A stretch of 64,000 bases of DNA. Source: Prochlorococcus sp. MIT 0603 (GTDB lineage: Bacteria; Cyanobacteriota; Cyanobacteriia; PCC-6307; Cyanobiaceae). Position 1 is the stretch's first letter; each line of letters opens with the position of its first letter. Shown piece after piece: positions 1 through 64,000 of the stretch. The position numbers were made by a program, and so were the translations under genes. The notes under the pieces are model-generated. The model was not told the origin of the DNA and ran no database searches. It was given only the letters and a program-made list of their open reading frames with translations. The stretch is taken from NCBI RefSeq assembly GCF_000760215.1, contig NZ_JNAW01000002.1, positions 528,300 to 592,299 on the forward strand, given 5' to 3'.

Positions 1-582
1 AGCATTTATTTTAGTTATAGAATTGGCTAGATTTATAAAGGCTATACAAGCATTTAAGAGATAGAAATAATACCCAGATTTCTTTATTAATGAAAATATA
101 ATCAATGAAAAGAATATAATATTGTAAATATAGCTTTTGACTGTTGGTAAGAAACTATCTAGTAAAATAGTGAATATATTAGGCGATTCTTTGAAGGTAA
201 ACGTAATTAATATATTGAATTGAATGTTAATTAAGATATATAGAGCTATAAATAGAATTAATATGATGATTAGGTATGTTTTTCTATTTAGATAATCACT
301 ATTTTGGACAATCTTTTTCCTTCGCTGAATTCTATGTAGCCTTTCAAGTGACTTATACCACTTATGACCTAATAAGATTGGTATAGAAGCTATAATATAT
401 ATAGAAATGTTATAGATATCCTTGTAATTATTACCATTATTCCATAGATGAGATGCTGAAATATTTGTTTGTTGTAAGAGCTTGCCTATAAAAGAAGAAA
501 ATATAATAAGTAATATGGTAATTAAATATTTCTTTCTATTATATATTCGATTAGTTATTGGACCTAAAGTATCATGTTTCAT
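1..582 (-). CDS. Multi-spanning membrane protein of unknown function (C-terminus outside window)
   Basis: An open minus-strand frame starts with ATG at 582 ([20 protein letters not shown]) and runs off the left edge without a stop, so at least 194 residues are visible. I see roughly four hydrophobic segments separated by short basic loops, which indicates an integral membrane protein. The ATG overlaps the TGA of the upstream FtsH-like gene (ATGA at 579-582), so the two are probably co-transcribed and translationally coupled. I recognise no family. The coupling suggests, but does not prove, that it works with the FtsH-like protein. Base composition is like its neighbours. Confidence 0.7.
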   Translation of the reverse strand, partial: MKHDTLGPITNRIYNRKKYLITILLIIFSSFIGKLLQQTNISASHLWNNGNNYKDIYNISIYIIASIPILLGHKWYKSLERLHRIQRRKKIVQNSDYLNRKTYLIIILILFIALYILINIQFNILITFTFKESPNIFTILLDSFLPTVKSYIYNIIFFSLIIFSLIKKSGYYFYLLNACIAFINLANSITKINA

Positions 583-2351
583 TTATATGTACTAGTCATT
601 ATGCCATATTGTGAAATTAAATCTTCAAACTCTGATTTAGTTAAAACCTCTTTTTCAATTAGCTGATCTGCTAGCTTATCAATTATATTTAAATATGGTT
701 TTAGTGTTCTCTTTGCTATTGCTAGTGAAGTTATCATGATTTGTTCGACTTGTTTATCTACTTCTTTATTCGTTTTATTCGCATAGATTGATTTAGAACG
801 TAATAAAGCTTTGTCTAAGGTATATTGTGAATTACCTTTGCTAATTACTAAAGGCCCAAGATCTGAAAACCCATATCTAGTTACCATTTTACGTGTAATA
901 TCTGTAGCAATTCGATAATTTGATTCTGAAATCTGGGTTATTTCAGAAGAGCCAAATATAAGCTCCTCTGTTGCCCTGCCTGCTAGGCTGACAATTATTT
1001 TTTTATTTAAATAATTTCGTGTTTGCAAACCAGTATCATATATTTCATCTGGAATAGTTAATAATGTCTTGCCACCTAAATTATTAGGTATCTTTAATAT
1101 TGTTATTTTGTCTAAGGTATCACAACCTTTAATTAGATATGTTATTAATGCTCTTCCTATTTCGTTGTATGCTGTGACCCTCTGAAATTTTAGGCTTGTT
1201 CTAGAAGGATTCTGTAATCCTAGTTTTATTCTATCTAAGGCTTTATCAAGGTCTTTATTACTTATACACTGCTTATTATCCCTTGCTGCAATTATTGCAG
1301 CTTCGTTCAGCAAATTAGATAGTTCAGCTCCTGTAAATCCTGGTGTTTTTATAGCCCATTCTTTAATTGAAAAATCTTTAGATAGTGGTTTTGACCTTGC
1401 ATGGATGGACAGAATTTGTTCTCTGCCAATTCTGTCTGGTAATAATACATCTATTCTTCTATCAAATCTTCCTGGTCTCATTAAAGCACTATCAAGGCAG
1501 TCCGGCCTATTTGTAGCTGCTATAACTATTACACCAGAATTATCGCTATATCCATCCATCTCGGTTAATAGTTGATTTAGTGTTTGTTCTCTCTCATCGT
1601 TACCTCCGCCAAAGCCAGAACCTCTTTCTCTTCCGATAGAATCAATCTCATCAATAAAAATGATGCTTGGAGCATTCTGAATAGCCTGACTAAATAAATT
1701 CCTTACTCTTGCAGCACCTATACCAACAAATAGTTCTACGAATTGAGATCCTGATGTAGAAACAAAAGGAACTCCTGCTTCTCCTGCTATAGCTTTTGCT
1801 AAAAGAGTTTTACCTGTACCTGGCGGTCCTGCTAATAGGAAACCCTTAGGTATTCGTGCTCCCAAATCTGTAAATTTCTCTGGTTGCTTCAGGAATGAAA
1901 CTATTTCACTTACTTCGGCTATCGCTTCAGGCATTCCTGCTAAGTCTTCAAAACGAGTATCTATTGATGAAGAGTCATTTGTGATTGACTTGCCACTAAT
2001 AAATGTTAGGCTTTTATTAGCAATTTTTAGTGAGTTTTTAATTAATAGTGAGCAAAATATAACGAAAATTATTCCAAGTGAAAAAGTTGCTGTTAATGAT
2101 GATACTGACTGCTCATATTTAATATCTTTAACGCTTAAGGGTGTAGATGTAGTCTCAGCTAGTCGTATTATATTTTGATCGTTATTGAAAATAGGTATAT
2201 TTCTAGAGGTACCATTTATATAATTAACTAAAACTTCTCTTTTCAATGGTATTAAGATCATTGATTCTACATCGCCTGATCTAATATCGTTCAAAAGCTT
2301 ACTATAGCTTCCACTATCAGAAACTCCATTTGAATTAAAACTGGAAAACAC
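579..2351 (-). CDS. ftsH: FtsH-family AAA+ protein with degenerate zinc-protease site
   Basis: Membrane-anchored AAA+ protein of the FtsH family, 590 aa from a GTG start. Seen: one membrane segment near residues 86-106, an intact AAA+ module with Walker A GPPGTGKT (165-172), pore-loop FVELFVG (about 204-210), Walker B IIFIDE (220-225) and second region of homology (about 269-288), then the M41 peptidase region. The zinc motif, normally HExxH, reads NEIGR (396-400). The usual third-ligand Asp in the S-N-D context is Tyr479. All three zinc ligands are therefore missing, so the protein is unlikely to be a metalloprotease, while ATPase and unfoldase activity may remain. The usual first transmembrane helix is also absent: an in-frame TAA at 2358-2360 blocks extension. 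It resembles the inactive FtsHi proteins of plastids, and a role as a partner of active FtsH subunits is an inference. Confidence 0.9.
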
Positions 2352-2501
2352 AGTTAGTTAAAAAGAAAAATAATGCTAGGTCTTAACTTTAATTTAAAAG
2401 ATATATGTCTCTATAGCCATTCTTTATTAGATTTACAAATGATTTAATATTTGACTAAAAGGCTTCTTTGGTCGGATAATTGAAAAAGTTAAATTCTATA
2501 C

Positions 2502-2675
2502 ATGGCAGTACCAAAGAAAAAGACTTCTAAGGGCAAGCGGAATCAACGTCATGCTATATGGAAAGCTAAGGCTGGCGTTGCAGCTCAAAAAGCACTTTCA
2601 CTTGGAAAGTCAGTCTTAACAGGTAGAGCACAAGGCTTTGTATACCCTATTGAGGAAGAGGAGGATGAGTCCTAA
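2502..2675 (+). CDS. rpmF: 50S ribosomal protein L32
   Basis: Small basic protein of 57 aa beginning [20 protein letters not shown], the characteristic L32 N-terminus. It has a lysine/arginine-rich first half and an acidic tail (EEEEDES). Cyanobacterial L32 commonly lacks the zinc-binding cysteines found in some bacteria, and none are present here. It belongs to the large ribosomal subunit. It is transcribed away from the FtsH-like gene, with 150 bases between the two starts, so that gap should hold both promoters. Confidence 0.93.
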
Positions 2676-2681
2676 AGCATC

Positions 2682-3017
2682 CTAGGAACCAAGCTTAAAT
2701 GCCTCGAGAACTAGTGAATAGGTTATACCTATCCTAAGATTATCTAAAATAAGTAAGATATATTTACTTTTACTGGCAATAAATATCTTTCTAATTCTTA
2801 TAAATATCTCTACGGTTAAAAAGAACAATAAGACTACAATTATTCTCTGGTTAAATAGCTTAAGATAATAAGGGCTTAATATGCTTGATAAATAAAATCC
2901 AGATAATAATGAGATTAAACCTATGCTTCTAAGCTTCCATGGTCCAAGGAAGGATTGAGAAAGAAAATCAGTTAAATATTTGAGGAAATTATCGTAATTG
3001 GTTTTATATGTCTTCAT
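2682..3017 (-). CDS. Ycf20-like (DUF565) membrane protein
   Basis: A 111-aa protein with a short amphipathic N-terminus, then FLGPWKLRSIGLISLLSGFY and a second hydrophobic stretch rich in Ile/Leu/Val. The pattern of a conserved PW(K/R) motif followed by two membrane helices fits DUF565, the family of plastid Ycf20, which has been linked to thermal dissipation in algae. Its ATG overlaps the TGA of the upstream HAD gene by 4 bases (3014-3017), so the two are one transcription unit. Its 3' end lies 7 bases from the rpmF stop, in convergent orientation. The family call is by pattern memory. Confidence 0.7.
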   Translation of the reverse strand: MKTYKTNYDNFLKYLTDFLSQSFLGPWKLRSIGLISLLSGFYLSSILSPYYLKLFNQRIIVVLLFFLTVEIFIRIRKIFIASKSKYILLILDNLRIGITYSLVLEAFKLGS

Positions 3018-3763
3018 AATTCCTTATGATTAAGCAAGGATAATAGAGAATTGTAATTAACATTTTCTTCTGTTAGTTCTCCAGCAAATACATTAGGAAT
3101 GTTATCATTATCTCCAAGATGATCTACTACTAATTCTGCATCATAACTATTATTATTATTATGAATATGCCAAGGCGAATATGTTACCACACATTTCAAA
3201 CCAGCTTCTTTAGCTGATTTCAGACCTATTAATGAGTCTTCTATTGCTATCGAATTGTTTGGAGTAGAATTGCTTTTATTCATTGCTAGCATATAAGATT
3301 CTGGATTAGGTTTTGATTTAGATATATCCTCTGAACAAATGTATCCTTCAAAAGTCTTATTGTCAAAGTATTTCTTAATTAAGGCTTCAACTGCATATTT
3401 ACTTGAAGTTGTTACTATATATTGCTTTGTTCCTTTATCAGCAATCTCTTTAATGAGTCTAATTACTCCGCATCTAATTTGGATATTACCATCAAGTACT
3501 AACATCCTATAATAATATTGTTTTCGAGTATGTATATGTTGAATGAGTTTTTCTGAGAGCTTATTACCTTGCTGTTTAGAATAAAAAGCAATTCTATTTT
3601 TACCTCCAGAAACTGACAATAATCTTATATAGGATTCTTTACTCCAATTCCAACGCAAGGAATAATCTTTAAATGCTAAATTGAAAGCAACTCTATGGCC
3701 ACTTAATTCTGTATCGGCTATAGTGCCATCTAGATCCCAAAAAACAGTCTTTAAACTCTTCAT
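3014..3763 (-). CDS. HAD-superfamily hydrolase (CbbY/PGMB-like phosphatase)
   Basis: 249 aa. Motif I is WDLDGTIADTE near residues 9-19, with two catalytic aspartates. Motif II is the VTTSS region near residue 118, the motif III lysine is near SKPNP, and motif IV is AIEDSLIGLKSA. An alpha-helical cap follows motif I, giving the subclass I architecture of CbbY, beta-phosphoglucomutase and phosphoglycolate phosphatase. It probably dephosphorylates a small sugar phosphate in the cytoplasm. In other cyanobacteria CbbY relatives are associated with removal of xylulose-1,5-bisphosphate or other misfire products of the Calvin cycle, but the substrate cannot be read from sequence. It overlaps the Ycf20-like gene by 4 bases. 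Confidence 0.85.
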   Translation of the reverse strand: MKSLKTVFWDLDGTIADTELSGHRVAFNLAFKDYSLRWNWSKESYIRLLSVSGGKNRIAFYSKQQGNKLSEKLIQHIHTRKQYYYRMLVLDGNIQIRCGVIRLIKEIADKGTKQYIVTTSSKYAVEALIKKYFDNKTFEGYICSEDISKSKPNPESYMLAMNKSNSTPNNSIAIEDSLIGLKSAKEAGLKCVVTYSPWHIHNNNNSYDAELVVDHLGDNDNIPNVFAGELTEENVNYNSLLSLLNHKEL

Positions 3764-3821
3764 TGATTATGCGTAATAAAAATTGAACGAAATTTCATTA
3801 ATTATCTAAGAGGAACTAAAT

Positions 3822-5714
3822 GTGCAGAAAATCATATGGAATGTACCAACATCAATTAATATATCACCCTTAAATAATATAGCCTTAACAGATAACATCA
3901 AGGAAGTTCTATACAGAAGAGGTTTTACATCACCAAATAAACTTAATGAATTCATATCACCTCCTTCACCAGAAAATCCATCTGATCATTTCCCTTTTTT
4001 GGATAAAGCAGCATCTCGCGTAGAGGATTCAATACGCCTTAAGCAAGAAGTGGCAATATGTGGCGATTATGATGCTGATGGCATGACAAGCACAGCTTTA
4101 TTAGTTGATTTATTTAGGAAGCTAGGAGGTAGAGCTGTTCCTTTTATTCCTTCAAGGACAGAAGATGGCTATGGACTTAATAATACAATAATAGATCAGA
4201 TTCATTCGTATGGTATAAAGCTATTGATTACAGTAGATAATGGAGTTTCTGCGATTAATTCCCTGCAATATGCTAAGCAACTTGGTATTGATGTAATAAT
4301 TACTGATCATCACAGAATTAATAACAAAATAGATAATATTTATGCTCTTATTCATCCAGAAACAACTCCTATAAACTCACCCTATAAAACTGTTGCTGGA
4401 GTAGGGGTAACATATCTACTGGCATTGGAGATTGCAAAGAAGTTTGATAACTTAAGTGCTCTTAATATCTCAAGAGATTTACTATGCATAGGAACTATTG
4501 CTGATATGTCTCCACTTACAGGTGTTAATAGGTATTGGTTGAAAAAATGGATTAGTAATCTCCATAATACACAATGTTTAGGTCTGAAAGGTATCATTAA
4601 AAAATCTAAATTAGGTAGTAAGCCAATAACAGCTAAAGATATTGGCTTTAAGATTGCTCCTCGTATTAATTCTATAGGAAGAATTGATAACCCCAAATTT
4701 ATAATTGACCTTTTGTTAGAACAAGACAATACAAATGTTTTACAAAAAGTAGACAAATGTGAGGAAATTAATACTCGCAGAAAGTTAATTACTAGGCAAA
4801 TTGAAGAGGAGGCTCTTAAGCTTCTTCAGAATAAATCTATAGATGGTAAATCATTTATCTTGCTAGCCCAAAGCCACTGGAATTGTGGAGTTATCGGAAT
4901 AGTAGCAGCACGAATAATGGAAAGATATTCCTTGCCAACAGCAATATTATCGTGTGATGGAGAAGGTTTATTTAGGGCATCCGTTAGATCTCCTAAAGGT
5001 ATTAATGTTATAGAAATACTAAATAAATGTTCTGATTTGTTAGAGGTATACGGAGGACATTCTGCTGCAGCTGGTTTTACTGTAAAAGCAAGTAATTTAA
5101 TGAAGCTAGAAGAAAAGCTACAATCATTGGCTTCAAATCACCTATCTAAAAGTAGTTTATACTCGAGCCTAAGCCCAGAATCCTATTTATCATTTAGTGA
5201 TATCAATAAAGAACTTATAGAAGACTTAAACATTTTAGAACCCTTTGGAATTGGTAATCCCCAACCATTATTTTGGACTAGACGTTGTAGAGTCATTAAA
5301 TATAAAATTGGTTATTTTGGACAATTAATATTATTACTTGAACAAAATGGTATCAAAATTGAAGGAACACAATGGTCTCCAAGAAGTAATACTAATACTA
5401 TCCCAGAATTCATTGATATAGCATTTAATATAGAGCTTCTGGTGACAAATAAAGACACTAAACCTACCATTATTATAGTTGATTATAAAAAATACTCAAC
5501 TATGTTGAAGTTCAGTATAAATAAAAGAGAGTATAGTTGTGAGATAGATTCTAATCAACTTATTATAATAAAAAATCAAAATAATGATTCAATAAAATGT
5601 AATTTATCCTCAAAAGAAGAATATCTCAACTTTAAGCGCAAAAATAATAATTATATAAATAGATTGCTAGAGATATCTACTGCTATTCTAGGAATAAACA
5701 CAAGAAATTACTAA
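3822..5714 (+). CDS. recJ: Single-stranded-DNA-specific exonuclease RecJ
   Basis: 630 aa from a GTG start at 3822. The DHH phosphoesterase motifs are present in order: GDYDADGM (81-88), VDNG (138-141) and TDHH (161-164), followed by the DHHA1 region with YGGHSAAAGF near residue 410 and a C-terminal OB-like part. RecJ degrades single-stranded DNA 5' to 3' in RecF-pathway recombination and base-excision and mismatch repair. Length is somewhat above the about 577 aa of E. coli RecJ, and the last 90 or so residues are rich in Asn/Ile/Lys and poorly conserved. A weak AT-rich hairpin follows the stop. Confidence 0.95.
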   Translation: MQKIIWNVPTSINISPLNNIALTDNIKEVLYRRGFTSPNKLNEFISPPSPENPSDHFPFLDKAASRVEDSIRLKQEVAICGDYDADGMTSTALLVDLFRKLGGRAVPFIPSRTEDGYGLNNTIIDQIHSYGIKLLITVDNGVSAINSLQYAKQLGIDVIITDHHRINNKIDNIYALIHPETTPINSPYKTVAGVGVTYLLALEIAKKFDNLSALNISRDLLCIGTIADMSPLTGVNRYWLKKWISNLHNTQCLGLKGIIKKSKLGSKPITAKDIGFKIAPRINSIGRIDNPKFIIDLLLEQDNTNVLQKVDKCEEINTRRKLITRQIEEEALKLLQNKSIDGKSFILLAQSHWNCGVIGIVAARIMERYSLPTAILSCDGEGLFRASVRSPKGINVIEILNKCSDLLEVYGGHSAAAGFTVKASNLMKLEEKLQSLASNHLSKSSLYSSLSPESYLSFSDINKELIEDLNILEPFGIGNPQPLFWTRRCRVIKYKIGYFGQLILLLEQNGIKIEGTQWSPRSNTNTIPEFIDIAFNIELLVTNKDTKPTIIIVDYKKYSTMLKFSINKREYSCEIDSNQLIIIKNQNNDSIKCNLSSKEEYLNFKRKNNNYINRLLEISTAILGINTRNY

Positions 5715-5742
5715 TTTTAGATTCTAAAATAATAATTTTTTA
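5714..5742 (+). terminator. Possible AT-rich terminator after recJ
   Basis: A 7-base inverted repeat (5714-5720 with 5724-5730, 3-base loop) is followed by AATAATTTTTT. The stem contains only one G-C pair, so the hairpin is weak. It sits right at the recJ stop, where a terminator would be expected. Confidence 0.35.
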
Positions 5743-5763
5743 GTAGATATTGCAACTAATTTT

Positions 5764-5847
5764 TTAAGCGCCTCTTCTATAAAAGACTAGTGCAATAATT
5801 GCAGGTCCTGCTAGAGCAACTGCTGCAAGAGGCAATAAGTTTCCCAT
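5764..5847 (-). CDS. psb30: Probable photosystem II peptide Psb30 (Ycf12)
   Basis: A 27-aa minus-strand frame, MGNLLPLAAVALAGPAIIAL followed by VFYRRGA. It consists of one membrane helix and a basic tail. The core LAGPxII...RRG is the pattern of Psb30/Ycf12, a single-helix subunit near PsbE/PsbJ in the PSII core (other versions end in AVRRGNL). It lies alone between recJ and a cysteine-cluster gene, on the opposite strand to both. No upstream in-frame alternative start is visible. Codons look coding (GCA/GCT-rich helix). It could also be another low-mass photosystem subunit, since the shortness limits certainty. Confidence 0.6.
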   Translation of the reverse strand: MGNLLPLAAVALAGPAIIALVFYRRGA

Positions 5848-5958
5848 TGAACTATTGTGAAAGATCTCAATACTATAAAACCATAAGCGATCTAGTAGTA
5901 TCAAATTTAACTTTTGTAATCTCTACCTTCAAAGGGCCTATCAAGAGTAAATTATGTT

Positions 5959-6315
5959 ATGGCTATAACGAATGAGAAATGGAGTTGTGTCAAGGATTGT
6001 GGGGCATGCTGTAAGCTTGACCCAAAGGAAAGGACTGAGGCCCTGTCAGTTCTTTCACCTCATGATAAGGATTTATACCTTTCCTTAGTAGGAAATGATG
6101 GTTGGTGTCGTTTTTATAACAAGGCAGAGAGGAACTGCAGTATTTACAAGACACGACCATCATTCTGCAACGTTAACAAAGTTATAAAGATATTTAATGT
6201 ATCAATAGAAAGCAAAGAATCATTTTTAATCAAATGCTGTAAAGAACAAATCAGATATATTTATGGTGGCCGAAGTAAAGAAATGAAGCGCTTTATAAAT
6301 AATCTAGTTAATTAG
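5959..6315 (+). CDS. YkgJ-type cysteine-cluster protein
   Basis: 118 aa containing CxxxCGxCC near the N-terminus (CVKDCGACCKL), then WCRFY, CSIYKTRP and FCNV. This spacing of eight or so cysteines is that of the YkgJ/UPF0153 family, thought to bind zinc or an iron-sulfur cluster. Function in cyanobacteria is unknown to me. The ATG at 5959 follows another in-frame-free ATG at 5954. It is five bases upstream of the UPF0016 pair and probably shares its transcript. Confidence 0.8.
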   Translation: MAITNEKWSCVKDCGACCKLDPKERTEALSVLSPHDKDLYLSLVGNDGWCRFYNKAERNCSIYKTRPSFCNVNKVIKIFNVSIESKESFLIKCCKEQIRYIYGGRSKEMKRFINNLVN

Positions 6316-6320
6316 TCCTT

Positions 6321-6674
6321 ATGTCAAATAATTCATCTGATATGGTTACAAAGAAACCTCCTATTAATAATAATGAGAGTTACTTAACAACCTTACTGAC
6401 TACCTTTGTTGCGGTCTTTTTTGCTGAAATAGGAGACAAGACACAAATAGCAACATTACTTTTATCTGCTGATACTGGGAAACCATTAATTGTTTTTGTC
6501 GCTGCTACTTCTGCTCTAATACTCACAAGCTTAATAGGTGTATTAATTGGCAGTTTTATTTCTTCTCGTGTTAACCCAGTTATATTTAAAAGAGTTGCAG
6601 GAACATTAATGATAATCATAGGATTACTAATAATTATACATATTTCTACTAATATTGACTTCTTTATTACTTAA
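6321..6674 (+). CDS. UPF0016/GDT1-family cation transporter, half 1 (Mnx-like)
   Basis: 117 aa with the family signature E-x-G-D-K-T (EIGDKTQIATLLL, near residues 35-47) in the first of three hydrophobic helices. UPF0016 proteins (yeast Gdt1, human TMEM165, cyanobacterial Mnx, plastid PAM71) export Mn2+ or Ca2+. The cyanobacterial Mnx of Synechocystis is one chain with two such repeats, and here each repeat is its own gene. The two products are presumed to form a heterodimer in the thylakoid or plasma membrane, supplying manganese to photosystem II assembly or removing excess. The TAA overlaps the next ATG (TAATG, 6672-6676). Confidence 0.85.
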   Translation: MSNNSSDMVTKKPPINNNESYLTTLLTTFVAVFFAEIGDKTQIATLLLSADTGKPLIVFVAATSALILTSLIGVLIGSFISSRVNPVIFKRVAGTLMIIIGLLIIIHISTNIDFFIT

Positions 6675-6964
6675 TGACCTATACAACTACACTATTCATT
6701 TCGACCTTTATCACTATATTCATAGCTGAGTTAGGAGACAAAACACAATTAGCGACTATGGCTATTAGTGGCTCAAGTCAGAAGCCTATGGCAGTTTTCA
6801 TTGGTTCATCAATCGCACTAGTTCTTGCTACTGCTATAGGTGTTTTGTTAGGGGGTACTTTTTCTAGCTTAATTCCTTCTTATATAATTGAATTTATTGC
6901 AGCTATAGGATTTCTCATCATCGGTATCAGTCTTTGGATAGCAGCACCAGGTGAAGAGACTTAA
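6674..6964 (+). CDS. UPF0016/GDT1-family cation transporter, half 2 (Mnx-like)
   Basis: 96 aa, three predicted membrane helices, with the second copy of the signature, ELGDKTQLATMAI (near residues 19-31). It starts in the TAATG overlap with the preceding half-gene, so the two are made from one message in about equal amounts. The acidic residues of the paired ExGDK(T/S) motifs line the ion path in this family. A single half cannot form the two-repeat site unless it dimerises, which supports the heterodimer reading. It is followed by the spacer with a perfect 10-base hairpin before the RNB gene. Confidence 0.85.
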   Translation: MTYTTTLFISTFITIFIAELGDKTQLATMAISGSSQKPMAVFIGSSIALVLATAIGVLLGGTFSSLIPSYIIEFIAAIGFLIIGISLWIAAPGEET

Positions 6965-7040
6965 AAAGGTTAAATTATAAGTACCTTCATCATAGTAAAA
7001 TCGAACCTAGTAAATTAGGTAAGAAATAGAATATAATTCC

Positions 7041-7069
7041 TTTAGGATTTAACCTGAAAAAATCCTAAA
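7041..7069. promoter_or_regulatory. Perfect 10-bp inverted repeat in the leader of the RNB-like gene
   Basis: TTTAGGATTT at 7041-7050 pairs fully with AAATCCTAAA at 7060-7069, with a 9-base loop. It ends 20 bases before the ATG at 7090. There is no T-run directly after it, so it looks like a leader hairpin or operator rather than a simple terminator. Confidence 0.5.
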
Positions 7070-7089
7070 CAAGTCCTTATTACAACATC

Positions 7090-9396
7090 ATGTTTACGGT
7101 AGCCAAAATACTCGAAATGCTACCCAAGGAAGGGACCTTAGAGATCAAAACTCTCGAAAAAATGCTTAGATTGACCAAGAAACTAGAGAAAACTAGACTA
7201 GAAATAGCCTTAAAAGCCCTAAATAAACTTGGAATAATTCACCGAAATACCGATGATCTAGTTCAGGCAGGTAATTTAGAAGACACAATTACAGCTACCA
7301 TTCGCTGTAGCAGCAAAGGATATAGCTTTGCAATGAGAGACGATGGAGAGGAAGATATATATATACGAGAAAAATATCTCAATCAAGCATGGCACGGAGA
7401 CAAAGTTTTAGTATCTATAAACCGTGAAGGAGTTAAGAGAAGATCTCCTGAAGGATTAGTTATTTGTATCTTAGAACGATCTAAAACAAATTTACTTGGG
7501 ACACTTACTCAATATAAAGAAACACTTTTAGCTAAACCATTAGACGAAAGAATACTTGCAAAGGTCTTACTTCCACAAACAGACATTAAATATTTTACTG
7601 ATAAACAATCAAACAGCATAGTAGATATAAAAATAATTAAATATCCTATTGCCCAAAATCAAGCAATGGGTCAAATTTCAAGAAAATTAAGTCTAAATGA
7701 AGGGTTATCAGGAGATATAGAAATACTAAAAACAAAGTATAACCTCCTTAATGATACATCTTCGCCAAAAGTAGCGCCTAAAAAAACATTACAAAAACAA
7801 AGAATAAACCTTGAAGACCAGAATTCATTATTGCTTAAAAGCTGGAAATTAGATGATAGTCCTATCTTACCTGCTCTTTACTCTGAGCCTTATGATGGAG
7901 GCTTTAAGATTTGGTTACATGTTCCTACTATTTCAGAACGGTTATCACTCGGAAGTAAACTAGATGATTGGATAAAGGACAGATCAAATTCAATATGTTT
8001 AGCTACAAAATGGAAAAATATTTTAAATAAAGGGCTTATAACTGAATCTGGTTTTAATATTAACGAGAGTAATGACGCCATCACTTTAGAGTTCAATATT
8101 TCTAAAACAGGTGAATGTAAATCATGGAAGTTTTATTTAAGTACTATTAAACCAAAAGCATTGGTGACCCAAGAGCATTTGGAAATTATACAAAAAAGGA
8201 GTCCTAAATCTAAAACAATTCCATTAAAACTAAAGCCTTTAAAAGAAAATCTAAGTATTATTCATAACTTATTGTATTCAGTTAAATTAATAGATCAACA
8301 ACTTATTCAACTAGGTGTTATTCATCTAGAACAAGATCAACCCAAAATTGATATACTTGATGATCTTCGATTCCCTATACCTGGTGGAAAATTAAATGGC
8401 TGGATTCCTGTCCTAGATCTTACAGATCCTCAGTCCATACTTAATGTCTTTTGTAAATATTCAAATATAATCTTATATGAACATTTAAGTTCATATAAGT
8501 TAGACTTTATATGCTTGGCAAAGGCTGAATCCCTACAAATACAGGTTAATGATATAGTTAAATCAGCTCTTGTCCTAGATACAAGCATTAATGTTAATGA
8601 TGAAGGATATATTAAATTTTCAGACTTGCTGTCTGCTGTTAAAGAATCACCGAACAAAAGAGTAATTGAAAAAATTATCAAGAATAATTTACCTGATTAT
8701 AAATACTACGAATCTACTAGTCCTGTTCTGATACAAGAAGACTCAAATTCGACTAGATTAGCTGATAATGAAGATTTACCAAGTAATTTAGAGGCACCTT
8801 GGTCTAATCCAGGTATTAATTATGCGGATATTGTCAATCAGCATATTCTCATTAAATTATTAGTTGACGGAAAAAGTAAAATCATAAAAAACTCTAAGGG
8901 TCTTCCATCACTAGGTGAAAAGCCAATCTCAAAATCACTAGATTGGAATGTATTCTCTCCTTCTGTAAAGTCAAATATCCAGAAAATATGTAGCCAAGCT
9001 CTAGTGGGTAATCTTAATTCAAAAATAACTCAGGCTTCCCAATTTAGAGAAGGACTTTTCTCATTATTGCAACTCCGATATATAGAAAAAGATATAGGAA
9101 AAGTTGTAGAAGGAATTATTACAGGTGTTCAAAGCTATGGCTTCTTTGTAGAAATTCAACCTGCTCTTGTTGAAGGACTTGTACATGTAAGTACTCTAGA
9201 TGATGATTGGTATGAATACCGTTCAAGGCAGAATCTGCTTGTAGGTAGAAAATACAAGAAGACATTTCAAATCGGTGATCCCATTAAAGTTAAAATTCAG
9301 AAAGTTGACATACTTAGAAATCAAATTGATTTAGATGTTAATGATTTCGACAAAATCGATGATAAAACAATTCAGCAAGAACAAGAGATTGAATAA
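7090..9396 (+). CDS. RNase II/R (RNB) family protein, Zam-like, with degenerate active site
   Basis: 768 aa. The order is an N-terminal winged-helix/cold-shock part (to about residue 130), an RNB-like core (about 240-600) and a C-terminal S1 RNA-binding domain (about 671-755, GKVVEGIITGVQSYGFFVEI). In active RNB enzymes four aspartates in a DxxxxxDxDD pattern bind Mg2+, and the matching stretch here (LDDSPILPALYSEPY, about 255-269) keeps at most the first. The conserved SPIRxY near the end of the core reads SNPGINY (about 572), losing the catalytic Arg. It may therefore bind RNA without degrading it. Cyanobacterial relatives are called Zam (acetazolamide resistance). It starts a run with ubiX, whose ATG is 3 bases after this stop. 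Confidence 0.85.
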   Translation: MFTVAKILEMLPKEGTLEIKTLEKMLRLTKKLEKTRLEIALKALNKLGIIHRNTDDLVQAGNLEDTITATIRCSSKGYSFAMRDDGEEDIYIREKYLNQAWHGDKVLVSINREGVKRRSPEGLVICILERSKTNLLGTLTQYKETLLAKPLDERILAKVLLPQTDIKYFTDKQSNSIVDIKIIKYPIAQNQAMGQISRKLSLNEGLSGDIEILKTKYNLLNDTSSPKVAPKKTLQKQRINLEDQNSLLLKSWKLDDSPILPALYSEPYDGGFKIWLHVPTISERLSLGSKLDDWIKDRSNSICLATKWKNILNKGLITESGFNINESNDAITLEFNISKTGECKSWKFYLSTIKPKALVTQEHLEIIQKRSPKSKTIPLKLKPLKENLSIIHNLLYSVKLIDQQLIQLGVIHLEQDQPKIDILDDLRFPIPGGKLNGWIPVLDLTDPQSILNVFCKYSNIILYEHLSSYKLDFICLAKAESLQIQVNDIVKSALVLDTSINVNDEGYIKFSDLLSAVKESPNKRVIEKIIKNNLPDYKYYESTSPVLIQEDSNSTRLADNEDLPSNLEAPWSNPGINYADIVNQHILIKLLVDGKSKIIKNSKGLPSLGEKPISKSLDWNVFSPSVKSNIQKICSQALVGNLNSKITQASQFREGLFSLLQLRYIEKDIGKVVEGIITGVQSYGFFVEIQPALVEGLVHVSTLDDDWYEYRSRQNLLVGRKYKKTFQIGDPIKVKIQKVDILRNQIDLDVNDFDKIDDKTIQQEQEIE

Positions 9397-9399
9397 TCC

Positions 9400-9999
9400 A
9401 TGACTACAATTATTATTGCTGTTACCGGAGCATCTGCTCAAGTATTAGCAGAACGTGCGATTGATCTTACTCTTCAATCTAATCATACTATTGATCTAAT
9501 TCTTAGTAGAGGAGCCTATGAAGTATGGAATGCAGAGCATGGAATCAATATACCCATAGACCCTATAAAGCAAGAATTTTTCTGGAGGCAACGCTTAGAT
9601 AATCATTCCGGCCATCTTTCTTGTCATAAATGGAATGAGAATGCTGCATCAATAGCTAGTGGAAGTTACTTAACTAAAGGTATGATTGTAATTCCTTGCA
9701 CCATGGGCACTCTTGGAAGAATAGCCTCAGGTTGTTCTACAAACTTAATAGAAAGATGTGCTGATGTTCATCTAAAAGAAGGTCGCAACCTAGTTATATC
9801 ACCTCGTGAAAGTCCCTTTAATCTTATTCATCTAAGGAATATGACGACATTGTGTGAATCTGGAGCGAAAATAATACCATGCATACCAGCATGGTATGCA
9901 AAACCTAAGGATTTAAATGAAATGATAGACTTTATGGTTGTTAGATTATTTGATTCATTCGAAATAGAAATGAAAAAAATTAATCGCTGGAATGGATAA
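9400..9999 (+). CDS. ubiX: Flavin prenyltransferase UbiX
   Basis: 199 aa. It begins TTIIIAVTGASAQVLAERAI with the nucleotide-binding GASG-like loop, and has SCHKWNENAASIASGSYLTK and VISPRESPFNLIHLRNMTTL, both typical of UbiX/Pad1. The enzyme joins a dimethylallyl group to FMN to make prenylated FMN, the cofactor of UbiD-type decarboxylases, here probably for plastoquinone/quinone-type or other aromatic decarboxylation. It is 3 bases downstream of the RNB-like gene and 5 bases upstream of the next gene, so the three form one operon. Confidence 0.92.
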   Translation: MTTIIIAVTGASAQVLAERAIDLTLQSNHTIDLILSRGAYEVWNAEHGINIPIDPIKQEFFWRQRLDNHSGHLSCHKWNENAASIASGSYLTKGMIVIPCTMGTLGRIASGCSTNLIERCADVHLKEGRNLVISPRESPFNLIHLRNMTTLCESGAKIIPCIPAWYAKPKDLNEMIDFMVVRLFDSFEIEMKKINRWNG

Positions 10000-10004
10000 A
10001 TTAT

Positions 10005-10574
10005 ATGAAAAGATTTAATAATTTTATTCTGATTATATTTTTATTACCTCTTATTATCACCTTAATTGTAGCCTCATTTAATCTAAACAAAAAAAGCAAG
10101 ATTAATTTTCTTATATGGGAAACAGAACCACTTAATTTTGGATTAGTATTAGCCTTAGGATCTATTATAGGAGCATCAGTATCATCTTTAAGTATTATAT
10201 TACAAAATCAAAATATCTCAACTAAAAGAAGAACTACAAGGATGTCATACAATAATTCAATCTATTCAGATGAATTTAATGATCATAATGAATCACAAAG
10301 TTTAGAAGTACAAGAAGAGGAGAATTATACATATATAGAAAGAGATATCAGAGATCCATCCCCTACATTATCTGTTCCTTTTAAAATAATTAAAAATAAA
10401 TCCAAGCAATATGACGATTATAATCGAGGTTCATATTCACCTAAAGATATACGTAAAAACAATGAATCAATGCAACAACCTGCTCAACAAAGTATAAGTT
10501 ATGATGATATAGATAATGATTCTGATTCTGATTCTGATTCTGATTGGATGTCCACTAACTATGATCAGTGGTAA
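10005..10574 (+). CDS. Small membrane protein with acidic, disordered tail
   Basis: 189 aa. There are two hydrophobic helices near residues 5-25 and 42-68 (LNFGLVLALGSIIGASVSSL), then about 120 hydrophilic residues rich in Asn, Asp, Ser and Gln, ending in a (Asp-Ser)n run encoded by a hexanucleotide repeat. The helix pair resembles the LapA-type fold of many small bacterial membrane proteins, but I do not recognise a family with confidence. It follows ubiX by 5 bases. The disordered tail may vary between strains. Confidence 0.7.
   Translation: MKRFNNFILIIFLLPLIITLIVASFNLNKKSKINFLIWETEPLNFGLVLALGSIIGASVSSLSIILQNQNISTKRRTTRMSYNNSIYSDEFNDHNESQSLEVQEEENYTYIERDIRDPSPTLSVPFKIIKNKSKQYDDYNRGSYSPKDIRKNNESMQQPAQQSISYDDIDNDSDSDSDSDWMSTNYDQW
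10518..10547 (+). repeat. GATTCT hexanucleotide tandem repeat
   Basis: Four exact copies of GATTCT from 10518 to 10541, followed by GATTGG. They encode alternating Asp-Ser in the tail of the membrane protein. Such repeats are prone to copy-number change without breaking the frame, as the unit is six bases. Confidence 0.8.
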
Positions 10575-10642
10575 GCCTTGTAGAACTCATTAATGAAATC
10601 TACCAATTATACTCTAAGCTATAAATAGCAAATATAAATCCC

Positions 10643-11095
10643 TTGGAAAGCAATCAAGACTCTAATACTAAAATGAATGATAATATTTCTTCTAGCAAGG
10701 CTCCAGAAACTACTGCTTTAAAAAAAAAGATACCTAAGCTAGAGGATAAACCTTTTCACGAATTCATAAATTCTCATCTTATCCCGACTATTCAAAAAGA
10801 ACTGAAGGCACGAGGCTGCCCTATAGATACTCTTATTCTAAAAAAAGATCAACGTCCTGTAGTGGGGGGAGAATGTTGGATTGTTTTTGGACAGTTTCCT
10901 AATGGAAGAAGATTTTGGATAACGTTTAACTCAGACAGTATTACTTCACAAAAAAACATATCACTATCAGAAACTTCAGTTTTACCAAGTTCACTTGAAT
11001 CATTTCTGATAGATGAAAAAAAAATCACCCTCAAATTAATAACCTCGAGGTTTTTGCAGCGTTTGAATGGTCAGAAATGGTTAGGTATCAACTAA
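10643..11095 (+). CDS. DUF2996-family protein
   Basis: 150 aa from a TTG at 10643, with an ATG 10 codons later (10673) as the alternative start. After a charged N-terminus comes LEDKPFHEFINSHLIPTIQK and the block VVGGECWIVFGQFPNGRRFW, which I associate with DUF2996, a family restricted to cyanobacteria and plants. Its function is unknown to me. The protein is soluble, with no membrane segment. It is followed by a 150-base spacer leading to acsF, which carries one arm of a 12-base inverted repeat whose other arm lies inside this gene. Confidence 0.7.
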   Translation: MESNQDSNTKMNDNISSSKAPETTALKKKIPKLEDKPFHEFINSHLIPTIQKELKARGCPIDTLILKKDQRPVVGGECWIVFGQFPNGRRFWITFNSDSITSQKNISLSETSVLPSSLESFLIDEKKITLKLITSRFLQRLNGQKWLGIN

Positions 11096-11158
11096 GTTCT
11101 TTGCATATACATAAAGGATATTTATATTAGTATCGGATTTACTAGGTGACCATTCAAA
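11062..11158. repeat. 12-base inverted repeat flanking the 3' end of the DUF2996 gene
   Basis: TTTGAATGGTCA at 11062-11073 is the exact reverse complement of TGACCATTCAAA at 11147-11158. The spacer of 73 bases contains the stop codon. It could form a long stem at the end of the message or in a leader read toward acsF. Confidence 0.5.
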
Positions 11159-11244
11159 ATATATTATTTCTAATCGCTACATGAAGATTTTGCGAGAATT
11201 AGGCTAAATAGTCTTATTATTACCATCAAAATTAGAAGAAGTAA

Positions 11245-12291
11245 ATGACCAGTGCAACTTCAGAGGCTCTTGGAGGATTAGCTAGGAATGAGCTTCCCCC
11301 TCATCTAGACGAAAATCTGCTCACTCCAAGATTTTATACAACTGAATTTGAAAAAGCAGCAAAGACAGATCTTGAGATAGCTCGAAAAGACTTTGAAGCT
11401 ATGTTTAAAGAGATGGAAGCTGACTATAATTTAAAGCACTTTGATAGGAAGGCATCTCTAGAAAGACTTCAAGACTTGTCTCCTGAAGATAAATCCATTT
11501 ACGAGAGCTATTTGGTTCGCTCTGTAGTATCAGAGTTTTCAGGATTTTTACTTTTCAAAGAAATATCTAATAGATTTAAAAAAGCTGGTCGACCTGAACT
11601 TGGACAGTTTTTCACCTTTTTAGCAAGAGATGAAGCACGTCATGCAGGATTCCTTGGCAGAGCTTTAAAAACAGAGGGTATTAATGTTGATCTGCCAAAT
11701 CTACCTAAAAAAAGAGCTGCTACATTCTTTCCATTGAGTTGGGTTCTTTATTCACTTTATTTATCTGAGAAAATTGGTTATTGGAGGTATATCCTTATCA
11801 ATAGACACTTAAATGAACATCCAGAAAAGGTATGTGCACCATTATTTGACTTTTTTGAGCCTTGGTGCCAAGACGAAAATCGCCATGGTGATTGTATAAA
11901 TATGATGATGCGTTGTTGGCCAGGAATGACAAAGGGGTTTAGAGGTAAGATTTTAAGTAGATTTTTCCTATGGACAGTTTTCTTAACTCATACACTCACA
12001 GTATGTGAAAGAGGGGATTTCTATAAACTTTTAGGAATAGATCCTATCTTATTTGACGAAGAAGTAATTATTCAGACAAATAACACTTCTAAGAATGCAT
12101 TCCCTTGGGTTTACAATTTTGATGATGGTAAATTTTTAAAACTGAGAATCGAGATTCTTAACGCATTTAAAACATGGAGAAAAGAAAGTGGCCTTAAAAA
12201 GCCTTTAGCACTTGCAAAATTTGTATCCTTAATTTTAAGACAATTTGTATTACCTATGGAAAAAACAAATGCTGTTAGATATGGACATTAA
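11245..12291 (+). CDS. acsF: Mg-protoporphyrin IX monomethyl ester oxidative cyclase
   Basis: 348 aa, the usual length. It is the diiron oxidase that forms the fifth (isocyclic) ring of chlorophyll, using O2. The conserved start DFEAMFKEMEADYNLKHFDR and the diiron ligand motifs are present: the E-x6-x-H type helix RDEARHAGFLGRAL (about residues 129-142) and WCQDENRHGD (about 208-217). It faces a ferredoxin gene and a Ycf54-like gene, whose products match the known needs of the reaction (an electron donor and an assembly factor). An anaerobic BchE alternative is not seen in this window. Confidence 0.96.
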   Translation: MTSATSEALGGLARNELPPHLDENLLTPRFYTTEFEKAAKTDLEIARKDFEAMFKEMEADYNLKHFDRKASLERLQDLSPEDKSIYESYLVRSVVSEFSGFLLFKEISNRFKKAGRPELGQFFTFLARDEARHAGFLGRALKTEGINVDLPNLPKKRAATFFPLSWVLYSLYLSEKIGYWRYILINRHLNEHPEKVCAPLFDFFEPWCQDENRHGDCINMMMRCWPGMTKGFRGKILSRFFLWTVFLTHTLTVCERGDFYKLLGIDPILFDEEVIIQTNNTSKNAFPWVYNFDDGKFLKLRIEILNAFKTWRKESGLKKPLALAKFVSLILRQFVLPMEKTNAVRYGH

Positions 12292-12310
12292 TTTTATAAA
12301 GTACTTATAA

Positions 12311-12685
12311 TTAAATATCAAAAGGGTTACCAGCTTTATTTTTTACAGATCCTAAATACTTACCAAATTGTAATTCATAAACCTCATCATCATCTTGAGT
12401 TTCCATCTCTGATGATGCTATAGCCCTTGCTATGCATAGAAGTCCATAACCCTTTTCTTGCATTTGATGAGAAAGACCAATACCATCTCTTTGATCAATT
12501 CTTCCAGACATAATTTTTACAGCACAGCTTGTACAGCAACCATTTCGACAGGAAAAAGGTAGTTTATGGCCATGCTCTTCAAAATATCTAAGAATGTTCT
12601 CACCATGAGGCACATTCATTGTTACCTTTCTATTTTCGCCATGAAAGTAAATAGTGATTTTGTGAGTCGCCTTATCAGTCATCAA
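12311..12685 (-). CDS. Plant-type [2Fe-2S] ferredoxin with C-terminal extension
   Basis: 124 aa. The cluster motif C-x4-C-x2-C is FSCRNGCCTSCAVK, with the fourth Cys in LLCIARA about 30 residues later. Ordinary PetF is about 98 aa, and this protein has an acidic C-terminal extension (DDDEVYELQFGKYLG...), as in the FdC-type ferredoxins of plants and cyanobacteria. Placed convergently to acsF, 19 bases apart, and one base after the Ycf54-like gene on the same strand, it is a good candidate electron donor for the cyclase, which is known to need reduced ferredoxin. That link is an inference. Confidence 0.88.
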   Translation of the reverse strand: MMTDKATHKITIYFHGENRKVTMNVPHGENILRYFEEHGHKLPFSCRNGCCTSCAVKIMSGRIDQRDGIGLSHQMQEKGYGLLCIARAIASSEMETQDDDEVYELQFGKYLGSVKNKAGNPFDI

Positions 12686-13024
12686 TCAGTGTAAATCTGA
12701 GCTGCTTATATCTCTACCCTGAGCAGGTGGTGGTAATGCCATTGCGTCGCTTTTCAACATGTCAATATCTAAGTTCATGATTGAAAGATCTCCTCCAAAT
12801 CTAAGTTGGAGCCATTCTATTGCTGTTTTTTCTTCTGCAACTACAGCTTCTAGTTCTAGGTTTGACACTTGAAATTGCTTCACTAAAGCTGGGCAAAGAT
12901 ACCAAAAGGCTACATCAGGACCTAACCTGTTACGTCTTTCTGAGATTGTTTCACGTAACTGCCCATTTCCACATAGTTGACCTGTGGGAGCAATTAAAAC
13001 GTAAAGAGCTTTTTCGCTGGTCAT
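12686..13024 (-). CDS. ycf54: Ycf54-like protein (DUF2488), cyclase assembly factor
   Basis: 112 aa. The features YVLIAPT, an ERR after a short helix, FWYLCPAL and IEWLQLRFGG follow the pattern of Ycf54 (VLAS...ER...FW...PAF...ITWLKLR). Ycf54 binds AcsF and is required for its accumulation or activity. The stop directly abuts the ATG of the ferredoxin gene, with no gap, so they are co-transcribed. The 30-residue C-terminal tail is not conserved. The assignment rests on pattern plus the acsF neighbourhood, and a profile search would settle it. Confidence 0.75.
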   Translation of the reverse strand: MTSEKALYVLIAPTGQLCGNGQLRETISERRNRLGPDVAFWYLCPALVKQFQVSNLELEAVVAEEKTAIEWLQLRFGGDLSIMNLDIDMLKSDAMALPPPAQGRDISSSDLH

Positions 13025-13166
13025 ACAACTGCAATTCTACAAACTTCCTTAACTGTAATAGGAGAGTCATATATACAATTAGTTTAAATGAAAGGGTATC
13101 TCGACTTTATTAATAATTTGGATTTTTACAGATTAAGATAAAAGTGTCTAAGAGCAGTATTGATCA

Positions 13167-14606
13167 TTGACAATTACAAATCCATCTAAGGACTACCTTG
13201 ATACTGAATTAATAGACTCTAATTTCAAGAGAAATCTAGAAAATCTACTTAATTATGGAATCTCTGCAGGGGCTGATTTTGTAGAGATTTTTGTTGAAAG
13301 CACTGATAGCATTGGCTTACTAGCAGAACAAGATACTGTAACTAGTGTTAATCCCTCATTAGGGAAGGGTGTTGGCATAAGAGCTTTTTTAGGGACTAAG
13401 GATGGCTTTGTCTCAACAAATGACCTTTCTGAACAAGGGCTAAGATTTGCCCTTGATCAAGCACTAGGGATGCTTGGATTAGAAAAAATATCGATTATAG
13501 ATACTACATTCTCTGGCTTGAAAGCTATTAATGACTATGGATTAGAGAAACGTAAAATTATGAATGAATGTCCAAGTCTTAAAGATATATCTGCAAAAAT
13601 GCTTGAAGCTACATATTTTTTACTAAAGAATGGGAAGCATATAAGTGTTAGGAGAGGTAGTTATTCAAAAACAAAACAGGAAGTTATTGTTGCTGGAAGT
13701 GATGGAACTTATGCAAGAGATATACGTTTATATCAATCAATTGGTTTAAATGTATTAGCACTAGATAAAGATTATAGATCAAGTATTGGTAGAAGAATTG
13801 GAACTGAAGGCAAACCATCTTCACTATTAGATTGGGATTCAGAACAAGCAGCGAATGAAATAAATGAGAGTGCCGAAAAAATGCTCTATGCGAAATACGT
13901 TTCAGCTGGTCAAAAGCCTGTGGTTTTAGCTAATAAATTTGGTGGTGTTATTTTTCATGAGGCATGTGGACATTTACTTGAAACAACTCAAATCGAAAGG
14001 GGAACTACGCCATTCGAAAATAAATTAAATCAAAGAATTGCAAATAAAGCTGTTACGGCAGTAGATGAGGGACTTACAGATGGAGCATTTGGTTCAATAG
14101 CTATGGATGATGAAGGTATGGAAACACAGAAAACTATACTTATACAGGACGGCGTATTAAAAAGGTTTCTTAGTGATAGAGCTGGCCAAATACGTACAGG
14201 ACATAACCGTACAGGAAGTGGAAGGAGACAAAGCTATTCATTTGCTGCAGCAAGTCGTATGAGAAATACTTTTATAGACAAAGGTCCATATACCCCTAAA
14301 CAATTAATTGAAAGCATAGATGATGGTATTTATTGCAAATCAATGGGTGGGGGAAGCGTAGGAGCAACAGGTCAATTCAATTTTTCAGTTGAAGAAGGCT
14401 ATTTGATAAAGAATGGAAAACTTAGAGATCCTGTAAAAGGTGCAACTTTAATCGGAGAGGCTGTTGACATAATGCCTCGAATATCAATGTGTGCAAATGA
14501 TCTTGAACTTGCACCAGGTTTTTGTGGATCAGTAAGTGGAAATATCAATGTCACAGTGGGCCAACCACATATAAAAGTTGATTCAATTACAATCGGGGGT
14601 CGATAA
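13167..14606 (+). CDS. tldD: Metalloprotease subunit TldD
   Basis: 479 aa from a TTG start at 13167. It contains the zinc motif HEACGH (HExxxH, about residues 264-269), the second conserved GxxCGSVSGN block near the C-terminus and the AGxxxVVLANKFGGVIFHE lead-in. TldD and TldE form a heterodimeric cytoplasmic protease whose fissure admits only unfolded peptides. It is known for maturing microcin B17 and degrading CcdA, and has housekeeping roles elsewhere. The next gene encodes the partner. No competing start is close by. Confidence 0.95.
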   Translation: MTITNPSKDYLDTELIDSNFKRNLENLLNYGISAGADFVEIFVESTDSIGLLAEQDTVTSVNPSLGKGVGIRAFLGTKDGFVSTNDLSEQGLRFALDQALGMLGLEKISIIDTTFSGLKAINDYGLEKRKIMNECPSLKDISAKMLEATYFLLKNGKHISVRRGSYSKTKQEVIVAGSDGTYARDIRLYQSIGLNVLALDKDYRSSIGRRIGTEGKPSSLLDWDSEQAANEINESAEKMLYAKYVSAGQKPVVLANKFGGVIFHEACGHLLETTQIERGTTPFENKLNQRIANKAVTAVDEGLTDGAFGSIAMDDEGMETQKTILIQDGVLKRFLSDRAGQIRTGHNRTGSGRRQSYSFAAASRMRNTFIDKGPYTPKQLIESIDDGIYCKSMGGGSVGATGQFNFSVEEGYLIKNGKLRDPVKGATLIGEAVDIMPRISMCANDLELAPGFCGSVSGNINVTVGQPHIKVDSITIGGR

Positions 14607-14607
14607 A

Positions 14608-15981
14608 ATGAGGGAAAAAAACCAATTAATAGACAAAACTGGATTGAGAGATACTCTCTCAAAATTGTCTAAAGAAATTAATATAAGCAAATGGGATCTA
14701 GGAGCTTCTATTGGCAAGGATATTTCTGTACAAATTCAAAAGGGGAGCCCGAAGCAGGTCAAAGCCTCTCAAAAGAGTTCAATAACAATTAGGGTTTGGA
14801 ATTCAAACAATGCAGTTGGTATAACAAGTACAACTGACCTCTCAGAGTTAGGCTTAAAAAAAGCTCTTAATAGTGCTTTATTAGCTAGTAATTATGGCAA
14901 TATAAGAGAATCTCCAGAGTTCTCTATCACATCTAAGAATAAATTACCAGTACTAGATAGGCCCATTAGACAACAAATAGGAGTGAAAAGGCTCCTGGAT
15001 AGTTTAATAAGAGCAGAAAATGATCTTTTAAATAAACATAAAGCCATAGAAGGAGTCCCATATAATGGTTTTGGAGAAACTCAATATGAACGGGTATATA
15101 TTAATAGTGATGGAGCATTACGTCATATGGAAAGTACACAAGCAAGTCTATATTTATATGCTAGAGCACAGGAAGAAGGTAAGAAGCCTAGAAGTTCAGG
15201 TTCGATAAGAGTTGATTATGGTGCTACAGATATTGATATAGATAATTGTGTAGAAGAAGCTGCAAATAAGACCTTAGATCATCTTAATTATCATCCAATT
15301 AAAACAGGTAAATATCTTATATGCTTTAAACCAGAAGCATTTCTTGATCTTATATCGTCTTTTAGCAATATCTATAATGCAAGATCAATACTTGATGGTC
15401 TTAGCCTTTCTAATAAGGATTCATTAGGTGAAAAAATATCTAGTGATATATTATCCCTAAATGATAATGGCTTACATGTTGCAAATTATGGTTCATGTAG
15501 TTTTGATGGAGAAGGAACACCTACTCAAGATATATCTATAATAGATTCAGGAATATTAGTTAATTTTATTCATTCGGAGGCAACTGCTAGATTGCTTAAT
15601 TCATTACCTACAGGACATGCTGGTTTAGGTGCTAAAGTATCAGTATCACCAGATTGGCCTGTAATAAATAAATCAAAAAAATCGATAGCAAAATATCCTC
15701 ATTTAAATCACAAATTGACAACTAACGAGTTTATTCTTGTAGAGAATCTAAACGCCTTACATGCAGGTATAAAACCAAGTCAAGGTTCATTTTCTCTCCC
15801 CTTTGATGGATGGCATGTAAGAAATGGAGAAAAGGTTTCTATAGAGTCAGCTACTATAGCTGGCGATTTTAGAGCCTTATTAAAAAACATAGTTCAAATA
15901 GAAGGACAGCAAATAAATACTCATCAGGGAGTTTCACCACATGTATGGATCGAAGAATTAGCCATAACTGGTGATTTATGA
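14608..15981 (+). CDS. pmbA: Metalloprotease accessory subunit TldE/PmbA
   Basis: 457 aa from the ATG at 14608, which follows the tldD stop by one base and has GGGGGT a few bases upstream. An in-frame TTG at 14578 would overlap tldD by 29 bases and is less likely. It is the PmbA family: DUF-like fold related to TldD but without HExxxH, with the conserved SFDGEGTPTQDI and NLNALHAGIKPSQGSFSLPF near the C-terminus. It is the non-catalytic half of the TldD/E protease. Its TGA overlaps the fmt ATG (ATGA). Confidence 0.93.
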   Translation: MREKNQLIDKTGLRDTLSKLSKEINISKWDLGASIGKDISVQIQKGSPKQVKASQKSSITIRVWNSNNAVGITSTTDLSELGLKKALNSALLASNYGNIRESPEFSITSKNKLPVLDRPIRQQIGVKRLLDSLIRAENDLLNKHKAIEGVPYNGFGETQYERVYINSDGALRHMESTQASLYLYARAQEEGKKPRSSGSIRVDYGATDIDIDNCVEEAANKTLDHLNYHPIKTGKYLICFKPEAFLDLISSFSNIYNARSILDGLSLSNKDSLGEKISSDILSLNDNGLHVANYGSCSFDGEGTPTQDISIIDSGILVNFIHSEATARLLNSLPTGHAGLGAKVSVSPDWPVINKSKKSIAKYPHLNHKLTTNEFILVENLNALHAGIKPSQGSFSLPFDGWHVRNGEKVSIESATIAGDFRALLKNIVQIEGQQINTHQGVSPHVWIEELAITGDL

Positions 15982-17006
15982 ATATAGTATTTTGGGGAAC
16001 ACCTCAATTCTCTGTAGGCATTTTAAAAGCATTATTAGATAGTAAACACAATATAATTGCTGTAGTAACTCAACCTGATAAGAAAAGACGCCGAGGTCAG
16101 CAACAATGTCCATCACCTATAAAAGAAATAGCCTTACAAAGAAACATACGAATTTTTACACCAATTAAGGTAAAAGATGACTTGGAAATGAAAAAAGAAC
16201 TCAAATCCTTGAAGGCAGATATTTACATAGTAGTAGCTTTTGGTCAAATTTTACCGTTAGAGATTTTAAGTCTACCAAGGTTAGGCTGCTGGAATATACA
16301 TACCTCATTATTACCAAAATGGAGAGGAGCGGCACCTATTCAGTGGAGCTTAATAAAAGGAGAAAAAGAAACAGGAGTTGCAATAATGTTAATGGAGGAA
16401 GGACTTGACACTGGACCCATATTAATAGAGAAAAAGGTCCCAATAACAAAATTTGATAATGCTCTTTTTTTATCAGATAAGCTTTGCAAAATATCCTCTG
16501 AATTAATAATTAAAGCATTAAAGATTATAGTTACTAATCACATAGATAACATAGAAGATATCAATCTAATACAACAAAGTAGTACTGGGAGAGAAATATC
16601 TATTGCAAGAAAGATATCAAAAGAAGACTATCTGATAGAGTGGAATAAACCAGCTATCGTTATACATAACAAAATTAGAGGATTATACCCTAATGCCTAT
16701 AGCTATATAGGGAATAAAAGGGTAAAGATATTATCATCAATTCCTATTAGTTCTGATTCAGCACAATATAAAGATGCAAAGTTGCAAGAATATAAAGATG
16801 AAGGCAAGTATATAGATATAAAACCAGGATACGCAGTTGGAATATTAAAGGGTTCAGGAATAATAATCAAGGCATCAGAGGGTTTGCTATTGATAACTGG
16901 TATAAAAATTGAGGGTAAAAATGAAGCCAGCGAAAATTCATTAATACAGCAAATAGCATTTAATAGAAAAATTAATACAATAAATTTTTCTAATTATACT
17001 AACTAA
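15978..17006 (+). CDS. fmt: Methionyl-tRNA formyltransferase
   Basis: 342 aa, slightly longer than E. coli Fmt (315). The N-terminal formyltransferase fold contains VFWGTPQFSV, the 10-formyl-THF-binding block NIHTSLLPKWRGAAPIQW with catalytic His, and the GVAIMLMEEGLDTGPIL region. A C-terminal OB-like domain follows. It formylates initiator Met-tRNA. It is coupled to tldE by a 4-base overlap and converges on terC with an 8-base overlap of 3' ends. Confidence 0.96.
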   Translation: MNIVFWGTPQFSVGILKALLDSKHNIIAVVTQPDKKRRRGQQQCPSPIKEIALQRNIRIFTPIKVKDDLEMKKELKSLKADIYIVVAFGQILPLEILSLPRLGCWNIHTSLLPKWRGAAPIQWSLIKGEKETGVAIMLMEEGLDTGPILIEKKVPITKFDNALFLSDKLCKISSELIIKALKIIVTNHIDNIEDINLIQQSSTGREISIARKISKEDYLIEWNKPAIVIHNKIRGLYPNAYSYIGNKRVKILSSIPISSDSAQYKDAKLQEYKDEGKYIDIKPGYAVGILKGSGIIIKASEGLLLITGIKIEGKNEASENSLIQQIAFNRKINTINFSNYTN

Positions 17007-17715
17007 TATCATCAATAGAATTTTTTTGTGAGAAGCCCCAGAAAAATACAATCACTAATAAACAATAGAAACAATATTCAAATGATTTGTAATCATTAAA
17101 AACAACTTCAGCTATTAGTTTTATAGCTACTAATGCAACAGCTAGATAACCAGCATTTTCTAGGTTTATAAAAATTTTCAACCATCTAATGAAATAATCG
17201 GCTGTAAATCTTAAAGCAACCACACCTATTATGGCTCCAGTTATAACAAGAAGAAGTTGATCACTTATAGCTACTGCTGCGGTTACACTGTCAATGGAAA
17301 ATGCCAGATCAGTTAATGCTAATAATAAAGTTATACGAAGAAAAGATGTTTTAGAATTATTTAAATCTTGAGTAACATCTGATTGACTATCTGATGTAAA
17401 GGTAAACTTATTGAGGACAATAATAAGTAAATAAATGGAAGCTATAATCTGAACAGCTGAATATTTGATAATAAAATTAGCACATAGTATCAATATGATG
17501 CGAAATACTAAGGATATTGTTATTCCAATATTTAGTGATCTTCTTTGTAGTTCAATATTATTTAAAGTCTTAGTTAAAGAAGCCAGAGCTACTGCATTAT
17601 CTGCGGATAAAATTAACTCTAAAAGAATTAATACAGGTAACAATGGCGCCAACTCGCTCCAATGGTCAATCCCATCAAGTATCGGAGAGAAGAAATTAAG
17701 CGATGCAGAATCCAT
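16999..17715 (-). CDS. TerC-family integral membrane protein
   Basis: 238 aa, about seven membrane segments. The TerC signature is present: the acidic residue in LLELILSADNAVALASL (near residue 40) and the second repeat TDLAFSIDSVTAAVAI. TerC members move Mn2+ or other metals, and the plastid homologue is needed for thylakoid membrane insertion and assembly. Its 3' end overlaps fmt by 8 bases on the opposite strand. The specific role here is not deducible, though a manganese role would suit an oxygenic phototroph. Confidence 0.88.
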   Translation of the reverse strand: MDSASLNFFSPILDGIDHWSELAPLLPVLILLELILSADNAVALASLTKTLNNIELQRRSLNIGITISLVFRIILILCANFIIKYSAVQIIASIYLLIIVLNKFTFTSDSQSDVTQDLNNSKTSFLRITLLLALTDLAFSIDSVTAAVAISDQLLLVITGAIIGVVALRFTADYFIRWLKIFINLENAGYLAVALVAIKLIAEVVFNDYKSFEYCFYCLLVIVFFWGFSQKNSIDDIS

Positions 17716-17790
17716 TATTAATTAACCAAAACGTGGCAAGCTGAAGTAGGCTTAGTAGAAAGGAAATACATTTTCTAATTTCATAGGCAA

Positions 17791-18516
17791 TTGGTCGAAA
17801 TGGAATTCAATTCTGAACTCTGCCATGTAGATTCAACCAAAATTATAGTAAAAATCACAATAAGTGAGCAACTCGTAAATCTTGGCAGCGCACTTGGTGA
17901 AGGATCTAATGTAATAGAGGCAGAAGACAATGCTATAAAAAGAGTCTTAGAGAGGCTAACTAATATTGAAAACAATAATAATTACCCAAAAAAAACTAAC
18001 TTCAAGATAAACTCAACGACTAATAGCAATAGTGACACAATTTCAATGAAGTCATCAGAAGTTCAAAGAACAATTTCTGAGAAGACGCCTTTCAATGATA
18101 AAAATCACCAAGTACCAACCGACTGGAGTGAAGAGTTGATGCAAATACAGCAGCAAATTGATAGATTATCGTTAAAGAAGCAAGATGAGGATAGACTTAT
18201 CAAGTTCTATTTAGATTATCCAAGTAAGGACAGGATTAATGATTACGATGATCTATTAATATTAATATACTTATTAAAGATGATATCAACAAGCACACCA
18301 ACAAATGAAATAACTGAAGTCTTAAATAAAGACAATTTAATAGCACGATCCACCAAACATTTAGCAGAGCTAGAATGGAATACTGATATAGCACGTAATT
18401 TCCTATACTCTGAATTTACTGTCAAGAGTCGTTCTGATCTAAATATGAAGAAATTACTAAAGTTTAACTATATACTTTCACTGAAGATACAAGAAAAGAC
18501 TATAATTAAAGATTAA
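17791..18516 (+). CDS. Conserved picocyanobacterial-type protein of unknown function
   Basis: 241 aa from TTG at 17791, or 238 aa from the ATG at 17800 (MEFNSELCHV), which I favour. The N-terminal 60 residues (ISEQLVNLGSALGEGSNVIEAEDNAIKRVLERL) look like a compact alpha/beta domain, reminiscent of small RNA-binding folds. The middle is a disordered Asn/Ser/Lys stretch and the last 110 residues are helical and charged. I do not recognise the family. It lies directly upstream of mfd (33 bases) on the same strand, so it may be co-transcribed with this DNA-repair helicase. Confidence 0.75.
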   Translation: MVEMEFNSELCHVDSTKIIVKITISEQLVNLGSALGEGSNVIEAEDNAIKRVLERLTNIENNNNYPKKTNFKINSTTNSNSDTISMKSSEVQRTISEKTPFNDKNHQVPTDWSEELMQIQQQIDRLSLKKQDEDRLIKFYLDYPSKDRINDYDDLLILIYLLKMISTSTPTNEITEVLNKDNLIARSTKHLAELEWNTDIARNFLYSEFTVKSRSDLNMKKLLKFNYILSLKIQEKTIIKD

Positions 18517-18549
18517 AATATCTCACACAAATATAAATAAGATTTCAAT

Positions 18550-21500
18550 ATGTCTCTTTCATCGTTAGTTAATAAGGTTACTAGTTCTTCTTTAACTGAT
18601 GAAATCTTTGAAAGAACTTTTAGAAAAGAAAAGCTAATTATCAATTCTACTTCTATACAATCAAAAGCTTTAATAAGCTCTTCCTTAGCTCTAAAGGCTA
18701 ATAAATCACTAGTTATTATAGTACCAACATTAGAGGAAGCAAATAGATGGTTTTCAATATTAGATATAATGGGTTGGTCAAAATTACATTTATATCCCAA
18801 TTCAGAAATAACACCATTTGAATCTATCCCTATACCTAGTGAAATAATATGGGGTCAATTAGCAGTGCTTAGCTCATTAATCTTCTCTAAGGATAATGAT
18901 CTATTAGCACTTATTTGCACAGAAAGGGCTTTACACCCTCACTTGCCAAATCCTGAAATACTTATAGAAAATAGCATATTAATTAAAAAAAGTTCTATAA
19001 TTGATACAGACAATCTATCTAATAGATTATCTGTCATAGGTTACGAAAGAGTTAACAATACAGATAATGAAGGCCAATGGAGCAGACGAGGAGACATTAT
19101 AGATATATTTGCAGTAAATACTGAGCTTCCCGTTAGGATAGAGCTATTTGGAGACACAGTAGAAAAAATAAAGGAATTTGATCCTATAACTCAAAGATCA
19201 TTAGATGAAATTGAAACATTAACTATTACACCAATATCTATTGAGCATTTACATCGTAACAAACTCTCAAATCACAGCTCCAAAAATAATTGTAGTGTTT
19301 TAGACTTTTCTTTGTTGGATTATATTAACGAAAATTCTTTCGTTGTTCTAGATCAAAAATTGCAATGTTATTCACACTCAAATGACTGGATAAATCACTT
19401 AGATCTAACATATAATGAGTATCTCAAATCTCATAATAACAACCAATCATTCACTCTAGATCACCTTAAAAATAACACTGATGTAAACAAGATATATAAA
19501 AAAATTGAAGAATTTTCAAGTATTGAGACATCATCAATTCTTGATAATATCGATACTAATAATACTTTAGATCTACAATCCAAGGTTCTCTCTACTTACC
19601 CAAATCAATTTGCTAAAATTGCAGAATTAATAAGCTATTACAAAACTAACAATTATTCAATTTGGATTCTCTCATCTCAGCCATCTAGAGCAGTAGCTTT
19701 GTTAGAAGAACATGATTGTATAGTTAAATTTATACCCAATTCCAATGATAATAATAGTATTAAAAGATTACTTGACCAGAAAACACCTATTGCACTGAAA
19801 GTAAATTCCAATATTGAGTTAGAAGGAGTCAATTTAGCACTCTGGAAGATACTTATCATAACTGATAAGGAATTCTTTGGTCAACAGCTAATATCTTCTA
19901 CAGCATTTATCAGGCGACGAAGACGGTCAGTTAGTAATACAGTTAATCCAGTTAAATTGAAGCCCGGAGATTATATAGTTCATAGAAATCATGGAATAGG
20001 ACAATTTCAAAATATTGAAAAATTTGTAATTAACAATGAAAGTAGGGATTACTTATTAGTGAAATATCTAGACGGAACATTAAGAGTAGCTGCTGATCAG
20101 TTAAGTTCTCTTGGAAGATATAGAACAACTAGCTCCAAAAGTCCTAGGTTAAATAAATTAGGAGGCGCTACATGGACAAAAGCAAAGGAAAGAGCTAAAA
20201 AAAATATTAATAAAGTTGCTATAGACTTAATTAAATTATATGCAGAACGGTCTAATAGTAAAGGTTTTGCTTATCCTGCAGATGGTCCATGGCAAAAGGA
20301 ATTAGAAGAAGCATTCCCTTACGACCCAACACCAGATCAACATAAAGCTGTTATAGAAATAAAGGCAGATATGGAAAAATGTGCACCAATGGATAGATTA
20401 GTTTGTGGTGATGTCGGTTTTGGTAAAACAGAGGTTGCAATAAGAGCATTGTTTAAAGCTATAACCGCAGGAAAACAAGTTGCAATACTTACACCCACAA
20501 CTGTTCTTGCACAGCAACACTGGCGAACTCTTACGGATCGATTTGCTGCTTATCCAATCAAAATATCATTACTAAATAGATTTAAATCTGCAAAGGAGAG
20601 AAGAGAGATTAAGTCTAATTTAAAGAATGGCAAAATAGATGCAATTGTTGGCACACATTTACTATTATCAAAACAAATTGAATTTAAAGATCTAGGCCTT
20701 TTGGTCGTAGACGAAGAGCAACGCTTTGGCGTAACTCAAAAAGAAAAGATTAAACTACTTAAGAAGAATATTGATGTTCTAACACTTACAGCGACGCCAA
20801 TTCCTAGAACCCTTTATATGAGTTTGTCTGGAGTCAGAGAAATGAGTTTAATAACTACCCCACCACCTCTAAGAAGAGCTATCAAAACACATTTAGTTAA
20901 CAAAGATGATGAAATAATAAGAAGTGCTATTTCTCAAGAAATCAGCAGAGGAGGACAAGTCTTTTATGTAGTCCCACGAATCAATGGAATCACTCAAGTT
21001 GCAGATCTAATAGTAAAGATGATACCAAATATAAAATTACTTATCGCACATGGTCAGATGGACGAAGGTGATTTGGAAAGTGCCATGATTGCATTTAATG
21101 CTGGCGATGCTGATCTTATGTTATGTACAACAATTATAGAAAGTGGCTTAGATATACCAAAAGTGAATACTATATTAATAGAAGATGCACATACATTTGG
21201 TTTATCTCAGTTATATCAACTTAGAGGAAGAGTTGGCCGAAGTGGAATACAAGCACACGCATGGTTATTTTATCCCAGAGAGAAAGAATTAAGTGACAAA
21301 GCTTTCGCTAGATTAAAAGCCATAAAAGACTTTAGTCAACTTGGTAGTGGTTACCAATTAGCAATGAGAGATATGGAGATTAGAGGCGTTGGAAATCTAA
21401 TTGGATATGAGCAAAGTGGTCAAATGGCCGCTATAGGTTTTGATATGTATATGGAAATTTTACATGAATCTATTGCTGAAATTCAAGGTCAAACAATACC

Positions 21501-22014
21501 GATTGTAGAAGAAACAAAGGTTGACCTACCCATAACGGCCTTTATACCATCAACATGGATTACAGATAATGAAGACAAGCTAGAAGCTTATAAAAAAGCC
21601 TCGGAATGCGAGACAGCAGAAAAACTATTAGACATAATAGCTTCATGGATTGATAAATATGGGACTCTTCCCAAGCCAGTTGAATCTTTAGTCTTAATAA
21701 TCAGATTAAAGATTCAAACAAAGCAACTTGGCTTTTCTCGAGTTAAATTCAGGAAACCTAATATAATTATGGAAACATTAATGACTCAGTCAACATTTAA
21801 TTGTCTAAAAAGAGGTTTACATTCTAATCTACAATCTAGATTGATTTTCAACAAAGGGTCATCTTTTTCAGAAGTAACATTTAGAGGATTGGGTCTGTTA
21901 CCTACGGGGGAATTAATAGAAACCCTAATCAATTGGTTATCACTAATGGCACAACAGATACCATTGCTTGAAAAGGAAACAAATGATTCAATTAAAAACC
22001 TAATAATAAAATAA
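18550..22014 (+). CDS. mfd: Transcription-repair coupling factor Mfd
   Basis: 1154 aa, full length. The UvrB-like N-terminal module is followed by the RNA-polymerase-interacting domain (PGDYIVHRNHGIGQF, about residue 475), then the RecG-like translocase with Walker A VCGDVGFGKTEVA (about 618), DEEQ box VVDEEQRFG, TATPIPRTL, and the QLRGRVGRSGIQAHAWL motif. The TRCF C-terminal domain ends the protein. Mfd removes RNA polymerase stalled at lesions and recruits UvrA. The N-terminal domain looks less conserved and Asn/Ser-rich, as expected in this AT-rich genome. Confidence 0.97.
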   Translation: MSLSSLVNKVTSSSLTDEIFERTFRKEKLIINSTSIQSKALISSSLALKANKSLVIIVPTLEEANRWFSILDIMGWSKLHLYPNSEITPFESIPIPSEIIWGQLAVLSSLIFSKDNDLLALICTERALHPHLPNPEILIENSILIKKSSIIDTDNLSNRLSVIGYERVNNTDNEGQWSRRGDIIDIFAVNTELPVRIELFGDTVEKIKEFDPITQRSLDEIETLTITPISIEHLHRNKLSNHSSKNNCSVLDFSLLDYINENSFVVLDQKLQCYSHSNDWINHLDLTYNEYLKSHNNNQSFTLDHLKNNTDVNKIYKKIEEFSSIETSSILDNIDTNNTLDLQSKVLSTYPNQFAKIAELISYYKTNNYSIWILSSQPSRAVALLEEHDCIVKFIPNSNDNNSIKRLLDQKTPIALKVNSNIELEGVNLALWKILIITDKEFFGQQLISSTAFIRRRRRSVSNTVNPVKLKPGDYIVHRNHGIGQFQNIEKFVINNESRDYLLVKYLDGTLRVAADQLSSLGRYRTTSSKSPRLNKLGGATWTKAKERAKKNINKVAIDLIKLYAERSNSKGFAYPADGPWQKELEEAFPYDPTPDQHKAVIEIKADMEKCAPMDRLVCGDVGFGKTEVAIRALFKAITAGKQVAILTPTTVLAQQHWRTLTDRFAAYPIKISLLNRFKSAKERREIKSNLKNGKIDAIVGTHLLLSKQIEFKDLGLLVVDEEQRFGVTQKEKIKLLKKNIDVLTLTATPIPRTLYMSLSGVREMSLITTPPPLRRAIKTHLVNKDDEIIRSAISQEISRGGQVFYVVPRINGITQVADLIVKMIPNIKLLIAHGQMDEGDLESAMIAFNAGDADLMLCTTIIESGLDIPKVNTILIEDAHTFGLSQLYQLRGRVGRSGIQAHAWLFYPREKELSDKAFARLKAIKDFSQLGSGYQLAMRDMEIRGVGNLIGYEQSGQMAAIGFDMYMEILHESIAEIQGQTIPIVEETKVDLPITAFIPSTWITDNEDKLEAYKKASECETAEKLLDIIASWIDKYGTLPKPVESLVLIIRLKIQTKQLGFSRVKFRKPNIIMETLMTQSTFNCLKRGLHSNLQSRLIFNKGSSFSEVTFRGLGLLPTGELIETLINWLSLMAQQIPLLEKETNDSIKNLIIK

Positions 22015-22364
22015 AGCTATCTAATCAAACTTAAAATCCTTGGGTTTTCCACTTTTCCACAGTATGCATATTGGCAATTACTCTGGAGGCGTCATGTGAC
22101 AATGACATAAGTGGTTAAATTACAGGTGAGATTCTTTAGCTTAACATCTCTTTCATAGCAAGCATTCTCAGAGCTAGCTGAAAAACGCTCCTAAAATATA
22201 TGTCCATGTATTGGAAATGAGGTGAAACATTTAGCACAATAAATGTCCGGAATTGTGGAAAAACCTCTGATTATTAAATTTAGTTGATCAATTACTAATA
22301 TAGTGCCTGCGCTAAATATTTAGGTCAGAGCCATCAATAAATCTAGCTGGAATTACGAAAAAGA
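22015..22364. other. 350-base gene-free spacer with two DnaA-box-like 9-mers
   Basis: No convincing frame on either strand. It contains TTTTCCACA on the plus strand at 22053-22061, an overlapping one-mismatch copy at 22045-22053, and TTTTCCACA on the minus strand at 22254-22262. This 9-mer matches the DnaA box reported for cyanobacteria. The spacer is convergent between mfd and a minus-strand small gene, so promoters are not expected here. Nothing else is recognised. Confidence 0.5.
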
Positions 22365-22604
22365 TCATTCCTTAAGAATAAACCCTTTATCTAGTAGTTC
22401 CTGGTATAAATATCTTGCTTGAAAAGTAAATACTTGTTCCTCTTTTTCACCTCTTCTGATATGAAAATAATTATTATCTAACTGATTGCGGCTGAAGATA
22501 ACCTCAATAATACCCTTTTGCATTATCCATTCAGGGTCATTGGTATGTGTTTGATCTGGTCCACCATCCCATGGTGCTACTTCAGCATATTTTACTTTTT
22601 TCAT
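22365..22604 (-). CDS. Small conserved-looking soluble protein, unknown function
   Basis: 79 aa from ATG, beginning MKKVKYAEVAPWDGGPDQTH, then WIMQKGIIEVIF and RRGEKEEQVFTFQARYLYQE. It has no membrane segment or cysteine motif, and the mixed alpha/beta composition with Trp/Tyr looks like a real folded domain. I do not recognise a named family. It stands alone, with long spacers on both sides. Confidence 0.65.
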   Translation of the reverse strand: MKKVKYAEVAPWDGGPDQTHTNDPEWIMQKGIIEVIFSRNQLDNNYFHIRRGEKEEQVFTFQARYLYQELLDKGFILKE

Positions 22605-22897
22605 GTTTTTACGTTAGCTTGTTTACTTATAATATAGATCATAATAGTTAAATAGCCCACGAGAATCAAAACCTATGCGCTAAGACTGATAGCAGTTGAT
22701 AAACTATGCCTTTATAAAATCAGACATTCCTTTAATAGATTCATATGAGCTTCTAACTAAGCGGAATGGATGCTATTCTTATTTCATTCCATATTGATAG
22801 GTATATCTACCTAAATGAATCATTTTCTATGGATTGCAGCATTTAGCTATTGCATTTAATGAATTAAGTAGCATATTAAAAGAAATTAATTATTTTA
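22605..22897. other. 293-base spacer without a recognised gene
   Basis: It separates two divergent small genes and probably holds promoters for both. TATAAT-like hexamers occur near 22629-22635. Only very short frames are present, and I see no stable hairpin or known RNA. Confidence 0.4.
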
Positions 22898-23053
22898 ATG
22901 ACCACTCTTGAAAAAATAGAAATAGCTGAAAATAGAATTAAGGAATTGCAATTGCTGATTAATCATTGGAAAATAACCAGCAATTCAGTTGACCAGAACT
23001 TAGTATTATACCCTAAGCATAAATCCCATACAACTAATTTGAAAGCTGCATAA
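22898..23053 (+). CDS. Short coiled-coil-like peptide (51 aa)
   Basis: ATG at 22898 to TAA at 23051-23053. It starts MTTLEKIEIAENRIKELQLL with a heptad-like pattern of Leu/Ile, suggesting one amphipathic helix, and has a basic C-terminus. No family recognised. The ATG follows an AT-rich stretch without a clear ribosome-binding site. Support is only the coding-like composition and the run of similar small genes that follows. Confidence 0.45.
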   Translation: MTTLEKIEIAENRIKELQLLINHWKITSNSVDQNLVLYPKHKSHTTNLKAA

Positions 23054-23088
23054 GATTTTCCTCAACAATTTATACTCTTATTCAACTA

Positions 23089-23376
23089 ATGAGATTAAAT
23101 AAATTCACTATACTAATTACTGATATTAATTCATTTTTAGTTAAAAATACCTTATTTCACAACTACCTTTTTAGAATCATAATAATTGCTCTTTTCTTAT
23201 ATATTATGTTACCTATTAGATCTGAATATAAAAGTAAAAATACCTGCATAAATATAGCTTCAAGACAGTTATCAAGAAAGCTCCCAGAATCATATGTAAA
23301 AGAAGCTGGAATTGGAAAAAAAGAACTTTCTAAAATGCTAGCCTATCAAATATGTACTCACCGTAATGATAATTAA
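23089..23376 (+). CDS. Small single-pass membrane protein, unknown function
   Basis: 95 aa. One hydrophobic segment near residues 27-43 (LFRIIIIALFLYIMLPIRSE) is followed by a basic, soluble C-terminal half with two cysteines (TCINIASRQL and YQICTHRN). The C-terminal part reads as a small helical domain exposed outside or in the lumen. No family recognised. It belongs to a run of same-strand small genes between 22.9 and 24.25 kb. Confidence 0.55.
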   Translation: MRLNKFTILITDINSFLVKNTLFHNYLFRIIIIALFLYIMLPIRSEYKSKNTCINIASRQLSRKLPESYVKEAGIGKKELSKMLAYQICTHRNDN

Positions 23377-23435
23377 ATATTTGCTTGACTTTCAATAAAT
23401 GATCAATATGATAATTATATTCTTTTTACAGCATT

Positions 23436-23615
23436 ATGCTATTAAATATACTCCAGAATATCTCTAAGATTTTCAACCCTAGAAAAATTAATACAATATC
23501 AGCTAAATCAATTTGCTCACAAGATTTGTTAACTCAACCTAAAGTTCTTTATGCAGATGGTATTGATTATCTTAGTCTTAGAGCAAAAGGTACTTTGCAA
23601 TTACAAAATAGCTGA
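23436..23615 (+). CDS. Small protein of unknown function (59 aa)
   Basis: ATG at 23436 to TGA at 23613-23615, beginning MLLNILQNISKIFNPRKINT. The first 14 residues are amphipathic or hydrophobic, and the second half ends YLSLRAKGTLQLQNS. Codon composition is like the neighbours. No family recognised. It lies between two other small plus-strand genes with 59- and 30-base gaps. Confidence 0.45.
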   Translation: MLLNILQNISKIFNPRKINTISAKSICSQDLLTQPKVLYADGIDYLSLRAKGTLQLQNS

Positions 23616-23645
23616 TTTAGACTCTAATTTATTAGGTATACTCAA

Positions 23646-23873
23646 TTGATCAAGGATACATCAACACTTACAGAAGGACAGGTTCTTAAAGTAGATCTAA
23701 CCAACTTAAACGATCGCTTGCCTAAAAAACTCATTCATATGCTAAAAAAAGATCCAATAGGTAAGTTAATAGGATATAAGATGGTAGATGGCAATCAATT
23801 CGGATTTGTATTAAAGTTAAATATAGGTATTATACAATGGTTCTTCGCAGATGAAATATCAAAAGTTGATTAA
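23646..23873 (+). CDS. DUF2862-family small protein
   Basis: 75 aa from a TTG start at 23646. The pattern EGQVLKVDLTNLNDRLPKKL, GKLIGYKMVDGNQFGFVLKL and WFFADEI matches the small cyanobacterial DUF2862 proteins (GQKVRV..LRDR.....G.I..FKMTDG.G.GVVV...D....WFFEDE). It is probably a compact beta-barrel of SH3 type. Its function is unknown to me. No ATG is available in frame ahead of the conserved part, so TTG is the likely start. Confidence 0.7.
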   Translation: MIKDTSTLTEGQVLKVDLTNLNDRLPKKLIHMLKKDPIGKLIGYKMVDGNQFGFVLKLNIGIIQWFFADEISKVD

Positions 23874-23912
23874 AACTACTCAAACATAGTCTATCATCTT
23901 ACTATACATATC

Positions 23913-24158
23913 ATGCTAGATAATATTCAATTTAAAAAGTATATAGATAATATATTAGTTGTTAATTTATTTCTTATTATCATTGGCTCTATCTTTTTTA
24001 TATCATCTATAATAATGAATTTAAATGGATATCCTCAGGCATTACGTATATTCCAAAAACTATGGTTTCCAGTTTTTATTCCTTCCCTAAGCATATTCTT
24101 TACAAGTATAACAGTCGAATTATTAGTCAAACAAATTAAAGGATTAAAAGATAACTAA
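23913..24158 (+). CDS. Small two-helix membrane protein, unknown function
   Basis: 81 aa with two hydrophobic helices (about residues 15-37 and 52-72) joined by NLNGYPQALRIFQKLWFPVF. Both termini are charged. No family recognised. Its TAA overlaps the ATG of a 30-residue membrane peptide (TAATG at 24156-24160), which suggests that the two are made together and may interact in the membrane. Confidence 0.6.
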   Translation: MLDNIQFKKYIDNILVVNLFLIIIGSIFFISSIIMNLNGYPQALRIFQKLWFPVFIPSLSIFFTSITVELLVKQIKGLKDN

Positions 24159-24250
24159 TGTTAATTCAGTTCTTTAGCAATCACACTTTATTCTTTATAC
24201 TAGTTTTGACATTATTGACTATTTATTACTCAAGTAAAATAAATAAGTAG
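24158..24250 (+). CDS. 30-residue single-helix membrane peptide
   Basis: ATG at 24158 overlaps the preceding stop (TAATG). The peptide starts MLIQFFSNHTLFFILVLTLL and ends TIYYSSKINK: one membrane helix and a basic tail, by positive-inside rule with the C-terminus in the cytoplasm. The exact overlap and helix composition favour a real gene, and its length makes this uncertain. Confidence 0.45.
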   Translation: MLIQFFSNHTLFFILVLTLLTIYYSSKINK

Positions 24251-24337
24251 CTGAAATCAATATTTCAAACGGGTGTTTACATAATATTATCTATTGTTAA
24301 TTCGTAGAGAGCGATATCATATAACTTAATTAAATCA

Positions 24338-24475
24338 TTAAGCTGCTTTATCTATAATATATGTTTCTTCCATTAAAGGCTTTAGTGCTTTAATGAGTTC
24401 TTCTTCTGAATTAAAGCCTAATGCTTCAACAGTTTGAGTGCCAAGTGAGGCTAGGTCTTGTGTTTTGTCTTCCAT
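24338..24475 (-). CDS. Small acidic protein (45 aa), unknown function
   Basis: Minus-strand ATG at 24475 to TAA at 24338-24340, beginning MEDKTQDLASLGTQTVEALG and ending EETYIIDKAA. It is predicted helical and acidic, with no cysteines and no leader-peptide GG motif. Its codon choice (GCC, GCA, CTT) looks coding. No family recognised. Flanked by spacers of 87 and 198 bases. Confidence 0.45.
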   Translation of the reverse strand: MEDKTQDLASLGTQTVEALGFNSEEELIKALKPLMEETYIIDKAA

Positions 24476-24673
24476 TTTTTTAACATAGTAACAAATCTCA
24501 GAATATGCTTATTTTATATTGAAATTCTCATAATCTCTGTAGGTATTACATGTGTAGCTTGCTGGTAAGTATTAAGTAGTATAAGTCTATTAAGAGATCT
24601 TATGTATATTGACTTGAAATATTACCTGGATGCTAGTCATAAGCTTAATCATTTATAGATATAAAGAAAGATA

Positions 24674-25117
24674 CTAACGGAATAGATTAATAATAGAAAG
24701 TTTAGCCAACTGAATAAATTGCTCTACAGATAAAGAGCCAATTGTTTTAGTTTGATTTAATGACATTGATAATGATAAAAGCAGGCCACCTAACAATCCA
24801 ATACTTATAAAAAATCTTTGTGGTGCAAATGGATATAAGTAAAATGTAAAAATAGATAAGGTCAAATAAACTATAAGGATTAGAGATCCTAATCTCTGCT
24901 TTTTGCTTGAAAGGAGTAAAATTGATCCTATTCCTAATGATGCAATGCCTAATGACAACAAGATATGTGCAAAATATGACGGTATGTCCTTTTGGACAAT
25001 ATCATTCAAAAGATACTGATATCGACTAATTTTATTTGGTATTGCTACAACAAAGGTTGTTGATAGAAAAGCTCTTCCAATGAAAGAAAATAACCTTGAT
25101 GCCCTATCAGTCATCAA
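24674..25117 (-). CDS. DoxX-like membrane protein
   Basis: 147 aa from MMTDRASRLFSFIGRAFLST with four predicted membrane helices. The N-terminal R-x-FL-S-x-F helix followed by P-x-K fits the DoxX/DoxD-like family of small four-helix proteins, which include thiosulfate:quinone oxidoreductase subunits and many of unknown role. No cofactor ligands can be assigned. It is a single gene with long spacers on both sides. Confidence 0.7.
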   Translation of the reverse strand: MMTDRASRLFSFIGRAFLSTTFVVAIPNKISRYQYLLNDIVQKDIPSYFAHILLSLGIASLGIGSILLLSSKKQRLGSLILIVYLTLSIFTFYLYPFAPQRFFISIGLLGGLLLSLSMSLNQTKTIGSLSVEQFIQLAKLSIINLFR

Positions 25118-25372
25118 AACATTAAATAGGATATATTCTCGATCTTAGCCAATGTTTAGTAATAATCACTGAATATTCACTTTATATATATCTATATATG
25201 TATAATCTTGGCCACGGGGAATTCACTACTTTCTAAGTTTATTCAGCAAGATAAAGAATTTAACGATTTAAATTAAACTAATTGTCATTCCACAAACATG
25301 GTTTATAATAAGTGAATAAAAAAAATACCCTTGTAGTTTCGGCTACTAGAATCAAACCAAATAATAAAATAA

Positions 25373-25591
25373 ATGAGATGGCCACCAAACAAAGCCTGGA
25401 CTTCTAGTTCACCAATTAAAGGCTACAGACATTTTGAAGTTACAGAATATGGTGGGAAAGGAGAGGATAGATGGGTCATTCTTGCAGCAATCCTAGATAA
25501 AGACATAAGCTTTAAAGTAGAGTGGTCCGAACTTAAAACTTATGCAAAATGGACAGTTGGATGGGTTCAACTCCCACAGGATGAATTATAA
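25373..25591 (+). CDS. Small Trp-rich protein (TIGR02450-like)
   Basis: 72 aa with eight or so tryptophans: MRWPPNKAWTS, RWVILAAILDK, VEWSELKTYAKWTVGWVQL. This is the pattern of the TIGR02450 small Trp-rich family (W-T-x-x-x-P...HF.V...W..L.AIL.....W.EL......W..GW). Function unknown to me. ATG at 25373. The upstream 255-base spacer has a TATAAT hexamer near 25201-25206, about 170 bases before the ATG. Confidence 0.75.
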   Translation: MRWPPNKAWTSSSPIKGYRHFEVTEYGGKGEDRWVILAAILDKDISFKVEWSELKTYAKWTVGWVQLPQDEL

Positions 25592-25866
25592 TATAATTAC
25601 TTCAAAGATTTCATTTGGAAAATATTAATACTTATATCATACAATTATAATAAAAGAATTTAATCTATATACCTAGCTATATTAGTCAATTATAATTATT
25701 CTGATTTAATTAATATTTAGCAATATACATACATCCTTATTAGGAGACTGACAAAGCTTTTTTTTAAGACCTATTATCATATTAATGTCATTAAATCTTG
25801 AATATATTCAACATAATAAATATACCCATTATCTTAATTATAATCTTCCTTTATATCATCGCAAGC
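25592..25866. other. AT-rich spacer without a recognised gene
   Basis: About 275 bases, very AT-rich, with T8 at 25758-25765. Nothing that looks like a gene. It leads into the structured RNA locus beside purK. Confidence 0.4.
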
Positions 25867-25898
25867 AAAAAAAAAGACTCTGCGATTAACGCTGAGCC
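25867..25898 (-). terminator. Rho-independent-type terminator for minus-strand transcript
   Basis: Read on the minus strand: CTCAGCG (25890-25896), 5-base loop, CGCAGAG (25878-25884) with one mismatch, then TC and nine T (25867-25875). It would end either the purK transcript or the RNA locus. Confidence 0.65.
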
Positions 25899-26230
25899 TG
25901 GGTGATGGGGAACCCCCTTTCTAGGTCATATTTGATATTAAATCAAGTCCCATGGATGGTGATTACTATAAGCATGAGGACACTATCAGTGGTGCCATGC
26001 TCAATATATTGCTCTGGCTCTGGTTTTCATCATCAAATTAATCAAGAAAATAAAAGACGAATGATCTGATATCAATAGTATTGAACCATCTTGCCGTGTG
26101 ACCTTAGCGTTCGACCTGGATAAGCCAGAAAAGGAGTCAAAGCAAGGTTCCATTTCCAGTTCAAGACTGGTTTACTTCCCCTATACGACAGTCTCCTTAA
26201 GTCGAAAAAGAGTCAGATCAGAGCACTAGA
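25867..26230 (-). ncRNA. Structured non-coding RNA locus next to purK (identity unknown; 6S RNA a candidate)
   Basis: No frame fits this segment, yet it is rich in nested complementarity and has normal GC in an AT-rich spacer. Between 26063 and 26219 the ends pair (GATCTGA with TCAGATC). Inside lies a rod: 26083-26086 with 26147-26150, 26090-26094 with 26142-26146, 26099-26105 with 26131-26139, capped by CTGG/CCAG around 26116-26128. On the minus strand further hairpins occur at about 25963-25997 and 25905-25915, ending in a terminator. In some cyanobacteria 6S RNA is reported beside purK, which is why I name it. The minus strand is preferred because of the terminator and a TATATT near 26256-26261. 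Confidence 0.5.
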
Positions 26231-26278
26231 AGATCTTCACCAACAAAATAGTTCAATAATATATTTTAAACATAAAAG

Positions 26279-27445
26279 TTACGTAATTGGCCATATCGTC
26301 CGAATCTGATTGTGTATTTCTCCTGCCTCAATTCTTAGTTGATCCTTATTTGTAGCAGTGAGGAGTTTTGTAACATGGCCAAGTTTGCGTCCGGGATGAT
26401 TTTTAGTTTTGTTATACCAATGAACACTTAAACCAGGGATATCCTTCAATAATGAAAGCCTTTCAGATAATGATCCGTCATCTTCAAATCCCAATAGATT
26501 AACCATGATTGCGCCAGGAGATATTAGTTCTGGTTGTGGCATAGAAATTCCAGAAGCGATTGCAATCTGATGTTGAAACTGATTGCTCTTGCATGCCTCA
26601 ATTGTAAAATGAGCTGAATTATGAGTTCTCGGAGCAATTTCATTAACAAGTAAGCCTTCATCTCCATAGAAAAATTCTATGGCTAATACGCCATAATAAT
26701 TGAGTTCTCTAACTAGAGATATAGCTATATTCTTCGCAAAAGAACTTACTTGATGGGCTACATTTGCTGGTGCCATAACCCAATCACATATTTGATTACA
26801 TTGAAATGTTTCTGTCAATGGAAAAATTTTGACATTTCCCTGTAAATCTCTTGAAATTACCAAGGATAATTCCTTTTCATAATTCACCCATTTCTCTAGA
26901 AACCAATCATTAGGATGAACTGATTTTAAAAGCTGCTTTAAATCTGATTCGTTCCTTAGGACTCTTGTACCTTTACCGTCATACCCACCAATGGATGACT
27001 TTGCCATGAGTGGGAATGGCCAAAGATTATTATCAATTGATACACTGCCTTCATAAGAAGATAACGGTATCCAATCTGGTCCAGGAATATTTAGTCTGTT
27101 AAGAAGCTTGCGTTGGGAAAGTTTGTTTACTAGTGGTTTCATTGAGGACAAATTAGGAATAAATTTGACTCCAACATCCTCAAGGGAAGATAAAGTATCG
27201 GTATCTATCCATTCATTCTCAAAAGTTACGCATTTTGTTAACTGAGATAGTTTTCTGGTTCCATTAATATCATTAGTATCTGCAAGTATAAATCCATCAG
27301 CATTAGCAACTGCGGGATCTTGCTCAGAACCAGTTTGTACAAGCACTTCAACTGACATTCCCCTCGCTGCTATAGCTAGCATTTGTGCAAGCTGGCCTCC
27401 TCCAACCACACCAATACAATGATTCAGCTGATCTTCGTTTTTCAA
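26279..27445 (-). CDS. purK: 5-(carboxyamino)imidazole ribonucleotide synthase
   Basis: 388 aa ATP-grasp enzyme that carboxylates AIR with bicarbonate and ATP in purine synthesis. Seen: N-terminal GVVGGGQLAQMLAIAARGMS, the ATP-grasp block PLMAKSSIGGYDGKGTRVL, and NEIAPRTHNSAHFTIEAC, all diagnostic of PurK. It is transcribed divergently from aroB with an 80-base gap, and is followed by the structured RNA locus. Confidence 0.96.
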   Translation of the reverse strand: MKNEDQLNHCIGVVGGGQLAQMLAIAARGMSVEVLVQTGSEQDPAVANADGFILADTNDINGTRKLSQLTKCVTFENEWIDTDTLSSLEDVGVKFIPNLSSMKPLVNKLSQRKLLNRLNIPGPDWIPLSSYEGSVSIDNNLWPFPLMAKSSIGGYDGKGTRVLRNESDLKQLLKSVHPNDWFLEKWVNYEKELSLVISRDLQGNVKIFPLTETFQCNQICDWVMAPANVAHQVSSFAKNIAISLVRELNYYGVLAIEFFYGDEGLLVNEIAPRTHNSAHFTIEACKSNQFQHQIAIASGISMPQPELISPGAIMVNLLGFEDDGSLSERLSLLKDIPGLSVHWYNKTKNHPGRKLGHVTKLLTATNKDQLRIEAGEIHNQIRTIWPIT

Positions 27446-27525
27446 TGAAAACTCCTCTTTAATAAGCTTAACTAAAATGTCCCAAGAAAAATTGGGCTAA
27501 TTACTGTATTTTCACTATTCATATT

Positions 27526-28635
27526 GTGTCTCAAGACAACAGCCGAATCAAAGTTGATTTAAAAACCAAACCATATGAAGTGGTTATTGGTTCCAATAAT
27601 TTGAATTCAATTGGAATAGAATTGGAATATATTGGTGTAAAAAAGGGAACAAGGATATTAGTAGTAACAAATTCTGAAATAGCAAAGCCTTATAGCTCCT
27701 TATTTATTCAAAGTCTTAAGAGTGCGGGATATTTACCTTATCTTTTTATTGTTGAAGCTGGAGAAGAGCAAAAGAGAATTAGCACTATTGAGCTTATTCA
27801 TAATGCTGCATACGAAAATCAAATTGAAAGATCATCCTTAATTATTGCTTTAGGAGGTGGGGTCATAGGAGATATGGCTGGTTTTGCAGCTTCTACATGG
27901 CTTAGAGGAATATCTTTTATTCAGGTACCTACAACATTACTTGCAATGGTAGATGCATCTATAGGAGGGAAAACAGGAGTAAACCATCCTCAAGGGAAGA
28001 ATCTAATTGGGGCATTTCATCAGCCAAGTTTAGTCTTAATTGATATAAACACACTTAAAACTCTTCCAGAAAGGGAGTTCCGATCTGGAATGGCCGAAGT
28101 TATTAAGTATGGTGTGATAAAAGATAAAGAATTATTTTGCAAATTAGAACAAATAAATAATCTTCAAAGTTTCAACAGAATAAACAATAAAGATTTACAT
28201 GAAATTATAACTAGTTCAGCTAAAACTAAAGCTAGAATTGTTGAACTAGACGAGAGAGAAAGTGGTATTAGGGCAATTCTTAATTATGGACATACCTTCG
28301 GACATGTTGTAGAAACTCTTTGTGGTTATGGTAATTGGCTACATGGAGAAGCAGTCTCTATTGGGATGATTGCTATAGGCCATCTTGCAATACAAAAAAG
28401 TTTTTGGGATGCAAAAAGCTTTATCAGACAAAAAGAATTACTATTAAAGGCTGGATTACCAATAAGTTGGCCAACTATAAACCATCAATCAGTACTTCGA
28501 TCACTAAAAGGAGATAAAAAGGTAAAAGATGGTAATTTAAGGTTCATTCTTCCTAAAACAATTGGAGAGGCTATAATCTCTAGTGAAATTACTACAAAGG
28601 ATATAGAAGTATTATTAAAAAAACTAGACAATTAA
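27526..28635 (+). CDS. aroB: 3-dehydroquinate synthase
   Basis: 369 aa from a GTG start at 27526. It is the second step of the shikimate pathway. The NAD+ loop GGGVIGDMAGFAAST, the metal-site stretches (EVIKYGVIKD and NYGHTFGHVVE, HGEAVSIGM) and the PTTLLAMVDASIGGKTGVNH block are all intact, so it should be active. It is divergent from purK. Confidence 0.97.
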   Translation: MSQDNSRIKVDLKTKPYEVVIGSNNLNSIGIELEYIGVKKGTRILVVTNSEIAKPYSSLFIQSLKSAGYLPYLFIVEAGEEQKRISTIELIHNAAYENQIERSSLIIALGGGVIGDMAGFAASTWLRGISFIQVPTTLLAMVDASIGGKTGVNHPQGKNLIGAFHQPSLVLIDINTLKTLPEREFRSGMAEVIKYGVIKDKELFCKLEQINNLQSFNRINNKDLHEIITSSAKTKARIVELDERESGIRAILNYGHTFGHVVETLCGYGNWLHGEAVSIGMIAIGHLAIQKSFWDAKSFIRQKELLLKAGLPISWPTINHQSVLRSLKGDKKVKDGNLRFILPKTIGEAIISSEITTKDIEVLLKKLDN

Positions 28636-28643
28636 TTATTAAA

Positions 28644-29852
28644 TCAAGGGTCAGAAAGAAATCTAAAAGAAAGAAAATCATTACTGTATGATATTTTATT
28701 ATTCCTTTTTTTAAAACAAAGCCATTTAAAGTCTCCTAAGCAAGTTGGGTCAACTAATCTAAGTAAGCTCTCTCTCTTTGACAAGGCCAAAGGTAATCTG
28801 GCCCCATCATATGACTTTAAATTATCAAGCTCATGTGCTAATCCTAAGGCTAATAGAGCTAAGCCTTGACTTCTACAACCAACAAAATCCCAATTATTTT
28901 TATTACTAAATAACTTAGTAGTTTCTAAACATATATGGGAAGTAAGATCACATATGCCAGCATTTTGGAGAATATCAGAGGATGCCATTTGATTACTATA
29001 TGAAACTAAAGTTCCGTTACTTCTAGATGTTTTATAATAACGATTTGCGTCTAAGGCATAATCTATAATCAACAATGGTCCTTCGATTAGAAATTGAGCA
29101 ACATCATCAAACCATTTAGCAATATAAGTATGCCATTCCGTAGTCCAATTGTCTTCAGCTGTATCTGGAGGAATCTTTATATTACATACATTTCTTGCAA
29201 TGTCTATGGATTCTTTTATCGCAGATGGCAATGGAAGAGTTGTAAAATCCAAATGATCTTTACCAGCTTTATTTCGTAAAAGAACACCTTGTAAATAAAG
29301 TTTCTTTGAAGACCAAACAACTCTATCGACAGGTAGCGCATCTAGAACTTCATTAGCTATTACTATCCCTCTAATTGGGGACATTTTTAATTCCTCAAAA
29401 GTAGTCCATCTTATTTTTGGGAAATCTATATCTGACAGTTTCTGTTTTTGTCGGGTGATCATTTCTTCATTAATCTCTACAAGTACAAGTTCAATTTTCG
29501 ATTCTAAATAAGAATATTTATCCTTAATTACATTAAGTAAGTGAAAGGAAAGATCACCTTCTCCAGGACCAACATCGACTATTGAAATCTTTGGCCCTGT
29601 TTTCATTTTAGTTTCTAGTTCCTCTACCCAATCACTTATTTGTTTTACTAAAAGTTCACAGAAATCTTTTCCTAAAGAAGGAGAGGTTACAAAATCACCA
29701 CTTGGGCCAATTCTTAATCTACCTGTAGCATATGATCCAGAACCTGGGTGATTTAAGGACCAGTTCATAAAATCAGAAAAAGGTACACAACCTCCTGCTT
29801 CTTTAATAAGTTGCGCTAGCCAGTTAGGACAATTCACAAAAGAGCGATTCAT
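28644..29852 (-). CDS. MidA/NDUFAF7-type SAM-dependent methyltransferase
   Basis: 402 aa, COG1565/DUF185. After an N-terminal IKEAGGCVPFSDFMNWSLNHPG stretch typical of the family come FVTSPSLGKDFCE, the SAM motif VDVGPGEGDLS (about residue 88), and VIANEVLDALPVDRV. The mitochondrial relative NDUFAF7 methylates an arginine of complex I subunit NDUFS2, and a similar role on NDH-1 is conceivable in cyanobacteria but not shown by sequence. It converges on aroB, leaving 8 bases. Confidence 0.88.
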   Translation of the reverse strand: MNRSFVNCPNWLAQLIKEAGGCVPFSDFMNWSLNHPGSGSYATGRLRIGPSGDFVTSPSLGKDFCELLVKQISDWVEELETKMKTGPKISIVDVGPGEGDLSFHLLNVIKDKYSYLESKIELVLVEINEEMITRQKQKLSDIDFPKIRWTTFEELKMSPIRGIVIANEVLDALPVDRVVWSSKKLYLQGVLLRNKAGKDHLDFTTLPLPSAIKESIDIARNVCNIKIPPDTAEDNWTTEWHTYIAKWFDDVAQFLIEGPLLIIDYALDANRYYKTSRSNGTLVSYSNQMASSDILQNAGICDLTSHICLETTKLFSNKNNWDFVGCRSQGLALLALGLAHELDNLKSYDGARLPLALSKRESLLRLVDPTCLGDFKWLCFKKRNNKISYSNDFLSFRFLSDP

Positions 29853-29883
29853 CAGCGAGAATAGATAGAACTAATAATTTCTA

Positions 29884-30681
29884 ATGGATAGAAACAGACT
29901 AATAAGTTCTCTAAAAAATATTCTTGTGATCCTTTTCGTTTCACTATCACTTTGTTCCCCTGTTATTGCATCTGACAATCATGACTTATTGCCAGATCAC
30001 CAAACTCCTATTATAGACCTAGCAAAATCATTAAGCGAAACTCAACGAAAAGAGCTTGAAGAATCCTTAAATGATTATGAATCAAAAACAGGTTGGAAAA
30101 TAAAAGTCTTAACTCAATACGAGAGATCCCCAGGACTCGCAATTAAGGATTTCTGGCAACTTGATGAAACAAGTCTTGTTTTAATTGCCGATCCTAGAGG
30201 TGGGAATTTATTAAATTTCAACGTTGGTGATGCTTATTTTGCCTTATTACCAAGGCTTTTTTGGGTTGAACTGCAAACGAGATATGGAAATCAATTTTTT
30301 GTAAAAGAGAAAGGCGAAGATGGTGCAATTCTTGAATCTATTGAATCTGTAAGGATATGCCTAGACAAAGGTGGTTGCAATGTAGTACCTGGCCTACCAA
30401 AAGAACAATGGATTTGGACATTATCAACATCAATATTAGGTGGGATTATTGCAGGAGTATCTGCTGTACCTAGGCAAGAAAATGTTTCTATTGCCTGGAA
30501 ATGGCTTGTACTGATGTCACCTTTATGGATAATGCTCTTTGGGATATTTGGAATAGCTCCTGTAATTACAAGAACAAGTGAATTACTTCCTTTATTAAGG
30601 AATATAGTATCTTTTCTAGCGTGTTCAATAATCGCATTTTTAATAACTCCTAGACGTCCAACCAACCAAGTTAATGAATAA
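29884..30681 (+). CDS. TPM-domain protein (TLP18.3/Psb32-like)
   Basis: 265 aa. A signal peptide (residues 1-30, ending VIASDN) is followed by a TPM domain (about 45-150: IDLAKSLSETQRKELEESLN, TGWKIKVLTQY, LIADPRGGNLLNFNVGDAY), then two or three membrane helices in the last 90 residues. Psb32 and plant TLP18.3 are lumenal acid-phosphatase-like proteins involved in photosystem II repair. A role in PSII protection is an inference. The C-terminal helices anchor it in the thylakoid or plasma membrane. Confidence 0.75.
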   Translation: MDRNRLISSLKNILVILFVSLSLCSPVIASDNHDLLPDHQTPIIDLAKSLSETQRKELEESLNDYESKTGWKIKVLTQYERSPGLAIKDFWQLDETSLVLIADPRGGNLLNFNVGDAYFALLPRLFWVELQTRYGNQFFVKEKGEDGAILESIESVRICLDKGGCNVVPGLPKEQWIWTLSTSILGGIIAGVSAVPRQENVSIAWKWLVLMSPLWIMLFGIFGIAPVITRTSELLPLLRNIVSFLACSIIAFLITPRRPTNQVNE

Positions 30682-30715
30682 TGAATGATTAATAGTCAAA
30701 ATAAATAATAAATAT

Positions 30716-31786
30716 TCAAATGAAATCTGATATTATTTTAGAAGACTCCAAAGCCCCAGTTGATGATAGTGGCAATGAATTATTTAGAATACTTTCACTA
30801 TTTAGTTTCCAATTACCACTTAAAAAATCTTGTTTGGATAAAGATGTACAAGAACTTAGTTTCTTAAGTGAATTAACAAGATAATCAGATTCTATAAAGG
30901 AGTCTCTGGTTACATAATAAATATTTAATTTGTAATATAAAGCCTCGCAAAATGTACTAAAGCCAGGTTTGCAAATTATAGAAGAACAATATGGCATTAT
31001 ATCAATAGGTCTATAAATAGATGGGATTAGAGATAAATTTTTAATACCATAGTATTCAGTAGATCTAGTTATATTTGCTTCCATAATTAAGAAATGAAAT
31101 TCGTTCCATGAAGAAAAATGATTGCTTGGCAAAAAGTAACCCATACCTCCAAAATTTATTAAAATAATGGGTTTATTAATATTAAGTAGAAATGTGCGAA
31201 AACTTGAGTCTATTTTTCGATTGTTATTGACAATTAAACCAACTTCTTTTTTAGGAATAGGCCAATTCATACCGAAAGAGAATGGGAGGCTTATTAGCAA
31301 TGATCCAGTTGAATAACAAGATTTATAAAACTCTATGTGCTCTATAAATCTATTATCATATGCTTTATATATATCATCCCATCCAAAGTTACCAATCCAT
31401 ATTAATGGTGCTGATAATATTTCAGCTAACTTTGAGGCTAAGGGTGGTATATCAGCAAGAACTAAGATAGGTAGTGAAAATTTCTCTATCCAATTTTGTT
31501 CTTGTATAATAATATTATTATAACTCTTATTTAATTTATCTATCGATATAAGTGTGGCTTCAATATCTACATTAAGTGCGTTAGTCTGAACGGTACCAAT
31601 ATCCCATTGAACTCTACGATGTATAATTGGAATACCTTTAAAGGCAAGATCTAAAAAGCTAATATCTACATTAGAACTAACTACATAAGTCCAATCAGGT
31701 CTTAATTTATATAACTCAGAAAATATCGCAGCTTGTCTTGCTGCATGACCATAACCGTGACTTGAAAGACATAAATAAATAAGCAT
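30716..31786 (-). CDS. Putative GT-B glycosyltransferase-like protein
   Basis: 356 aa with an N-terminal LCLSSHGYGHAARQAAI (a G-x-G-H-x-x-R loop typical of GT28-type enzymes) and a C-terminal Rossmann half with PIILINFGGMGYF and a CKPGFSTFCEALYY block resembling the donor-sugar-binding region of MurG-like enzymes. The donor and acceptor cannot be told. It ends 11 bases after the metallophosphoesterase stop, so the two minus-strand genes probably share a transcript. Confidence 0.7.
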   Translation of the reverse strand: MLIYLCLSSHGYGHAARQAAIFSELYKLRPDWTYVVSSNVDISFLDLAFKGIPIIHRRVQWDIGTVQTNALNVDIEATLISIDKLNKSYNNIIIQEQNWIEKFSLPILVLADIPPLASKLAEILSAPLIWIGNFGWDDIYKAYDNRFIEHIEFYKSCYSTGSLLISLPFSFGMNWPIPKKEVGLIVNNNRKIDSSFRTFLLNINKPIILINFGGMGYFLPSNHFSSWNEFHFLIMEANITRSTEYYGIKNLSLIPSIYRPIDIMPYCSSIICKPGFSTFCEALYYKLNIYYVTRDSFIESDYLVNSLKKLSSCTSLSKQDFLSGNWKLNSESILNNSLPLSSTGALESSKIISDFI

Positions 31787-31797
31787 ATTAGTAATTT

Positions 31798-32631
31798 TCA
31801 GTTAAGAAGATCTTCTTTATATGCCAAAGAAAAGTCATCACGGTACCAACGATGGGATGCATGCATGAGTTTTCCGTTAAAAAATTCTACCCAGGAGAAA
31901 TGTGTCAAAAGGGTTCCATTAGAATCTATGCCTTTTCTTGGGACGCATGCTGCATTTAAATATGCAATTCCTCTTGTGCTATCTATATAAAAGGTATCTC
32001 TTATCCCACGTCCTCGCCTTAACTCGTGATGCATATGTCCAAATACGACTAAGTCAACACTTCTCTCTTTTTTTATCTTATCGATAGAAAGTTCTAAGTC
32101 CTTATCTCCCCAGTCAATGGAAGGTGCTTTCCAATCTCTACCACATAGACTTGAGACCTCAGAGCCTAAACCAGTAGGTCCTGAATGAGCCAAAATTATC
32201 AATGGGAGTTTTGATGGTAACTTTCTACTAGCATTAACAATTATATCCACAGATTCTTCTATAGATATATGCCCATAGACAGATTTAACTTGCTCTGAAA
32301 GATAATATCCTCCACCAGCACTGCACGGTCTTGCGCCTACAACAGAAATCAGGAGGTTCTCCCAAGAACAATTGCCCCATCCACAATCCTTGTCTCCAAG
32401 CAAGTCAAGTTGGCTTTTTAGTTGATGGCCACTAGTATCTATTCCTTTATCATGATTTCCAAGAATTATGCCTGTTGGTATAGAAAGATCATTGATTATC
32501 TTTGCTATGCGAATTTGACCATCATCAAGGTCCCCGACAAATAAGATTGCATCTGGATTTAAAGCATGAACCAATTCATTATCAGTATGAGACCATTCCC
32601 CGTGAAGGTCACCAGCAATAGCAATTCGAAT
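31798..32631 (-). CDS. TIGR04168-type metallophosphoesterase, non-canonical start
   Basis: Calcineurin-like phosphoesterase. The motifs GDLHGEW (D-x-H), VGDLDDG (GD), GNHDKG (GNHD), LAHSGP and FGHMHHE make a complete dimetal site. The first ATG/GTG/TTG in frame is a TTG at 32574, but it lies downstream of the D-x-H motif, which is essential. Relatives begin MRIAI.GDLH. Aligning this places the start on ATT at 32629-32631 (ATT also at 32632-32634, CTG at 32638-32640). The coordinates use 32631. The length is then 277 aa. It is divergent from nadA, with only about 35 bases between them. Confidence 0.75.
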   Translation of the reverse strand: MRIAIAGDLHGEWSHTDNELVHALNPDAILFVGDLDDGQIRIAKIINDLSIPTGIILGNHDKGIDTSGHQLKSQLDLLGDKDCGWGNCSWENLLISVVGARPCSAGGGYYLSEQVKSVYGHISIEESVDIIVNASRKLPSKLPLIILAHSGPTGLGSEVSSLCGRDWKAPSIDWGDKDLELSIDKIKKERSVDLVVFGHMHHELRRGRGIRDTFYIDSTRGIAYLNAACVPRKGIDSNGTLLTHFSWVEFFNGKLMHASHRWYRDDFSLAYKEDLLN

Positions 32632-32665
32632 AATTGTCAGAGTAAATAGTATATAAAGCTCTATA

Positions 32666-33664
32666 CTGCCTCAAATTGCTGAAAAGAAACTGTTAACAGC
32701 TCAAAGCAGCCATCAAAAGATTACAAAGCCATCTCTAGACAAAGATGAAATTGTTGCGCAGATAAAAACACTCTGCGAAAAGAAAAACGCCATAATACTA
32801 GCCCATTATTATCAAGAAGACCTTATTCAAGACATAGCTCACTTCATAGGAGATTCTTTAGAGCTATCAAGAAAGGCTGCCAAAACAGATGCAGATGTAA
32901 TTGTTTTTTGCGGTGTTCATTTCATGGCTGAAACAGCAAAAATAATCTGTCCCGATAAAAAAGTGTTAATTCCAGACTTGGATGCAGGTTGTTCACTTGC
33001 CAATGAATGTCCAGGAGATGCTTTCAAAGACTTCATTGAGAAACATCCTGATCATTACGTTATTAGTTACATAAATTGTTCGGCAGCTGTAAAAGCTCAA
33101 AGTGATCTCATATGTACTAGTAGTAATGCCGTTGATCTTGTGAAAAAGATACCTAGCGATATCCCTATTTTATTTGCACCAGACAAAAATCTTGGTAAGT
33201 GGGTTGAGAAACAAAGTGGTAGAAAGATGACATTATGGCCAGGCTCATGCACGGTACATGAAACATTCAGTGAAGAGGAAATCAACAAACTAAAAATACT
33301 TTATCCCGAAGCCGAGGTAATTGCTCATCCAGAATGTAATCAAGAGCTTTTAGAATATGCTGATTTCATAGGTTCTACAAGCAAGCTATTAGCATATGTA
33401 CAAAATAACCATACTAAAACCTATATTGTACTTACAGAGCCAGGAATAATATATCAAATGCAAAAAAGAGAGCCTGCTAAAACTTTTATTGATGTCCCTA
33501 ATCTTGATGGTTGTAGTTGCAATATTTGTCCCTACATGCGATTAAATACAATAGAAAAAGTACTCAAGTGTTTGAAATCATTAACACCTGAATTAACATT
33601 AGATGAAGATATCAGATTAAAAGCATTAGATCCAATCATGAAAATGTTAGAGCTTAGTAAATAG
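32666..33664 (+). CDS. nadA: Quinolinate synthase NadA, non-canonical start
   Basis: Condenses iminoaspartate and dihydroxyacetone phosphate to quinolinate in NAD synthesis. Seen: AHYYQE near the N-terminus, the cluster cysteines in VFCGVHFMAETAK, INCSAAVKAQSD and the GCSCNICPYM end, and CSLANECP. The first ATG, at 32924, lies after the first cluster Cys and the AHYYQ motif, so it cannot be the true start. The frame is open from a stop at 32654-32656, without ATG, GTG or TTG. Candidates are CTG at 32666, ATT at 32675, CTG at 32690 and later ATT codons. The coordinate 32666 is a choice, not a proof. Confidence 0.85.
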   Translation: MPQIAEKKLLTAQSSHQKITKPSLDKDEIVAQIKTLCEKKNAIILAHYYQEDLIQDIAHFIGDSLELSRKAAKTDADVIVFCGVHFMAETAKIICPDKKVLIPDLDAGCSLANECPGDAFKDFIEKHPDHYVISYINCSAAVKAQSDLICTSSNAVDLVKKIPSDIPILFAPDKNLGKWVEKQSGRKMTLWPGSCTVHETFSEEEINKLKILYPEAEVIAHPECNQELLEYADFIGSTSKLLAYVQNNHTKTYIVLTEPGIIYQMQKREPAKTFIDVPNLDGCSCNICPYMRLNTIEKVLKCLKSLTPELTLDEDIRLKALDPIMKMLELSK

Positions 33665-33697
33665 GGTTTAGCAAAATATCTTATTGATTCTATCAAA

Positions 33698-35056
33698 TTA
33701 GAAAGATGTGGGAATCTCCAATGCCATAGAATAATTTGCAATCTTAGGAATGAAAGATTTATATTTAGGTTTTTGAGATAACAACTTAGACAATGCTGAG
33801 ACAGCTACTGAATATTGATTATCTAATGATGTACCTAGTTGATTTGCAGAAATATTGGTCTTATTTCTTTTACTTATTGAAGCTTCAATGTCAGGACTAA
33901 TACCATTCTTGTGAATATCGATACCTTTAGGAGTCAAATACTTAGCAACTGTAACTGTTAAGCCTGAACCATCAACAAGAGGTCTCACAGATTGAACAAG
34001 TCCTTTCCCAAAAGTCTTTTTGCCAACAAGAATACCTCTATTATTATCTTGAATTGCTGCAGACATAATTTCGCTAGCACTTGCAGACGCTTCGTTTACT
34101 AATAAAGCTAAAGGCTTAGAAATTAAAGCATTACCTGTAGCACGTCTAACATCTCGAATTCCATCTTTGGTTTTAGTACTGACAATTACGCCCTTATCTA
34201 AAAGCTGCCTACTCATATCAATACTAGCTTCTAATAAACCACCCGGGTTACTTCTTAAATCTATAATATAAGCATCAGGATTATTTTGTTTTAGGGAGGA
34301 TAAAGAATTTCTTAATTCATTGGCGGAATTAGAGCTAAATTGTCTAATTCTTATATATGCGATATTAATACCTGTGTTAGATTTATTGAGTCTACTAGTT
34401 ACTGATCGAATAGAGATTCGATCTCTTAATAGACTTAATACAAGAATTTTCTTGCCTCTTAATATTCCTATTTTTACAGATGTTCCCTTTTTGCCTCTTA
34501 TTAACTTAACAACATCCTCTACTCCCATTCCTTTTGTAGAAGTATCATCAATCGATACAATTATGTCATTTGGTTGAATACCGGCTTTAAAAGCCGGTGT
34601 ACCCTCTATAGGTGCTATTACAATAATATCTTTGGTATTAGAATCGATAGATATTTGTATACCTATTCCAGTAAGTTCGCCAGAAGTATCAATTTGCAAT
34701 TCTTTAAATTCTTTTGGATCTAAAAAACGTGTGTATGGGTCATCTAAAGTTGATAACATACCTCTGATAGTTTCATAAGCTTGACTTGTATCATGATATT
34801 TATTCGCTAGCACCTTACGACGTAATTTAAGCCAATCAGACTTATTATATTTACCTGTGGAATCCATATAATCTCTATATATAACTTGCCATACTTGATC
34901 GAGGACTTCTTTGGGGCTATCTTGAATTAATGACGATCTAGAGGAGGGTAAACAATAAGCAGGTAATATTGTAAAAAAAGACAGAGAAATATATATAATT
35001 GAAGTATTAAATAGCCTTGTAGGTTTTACTAATCTGTACTTATTAAATAAAGTCAT
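33698..35056 (-). CDS. Carboxyl-terminal processing protease (S41 family)
   Basis: 452 aa with a signal peptide (about residues 1-37), a PDZ domain (about 105-190: GELTGIGIQISIDS, GTPAFKAGIQPNDIIVSIDD) and the S41 catalytic core with Ser in NEASASASEIMSAA and Lys in GKKTFGKGLVQ about 25 residues later. CtpA-type enzymes trim the C-terminus of D1 in the lumen, and CtpB/C paralogues have other roles. Which paralogue this is cannot be settled from one copy. It is 31 bases from ispG on the same strand. Confidence 0.93.
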   Translation of the reverse strand: MTLFNKYRLVKPTRLFNTSIIYISLSFFTILPAYCLPSSRSSLIQDSPKEVLDQVWQVIYRDYMDSTGKYNKSDWLKLRRKVLANKYHDTSQAYETIRGMLSTLDDPYTRFLDPKEFKELQIDTSGELTGIGIQISIDSNTKDIIVIAPIEGTPAFKAGIQPNDIIVSIDDTSTKGMGVEDVVKLIRGKKGTSVKIGILRGKKILVLSLLRDRISIRSVTSRLNKSNTGINIAYIRIRQFSSNSANELRNSLSSLKQNNPDAYIIDLRSNPGGLLEASIDMSRQLLDKGVIVSTKTKDGIRDVRRATGNALISKPLALLVNEASASASEIMSAAIQDNNRGILVGKKTFGKGLVQSVRPLVDGSGLTVTVAKYLTPKGIDIHKNGISPDIEASISKRNKTNISANQLGTSLDNQYSVAVSALSKLLSQKPKYKSFIPKIANYSMALEIPTSF

Positions 35057-35087
35057 GAGAATATATTAATATAAATAATTAGCTAAA

Positions 35088-36323
35088 TTAGTCATTAGGG
35101 TCTATCCATTTACCATCTTGCTTAATTAAATCAACTAAAGCCTTAACTCCTTGATCTTCTGGTACTTTCCTTATCTCTTCTCTTCCTCTATATAAAGCTA
35201 TAACACCTTTGCCTTTGCCAACATAACCATAATCAGCATCTGCCATTTCACCTGGCCCATTAACTATGCATCCCATTACAGCTATATCTAATCCTGTTAA
35301 ATGGCTTGTCGCTTCTCGAACTTTAGCAACAACTTCTTCCAGATTGAACAACGTTCTGCCACAACTAGGACAGCTTATATATTCAACCATTGTCTTTCTA
35401 AGACCAACTGTTTGTAAAATTGAATATGCAACAGGAATTTCTTTTTCAGGCGCTTCTGTAAGTGAAACCCTTATCGTGTCTCCAATACCCTCTGATAAAA
35501 GAGTGCCTATTCCTACTGTACTTTTAATTCGTCCATAATCACCATCTCCCGCTTCAGTTACACCTAAATGAAGCGGATAATTAAAGCCTTCTTTATCCAT
35601 AGTGTCTGCCATAAGTCTATAGGCTGCCAACATTACTGGAGGTCTAGATGCTTTCATTGAAATAACAATATTGTGAAAATCCAAAGAATCACAGATCCTA
35701 ATAAACTCCATCGCAGATTCAACCATACCTAATGGTGTATCTCCATATTGGAAAAGCATTCTTTCTGCTAGAGAGCCATGATTCACTCCTATTCTTAATG
35801 CCTTATTCTGTATCTTTAATGTATTAACTATAGGTTCAAAATTACGAATGATTTTATTTTTTATATCCTGAATTTCATCATCTGAAAATTCAGTACGAGA
35901 TGGATCTGGCTTAGAGAATACAAACAAACCAGGATTTATCCTTACTTTATCAACATGCTTTGCTACTTCCAGTGCTATTTTCATTCCGTTATGATGAACA
36001 TCAGCGACTAAAGGGACAGGAAGATAAGTTTTTTGTAATTTTTCTTTTATCGCTCCAACTGCTTTTGCATGAGAAAGTGAAGGTACTGTTAATCTGACTA
36101 TTTCACAGCCAACTTCATGTAATCGTCTGATAGCAGAGCTAGAACCCTCAATATCCAAAGTATCTTCATTGATCATCGATTGTACGCATACAGGATGATC
36201 ACTTCCTATAGAAATACTTCCAACCTGAACTGATCGTGTTTTTCTACGTATGATTTGAGTGCTATAGCGACGTGCAACAAGTTCGTTAGTTTTGTCAGTT
36301 AAGGTATCTGTAGTCATAATCAA
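35088..36323 (-). CDS. ispG: 4-hydroxy-3-methylbut-2-en-1-yl diphosphate synthase IspG
   Basis: 411 aa. It is the penultimate enzyme of the MEP isoprenoid pathway and a 4Fe-4S enzyme. Cysteines in [11 protein letters not shown] (CxxC) and [11 protein letters not shown], and the family start [19 protein letters not shown], are present. In cyanobacteria it is thought to be fed by ferredoxin. Start ATG at 36323. An internal ATG two codons later (36317) is the alternative. Confidence 0.96.
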
Positions 36324-36360
36324 TTCATCTACTAATAGGAATAAAAAAGTGAAGTTTCAC

Positions 36361-36933
36361 TTAGATTGAATTAAATTCTGTAAGCTTTTTATGCACTTCA
36401 TTTAAATCAATAGAAGTCAAGTTATAGGGCTTACCTTCTAATTTTGAAGGGTTTCGTAAAAGATAAGAAGGGTGAAAAATTGGCATTAATAAAATTCCAT
36501 TCCAATTGTGCCATGTTCCTCTCGTTTCAGTAATTTTAAGTCTCTCTCCAAGTATTGCATGTAAGGCAGAAGAACCCAGCAAAAGAATTACCAATGGCTT
36601 AACAAGCTTTATTTGTTGATAAAGCCATGGAAGATGTAAAGAGATCTCTTTTTTAGTAGGTACCCTGTTATTTGGTGGTCTTGTCTTAATCAAATTAGTA
36701 ATATAAACGTCCTTACACAGATCAAATCCTGCCTGTGTCAAAAGCAAATCTAACAATTTCCCTGATCTTCCCACAAAAGGAACTGTAAGTTTTTCTTCCA
36801 TGGCACCAGGTGCTTCGCCTATGAGCATTAATGGTGAGGATTTATCTCCTTTACCAATAACAACTGGGCTTAGGAGATCTGAAATGCCACATGATTGACA
36901 TATTGGATTGCCCAACGAATCATTAATAGTCAT
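36361..36933 (-). CDS. Family-4 uracil-DNA glycosylase homologue lacking two cluster cysteines
   Basis: 190 aa. It keeps CQSCG near the N-terminus, motif A GEAPGAMEE, FVGRSGKLLDLLL and motif B HPSYLLR of type-4 UDGs. Family members bind 4Fe-4S through four cysteines. The third, normally in KCRPP, is Thr (IKTRPPNNR), and the fourth, normally ACxPWL, is His (SLHLPWL). The cluster may be lost or bound differently. It removes uracil from DNA in base-excision repair if active. It lies between ispG and a VOC gene, all on the minus strand. Confidence 0.83.
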   Translation of the reverse strand: MTINDSLGNPICQSCGISDLLSPVVIGKGDKSSPLMLIGEAPGAMEEKLTVPFVGRSGKLLDLLLTQAGFDLCKDVYITNLIKTRPPNNRVPTKKEISLHLPWLYQQIKLVKPLVILLLGSSALHAILGERLKITETRGTWHNWNGILLMPIFHPSYLLRNPSKLEGKPYNLTSIDLNEVHKKLTEFNSI

Positions 36934-36960
36934 TTTTTACTCTATTAGTTTTCTAAGCAG

Positions 36961-37350
36961 CTATTTAGAAAAAGGGACAAAAATCAAGAATTTATTATCT
37001 TCTATATCAGAAAACCATGCTTCTGCTCCAAAGGATTCAAGTTTTGGTTCACCTAGTAAGATTCCTCCCAATTCTTTAATTTTTGGAATTATATTTTCAA
37101 GTACACCAAGTGGATCCTGCGATGGTTTCTTTTGAAAGCAGATACTAATTGATGGAGGGTCCGACTTCGAAAGATACGAATTCTCAGATGGTTTGAAGAA
37201 AGTCATCCTCATAGAAATCTCAAGGGGTATCAAAAAATCTTCTGAGCTATATCCATTAAGAACTGGATGACCTATTAATAGAGAGTAGAATTTTGCTAAT
37301 TTCTCTGGATTGGGTGAAGAGAATAAAAAACTGGTTTGATTAAAATCCAC
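36961..37350 (-). CDS. VOC (glyoxalase/bleomycin resistance) superfamily protein
   Basis: 129 aa with two beta-alpha-beta-beta-beta repeats: FLFSSPNPEKLAKFYSLLIG and GVLENIIPKIKELGGILLGE, then WFSDIEDNKFLIFV. This is the vicinal-oxygen-chelate fold. The usual metal ligands (His/Glu) are not clear. The N-terminal strand has none and the last has Asp in DIEDNKF, so whether it is an enzyme or a binding protein is open. Confidence 0.75.
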   Translation of the reverse strand: MDFNQTSFLFSSPNPEKLAKFYSLLIGHPVLNGYSSEDFLIPLEISMRMTFFKPSENSYLSKSDPPSISICFQKKPSQDPLGVLENIIPKIKELGGILLGEPKLESFGAEAWFSDIEDNKFLIFVPFSK

Positions 37351-37445
37351 AACTTTAATTTATATAATTTATATAGGTTATTAAAAACACTCACAAAGTA
37401 GGTTGAGATGGTGAACGATGGATCAAAAGAAAACATTAAAAAATC

Positions 37446-38627
37446 ATGAACACTAATAATTCAATCTCAAAAAGAGCTATTGGCTTAAAACCATCACTAA
37501 CTCTAGAGATAAGCGCCTTAGCTCAAAAACTAAAGTTAGAGGGAAGAGATATATGTAGCTTGAGTGCAGGGGAACCAGATTTTGATACGCCAAATTTTAT
37601 TATCGAAGCATGCAAAAAAGCACTAGATGAAGGAATAACAAGATATGGGCCAGCAGCTGGAGACCTGGAACTAAGAAAGGCATTGGCTAAAAAGCTTACA
37701 GAATCATATGAATTTAATATTGGTAGTGAAAATTTACTCATAACAAATGGGGGCAAGCAAGCGATATTTAATGTCCTTCAAATCATTCTTGACGAAGGGG
37801 ATGAAGTTTTAATTCCATCACCCTTTTGGCTTAGTTACCCCGAAATAACAAGATTTGCAGGAGGAATTCCTATATCAATAAAAACTTCTCCAGAAGAAGG
37901 ATTCAAATTACATATCAATAATGTGGAAGAAAAGATTACAAGCAAGACAAAAGTCCTAATTCTGAATTCACCCTGTAATCCAACTGGGAGGGTTATGAAA
38001 TTAGATGAATTACAAGATATTGCAAACCTACTAAGAAAATATCCCAATATTTTTGTTATCAGTGATGAAATCTATGAGTACTTAATTGCAGAAGACCAAA
38101 TTCACATACATTTATCTAGAATAGCCCCAGATTTAAAAGAAAGAATTTTTACAGTCAATGGTTTTGCAAAAGCCTGGGCAATGACAGGATGGAGAGTTGG
38201 ATATTTACAAGGTAATAGCCAAATAATTAATAAGGCAATTGCTTTACAAAGCCAAAGTACTAGTAACGTATGTAGCTTTGCTCAAAAAGGTGCGTTAGCA
38301 GCAATAACAGAAATGCCAAACGGTATCGAGCATATGATTGATAGCTTTAACTCAAGGAGAGAAATCCTTACTAACGGTATCAACCAAATATCAGGCTTGA
38401 GCATTTGCCCACAACATGGGGCATTCTATGCCTTCCCCCTTCTTGATGCACATCTACCAAACTCATTAGATTTTTGTAAGACTGCTTTAGAAGAAGAAGG
38501 GCTAGCTCTAATACCTGGGATTGCTTTTGGGGATGATCGTTGTATTCGTATATCATGTTCAGCATCTAGTGCAATTATTACTGATGGCTTAACTAGGTTG
38601 AATTCAGTTGTAAAAAGACTCAGTTGA
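37446..38627 (+). CDS. aspC: Class I aminotransferase (aspartate aminotransferase-like)
   Basis: 393 aa PLP enzyme. Seen: LSAGEPDFDTPNFI, RYGPAAG, NSPCNPTGRV, VISDEIYEYL, and the PLP lysine in NGFAKAWAMTGWRVGYL (about residue 238), with the substrate-carboxylate Arg in CIRISCSAS. This is the 1-gamma (thermophile/cyanobacterial) type of aspartate/prephenate aminotransferase. Transfer of nitrogen to oxaloacetate or prephenate is the likely role. Confidence 0.9.
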   Translation: MNTNNSISKRAIGLKPSLTLEISALAQKLKLEGRDICSLSAGEPDFDTPNFIIEACKKALDEGITRYGPAAGDLELRKALAKKLTESYEFNIGSENLLITNGGKQAIFNVLQIILDEGDEVLIPSPFWLSYPEITRFAGGIPISIKTSPEEGFKLHINNVEEKITSKTKVLILNSPCNPTGRVMKLDELQDIANLLRKYPNIFVISDEIYEYLIAEDQIHIHLSRIAPDLKERIFTVNGFAKAWAMTGWRVGYLQGNSQIINKAIALQSQSTSNVCSFAQKGALAAITEMPNGIEHMIDSFNSRREILTNGINQISGLSICPQHGAFYAFPLLDAHLPNSLDFCKTALEEEGLALIPGIAFGDDRCIRISCSASSAIITDGLTRLNSVVKRLS

Positions 38628-38655
38628 ATAGATGATAGATGCTTAGTTTGTTAAA

Positions 38656-39567
38656 ATGAAAATGCTTCATATACAAAAAAAAATAAAATCAACAACAATA
38701 ATACTAATAGTATTAGTGCAATTGCTACTTAGCGGCAATGCTTTCGCTAAAGAAAGGCTAGTAATAAGTGCCATCCCTGATCAGAATCCTGAGAAACTTA
38801 ATAGGTTATATTCATTGCTAGCGCAAGAACTCTCAGAAAGCTTAGGTATAAAAGTCATTTATAAGCCTGTAGTTAATTATCAAGCAGCAGTAAGTGCCTT
38901 TCGAACAGGAGATTTAGATTTAGTATGGTTTGGGGGCTTAACAGGTGTGCAAGCTAGGCTTCAAAAGCCTGGTTCCAAGGTAATAGCACAAAGAGATATT
39001 GATGCTAATTTTCGTAGTGTTTTTATTGCAAATACAAAAAGTAAAATAAAATCTATAAAAGATATTTATCAACTAAAGGCTCTAGGAGGTAGACGATTCA
39101 CATTTGGATCTGAAAGTTCAACATCTGGAAGATTGATGCCACAATATTTCCTGAATAAAGCAAATGTAACCATAGCTGATTTCAAAGGAGGAAAAGCAGG
39201 TTTTAGTGGTAGTCATGATGCAACTATAGCTTTAGTTAAAAGTGGCTCATATGAAGCCGGAGCACTAAACGAAGAGGTTTGGAAAGATAATCTAAGGAGT
39301 GGTCGTGTCTCAGAAAACAAAGTCATAGTGATATGGAGAACACCTCCATATGCCGACTACCATTGGCTTGCTCTACCAAATCTCGATAAAAGATTTGGTA
39401 GAGGCTTTACCAAGAAACTAAGAACTAATATTTTAGGGTTTAACCTAAAGAACCCTCGTCAAGCAAAGATATTAACTTTGTTTAATGCTAAAAAGTTTAT
39501 TGAAGCTAATGAGCATCAATACAAGAATATAGAGAGTATTGGGAGGGAACTAGGGAAAATCAGATGA
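38656..39567 (+). CDS. phnD: Phosphonate/phosphite-type ABC transporter substrate-binding protein (PhnD-like)
   Basis: 303 aa with a signal peptide (cleaved near SGNAFAKE, residues 28-35). The mature part shows LVISAIPDQNPEKLNRLYS, VNYQAAVSAFRTGDLDLVWFGG and the SESSTSGRLMPQYFL oxyanion-binding block of PhnD/PtxB-type binding proteins. Ligand may be phosphite, phosphonate or another oxyanion such as selenate, as this subfamily is annotated variously. No C-P lyase or ptxD gene is in the window. It overlaps phnC by 4 bases. Confidence 0.85.
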   Translation: MKMLHIQKKIKSTTIILIVLVQLLLSGNAFAKERLVISAIPDQNPEKLNRLYSLLAQELSESLGIKVIYKPVVNYQAAVSAFRTGDLDLVWFGGLTGVQARLQKPGSKVIAQRDIDANFRSVFIANTKSKIKSIKDIYQLKALGGRRFTFGSESSTSGRLMPQYFLNKANVTIADFKGGKAGFSGSHDATIALVKSGSYEAGALNEEVWKDNLRSGRVSENKVIVIWRTPPYADYHWLALPNLDKRFGRGFTKKLRTNILGFNLKNPRQAKILTLFNAKKFIEANEHQYKNIESIGRELGKIR

Positions 39568-40298
39568 ATACTTTGCTCGAAGCTAATGGTGTTAGTGTTA
39601 AAGGGATGACTGGGTTTAGGCTAAAGGATATAAATCTCAAAATAGATTTAGGAGATAAAGTAGCTCTTATAGGAAAAAGCGGATCTGGTAAAACAACATT
39701 ATTAAACGTTCTTAATGGAGCACTAACTTGTGACGGTGACGTATTATTTAATGGGCAACATGTGAAAGGATTAAAAAGAAAGTATAGACGTAACATTGCA
39801 ACATTTTGGCAGGATTTAAGACTTATCGAAGAACTATCTGTTGGTCAAAATATAAATTGCGGAGCATTAGGAAAACACAATCCAATTTGGGCACTTAGAA
39901 ATTTAATGGGGGAAATAGGAACAAAGAAATGTATTACCTGCATGGACGCTGCTGAGTTATCCATAGATCTTATAAATGAAGATATAACTAAATTATCTAG
40001 TGGTCAAAGAACAAGAGTAGCTATAGCAAGACTTTTTAGGCAAGAGTCGGAAATAATTCTGGCAGACGAGCCGTTTTCTCATCTTGATAAAGTCTTAACT
40101 AAAAAAATATTGAACACCTTCTTACATTTAAAAAGCTACCAAGATTTAAATATTGCTAATACTTATTTAATAAGCATTCATCAACTAGAATTACTAGATA
40201 AATTCACTCGTGTTATAGGATTAAAGGGAGGAGAAATTGTGTTGGACTATCAAGCTACTCAAATCAAAACAGAAGATATCGAGAATTTGTACAAATAG
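39564..40298 (+). CDS. phnC: ABC transporter ATP-binding protein (PhnC-like)
   Basis: 244 aa. Walker A GKSGSGKTTLLN (about residue 37), Q-loop near TFWQDLRLIEELSVG, signature LSSGQRTRVAIARLF and Walker B IILADEPFSHLD are all intact. It energises the PhnD/PhnE system. ATG overlaps the phnD TGA, and a purine-rich Shine-Dalgarno-like GGGAGGAGA near 40226-40234 inside its 3' end may serve the permease start. Confidence 0.9.
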   Translation: MNTLLEANGVSVKGMTGFRLKDINLKIDLGDKVALIGKSGSGKTTLLNVLNGALTCDGDVLFNGQHVKGLKRKYRRNIATFWQDLRLIEELSVGQNINCGALGKHNPIWALRNLMGEIGTKKCITCMDAAELSIDLINEDITKLSSGQRTRVAIARLFRQESEIILADEPFSHLDKVLTKKILNTFLHLKSYQDLNIANTYLISIHQLELLDKFTRVIGLKGGEIVLDYQATQIKTEDIENLYK

Positions 40299-41859
40299 TA
40301 TTTTGAAATCATATCTGATTAGAAAGCCTGTAATTACGTTATTACCTGTATTAGGAATAATCCCTGTGGTTATTCAATTACTCCATGGTCTACATATTGG
40401 TGGCCTTAATACTTTATCTAATTTCTTTTTATCTGCGTTTCAACCATCACTAGAAAAAAGCGTACTGATTAGCAGCTGGCATGGTATTCAAGTTACTTTC
40501 GGTATAGGGTTAATTTCATGGAGCATTAGTCTCTCAATCGGTCTTATTCTTGGCATTGCCACTTCATATACATTTAACAGTATTGTAGAGATACCAGAAA
40601 TTATACCGACATCCCTTAGGCGAATACTAACTATTCCTAGAGCTACACATGAATTGATTTGGGGATTACTACTTTTACAGATATTTGGACTAGCCCCATG
40701 GATTGCCATTCTTGCTATTGCTGTTCCATATTCATCTTTAATGGCAAGAGTATTTTCAGAACAGATTGACAAGATTAATTCTAAAACGTTAACTGCAATA
40801 AATCAAACTGGATGCAGCAAATTTTCAATACTCTCTACGGCTTTGTTCCCAAAAATAATTCCAATAATTGGAACATATGGGTTTTACCGTCTTGAATGTG
40901 CGATACGAGGTGCCACATTGTTAGGTGTTTTTGGGCTTGGTGGTATTGGCACTGAATTACAATTAAGCATAATGTCATTGCAATTTAATGAGGTCTGGAG
41001 CTCTATGTGGATGTTGGTTATAGCAATATTTCTATTAGAGAAAACATGCAGATGGTTACAGAATCCGGAATTATATGTTCGGAATATAGGTATGTATTCT
41101 ATAGGGATATCATTGTTAATAATATTATCCTCTGCTATAAGTCTAATATGCCTAGATAAGTTAGGAGTAGAGATATTTAGTGCCTCACGTTACCATTCGT
41201 TTAACTTCCCAAGTATAATTCATCTAAAATCAGCTTTGATAAATTTACCTTGGTTTAAACTTATTATAGAAACAATAAGCTTAACATTGATTGCATCACT
41301 AGTTGCGACAGGGGTGCCCCCGCTCTTATTGATGCTAGGACCAAGTAAGATTGCCCAAAGCCTTATTAGTTTTATATGGATTTTCTTTAGAATAATACCA
41401 CCACCACTTACATCAATGTTGTTATTATTAAGCACAACGCCAACAATATCTGTCGCTGCTCTAGCATTAGCAATACAAAATATGGCTGTACTTGGTAGAC
41501 TATTAAAGGATAGAATAGACCAGAGTGATGATAGATACCTTAATTCTATAAAAGCCACGGGTGCTAATGATCATATTTCTTGGTTCTATGGCAAGTTATC
41601 ATCAGAAAGCACTAATTATTTAACCTATGCCCTATATAGATCAGACGTTATTTTACGTGAAAGTATAGTCGTTGGAATGGCAGGAGGAACAGGTTTGGGA
41701 TGGCAATTAAAAGAGTCCATAAGTTCTTTTGCATGGGAAGAAGTTATGCTCATTACAATAGTATTTATAATAATTACACTAATAGGCGAAACAGTAAGCG
41801 AAAGACTTCAAAAACGTCTACTTTACGACGAACATAAAGAAATGCACTTAATATCATAA
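40237..41859 (+). CDS. phnE: ABC transporter permease, double-length (PhnE-PhnE-like fusion)
   Basis: 540 aa from a TTG at 40237 that follows GGGAGGAGA, or 518 aa from a TTG at 40303 just after the phnC stop. It has two permease modules, each with about six helices. The first coupling motif lies near FSEQIDKINSKTLTAINQTG, the second near LLKDRIDQSDDRYLNSIKAT. Usual PhnE is about 270 aa and forms a homodimer, so this is a tandem fusion. It completes the phnD-phnC-phnE operon. Confidence 0.87.
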   Translation: MCWTIKLLKSKQKISRICTNSILKSYLIRKPVITLLPVLGIIPVVIQLLHGLHIGGLNTLSNFFLSAFQPSLEKSVLISSWHGIQVTFGIGLISWSISLSIGLILGIATSYTFNSIVEIPEIIPTSLRRILTIPRATHELIWGLLLLQIFGLAPWIAILAIAVPYSSLMARVFSEQIDKINSKTLTAINQTGCSKFSILSTALFPKIIPIIGTYGFYRLECAIRGATLLGVFGLGGIGTELQLSIMSLQFNEVWSSMWMLVIAIFLLEKTCRWLQNPELYVRNIGMYSIGISLLIILSSAISLICLDKLGVEIFSASRYHSFNFPSIIHLKSALINLPWFKLIIETISLTLIASLVATGVPPLLLMLGPSKIAQSLISFIWIFFRIIPPPLTSMLLLLSTTPTISVAALALAIQNMAVLGRLLKDRIDQSDDRYLNSIKATGANDHISWFYGKLSSESTNYLTYALYRSDVILRESIVVGMAGGTGLGWQLKESISSFAWEEVMLITIVFIIITLIGETVSERLQKRLLYDEHKEMHLIS

Positions 41860-41872
41860 TAGACTAACCATA

Positions 41873-42520
41873 ATGACAAATACATCCATAAGACAGTTAA
41901 TAGTATTCGGCGACAGCACAGTATATGGATGGGGTGATATTGATGGAGGAGGTTGGTGTGCAAGGCTTCAACGATATTGGATGCAACTAGAAGATAAGCC
42001 GACCATTTATCAACTTGGTATTAGAGGAGACGGACTTGAAAAAGTTGCACAGAGATGGCATAGAGAATGGGAATGTCGAGGTGAGTTCAGAAGAGCTAAG
42101 CCTACAGGGTTGCTATTATCAATAGGTCTAAATGATACTGCCAAGGTAGGTAGAGAAGATGGGCGTCCACAATTATCTAAGGATGCGTTTAGATTCGGAT
42201 TAGAAGAGCTTCTTAAAAAGATTAAAAAGGAAACCTACGTAATGGTTATGGGTTTAACTCCTGTCGACGAAAGTAAAATGCCATATGCCAACTGTCTCTG
42301 GTATTCCAATCAAGATTGTTTAAGCTATGAAAGACTTATCGAAGAATGTTGCTTAGAATTAGATATTCCTTTCTTGCCAACATTTCAAGAGTTGAGGAAG
42401 GAGACTCTGTATGAGGAATGGATAATGTCCGACGGCATTCATCTTAATTCACAAGGTCATCAATGGCTTTTCAAGAAGGTATTAGCATGGCATCCATTAA
42501 GCAAATGGGCATCCGAATAA
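41873..42520 (+). CDS. GDSL/SGNH-family hydrolase
   Basis: 215 aa. Block I GDSTVYGWGDIDGGGW (catalytic Ser), block II with GIRGDG, block III LLLSIGLNDT (GxND) and block V SDGIHLNSQGHQW (D-x-x-H) are in place, so it should be an active esterase, lipase or acetyl-hydrolase. No signal peptide, so probably cytoplasmic. It follows the Phn permease by 13 bases, possibly in the same transcript. Confidence 0.85.
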   Translation: MTNTSIRQLIVFGDSTVYGWGDIDGGGWCARLQRYWMQLEDKPTIYQLGIRGDGLEKVAQRWHREWECRGEFRRAKPTGLLLSIGLNDTAKVGREDGRPQLSKDAFRFGLEELLKKIKKETYVMVMGLTPVDESKMPYANCLWYSNQDCLSYERLIEECCLELDIPFLPTFQELRKETLYEEWIMSDGIHLNSQGHQWLFKKVLAWHPLSKWASE

Positions 42521-42548
42521 GATAAGATTAACTATAAAGTGGTTACTA

Positions 42549-43295
42549 TTAATTAATATTTATAAGTAATATAGCTATTAGCATAGAAAGTAAAGCGGCA
42601 AACAATGTCTGGATGAAATTAACGACCTCATTAGTAAGCCACGAAATACGTTGCTGAAATACCGCGCCAAAATAACTTTCCATAATCGTTGCTATAAAGC
42701 CACTTGTAATAACTATAAAAAGAGATTGAAGAGAATTAATGAATGACAATAGGAACATTACTAGTCCCATAATGAGACTGCCAAAAAAGCTTGCATATGT
42801 ACCCTCAAGACTTATTGCTCCATCAGTACCTGCTTTCGCACGCTTGAGGTTAGTAATCAAAAAAGTCTTCCTGCCATATCTTTTTCCTATCTCACTTCCA
42901 AATGTATCTGCTAACTTTGCCGAGAAGCTAGAAGAAAAACCTATAAATATAAAGTATTCACCATATCCACTAAAGAGCTGATAAGCAATAGCCAAGATAG
43001 CACCTGTAGCCGCAGAGCCCCAGACATTCTCAGGTCCACGTCTACCACCACGCCCCTCAGCTATACCTCTAGACTTCTTATATGAAAATCCAATTTTAGT
43101 TACAAGAGTTCCAAGTAATAAGTAAAGAGCTACTGCAAACCAACCTGACCACCCTAAACAAGCTAAAAGTATTGTTCCTAATATTCCAGCATGAAGCCAA
43201 CCTGTGTTGGTAAGGAATGGAAATCTCTGAGCAATTGCAATAATTAGAAAATTGATACAAAATGCCCAGGCCCAAGAATTATAAATAGATGGCAT
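42549..43295 (-). CDS. DUF92/TIGR00297 membrane protein (phytyl-phosphate kinase VTE6-like)
   Basis: 248 aa with about six membrane helices. Conserved blocks are GWLHAGILGTILLACLGWSG, RRGPENVWGSAATGAI and SFSAKLADTFGSEIGKRYGR. The plant VTE6 and its Synechocystis relative phosphorylate phytyl phosphate to phytyl diphosphate for tocopherol and chlorophyll phytol recycling. The same function here is likely but not certain. The conserved D in KLADTFGSE fits the CTP-dependent kinase family. Confidence 0.8.
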   Translation of the reverse strand: MPSIYNSWAWAFCINFLIIAIAQRFPFLTNTGWLHAGILGTILLACLGWSGWFAVALYLLLGTLVTKIGFSYKKSRGIAEGRGGRRGPENVWGSAATGAILAIAYQLFSGYGEYFIFIGFSSSFSAKLADTFGSEIGKRYGRKTFLITNLKRAKAGTDGAISLEGTYASFFGSLIMGLVMFLLSFINSLQSLFIVITSGFIATIMESYFGAVFQQRISWLTNEVVNFIQTLFAALLSMLIAILLININ

Positions 43296-43355
43296 GGTTA
43301 ATCATGCTTTGAATATTTAATATTCTATTAAAAAAATGGTCGCCGAAACAAAAGT

Positions 43356-44114
43356 TTAAACATTTAAGGTTCTCCATGAAGACATAATTTGCGTTGATAC
43401 TACTGCAGCCGTTGAAGACCTGAGAATAGAGTTTCCCATAGTAATATTTATACAATGATGTTTTTCAGCCAATTCAATCTCATCGTCAGTCCAGCCACCC
43501 TCTGGGCCTATTGCAGTCCATATTTCATCAACATCTGTAGATGTCTTTTCTAATAATAGCTCAAATGGTTGAGCCTTATCAGTTCTGGTTGTACCAATAG
43601 TTACAAGCATACCTTGAAACGAATGCTCTAACCAATTAGAGAAACAAATTAATTCTCTCAACTGAGGTCTCCATAATCGTTCTGATTGTTCAACAGACTC
43701 ATTAAGAATCACATTCCATCTTGAAAAGCGTTGAGAGGATAAATGAGTAACCACAGATCTATTGGAAACAAGTGGTTGAATAATATCTATACCTATTTCA
43801 CAAGACATCCTAATTACATCATCCATTCCATATTTAGGCATGACAATCGCAAGGCAAGTTTGAATCTCAGGTCTAGAAGAAGATTCAATAGGATTAAATG
43901 CATTCGTTGTTAAGACAAGATAGTCATTATTAACAAGATTTGCATTCCAAAGGCGACCTAAGCCATCAATAACAGCTAGCTGATCATCATCTCGTAATCT
44001 AAGAACACGAGTTATATAATGTTTCTCCTTGGTAGTAAGTTTTATAAGATTATTATTTTGAAGGGAGTCTTCTATACGCTTAGATGAAATTAACAAACGC
44101 CTGTACTCAGACAT
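43356..44114 (-). CDS. rsmE: 16S rRNA (uracil1498-N3)-methyltransferase RsmE
   Basis: 252 aa from the ATG at 44114 (MSEYRRLLISSKRI), 7 bases after the upstream stop. A longer frame reaches 44174 but would overlap that gene by 53 bases and adds no conserved residues. A PUA-like N-terminal domain precedes the SPOUT knot: AIGPEGGWTDDEIELAE and NSILRSSTAAV are the SAM-binding signature. It methylates N3 of U1498 in 16S rRNA. Confidence 0.9.
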   Translation of the reverse strand: MSEYRRLLISSKRIEDSLQNNNLIKLTTKEKHYITRVLRLRDDDQLAVIDGLGRLWNANLVNNDYLVLTTNAFNPIESSSRPEIQTCLAIVMPKYGMDDVIRMSCEIGIDIIQPLVSNRSVVTHLSSQRFSRWNVILNESVEQSERLWRPQLRELICFSNWLEHSFQGMLVTIGTTRTDKAQPFELLLEKTSTDVDEIWTAIGPEGGWTDDEIELAEKHHCINITMGNSILRSSTAAVVSTQIMSSWRTLNV

Positions 44115-44121
44115 AACTATA

Positions 44122-44559
44122 TTAGGTATTGGGAAAGATTGCATCTGGATGGTCATCAACAGGCCAATCATCATTTACTCCACCTATTACCAGTTCTTTA
44201 AGTTCAACAACATCTCCATTTATTTGGATTAGACAATTGATCAATATATCAAATGCCATAGCATCTGAAGTTCCCAAATCAACCCAGCATCGTCCCCATT
44301 CATTTTGATATTCCATCGTGCCTAAATTATGCATTAAAGCGGGCATGCAAGATTCTTCTTCGTAAGTTATCCAACTGAGTTCTGCTGCAGCGTCATGAGC
44401 CTGTAGATTTTCAGAGTTAAATCCTCCTAATTTGCCGATTACATACCAACTGTCAAAAAGTCCGTCTATATATTTTTTTTCACCTTCACTAGGTGGATGA
44501 GCAAATTTGAGCCAAATCCAACAGTTAAATGGATCTATCTCTCTAAAATTAATGTCCAT
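44122..44559 (-). CDS. DUF3531-family protein
   Basis: 145 aa, acidic and soluble. Blocks are REIDPFNCWIWLKFAHPPS, LFDSWYVIGKLGGFN, WGRCWVDLGTSDAMAFDIL, and a C-terminal D-D-H-P-D cluster. I associate these with DUF3531, found in cyanobacteria and plastids, whose function I do not know. It lies directly upstream of rsmE on the same strand, 7 bases apart, so a role near ribosomes or translation is possible. Confidence 0.75.
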   Translation of the reverse strand: MDINFREIDPFNCWIWLKFAHPPSEGEKKYIDGLFDSWYVIGKLGGFNSENLQAHDAAAELSWITYEEESCMPALMHNLGTMEYQNEWGRCWVDLGTSDAMAFDILINCLIQINGDVVELKELVIGGVNDDWPVDDHPDAIFPNT

Positions 44560-44678
44560 AAAAAAATAAAGATATTCACACCTTTAAAAAATAATGCCAG
44601 ATGGTACCTTTTAAAAAGATAAATGGAGAATTCAACTAGCATCTTTATCATATATAGTTGCTGGCTATTAACAACAGA

Positions 44679-45311
44679 ATGCTTGAACTAAAAAGAATCA
44701 ATTATCATCCAGCAACTTCGGAGTATCCAGTCCTTAAAGAAATAACACTTCAGGGTACAAAAGGAAGACCCCTAATTATTTCAGGTCCTAGTGGTAGTGG
44801 TAAAACAAGTTTAATTGAAGTAATTAGTGGAATAACAGCTCAAAACAATGGGAATATCTTTTGGAACAAAATTTTAGTAAATGAAAGACAGCGTAAAAGG
44901 ATATCCGGTGTTGTATTCCAGTTCCCAGAACGTCATTTTATAGGTTTAACTGTTGCTCAAGAATTACGAATAGGGCTTAGAAGATTATCCGGTGATCTTC
45001 AAACAGAAACATTAAAAAAAGTAGGCTTGGAAAATATAAACATTACAGACTCCCCTGAAAAATTGAGTGGCGGCCAGCAAAGAAGAATAGCAATAGCTGT
45101 CCAACTAATAAGAAAACCTCAAATACTCTTATTAGATGAACCAACAGCAGGGCTAGATTGGTCAGTACGAGACGAGATACTTAAATTAATCAAATTACTT
45201 TCACAAGAACAACTTTTGATTATTGTTACTCATGAACCTCAACTCTTTAAGGCTTGTGATTCAAAGAAGTATCAATTAAACAATGGGGTCCTTAATCAAC
45301 TTACCAAATAA
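44679..45311 (+). CDS. ABC transporter ATP-binding protein
   Basis: 210 aa from the ATG at 44679 (MLELKRINYHP). A TTG at 44658 would add seven weak residues. Walker A SGPSGSGKTSLI, Q-loop VVFQFPERHFIGLTVAQEL, signature LSGGQQRRIAIAVQL, Walker B ILLLDEPTAGLDWSVR and H-loop VTHEPQ are intact. The FPxxHFxxxTVxxEL stretch is typical of ECF/CbiO-type cassettes. No ECF permease is next to it here (bioY is 4 kb away). The last 29 bases precede hslO, start to stop nearly touching. Confidence 0.88.
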   Translation: MLELKRINYHPATSEYPVLKEITLQGTKGRPLIISGPSGSGKTSLIEVISGITAQNNGNIFWNKILVNERQRKRISGVVFQFPERHFIGLTVAQELRIGLRRLSGDLQTETLKKVGLENINITDSPEKLSGGQQRRIAIAVQLIRKPQILLLDEPTAGLDWSVRDEILKLIKLLSQEQLLIIVTHEPQLFKACDSKKYQLNNGVLNQLTK

Positions 45312-45315
45312 ATGC

Positions 45316-46224
45316 ATGAATGATTTACTTGTAAGAGCAACTGCTGCCAATGGAGCCATAAGACTCGTAGCCGTAACAACGACAGAAACTACCAAAGAAG
45401 CAAGAAGACGCCACTCCCTTTCCCATTTGACAACAGCACTTTTAGGAAGAGCAATGGGGTCAGCTCTAATACTTGCAAGTTCAATGAAAGTAAAGCATGG
45501 AAGAGTGACAGTAAAAATTCAATCTGACGGACCTATCAATGGACTATTTGTAGATGCTGGTAGAGATGGAACTGTTAGAGGATATTTAGGGAATCCTGAT
45601 TTAGAACTTGATTTAATACTGACCAAAACCAAGAAGCATTATTTCGATTTTCAAACTGCTACTGGCAGAGGATATCTAAATGTCACAAGGGATAACGGCA
45701 AAGGAGAACCATTTTCAAGTACTGTTGAATTAGTAAATGGTTGTATCGGCGAGGACATCGCCTCATACTTATTCCAATCAGAGCAGACTAAATCTGCGGT
45801 TTTTGTAGGAGAAAAGATTAGCAATGGAGAACTTGTTTGTTCAGGAGCCTTAATAGCACAAGTATTGCCAAAAGAAGTTGATAACGATAGCCTTCTAGAT
45901 TTCGTAAATAAAGAATGCTTTAATATTGATAATTTCAGTGAAGAACTTTATAGATGCAAAAATAATCTGCCTAATCTATTTAATTCATTATTTCCAAAAT
46001 TAAACCCATATGTTATAAAGGATAGAGACAATTTTCAAAATATTAGTTTTAAATGTCGTTGTTCAAGATCACGAAGCATCTCGGCACTAAAACTGTTAGG
46101 CAAGAAAGAAATATTAGATATATTAAACACAGAAAAAGAGTCCAAACTTACATGCAAATTTTGTAATACTGTATATTCTATAGATGAAAAAGAACTAATG
46201 CGTATTAGCGATGAAATAGGGTAG
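45316..46224 (+). CDS. hslO: 33 kDa chaperonin Hsp33
   Basis: 302 aa from the ATG at 45316 (MNDLLVRATAAN), the usual Hsp33 start, 5 bases after the ABC stop. The redox switch CxC...CxxC is FKCRCSRSRS and TCKFCN. Under reducing conditions it binds Zn2+ through these four cysteines, and oxidation opens the chaperone. Suitable for an organism producing oxygen. Confidence 0.94.
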   Translation: MNDLLVRATAANGAIRLVAVTTTETTKEARRRHSLSHLTTALLGRAMGSALILASSMKVKHGRVTVKIQSDGPINGLFVDAGRDGTVRGYLGNPDLELDLILTKTKKHYFDFQTATGRGYLNVTRDNGKGEPFSSTVELVNGCIGEDIASYLFQSEQTKSAVFVGEKISNGELVCSGALIAQVLPKEVDNDSLLDFVNKECFNIDNFSEELYRCKNNLPNLFNSLFPKLNPYVIKDRDNFQNISFKCRCSRSRSISALKLLGKKEILDILNTEKESKLTCKFCNTVYSIDEKELMRISDEIG

Positions 46225-46229
46225 ACATA

Positions 46230-46919
46230 TTAATTTAATACTAAGGAGCCTATCCATAATAAAATCAATGCGGGCAAAGCCTCAATCTTATCTATGGAAA
46301 TAGGCATTATATTTTGTGAGTTAATTGCAAGATTAGTTACGACTAGACCGCCAAGGATGTAACCACATGAAAGAAATACAACACTCCATCCTAACGATGG
46401 CAAAATCTTTTTACCACGTTTTACTTGACTAATTACTAAAGCAAAAGTTGATAAAGAAAGAATAATTTGAATATTTTGATCAGGTGCTACTAAAAGCAAG
46501 ACGATGATAAACAGTCCTAAGCAAAGTCTTATAGTTAGGCCCTGTCCTTCAGGAAGATTTAAAAAGGAATTTTCAGTTTTATCAGAATTAACAGAATCAT
46601 AATTCGTAAATGTATTGATTTTTGTTAGCAATGAGCCTTTAAGATTAGTTAAATTATTCCCAAATGAATTGTTCTCTTTCTGAGAAGCATTTATAGCCTC
46701 ATTACTAACTTTACCTAAACGTCTTGCCTTAAGAGAATCCATTAGTAACAGATCATATGATGATTCAATCTTTGCTTTAAGAATGAGGTCATCACCTGCT
46801 TCTTTTAATCTAATATCTCTAGCTTTCTTAATTTCTTCATAAGTAGAACCTGGTTGAATTCCTAGCTGTGAAAAAGCATCTTTAGGATCTTGCTGGTTAC
46901 CAAAGTTTGTATTGGTCAC
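46230..46919 (-). CDS. CPP1-like (DUF3353) J-like membrane protein
   Basis: 229 aa. The N-terminus resembles a J domain (AFSQLGIQPGSTYEEIKKAR) but lacks the HPD motif needed to stimulate Hsp70. The last 110 residues hold four membrane helices. This is the layout of plant CPP1, a chaperone-like protein that stabilises protochlorophyllide oxidoreductase, and of its cyanobacterial relatives. A role in protecting a membrane-associated or chlorophyll-synthesis enzyme is an inference. It faces hslO, leaving 5 bases. Confidence 0.8.
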   Translation of the reverse strand: MTNTNFGNQQDPKDAFSQLGIQPGSTYEEIKKARDIRLKEAGDDLILKAKIESSYDLLLMDSLKARRLGKVSNEAINASQKENNSFGNNLTNLKGSLLTKINTFTNYDSVNSDKTENSFLNLPEGQGLTIRLCLGLFIIVLLLVAPDQNIQIILSLSTFALVISQVKRGKKILPSLGWSVVFLSCGYILGGLVVTNLAINSQNIMPISIDKIEALPALILLWIGSLVLN

Positions 46920-46981
46920 AATTTAACTTATGGTTGTTTAATGAGCGTAAGTGCGAAAGCAACTTTGGTAAAGCAAAAATA

Positions 46982-48652
46982 TTAAAGAGTTATAGGGTCA
47001 ATACCACTTATAACTGGTGCGACAGAAGATAATCCAAAAGATGGTTGATCCTCTTCTAGCTGATTTAAGTTCCATTTGTTCTTAAAAAGTAGTACAGGCC
47101 TTTGCCATGAATCCTGAACAGTCTTGCAATTAAAGATTCTTCCAATCTTATCCAGCGAATCCCATCCGCCCGTTACCCAACGGGCCAATTGAAAGGCCAT
47201 TGGCTCAATAATGGTCTCAACTGAATATTCACTTTCAAGTCGATGCTGCACAACCTCAAGTTGCAATTGCCCCACAGCTGCAAGTATCGGATCTCTTTTG
47301 CTTTGGTCTACATCATAAAGAATTTGGACGGCTCCTTCTTCTCTCAATTCATTGACCCCTTTTCTGAAATTCTTGAACGCAGAAGGATTAGGGTTCCTTA
47401 ACCAGCAAAATATCTCTGGACTAAAGCAGGGTATACCTTCATATTCAGTACGTTCTCCTGCATACAAAGTATCTCCTATAGAAAACATACCTGGGTTATT
47501 TAGCCCAATAACATCTCCTGGGAAAGCATCCTCTACTACAGCTCTATCTTTAGCGAATATTTTTTGCGGTCTAGAAAGTCGTATTGATTTGCCTGTCCGT
47601 GCATGATATACATTCATATCCTTTTCAAAACGACCACTACAAACACGGACAAAGGCAACCCTATCTCTATGACGAGGATCCATATTTGCCTGCAATTTAA
47701 AAACAAAACCAGTAAAAGTACTTCGTAAAGGGTCTACAGGTCCATCAATAGCATTACGTGCTACAGGTCCTTGAGCCATGTCTAAAAAGCTATCTAAGAA
47801 TGGCTTGACACCAAAATTAGTCATTGCCGAACCGAAAAATACAGGGGTAAGTTCTCCTTTCTTGATAAGATTTAAATCTAGGGATGAACCAGCAGCTTCT
47901 AAAAGCTCTAATTCTTCTTTAGCTTTTTCCAAGAGATCTTGTTCAACTAATTCTGATAAGAGAGGATCATTAATTCCTAGTCGTTGCTCATTTGATTGCT
48001 TACCGCGCTCTGCTCTTGAGAATAGTATGACGTCTTTGGTTTGACGATCAATAACACCACGGAACAAATCACCACTACCAATAGGCCAGTTAACTGCAAA
48101 TGTCGAAAGATTTAGTTCTCTTTCAATTTCATCTAAAAGAGATAATGGTTCTTGTCCTGGACGGTCCATTTTATTGATAAACGTAAATATAGGTATGTTC
48201 CTCAGGCGACAGACCTCGAATAGTTTCCTTGTTTGAGGCTCTAAACCTTTTGCCGCATCCTCCAGCATGACGGCATTATCTGCTGCAGATAGAGTACGGT
48301 AAGTATCCTCAGAAAAATCCTGATGACCAGGAGTGTCTAAAAGGTTTACTGTGATGTTCTTGTAATCAAATTGCAAAACAGTTGAGGTAATAGAGATACC
48401 TCTTTGTTTTTCTAATTCCATCCAGTCTGAAGTAACTTTCCTTTGTTGTCCTCTGGCTTTAACTGCTCCAGCCTGCTGAATAGCTCCTCCATATAATAGA
48501 AGTTTTTCCGTAAGAGTTGTTTTCCCAGCGTCAGGATGAGAAATAATAGCGAAATTTCTACGCCTATCTACCTCCCTCTTTAATTCCTCTGTGGAACTAT
48601 TGTCATCAGATGATCTTAAAGAATTTGTACCATTTGAAGAAAATGAAGTCAT
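46982..48652 (-). CDS. prfC: Peptide chain release factor 3
   Basis: 556 aa. GTPase that recycles RF1/RF2. G1 [15 protein letters not shown] (about residue 38), G3 [13 protein letters not shown]4 NKMDRPGQ are intact, followed by the RF3 blocks [19 protein letters not shown] and [16 protein letters not shown] 35-residue Ser/Asn-rich N-terminus precedes the G domain. The sipA gene lies 10 bases upstream on the same strand. Confidence 0.96.
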
Positions 48653-48662
48653 TGAAATAATT

Positions 48663-48881
48663 TTATGATTGATGTTCAGATTTCAAATGATCAATTGGAA
48701 GCAAGAAAGCACCCCTTCTAAATCTAACCGCAGCTACATCGTTAGGTAACAGAGCTATTATTTCACCTGTTTCCTCCAAAGAAACTAAATCTGGTGGTCT
48801 TAGCATCGGCATAGGGTCACTGGTTTTTAAATATGGCTGTGAAACTCTTAAATAGACTCTTTCTCCAACAGTAAATTTCAT
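48663..48881 (-). CDS. sipA: SipA (NblS-interacting protein; DUF3148)
   Basis: 72 aa. [29 protein letters not shown] and the [15 protein letters not shown] end match SipA-type proteins (SH3-like barrel). SipA binds the sensor kinase NblS/DspA (Hik33), which controls high-light, nutrient and acclimation genes in cyanobacteria. It is small, cytoplasmic, and sits just upstream of prfC on the same strand, so the two may be co-transcribed. The family call is from the [11 protein letters not shown] block, which is very characteristic. Confidence 0.85.
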
Positions 48882-49033
48882 GAAAATGGAATCTCATATT
48901 AATGTATCAGTTCTTTAATAGTAAATGAAATAGCGCTCATTAATCGATTTAATTTTACTTACATATAAAGACTAGTCACTTAACAAGTACGAAGATTCTT
49001 TTTAATATTCCTATATAGCAAATAGTAAAAACC

Positions 49034-49606
49034 TTGAGAGCTATAAATACTTTAGTTTCATCACTGGCAAGCCTGCTTCTTATCATAGTTGGAGGAATGC
49101 TCCCATCAGCAATATTATCATTAGGAAGTGGCTATAGCCTCAAGATCTTAGACCTCCAAAGTTCATGGCAAATTCCATCAGTTCTTTTATCTGCATTAAT
49201 CTGTGGACCACAATCTGCATTAATAGCAACTATTGCCTACTTAACGATAGGGTTAGTATATCTACCAGTCTTCCAAGGTGGAGGGAGTATTGGATATATG
49301 GCAAGTCCAGCGTTCGGATATCTAGTCGGTTTCGTTCCAGCTGTGTGGATAACAGGAAACTGGGCAAAAGTAGAAACGAAGAAATCAATATTTAATTTCT
49401 TTACGATCGCATGTACAGGATTGGTATTAATTCACACAATCGGAATCATAAATATAATCATTGGTACTATCACCTTAAGATGGGATAATTCAATTTTAGA
49501 TCTGTTAATTAAATATAGCATTACAACATTTCCAATACAGCTATTGCTTTGTGCACCTACAATATTATTAGCCAAAACATTCAGAAGGGCACTTTTGATT
49601 AGATGA
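49034..49606 (+). CDS. bioY: Biotin transporter BioY
   Basis: 190 aa from a TTG at 49034, with six membrane helices. BioY signature stretches include GPQSALIATIAYLTIGLVYL, PVFQGGGSIGYMASPAFGYL and the conserved LPVFxGG-xGxxxxPxxGYL motif. It imports biotin alone or as the S-component of an ECF transporter. It overlaps lspA by 4 bases (ATGA). I see no BirA-type operator ahead of it. Confidence 0.93.
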   Translation: MRAINTLVSSLASLLLIIVGGMLPSAILSLGSGYSLKILDLQSSWQIPSVLLSALICGPQSALIATIAYLTIGLVYLPVFQGGGSIGYMASPAFGYLVGFVPAVWITGNWAKVETKKSIFNFFTIACTGLVLIHTIGIINIIIGTITLRWDNSILDLLIKYSITTFPIQLLLCAPTILLAKTFRRALLIR

Positions 49607-50067
49607 AGCAAAGACTATTTAGACGTAGCCATATATTTCTAACATCCAGTATTGTTATAACTTTGGATCAACTAACAAAGCTATATCTATCAGCCTATCC
49701 GAATTACCAAGGACATACAATAATACCAACCTTAATTAAAATCAATATTGTTAGAAACTATGGTGCAGCTTTTAACATATTTAGTAATTACACATTTTCA
49801 CTAGGTGTTTTAAGTCTTATTGTTGCCATCGTATTGATACGCTACGTCACAAATAAGTTGACATATAATATATACCAGCTCATTGCATTTTCATTTTTAA
49901 TTGGTGGAACAATAGGCAATGGTCTGGATAGATGGAGACTAGGATATGTCATTGATTTTATTCAACTTATACCAATAACCTTTCCTATTTTCAATATAGC
50001 TGATATCGCAATTAATCTAGCTCTGATGTTCATATGCTTAGACTACGCAAGCAGCCGGAACAATTAG
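49603..50067 (+). CDS. lspA: Lipoprotein signal peptidase LspA
   Basis: 154 aa, four membrane helices. The two catalytic aspartates are in NGLDRWRLGYVIDFI (second Asp of the pair) and FNIADIAINLAL, with NYGAAFNIF (N-x-G-x-A-F) typical of signal peptidase II. It cleaves the signal of prolipoproteins. The ATG overlaps the bioY TGA. Confidence 0.95.
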   Translation: MKQRLFRRSHIFLTSSIVITLDQLTKLYLSAYPNYQGHTIIPTLIKINIVRNYGAAFNIFSNYTFSLGVLSLIVAIVLIRYVTNKLTYNIYQLIAFSFLIGGTIGNGLDRWRLGYVIDFIQLIPITFPIFNIADIAINLALMFICLDYASSRNN

Positions 50068-50138
50068 CCCATAAGGGTATTGACATCAATTTTATAATGA
50101 GATTATTTATCATTCTAAAATCAGATTAATATATTCAT

Positions 50139-51680
50139 ATGCAAAATAAAAGGAAGGTAATAGGATCATTACTGTTACTAATGATAGTAGCAGCATTTCT
50201 CAGCCTGATTGGAGCAATAATTAAACTTATAAACTTACAGACAATAATATTATCAATTATACTATTAACTATTCTTACAAAGAAGAACCTAAGAACATTA
50301 ATACAGAGGATATTACGTAAATTAATTTTTTCGATTAGAACTGATAATATCACAAAAAACCTTCCAAAAGATAGAAGCGATGCAGCAATTAAGAGTTTAG
50401 ATAGCATAGATCAGTTAACCCAACTTATACAAGATAAGATTGCTTCTGAGGGATTAAGGCATGAAAAAAAACGAGTAGAAAAGATGCTCTTAAGAGGTGA
50501 TTTAGTCGTTGTAGTATTTGGCACAGGATCAAGCGGTAAGACTTCATTAATAAGTGCTCTTCTTAACAGAATAGTAGGGGAAATTGATCCAAGCATGGGT
50601 TCTACTAAACGTACAGGTTCATATCGGCTACATCTCAAAGGCCTTACAAGAGGGATAAAGATAATAGATACTCCAGGCATACTTGAAGGAGGCGAGGATG
50701 GTCGTCTTCGCGAACAAGAAGCTCTTCTAAAAGCCAGTAGAGCCGATTTAATAATCTTTGTTGTAGATTCAGATTTAAGAGCATTTGAAATGAAAGTAAT
50801 TACCAATCTTTCTAAGGTTGGTAAAAGACTAATAATTGCACTAAACAAATGTGATCTACTTAGTGAAAGAGAAGAAATGAAGCTAATATCCTTAATAAGG
50901 AATCATTGCAATGGGTTAATAGAGCCTCACGATATAACTACTATCTCTGCATCACCTCAATCAATACCGAATACAGGTAGTCGACCTTTACAGCCCAAGC
51001 CTGAGATAAATCAACTTATAAAGCGTATATCATTTGTTTTGCATAGTGAAGGAGAAGAGCTAATAGCTGACAATATTCTTCTTCAGTGTAGAAACCTTGG
51101 TGAATCAGGGAGAAAATTATTGAATAGACAACGTTTCATAGAATCAAATAGATGTGTAGATAAGTATTCTTGGATCAGTAGTGGAGTTGTTCTTATAACA
51201 CCTTTACCTGGAGTAGATTTAATAGCTACTGCAGTTGTTAACAGTAGAATGGTAATGGAAATAGCAAGAATATACGGCGTAGAATTAAAGAAAGATGGAG
51301 CTAAAAACCTAGCAATATCAGTTAGCCAAACTATTGCTGGCCTCGGGATAGTAAAAGGAGGCGTATCCCTCATAAGTAATTCATTAACCTTACATTTACC
51401 TACGTATTTAATTGGAAAAACCATTCAAAGTATTACCGCCTCATGGCTAACAAAAGTTGCAGGTGAAAGTTTTGTCACATATTTCCAGCAAAACCAAAAT
51501 TGGGGTGATGGTGGAATCCAAGAGGTTGTTCAATATCACTATGACTTAAATCGAAGAGAAACCAACCTAAGGGAGTTTATTAGAATTGCAATAGATAGAG
51601 TTGTCCAACCGGTTGATATGAATAAAAAGAAAAAACAACTTCCACCATACTCAAGGCTTCAGGAGGAGGAGGGAGCATAG
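50139..51680 (+). CDS. Era/YcjF-type GTPase with DUF697 domain
   Basis: 513 aa. Two membrane helices near residues 8-50 precede the G domain: P-loop GTGSSGKTSLISAL (about 129), G3 DTPGILEG, G4 NKCD, then a C-terminal DUF697 domain (about 370-480) with the VVNSRMVMEIARIYG helix. This family occurs in cyanobacteria and proteobacteria and may act in membrane or stress functions. Its 3' end is overlapped by a minus-strand gene by 101 bases. Confidence 0.85.
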   Translation: MQNKRKVIGSLLLLMIVAAFLSLIGAIIKLINLQTIILSIILLTILTKKNLRTLIQRILRKLIFSIRTDNITKNLPKDRSDAAIKSLDSIDQLTQLIQDKIASEGLRHEKKRVEKMLLRGDLVVVVFGTGSSGKTSLISALLNRIVGEIDPSMGSTKRTGSYRLHLKGLTRGIKIIDTPGILEGGEDGRLREQEALLKASRADLIIFVVDSDLRAFEMKVITNLSKVGKRLIIALNKCDLLSEREEMKLISLIRNHCNGLIEPHDITTISASPQSIPNTGSRPLQPKPEINQLIKRISFVLHSEGEELIADNILLQCRNLGESGRKLLNRQRFIESNRCVDKYSWISSGVVLITPLPGVDLIATAVVNSRMVMEIARIYGVELKKDGAKNLAISVSQTIAGLGIVKGGVSLISNSLTLHLPTYLIGKTIQSITASWLTKVAGESFVTYFQQNQNWGDGGIQEVVQYHYDLNRRETNLREFIRIAIDRVVQPVDMNKKKKQLPPYSRLQEEEGA

Positions 51681-51786
51681 GCCCTCTAGAATCTAATATT
51701 GTTATAATCAGCAAATATAGAGCTCCAATTAAAATAGAAAAGATACCAGTAATAATTGCCACACACTTACCACGATCCTTGTTCAT
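51580..51786 (-). CDS. Small membrane protein coupled to the PLP decarboxylase gene
   Basis: 68 aa from an ATG that overlaps the upstream stop (ATGA at 51783-51786). One strong membrane helix (IITGIFSILIGALYLLIITI) is followed by LDSRGPMLPPPPEAL, a Pro-rich motif that looks conserved. The last third lies antisense to the end of the GTPase gene. The ATGA overlap and Pro-rich motif support a real gene; the C-terminus past the Pro-rich block may not be selected. Function unknown. Confidence 0.65.
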   Translation of the reverse strand: MNKDRGKCVAIITGIFSILIGALYLLIITILDSRGPMLPPPPEALSMVEVVFSFYSYQPVGQLYLLQF

Positions 51787-53159
51787 GAGATTTCAAGGGG
51801 GTGATTAATGAGTTCTGCTAAACTATCAATGTGACTAATTTTAGTATGTGGATTACCCATTACAGCCTTTAGATAAGTACGGTTCTTATAACATGGCTTC
51901 GATAGCATAAAGCCATGCTCTAGTAATTTTTTTCTTAATTTTATAGCCCATACCTCTGCATCTTGTTTGGAGATATCATTAGGAGTAAAAGCTATTAAAT
52001 GCAATGGGCCGGTTATAATATCAAATTTGGATTTATCAAGTCTCTCATAAAGAGAACGTCTACGATCAATAGACTTATCTAGTAAAGACTGAATACCATT
52101 AGCACCCAATTGTCTTAGTCCAAGCCATAATTTAATAACTTCTGCAGGTCTTGTACCTTGTAATCCAAGTTCACCTCCCTGATAATCGTTTCCATAAGAT
52201 GGTTCTAAATATGGATAACCAGTAGAAAAGCAGGTAAAAAGATCCTTAATATCAGACACTAATAATAATGAGGAGGTCTTTGTAATCCCAAGAAGTTTTT
52301 GCGGATTAACAGTAACAGAATTAGCCCTAGAAATATCCTTCACGAGGCTTGCAGTGGATGATGACAAGCCAAAAGCTCCTCCTATTGCAGCGTCAGCATG
52401 CAGCCATATTTTTTCTTTGTGACAAAAATCAGCAATTTGAGTCAAGGGATCTATAGATCCTCGTACAGTAGTACCTGCTGTTGCTACAATCGCAAAGCAT
52501 TTTTTCTCTTGAGATTTTATATTATGAAACTGTTCAGTTAAAGATTTAATAGACATACATCCAAAATTATCGGTAGGAACCCTGACTAATGCCTCTGGAG
52601 GGAGTCCCATAACTGATATAGCTCTCGCTATTGAGACATGTGCCTCTGTACTAGCTAAGACGACAGCTTTAGGATCACATAACAGATTGGCATTAGACCT
52701 TGCTACTAACAAGGCCATTAAATTAGTTAGACTTCCACCACTAACAGCAACACCACCAGCAGTCTCTGGCATCTCAAATTTATTTGCAATCCATTTACAT
52801 AGACTTCTTTCTAATTTAGTAATGCTAGGTGAAAGCTCCTCAGCCAACAAATTATTATTAAGTCCAGCAGCTATCAATTCTCCAACAATTGAAGAAGTAA
52901 GAGGCGGTGGGTCTAAATGAGCAAGTGCTCCAGGATGAGATGGCTGATATGATCCGGCCATAATTTTTTGCAAATCATCTAACATCTCAGAAGAAGACAA
53001 TCCATCTAAACGTGGTCCTATATCAGGCAACTCAAAATGAGATGGTAAAGGGCCTCTATTAGTTGTAGAAGACAACCACTCACAAAGATCACTAGAAGCC
53101 CCTTCTAAAAATGACTTAAATTTAGGATCAGTGCGATCAGGAGGTGCAAAAAATTCCAA
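51783..53159 (-). CDS. PLP-dependent group II decarboxylase
   Basis: 458 aa. PYQPSHPGALAHLDPP-like start, GVAVSGGSLTNLMALLVARS, IVATAGTTVRGSIDPL, WLHADAAIGGAFGLS, and the PLP lysine in SVTVNPQKLLGITKTSSLLL (about residue 289) fit the aromatic-amino-acid/glutamate/diaminobutyrate decarboxylase group. Substrate is unresolved. It is translationally coupled to a small membrane protein downstream. The upstream 86-base gap separates it from tadA, divergently placed. Confidence 0.88.
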   Translation of the reverse strand: MEFFAPPDRTDPKFKSFLEGASSDLCEWLSSTTNRGPLPSHFELPDIGPRLDGLSSSEMLDDLQKIMAGSYQPSHPGALAHLDPPPLTSSIVGELIAAGLNNNLLAEELSPSITKLERSLCKWIANKFEMPETAGGVAVSGGSLTNLMALLVARSNANLLCDPKAVVLASTEAHVSIARAISVMGLPPEALVRVPTDNFGCMSIKSLTEQFHNIKSQEKKCFAIVATAGTTVRGSIDPLTQIADFCHKEKIWLHADAAIGGAFGLSSSTASLVKDISRANSVTVNPQKLLGITKTSSLLLVSDIKDLFTCFSTGYPYLEPSYGNDYQGGELGLQGTRPAEVIKLWLGLRQLGANGIQSLLDKSIDRRRSLYERLDKSKFDIITGPLHLIAFTPNDISKQDAEVWAIKLRKKLLEHGFMLSKPCYKNRTYLKAVMGNPHTKISHIDSLAELINHPLEIS

Positions 53160-53245
53160 TGGATTTCCCTTTCAAATATTTATACCAAAGAGTTAACAAA
53201 GAACGATATTCATTATGTTCAAATTAAAAAGGTTGTTCTAGAAAA

Positions 53246-53746
53246 ATGCAATTTTATCAACCGGTAAAACTTAAGGATACACAAACAGAAAGATGGATGG
53301 AAATTCTGCTTGAAAGAGCTAATAGAACTGGCTCTCAAGGTGAGGTACCTGTTTCAGCTGTTATCTTGAATGAATACGGGCATTGTATAGGCCATGGAAC
53401 AAATACAAGAAATAAATATTTCAATCCCCTTGGCCATGCTGAATTAATTGCTCTTCGGCAGGCTTCCTGGATAAAAAGAGATTGGAGATTTAACGAATGT
53501 ACATTGATAGTAACGCTAGAGCCATGTCAAATGTGTGCAGGTGCTCTTATACAAGCAAGGATGGGCAAAGTTATTTTTGGTGCCGTGGATAAAAAAAGAG
53601 GTGGACTAGGAGGCTCATTAGATCTCTCAAAACATCAAAGCGCTCATCATAAAATGTCTATTGAAGGAGGGATTTTGAATGACCAAGCTAAAGAAGCATT
53701 GTCTAAGTGGTTTGCTGATAGAAGAAATGAAATAACTAGGACTTGA
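53246..53746 (+). CDS. tadA: tRNA-specific adenosine deaminase TadA
   Basis: 166 aa. Zinc deaminase: HAE in LGHAELIALRQA and PCxxC in LEPCQMCAGALIQARMG, with GGSLDLS-type downstream block. It converts A34 to inosine in tRNA-Arg(ACG). Its 3' end overlaps the aminotransferase gene by 11 bases on the opposite strand. Confidence 0.94.
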   Translation: MQFYQPVKLKDTQTERWMEILLERANRTGSQGEVPVSAVILNEYGHCIGHGTNTRNKYFNPLGHAELIALRQASWIKRDWRFNECTLIVTLEPCQMCAGALIQARMGKVIFGAVDKKRGGLGGSLDLSKHQSAHHKMSIEGGILNDQAKEALSKWFADRRNEITRT

Positions 53747-54902
53747 ATTTAGGCAATTGTGTCTCGAAAAGGTTCAAGATTCTTTCAACATTCTTTGATT
53801 GAGAGTTGTAGCCCATAAGACCAATTCGCCAGACCTTACCTGCTAATTCACCTAATCCACCACCAATCTCAACGCCATGCTTATGCAATAAATGAAGTGT
53901 GAAAGCTTTTCCATCAATGCCATCAGGTATTTTAACTGTAGTAAGAGTAGGAAGCCTTAGATTTTCATCAACATGTAATTCAATACCAAGTTGGGTTAAG
54001 CCAGTCCATAGGCTATTTGCATTTTCTCTATGGCGTTCCCATGAGTTCTCCAAACCCTCTTCAACAATAAGTTTAAGTGCTTCTCGGATTCCAAAATTCA
54101 TATTTACTGGTGCAGTGTGATGGTAAACACGGTCACTACCCCAATATTTATTTAACAGGGACACATCAAGATACCAATTAGATACTTTGCTTGTCCTTGC
54201 ATTCAATTTGTCTTCTGCCCTTTTATTCATAGTAAAGGGGCCTAAACCTGGAGGGCAACTTAAGCCCTTCTGACTACAGCTATAAGCAAGATCCACCTTC
54301 CATTCATCTAAAAACAAAGGGATACTTCCAAGTGATGTAACAGTGTCTAAAATCAACAAGCAATTATATTTTCGACATAAATCGCCTATTCCATCCATAG
54401 GCTGACAAACACCTGTAGATGTTTCTGCATGTACTAGAGCAAGAACAGCAGGCTTATGTTTGATTAAAGACTCTTCAAGTTCATTAAGAGAAAAGGCTTG
54501 TCCCCAGGGTTTTTGAATTGTCTGAACATTTGCCTTATACCTTGAGGCCATGTCAGCCAATCGATGACCAAAGTAGCCTTTAATGGCAACAAGGACAGTG
54601 TCCCCAGGTTCAACAATATTTGCAATTGTTGCCTCCATTGCTGCACTACCAGTGCCACTCATTGGAAGAGTTAATCTATTTGTTGTCTGCCAGACATGCC
54701 GTAATAGATTCTGAACATCAGCCATTAAATCAATATAAAAAGGATCTAAGTGACCAACAGGCTGATTGGACAGTGCTTGCAGCACTAAAGGGTGAGAATT
54801 AGAAGGTCCTGGACCTAGTAATAGCCTCTCTGGAACCGAAAGAGCTGATAGTGACGTGTCAAAAGTTTTCAACATTTCAGAGTTAGCTTTTGTTGTCGCC
54901 AA
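53736..54902 (-). CDS. Serine/alanine-glyoxylate-type aminotransferase (class V)
   Basis: 388 aa. Features: LLLGPGPSNSHPLVLQA, MSGTGSAAMEATIANIVEPG, VHAETSTGVCQPMDGI, and PLP lysine in YSCSQKGLSCPPGLGPF (about residue 200). Photorespiratory serine:glyoxylate or alanine:glyoxylate aminotransferases have this sequence type, and older annotations call it soluble hydrogenase small subunit. In an autotroph it would recycle glyoxylate from 2-phosphoglycolate. Confidence 0.9.
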   Translation of the reverse strand: MATTKANSEMLKTFDTSLSALSVPERLLLGPGPSNSHPLVLQALSNQPVGHLDPFYIDLMADVQNLLRHVWQTTNRLTLPMSGTGSAAMEATIANIVEPGDTVLVAIKGYFGHRLADMASRYKANVQTIQKPWGQAFSLNELEESLIKHKPAVLALVHAETSTGVCQPMDGIGDLCRKYNCLLILDTVTSLGSIPLFLDEWKVDLAYSCSQKGLSCPPGLGPFTMNKRAEDKLNARTSKVSNWYLDVSLLNKYWGSDRVYHHTAPVNMNFGIREALKLIVEEGLENSWERHRENANSLWTGLTQLGIELHVDENLRLPTLTTVKIPDGIDGKAFTLHLLHKHGVEIGGGLGELAGKVWRIGLMGYNSQSKNVERILNLFETQLPKFKS

Positions 54903-55074
54903 GACCTAAAAAGAATAATTACTTAACCAAGAGCCTATACATCTATAGGTATGAACGTGAAATTAATTTTAGGTATTGCAATGCTGACAACCAAGGTGAA
55001 ATAGCTTCTAATAACCAAATAAAAATTAAAAAGTCGCACAAACATTAGGAATTAAAGGGAAATAGTGCGAAAAA

Positions 55075-55116
55075 GTACTTATTGATACAAAACTAGATTG
55101 CTATGGTAATTACTTT
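55075..55116 (+). promoter_or_regulatory. NtcA-activated promoter of glnA
   Basis: GTA-N8-TAC at 55075-55088 is a perfect NtcA site. A TAN3T -10 hexamer, TACTTT (55111-55116), lies 22 bases downstream, matching class II NtcA promoters (site near -41.5). Transcription would start near 55123, about 20 bases before the glnA ATG. Confidence 0.8.
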
Positions 55117-55143
55117 TGTTGGAATATATCTATAAAAAAATCC

Positions 55144-56565
55144 ATGGGCAAATCTCCACAGGATGTACTTAGACAAATTAAAGATGAGGGTATTGAGCTC
55201 ATTGATCTTAAATTCACTGACATCCACGGTAAATGGCAACATTTAACCGTTACATCAGACATGATCGAAGAAAGCTCTTTCAAGGAAGGGCTAGCCTTTG
55301 ATGGCTCTTCCATAAGGGGATGGAAAGCCATTAATGAGTCAGATATGTCAATGGTCCCAGACGCTACAACTGCATGGATAGATCCCTTTTATAAGCACAA
55401 AACACTTAGCATTATTTGTTCAATACAAGAGCCAAGGAGTGGGGAGCCCTATTCAAGATGTCCAAGATTTTTAGCTCAAAAAGCACTTTCTTATTTATCT
55501 TCTACAGGTTTAGCTGATGTAGCTTTCTTTGGACCAGAACCAGAGTTCTTTATTTTTGACGACGTAAGGTATGACTCAAAAGAAGGCACTTCCTTTTATA
55601 GCGTAGACACTATTGAGGCCCCTTGGAACACAGCAAGGTTAGAGGAAGGTGGCAACCTAGGATACAAAATACAATATAAAGAAGGATATTTCCCAGTAGC
55701 TCCAAATGATACTGCTCAAGACATGCGTTCTGAGATGTTACTTCTCATGGGTCAACTAGGAATACCTATAGAGAAACATCATCATGAGGTTGCAGGACCA
55801 GGTCAACATGAACTTGGAATGAAATTTGCTTCACTTATAAACGCAGCAGATAACGTAATGACATATAAATATGTTGTTAGGAATATTGCCAAAAAATATG
55901 GCAAGACAGCAACTTTTATGCCAAAACCTATCTGGAATGACAATGGAACTGGCATGCATGTCCATCAAAGTCTCTGGAAGGATGGGCAACCACTTTTCTT
56001 CGGTGAAAATACATATGCCAACCTATCTCAAACTGCCAAATGGTATATAGGTGGCATTCTTAAACATGCACCTTCTTTCTTAGCCTTCACAAACCCAGGA
56101 ACAAATAGCTATAAACGATTAGTACCAGGGTTTGAAGCCCCAGTAAATCTTGTTTACTCCCAAGGTAATAGATCAGCTGCTATTAGAATTCCTTTAACAG
56201 GACCAAGTCCAAAAGCAAAAAGGTTAGAATTTAGACCTGGTGATGCTATAGCAAATCCCTATTTAGCCTTTAGCGCAATGCTAATGGCTGGAATTGATGG
56301 TATTAAGAATCAAATAGATCCAGGCGAAGGAGAAGATCGTGATCTATTTGAACTTCCCTCAGAAGAACTTGCCAAGATTGCAACAGTTCCATCATCCTTA
56401 AATGATGCATTGGATGCACTAAATAGAGATAATAATTATTTAACTGAAGGTGGCGTGTTCGATGATGACTTTATAAATAACTTCATCGAAATGAAGTATG
56501 AAGAAGTTCAGCAATTAAGGCAAAGACCTCATCCTCATGAATTCTTTATGTACTATGACGCATAA
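55144..56565 (+). CDS. glnA: Glutamine synthetase type I
   Basis: 473 aa, the standard length. Seen: [79 protein letters not shown]-like block and the adenylylation-region [10 protein letters not shown]. It makes glutamine from glutamate and ammonium. In cyanobacteria it is controlled by NtcA (promoter seen upstream) and small inactivating factors, none of which is visible here. A strong hairpin follows the gene. Confidence 0.97.
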
Positions 56566-56606
56566 TAAATAAGCCTATTTATACATTTTTTCAAATTAAA
56601 CATTAT

Positions 56607-56645
56607 AAAATAAGCAAGGTTATATACTATCTTGCTTATTTTCTA
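56607..56645 (+). terminator. Terminator-like hairpin after glnA
   Basis: AAAATAAGCAAG (56607-56618) pairs completely with CTTGCTTATTTT (56631-56642), 12-base loop, followed by CT and an AT-rich stretch. It ends 5 bases before the next ATG. Confidence 0.6.
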
Positions 56646-56647
56646 AT

Positions 56648-56992
56648 ATGAATATTATCAGCAATCTTAGATTTATAAAAAAAAAGGTATATAAATATAA
56701 AATTATACCTATTATATTTTCATTAATAATTATAGTCCTATCAATAAAGGGGAAAGACTTGCCAAAAGACTTTAACAAAACCTATATAAATAAATTCAAT
56801 AAGATGATGGTTAATATTGAAAGTAAATTAAATAGAAATGATCTTTCTGGTGTTTGTTCAAAAGCTAAAGATATAGATAAATTCATTCAAAAGGATATCA
56901 ATCAATTAAGAGAAGCTGAACCAAATTATTCATGGGATGACATACAAGCTCTAATGAAGGAAATTCCCAACCAATTATGTCCCGATCAATGA
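56648..56992 (+). CDS. Membrane-anchored small protein, unknown function
   Basis: 114 aa. One hydrophobic segment near residues 17-36 (KIIPIIFSLIIIVLSIKGKD) is followed by about 75 soluble, mostly helical residues with two cysteines (GVCSKA and QLCPDQ). It looks like a signal-anchored protein with a small exported or lumenal domain. No family recognised. It starts directly after the glnA terminator hairpin. Confidence 0.6.
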   Translation: MNIISNLRFIKKKVYKYKIIPIIFSLIIIVLSIKGKDLPKDFNKTYINKFNKMMVNIESKLNRNDLSGVCSKAKDIDKFIQKDINQLREAEPNYSWDDIQALMKEIPNQLCPDQ

Positions 56993-57099
56993 AAATATTG
57001 CTTGATATACAAAAATATAATTCTCTTAGCAACAGAAAATATTTAATTCTCTCAGTTGGCTTAAAAATCTGTTGAAATAGATAAAACTTGAAAAGGTTT

Positions 57100-58167
57100 A
57101 TGGCTCAGCCAAGCCTAGCAAAAATTGCATATAAAACTCTTCAGCAAGGCAAAGGTCTTGTTGGGATAGTACATAAGGAGATAAGTACAAAGTTGATGGA
57201 GGTTATAGCACCTGAAGCCATTCCAGAAACATCCCCAATTTCTACGGACTTACTACTTAAATTAAGACAATCTATTAAAGAGCTAGAAGATATTGACTGG
57301 CTAGAAGCAGAAAAGGGCTTTTATCCTAAGAACCTTCTTTTTGAAGCCCCTTGGATAGAGTGGTTTGCAAAGTACCCACTAGTATGGTTAGACATGCCAT
57401 CAACTTGGAACAGAAGAAAATCTAGAAAATTTCAAGACATACCAAAATCAATTAATAAAGATAAATACCCTGATTATTATTTACAGAATTTCCATCATCA
57501 AACTGATGGTTATCTTAGCGATCACTCAGCAAGTATTTATGATATTCAAGTGGAGATACTTTTTAATGGAACTGCTGATGCCATGAGAAGAAGAGTTATA
57601 TCTCCTATAAAAGATTGCCTTCAAAATAGCTTTAAAGATACAAGTTCATCAGAAATAAAGATTCTTGATGTAGCAACTGGAACAGGAAGAACTCTTCAGC
57701 AACTTAGATCGGCCTTCCCTTATGCAGAGCTTACTGGCTTAGATTTATCTTCTTCATATCTTAAGCAAGCAAGTAAATATTTAAATAATAGCGGGAGTGA
57801 ATTAGTTCAATTAATCAAAGGAAATGCAGAAAATATATCTCTAATAGGAGAATCATTTAACGCAATAACATGTGTTTTTCTTTTTCATGAATTACCAAAA
57901 CAAGCTAGGCAGAATGTTATTTCAGAATGCTTTCGTCTTTTAAAACCAAATGGAAAGTTAGTTATTGCAGATTCAGTTCAAATACAAGACTCCCCTCAAT
58001 TCACACAAGTCTTAGAAAATTTTCATCGAATATTCCACGAGCCTTATTATAAAGATTATATAAAAGACGACATCACTATAAGACTTACAAATTCCGGATT
58101 TGAATCTATAAAAACAAACTCATTTTTCATGACAAAAGTTTGGTCGGCCACTAAACCATCTACCTGA
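57100..58167 (+). CDS. Class I SAM-dependent methyltransferase
   Basis: 355 aa from the ATG at 57100 (MAQPSLAK); a TTG at 57088 would add four residues. An N-terminal helical extension of about 180 residues precedes a Rossmann methyltransferase: motif I LDVATGTGRTLQQL (about 188), LTGLDLSSSYLK, and FHELPKQARQNVISECFRLL followed by LKPNGKLVIAD, as in UbiE-like enzymes. The N-terminal domain has Trp-rich WLDMPSTWNRRK. Substrate unknown. Confidence 0.82.
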   Translation: MAQPSLAKIAYKTLQQGKGLVGIVHKEISTKLMEVIAPEAIPETSPISTDLLLKLRQSIKELEDIDWLEAEKGFYPKNLLFEAPWIEWFAKYPLVWLDMPSTWNRRKSRKFQDIPKSINKDKYPDYYLQNFHHQTDGYLSDHSASIYDIQVEILFNGTADAMRRRVISPIKDCLQNSFKDTSSSEIKILDVATGTGRTLQQLRSAFPYAELTGLDLSSSYLKQASKYLNNSGSELVQLIKGNAENISLIGESFNAITCVFLFHELPKQARQNVISECFRLLKPNGKLVIADSVQIQDSPQFTQVLENFHRIFHEPYYKDYIKDDITIRLTNSGFESIKTNSFFMTKVWSATKPST

Positions 58168-58244
58168 ATTAAACACATAAGCAAAAGAATTATTTATCTA
58201 ATTTAAAAGAATATGAGAAAAATTTAAAAGTCTATAAGCTCTTC

Positions 58245-60221
58245 CTATCTCCTTAATTCATCCAAAACATTTCTATCTTCCAAAGTACTTGTATCTCCTA
58301 TGACCTCTTCACCAGCAGCTAAAGACCTAAGTAGTCTGCGCATGATTTTTCCACTTCTTGTTTTAGGCAATGCATCAGTAAATCGAATTTCATCTGGTCT
58401 TGCTATTGCTCCTATTTCTTCTGAGACATGATTCCTTAAATCCTGCATAAGAGTTTGATCTGATACTTTTCCACTTTCTAAAGTCACAAAAGCAACTACT
58501 GCTTCTCCTTTAATCTCATCTGGTCTCCCAACCACAGCAGCCTCTGCCACATAAGAATGACTTACTAAAGCAGATTCTATTTCCATAGTTCCAAGTCTAT
58601 GGCCAGAGACATTAATCACATCATCAACCCTTCCCATGATCCAAAAATATCCATCTTCATCTTTGCGAGCTCCATCACCAGCAAAATAAACAAGTTTATT
58701 ATCAATAGGTTCTAGATACTCCCAATAACTTTGCCTAAATCTTTGAGAATCTCCATGAATAGTCCTCATCATTCCTGGCCATGGCCGCTTTACCACTAAA
58801 TATCCACCTTGATTTGCTTCAACTGACTGGCCATCTGCCGTAACAATATCTGCTTCAATTCCAGGCAAAGGAAGGGTAGCTGAACCTGGCTTTGTAGGTA
58901 TTGCTCCAGGCAATGGACTGATTAACACACCACCTGTTTCTGTCTGCCACCAAGTATCAACAATAGGGCAATTACCACCACCTATTACTTGCCTATACCA
59001 CATCCAAGCTTCTGGGTTGATAGGCTCACCAACTGTTCCCAGCAATCGTAAGCTTGTTAAATCATACTTTTCAGGAATTGATCTCCCTGATTTCATAAAA
59101 GCTCTTATTGCTGTAGGAGCCGTATAAAAAATATTAATTTTATGTCTTTGAATAACCTCCCAAAACGCTCCAGGATTCGACGGTCTTGGGACACCTTCAT
59201 ACATAACTGTTGTAGAGCCATTTGATAAAGGTCCGTAAACAATGTAACTATGACCTGTTATCCATCCAACATCAGCTGTACACCAATATATCTCTTCTTC
59301 ACGTACATCAAATATCCATTTAAAAGTCAGGTGAGCCCACAAATTATATCCTGAGGTTGTGTGAACAACTCCTTTTGGTTTACCTGTTGATCCAGATGTA
59401 TAAAGCACGAAAAGTCTATCTTCACTATTCATTTGCTCTGGCAAACATTCAACAGCTTGATGAGAAATCAGCTCATCCCACCAGTAATCTCGACCATTGA
59501 TAAAAGTTACTTTTTGAGAAGTACGTTTAACGATCAAAACAGATTCAACACTGGGACAACTATTTCCATCTAAAGCAGAATCAACTGCATCTTTTAAAGA
59601 GATAATCTTGTCTTTACGAAAACCTCCATCAGCTGTAATTACCGCTTTCACTTGACCATCATTAAGTCTGTCACGCAAAGCTTCAGAGGAGAATCCACCA
59701 AAAACGACAGAATGTGGGGCTCCAATTCTTGCGCAAGCAAGCATTGCAATTGCAGCCTCAGGAATCATCGGCATATAAAGCGCAACTAAATCACCCTTGG
59801 ATATCCCGATGCTTTTCAATGCATTTGCAGCCCGACATACTTCTTCAAAAAGTTCTTTATAACTAATTCTCCTGATTTCACCTGGCTCCCCTTCCCAAAT
59901 TATCGCGATCTTTTCTCCCTTCCCGTTGTTAACGTGTCTGTCCAAACAGTTATAAGAAACATTCGTTTTACCTCCATCAAACCATTTAGCAAAAGGTGCA
60001 TTAGACCAATCAAGGACAGAATCAAAAGGTTTAAACCAATGTAGCTCTTTTAAAGCGGCATCTCCCCAGAACTTATCAGGATCATTCTTAGCAGAATCAA
60101 CCATGGCTTGATATTGATCGAAGCCTCTTATAGTGGATGCCTTAACAACTGAAGAGGGAGGCTCAAAAATCCTTTCTTCATGTAATACTGTGTCTATCTT
60201 TGATGATGAATCAGAACTCAT
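58245..60221 (-). CDS. acs: Acetyl-CoA synthetase
   Basis: 658 aa adenylate-forming enzyme. [15 protein letters not shown] (P-loop), [24 protein letters not shown] and the C-terminal [15 protein letters not shown] with the catalytic, acetylation-regulated Lys are all present. It activates acetate to acetyl-CoA via acetyl-AMP. In a mostly autotrophic genome it would scavenge acetate. Confidence 0.97.
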
Positions 60222-60310
60222 AGAAAATAATTTTTTGTATTAGTCTAATTCAAGCCAATTATCTACAAAGTAGGTGAAATGCTTATTAAAAAGAAAAGCA
60301 TGCATTCGCA

Positions 60311-60988
60311 ATGATATTACCCAAAGCATTTTTATTTGATCTTGATGGAGTCCTTATAGATAGTGAGCCATTAAATAAATTAGCCTGGAAAAAATTAGCT
60401 AATCAATTTGGTTTAAATATAAGCGATAAGAAACTAAATAAATTACTTGGCAGAAGAAAGATCGAATGTGCAAAGATTCTACAGATATTGATAAAAGAAC
60501 CTGTTAGTATAGATAAATTACTGAAATACCATAGAAAGATTCATACAGAAATACTTAAAGATGTTAAAGCAACCAAAGGAGCAGAACAAATAGTAAGATG
60601 GCGTTACAAAAATAACATTAAGACAGCTCTGATAACAAGTAGCACCGAGGAATCAGTTGCTTATAAAACAAGGAGATACGACTGGATAGATTTGATACAA
60701 ACAAGAATATATGGTGACAATCCCAAACTTCAAAATAGCAAGCCAGAGCCAGATCCATATATATTGGGAGCAAAGTTATTAAATGAGAATCCAAACTCAT
60801 GCTGGGCAATAGAAGACTCTGAAATAGGTGTTACATCTGCACTAAAAGCTGGTTGTGTAGTATGGTTGATAACAAATAAATATATAAGTATTGAAAATAT
60901 AGCAATAAAATATCCAAAAAATAATTTACATATTGTGCAAAGCTTAATTGATGTACTAAATGAAGCCGAGATAGCTAGTAAATATTAA
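60311..60988 (+). CDS. HAD-superfamily hydrolase (CbbY/PGMB-like)
   Basis: 225 aa. Motif I FLFDLDGVLIDSEPLNKLAW (catalytic Asp pair), motif II ALITSSTEESV, motif III Lys in NSKPEPDPYI, motif IV AIEDSEIGVTSALKAG. Same subclass as the HAD at 3.0 kb but clearly a different paralogue. It overlaps the prenyl synthase by 4 bases, tail to tail. Substrate unknown. Confidence 0.87.
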   Translation: MILPKAFLFDLDGVLIDSEPLNKLAWKKLANQFGLNISDKKLNKLLGRRKIECAKILQILIKEPVSIDKLLKYHRKIHTEILKDVKATKGAEQIVRWRYKNNIKTALITSSTEESVAYKTRRYDWIDLIQTRIYGDNPKLQNSKPEPDPYILGAKLLNENPNSCWAIEDSEIGVTSALKAGCVVWLITNKYISIENIAIKYPKNNLHIVQSLIDVLNEAEIASKY

Positions 60989-61956
60989 TAAAGTCTTCTA
61001 AGAACATAGTCTGGTAGGGCCAATAAAGCATCTTTTGAAGGAGATTCAGGAATCCAACGAATAGAATCAGATGCATTCTTGGCAAATTCTTGAGCCAACT
61101 CTCTGGTACGACCAATTGAATTGGAATCTCTTACAAGTTCTAAGGCTGTATCGAGATCACCATCATATGAAAATTCTCTTTTAACTAATTCTGAAAGCAA
61201 AGGCTTTTCTTCAAGGGCGTAAATAGCTGGAGCTGTTAAATATCCACTAGCTAAATCATTGGCAGCTGGCTTGCCTAATTGAAGATCACTTGCTGTGAAA
61301 TCAAGGATATCATCAACAACTTGAAAGGCAAGTCCTAACTGTTTGCCAAAATTATAGAGGCATTTTAATTCTTCATCAGAAGCATTACTTAAGACTCCAA
61401 CAGCTTGTGCACTATTAGCGATCAAGGAAGCTGTCTTGCAATAACTCTTCTCTAAATAAGTTTCTAAAGTTTGATTTGAATCATATTTATAAAGACCCTG
61501 TTTAACCTCTCCTTCAGCTAGATCCATTATCACTCTACTTAAAAGCTTGACGACAACTAGATTATCTAAATTTGCCAAATGCCAACTAGCCTGGGCAAAG
61601 AGGAAATCTCCTGCCAAAACAGCAGTCTTATGATCAAAAAGACTATGTACTGTTTGAACCCCACGACGTGTTGCAGCCTCATCAACTACATCATCATGCA
61701 CAAGAGATGCTGTATGGATCATCTCGGTTATTTCAGCTAGTCTTCGATGTTTTGGGGAGAGTTTCCCTTCTACTGATAATGCCTTAGATAAGAGCAGTAC
61801 TATCCCAGGCCTTATACGTTTGCCTCCAGCAGTAAAGAGATGTTCGGCAGCTGCCTGCAATATAGGATGCCCTGCTCCAATCAAGACACGGAGATCTTTG
61901 AGGAGATACTCAAGATCCGTATCAACTGGCTGAAGCAAATCCGTTACCGTGGCCAT
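60985..61956 (-). CDS. sds: Long-chain polyprenyl diphosphate synthase (solanesyl-PP type)
   Basis: 323 aa. First Asp-rich motif LVHDDVVDEAATRRG (about residue 91) and second QVVDDILDF (about 216), with GGKRIRPGIVLLLSKA. It elongates allylic diphosphates with IPP, and in cyanobacteria supplies the solanesyl side chain of plastoquinone. The residues before the first motif (EMIHTAS) lack bulky aromatics at -4/-5, consistent with long products. It lies 21 bases downstream of murI. Confidence 0.92.
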   Translation of the reverse strand: MATVTDLLQPVDTDLEYLLKDLRVLIGAGHPILQAAAEHLFTAGGKRIRPGIVLLLSKALSVEGKLSPKHRRLAEITEMIHTASLVHDDVVDEAATRRGVQTVHSLFDHKTAVLAGDFLFAQASWHLANLDNLVVVKLLSRVIMDLAEGEVKQGLYKYDSNQTLETYLEKSYCKTASLIANSAQAVGVLSNASDEELKCLYNFGKQLGLAFQVVDDILDFTASDLQLGKPAANDLASGYLTAPAIYALEEKPLLSELVKREFSYDGDLDTALELVRDSNSIGRTRELAQEFAKNASDSIRWIPESPSKDALLALPDYVLRRLY

Positions 61957-61977
61957 AAAATCCTTGCTATAGAGATA

Positions 61978-62781
61978 TTAGTAGACGCAGGACTTGGAAT
62001 GAAGAGAAACTACCTCAACCTGAGGTTTAATTTCTAACATATGAGCGACCCGAGAAGTGAAATTCATAGGGTCAGAAGTAACACAGAATTGGATGTCAAC
62101 ACTGTTGTCTAATGAATCTAAGGCTATTTTAGAGAAATTGAAAAAGGGATCCATTTTTTTTGCTAATCCTGACGCTGGGTTTATTACGGAGATGTGAGAA
62201 GGGATCAATTTACGTATAACCGGTTTTATGAGAGGGTAATGACTACAGCCAAGGACAATTGCCTCTACATCTGCTTTCAAAAGTGGGGCTAAATGATCAT
62301 AAACTTTCGTAGTAATCTCAGGGGAATTTAAATTACCTTTTTCAATGATAGGTACAAGGTCTGGGCAAGCTTCTTCGATAACATAAGTACTTGGACTAAA
62401 GCTATGGATCTCTTTTGTATAAGCCAATGAATCCACTGTTAAAGGTGTTGCCAAAATACCAACTTTAGACACTTTTAAGATTCCAGAAAGTGATCCTATT
62501 AGATCAAATACAGGAACATTTACATTTTGCTTAATGACATCTAGGGCCAGAGAATTAGTTGTATTACATGCAACAACCACAGCATTTACATCTTGGCAAT
62601 GCAACCATTGAGATATTTTAAAAGCTATGTCACGAATTTCACTAGGGGTTTTAGACCCATAAGGAACTCTAGCGGTATCAGCTAAATAAATTGCATTAAA
62701 ATTATTATGACGTTCCTTAATGCTCTGTAGTACAGATAAGCCACCAAGTCCACTATCAAAAAGAGCTAAGCGTAATTTCAA
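61978..62781 (-). CDS. murI: Glutamate racemase
   Basis: 267 aa. FDSGLGGLSVLQSI at the N-terminus, catalytic Cys in VVACNTTNSLA and Cys in VLGCSHYPLI. It makes D-glutamate for peptidoglycan. The ATG overlaps the TGA of the amidase gene (4 bases), giving a cell-wall operon amidase-murI. Confidence 0.96.
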   Translation of the reverse strand: MKLRLALFDSGLGGLSVLQSIKERHNNFNAIYLADTARVPYGSKTPSEIRDIAFKISQWLHCQDVNAVVVACNTTNSLALDVIKQNVNVPVFDLIGSLSGILKVSKVGILATPLTVDSLAYTKEIHSFSPSTYVIEEACPDLVPIIEKGNLNSPEITTKVYDHLAPLLKADVEAIVLGCSHYPLIKPVIRKLIPSHISVINPASGLAKKMDPFFNFSKIALDSLDNSVDIQFCVTSDPMNFTSRVAHMLEIKPQVEVVSLHSKSCVY

Positions 62782-63875
62782 TAGGACTCCTTTAGATAAT
62801 TTAGAATTCCCTTTGAAATTGCAAAAGCAATTTTCTTTCTATAAGCTTTTTGCGAAAGCAGCTTTGCATCGAGCCTACCAGTAAGAAAACCAACTTCTAT
62901 TAATGCAGCTGGCATATTTGTATTTCTAATAACAAAAAATCTACTCTGTCTAACCCCACGATCAGGGCTCCCACCAGGTACGTCAAGAAGGGCTTTTTGG
63001 ATGTGTTCTGCTAATTTCCTGCCGTATATACCAGCAAAGAAATAACTTTCTATACCACTAACTTCTCTTTTAAAACCTCGAGTAGCATTGGCATGAATGC
63101 TTATGAACGCATCTGCGTTTGAGTTATTAGCAATTCGAACTCTTTTAGCTAAACCTAAGTCAACTTCTCTATACCTCGTCAACTGAACCTTAATACCTTT
63201 TTCTCCAAGAAAACTTGATACATATTTTGAGATCTCAAGAACAACATCGGTTTCTTTTAATCCATTAATGCCAACAGCTCCAGAATCAGGTCCACCATGA
63301 CCAGGGTCAATAATTACATTAAACCTTCCTCTCTGGACACTTGGCAGAGAGGAAAGATCATATTGTTCAAATCTATCTGTTGAATTAATAGCAGGTGTTC
63401 TTAAATAATTAGAAGCCTTGTAAGGCTTTAACAAATTGCCTTCACCAATACTTGTGAAGCCAATGGGCTTAAGGCCCACTAAACGTAATTCCCATAAGTT
63501 AGGCGATGTTCCTAACAATCTAAGGTTAGATGGATTAAGCGATACTGATGGATTAAATTCAACAACTAGTCTTGTATTGCCTTTATATGGTTTACCAAGC
63601 CTTATTTCCTTAATTGGTCCATTTCCATTTAGTTTTCTAGGTTTAGCCAATTCGCCAGGAAAATCTATCCAAACCCTGTCGCCTTTATTCCCATATCCAG
63701 CCTGAAAGTAAGCATCTAAATGTATACCTGATGCCGTTCTTAACTTCAATATTCCATCTGAAGTTAATATCCATGCTGCGAGAGCACTGGCTGCATTAGC
63801 AGAGCCAACATTAAATAAAAATAAAAATGCGTATAAAACAAAACCAAACCTTAAGCCAGCTTTATTTGACCACAT
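62778..63875 (-). CDS. N-acetylmuramoyl-L-alanine amidase
   Basis: 365 aa. Signal peptide (about residues 1-29, ending GSANAAS), an AMIN-like beta region (about 40-150), then the amidase_3 zinc domain: IDPGHGGPDSGA (His), ETDVVLEI (Glu), FISIHANA (His) and AALIEVGF (Glu). It cleaves peptidoglycan side chains during cell separation in the periplasm. It is coupled to murI. Confidence 0.93.
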   Translation of the reverse strand: MWSNKAGLRFGFVLYAFLFLFNVGSANAASALAAWILTSDGILKLRTASGIHLDAYFQAGYGNKGDRVWIDFPGELAKPRKLNGNGPIKEIRLGKPYKGNTRLVVEFNPSVSLNPSNLRLLGTSPNLWELRLVGLKPIGFTSIGEGNLLKPYKASNYLRTPAINSTDRFEQYDLSSLPSVQRGRFNVIIDPGHGGPDSGAVGINGLKETDVVLEISKYVSSFLGEKGIKVQLTRYREVDLGLAKRVRIANNSNADAFISIHANATRGFKREVSGIESYFFAGIYGRKLAEHIQKALLDVPGGSPDRGVRQSRFFVIRNTNMPAALIEVGFLTGRLDAKLLSQKAYRKKIAFAISKGILNYLKESY

Positions 63876-63880
63876 AAATT

Positions 63881-64000
63881 TCAGAATAATTCCTTCTTTC
63901 TATGTTTTAAAGAAGGCATTTGATTCCTAATGCTCTGAACTCTTGAAGTAACGATTGGCGCAATCGCTTCTCCTGGTTGCACGCCAGCGTCAGCCAACAC
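63881..64000 (-). CDS. C-terminal end of a gene running off the right edge
   Basis: A minus-strand frame enters from the right edge and stops with TGA at 63881-63883, 5 bases before the amidase GTG/ATG. The visible 39 residues include ADAGVQPGEAIAPIVTSRVQ and end KHRKKELF. Too short for me to name. Same strand and close to the amidase, so it may belong to the same operon. Confidence 0.55.
   Translation of the reverse strand: MLADAGVQPGEAIAPIVTSRVQSIRNQMPSLKHRKKELF

Follow-up and report, generated by a model that had tools for sequence, protein, structure and literature searches.

A 6S RNA gene and an adjacent small RNA gene with a predicted sigma-factor target and decoy RNA in Prochlorococcus

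Prochlorococcus has very few regulatory proteins. The described RNA pair closest to the one analysed here is formed by Yfr1 and Yfr2, two small RNAs with complementary conserved motifs (ACUCCUCACAC and GGAAACA), one of which counteracts the other on mRNA targets (PMC6778093). Sponges of base-pairing sRNAs are a second point of comparison, as they present a target-like site. Yfr103 and the Cyano-2 RNA (RF01702) are multi-copy in marine picocyanobacteria; Yfr103 is 290-328 nt long, with seven paralogues in CC9605, and may be the RNA described by the Cyano-2 model of 204 positions. Homologues of Yfr103 are reported in SS120, NATL2A, MIT9313 and Synechococcus, with an imperfect upstream palindrome at -29 to -58 (PMC5069720). 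A location of 6S RNA (Yfr7 / SsaA) downstream of purK is known for cyanobacteria, and in SS120 yfr7 was published at complement(924466..924640) and Yfr6 at complement 923780..924018 (PMC1242208).

The window is the whole stretch of DNA analysed, 64,000 nucleotides from a Prochlorococcus genome of 1,752,482 bases in 7 contigs. A sequence-only reading had placed a structured, non-coding RNA of about 350 bases beside purK at 25867-26230. The analysis upheld a structured, non-coding stretch with hairpins, directly downstream of purK (26279-27445), but the segment is best explained by a pair of neighbouring RNA genes on the minus strand, each independent of the other, and not by one RNA. The same reading had allowed for a less known RNA or two RNAs, which was right as well: there are two, and the second belongs to an unregistered sRNA family. 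A single 350-base RNA on the plus strand was rejected, because 25867-26230 in that orientation folds no better than shuffles (z -0.92). The features of the locus are as follows.

26279..27445, minus strand: purK (PF02222 ATP-grasp, 2.7e-49; PF17769 PurK_C, 5.5e-15)
26079..26257, minus strand: 6S RNA (Yfr7 / SsaA), Rfam RF00013
25981..25994, minus strand: distal imperfect palindrome CACCACTGATAGTG, an operator-like sequence lying about 37 bp before the sRNA
25948..25961, minus strand: proximal box CACCATCCATGGGA, bordering on the predicted start of the RNA (alignments); probable -10 region
25951-25867, minus strand: sRNA of about 85 nt, from 5' GGGACUUG... to the U-run, ends predicted (conservation and model R1)
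25900..25912, minus strand: invariant core UUCCCCAUCACCC (alignments A1 and A3; genome-wide matches)
25867..25898, minus strand: intrinsic terminator, stem 25876-25884 / 25890-25898, then U-run 25867-25875 (sequence; covariation)

The covariance-model search that the sequence-only reading had proposed matched the 6S model RF00013 on the minus strand at 26079-26257, over model positions 1-187 of 187, with 90 bits (gathering score 46.4) and an E-value of 1.6e-16. This was the sole Rfam family across the whole 64 kb window; tmRNA, RNase P and SRP RNA, also considered earlier, were excluded at Rfam thresholds, tmRNA giving only a chance 15-base match of 7.5 bits. The hint that 6S RNA lies next to purK was thus right for 26079-26257, even though no match had been recognized at the time. 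purK adjoins the 6S RNA upstream on the same strand, with 21 bases between them. 6S RNA was detected in 10 of 14 genomes of the genus, and the SS120 match at 924462-924642 agrees with the published yfr7. With the same full-length model match, purK upstream, the strand order of SS120 and no notable difference from the Prochlorococcus 6S RNA, 26079-26257 is by its model match an ordinary, already known 6S RNA.

Folding of the 6S part on the minus strand beats shuffles (z -3.23). Given this fold and the minus-strand 6S match, and a plus strand no better than shuffles, the rod described at 26083-26150 is therefore part of 6S RNA, read on the opposite strand. The closing stem of the 6S alignment pairs the two RNA ends, about 26256 with about 26081, and the earlier end pairing of 26063-26069 with 26213-26219 is absent from this structure. 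Ending the segment at 26230 likewise truncates the 6S RNA, which runs to 26257.

The second gene, at 25867-25951, ends in a terminator-like hairpin on the minus strand, and the nine T of the earlier description are its run, an A-run at 25867-25875 on the plus strand. Pairing in the terminator stem is kept through base changes, with 93.3% of cells paired in the alignment and 1 of 500 shuffles as high. The hairpin described at 25963-25997 coincides with a conserved box upstream of the RNA, the palindrome at 25981-25994. A DNA search found the region 25867-25963 conserved in 8 of 13 congeners, but its spacing from 6S differs widely among them (~0.2 kb in SS120; 6-8 kb in G005, G008 and G010; ~187 kb in G002); thus, 25867-25951 is an independent RNA gene. 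A stand-alone gene with its own terminator is what is expected of a trans-encoded antisense sRNA. These distances also bear on whether the 3' part might instead be the trailer and terminator of the 6S transcript, in one RNA of ~390 nt. The two share a strand, only ~130 bp separate the 6S end from the predicted sRNA start, and no terminator was found between them; however, other congeners carry the element several kilobases or more away from 6S, elsewhere it is often multi-copy, and it has upstream boxes of its own, which makes a trailer very improbable.

A search of genome contigs with a gapped pattern on the sRNA core gave more than 100 loci, almost all of them from Prochlorococcus of high- and low-light clades; three pattern matches (L040, L045 and L096) were set aside on inspection as unrelated chance matches. 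Model R1 is tuned to the clade of the window, and divergent copies escape it; it detected the sRNA in 180 of the 400 Cyanobiaceae genomes searched, the largest number in one genome being ten, and most copies lie away from 6S. Aligned members share a 5' G-tract, which reads GGGACUUG in the window, followed by CYUAGAAA and by the core UUCCCCAUCACCC, which is invariant but for a few members; the terminator that ends them varies. RNAalifold gave no consensus pairs for the broad alignment A3, probably because the terminator loops vary in length. Upstream, the box CRCTANNNNTAGYG, an imperfect palindrome centred ~38 bp before the G-tract, is present in 88% of 125 distinct members (one position free) compared to 3% of shuffles. 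Genome-wide in the window's genome this box is not enriched, with five sites versus eight for the reversed pattern, and it was rejected as a marker of a genome-wide regulon. No phage-borne sRNA copies were found in viral contigs by the pattern or in phage records by blastn.

For comparison with published RNAs we took G001 to be SS120, G159 MED4, G126 MIT9312, G120 NATL2A, G089 MIT9211, G269 MIT9515, G245 WH7803 and G180 WH8109. The sRNA has no Rfam match, and under these inferred strain assignments it coincides with no coordinates published for Yfr1-Yfr21 in MED4 or SS120; by these coordinates, it is an unregistered family set apart from Yfr1-Yfr21. Yfr19 of MED4 (82 nt) is of similar length, but no MED4 copy was found at 1086081-1086162. 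Yfr6 of SS120 is also near the purK / 6S locus; it differs in position (923780-924018, versus 924133-924232 for the sRNA) and in carrying a glutamine-II riboswitch match at its start. The motif ACUCCUCACAC of Yfr1 / Yfr10 is absent from 25867-25951 on the minus strand.

That the sRNA is nevertheless a known RNA, such as Yfr103 or one of Yfr22-29 / Yfr101-108, is possible but doubtful. In favour of Yfr103 are its reported homologues and palindrome, which recall the boxes ~38 bp upstream of the G-tract in the sRNA family and its many copies in some genomes. The lengths disagree, however: the sRNA is predicted at ~85 nt from box to terminator, far from the 290-328 nt of Yfr103. Cyano-2, with seven matches in WH8109 (G180) and three in G122, also suits the Yfr103 description better in Synechococcus, and it has no match in the window, the window's genome, SS120, NATL2A or MED4. 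Among the earlier Yfr RNAs, the MED4 copies at 936740+, 772355- and 348880+ match no Yfr1-Yfr21 coordinate. If the coordinates coincide with those of a later Yfr, the RNA has already been named, and the target and decoy reading given below would stand.

The invariant core UUCCCCAUCACCC of the sRNA is complementary to the start site of a sigma-factor gene and to the loop of a second small RNA, which we call the decoy. We searched the core complement GGGTGATGGGGA in six genomes, allowing up to one mismatch. Exact matches in the window's genome occur at two sites only, the sRNA gene and the sigma start (G000:C4:389178), and the sigma start matches exactly in all six genomes. We estimate the chance of one exact match of a GC-rich 12-mer at 0.05 to 0.2 per genome, and at far less for a match at a start codon. 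The target gene, downstream of ppk (polyphosphate kinase), encodes a group-2 sigma-70 factor of the cyanobacterial RpoD-like subfamily (TIGR02997) and begins AGGAGGCCAGGGTG-ATG-GGG-ATC-CCT-CTG-GAA, with the start signal GGCCaGGGTG-ATG-GGG-ATC. Five sigma factors are reported in MED4, all cycling over the day, including the group II factor PMM1697 (PMC2663038); the target gene in MED4 is probably PMM1697, a name that we infer from gene order.

All sigma genes examined from the sRNA clade, 23 of which were aligned, have the start context (GGCC or GACC)-AGGGTGATGGGGATCC. Across these 23 genomes, conservation was 0.50 at -60..-20, 0.92 at -16..-1, 0.95 in codons 1-7 and 0.54 in later positions. 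Third positions of codons 2-5 scored 1.0, 1.0, 0.96 and 1.0, respectively, compared to a mean of 0.47 for codons 8-33. Near-invariance of the third positions and of the start region shows that the constraint is on the RNA and not on the protein. The start of a paralogous sigma gene is without the site, as is the sigma start of G022, a genome in which neither sRNA nor decoy was found. G018 has a near version of the start-site motif, GGGGTGATGGGGAC, and neither RNA was found there; thus, the motif may be older than the sRNA or be due to something else. In the sRNA clade, a conserved sRNA core is complementary to a conserved mRNA site. In seven genomes the duplexes between each genome's own sRNA and sigma start were computed at -37 to -45 kcal/mol, with 0 of 500 shuffles per pair as low. 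In a looser comparison the sigma start reached -48.9, whereas 57 start regions within the window averaged -20.5 (sd 5.2); duplex energies ignore accessibility, and the sigma start is itself predicted to form a hairpin. As the core holds CCCC, it could also act as a general anti-Shine-Dalgarno element.

Other matches to the core complement lie neither in sRNA genes nor at the sigma start, but in short hairpins that carry GGGUGAUGGGGAUC as their loop and have a terminator close behind. The decoy alignment A4 (23 sequences) has an invariant GGGTGATGGG and 86% of stem cells paired, with C-G/U-A exchange, and the strand is fixed, since the G-U pairs in the stem are possible only on one strand. Covariation controls were moderate, as 7 of 500 shuffles reached the observed score, so strand and terminators weigh as much as the stem. 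Model R2, built from motif-found sequences, detected the decoy in 219 of 400 genomes; its loop identity is thus partly by construction, whereas stem, terminator and spacing are not. Both RNAs were detected in 169 genomes, the sRNA only in 11, the decoy only in 50 and neither in 170 (n = 400), for a Fisher value of 7.6e-52 that counts genomes without correction for phylogeny. The two genes are often head to head, with a gap of ~84 bp that holds operator-like palindromes: among 18 such pairs from Prochlorococcus to Synechococcus clades, which were picked from listed coordinates and not at random, 16 had 76-95 bp between model matches. SS120 has one head-to-head pair and a solitary sRNA beside 6S. 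In predicted fold the sigma start and the decoys are alike, with an outer stem and an inner GAU/AUC stem closed by GGGG.

The decoy is a candidate RNA sponge: it has a target-like site, a hairpin, a terminator and a locus of its own, and as a putative separate transcript it would titrate the sRNA. From sponges as generally described it would differ in having a hairpin gene dedicated to this role, in many cases head to head with the sRNA gene and kept across the family. The pair of RNAs resembles Yfr1 and Yfr2 in having complementary conserved motifs, here CCCCAUCACCC and GGGUGAUGGGGAU; unlike Yfr1 and Yfr2, it has one dominant start-codon target, and the decoy, often divergently paired, copies both the sequence and the fold of that target.

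We consider it fairly likely that the best explanation of the locus is a 6S RNA beside a trans-acting sRNA that blocks the sigma start, with a decoy that sponges the sRNA. The sRNA would act as a trans-acting antisense RNA, in which CCCCAUCACCC together with GGC(C) of the terminator arm would pair with the ribosome-binding region and start codon of the sigma mRNA, AGGAGGCCAGGGUG-AUG-GGG-AUCC. The CCCC of the sRNA may nucleate on the GGGG loop, and pairing over the start codon should block translation of the sigma factor. The decoy repeats GGGUGAUGGGGAUC in the fold of the mRNA start and should titrate the sRNA, relieving the block, and the shared palindromes would set the balance between sRNA and decoy. 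The sRNA gene and its conservation, the complementarity, the constraint on the target RNA and the decoy with its spacing are computed results; the reading further presumes that both RNAs are transcribed with roughly the predicted ends, that repression and titration take place, and that there is an input signal. If true, it would describe a concrete post-transcriptional switch of global expression in highly abundant phototrophs and assign functions to two RNA families that Rfam lacks. We give about an even chance to a broader version, in which a family-wide head-to-head sRNA/decoy module in Prochlorococcus and marine Synechococcus controls the translation of one group-2 sigma factor, possibly with feedback, should the promoters with the palindromes respond to the same sigma factor. 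Against such a module in the window's genome, the sRNA and decoy are not head to head there: the sRNA is solitary beside 6S and the decoy, with one mismatch in the core, is separate, at G000:C2:258079-258143.

The likeness of sigma start and decoys in fold as well as in sequence, and the location of GGGG in the loop, would also suit a CsrA-like protein that binds GGA loops. The GGGUGAUGGGGAUC hairpin of the sigma mRNA and decoy would then be the protein site, with the decoy titrating the protein in the manner of CsrB and the C-rich sRNA acting mainly on the decoy; the 50 genomes with decoy model matches and without an R1 sRNA point the same way. However, complementarity spans the full 12-base motif and GGC(C), beyond what a GGA site needs, and the R2-only genomes, mostly larger and Synechococcus-like, may hide sRNA copies because R1 is tuned to the window's clade; the pattern finds cores in genomes of this kind. 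We judge this protein-based explanation unlikely. The hairpin predicted over the sigma start codon raises the alternative that the sRNA activates, by opening this hairpin or by shielding the mRNA from RNases, but the start codon itself lies within the predicted duplex, which extends to the Shine-Dalgarno region, an arrangement that normally blocks initiation, and activation seems quite unlikely.

Several further loci were observed near or among these RNAs. In SS120, positions 923944-924002 on the minus strand (L145 1312-1370) match the glutamine-II riboswitch aptamer (RF01704) with 74.6 bits; with the aptamer at its 5' end, Yfr6 looks like the riboswitch-led mRNA of its 33-aa frame and not a plain ncRNA. 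Solitary decoys of MIT9211 and SS120 (L219 and L232), with no adjacent sRNA match, are upstream of the same small gene (MNLGLLFL...), so their location is conserved. At L170, Cyano-2 adjoins an sRNA/decoy pair. The pattern search also found the core in Synechococcus, in some cases with quite different 5' parts; at L178, L180, L183, L189, L190 and other marine Synechococcus loci, CCCCAUCACCYGGCC and a terminator are the only part common with the sRNA, as if this 3' module were reused among RNAs with different 5' parts. In G064, seven sRNA matches lie within 51 kb (C1:89617-140429), at least three of them head to head with a decoy, which suggests local duplication.
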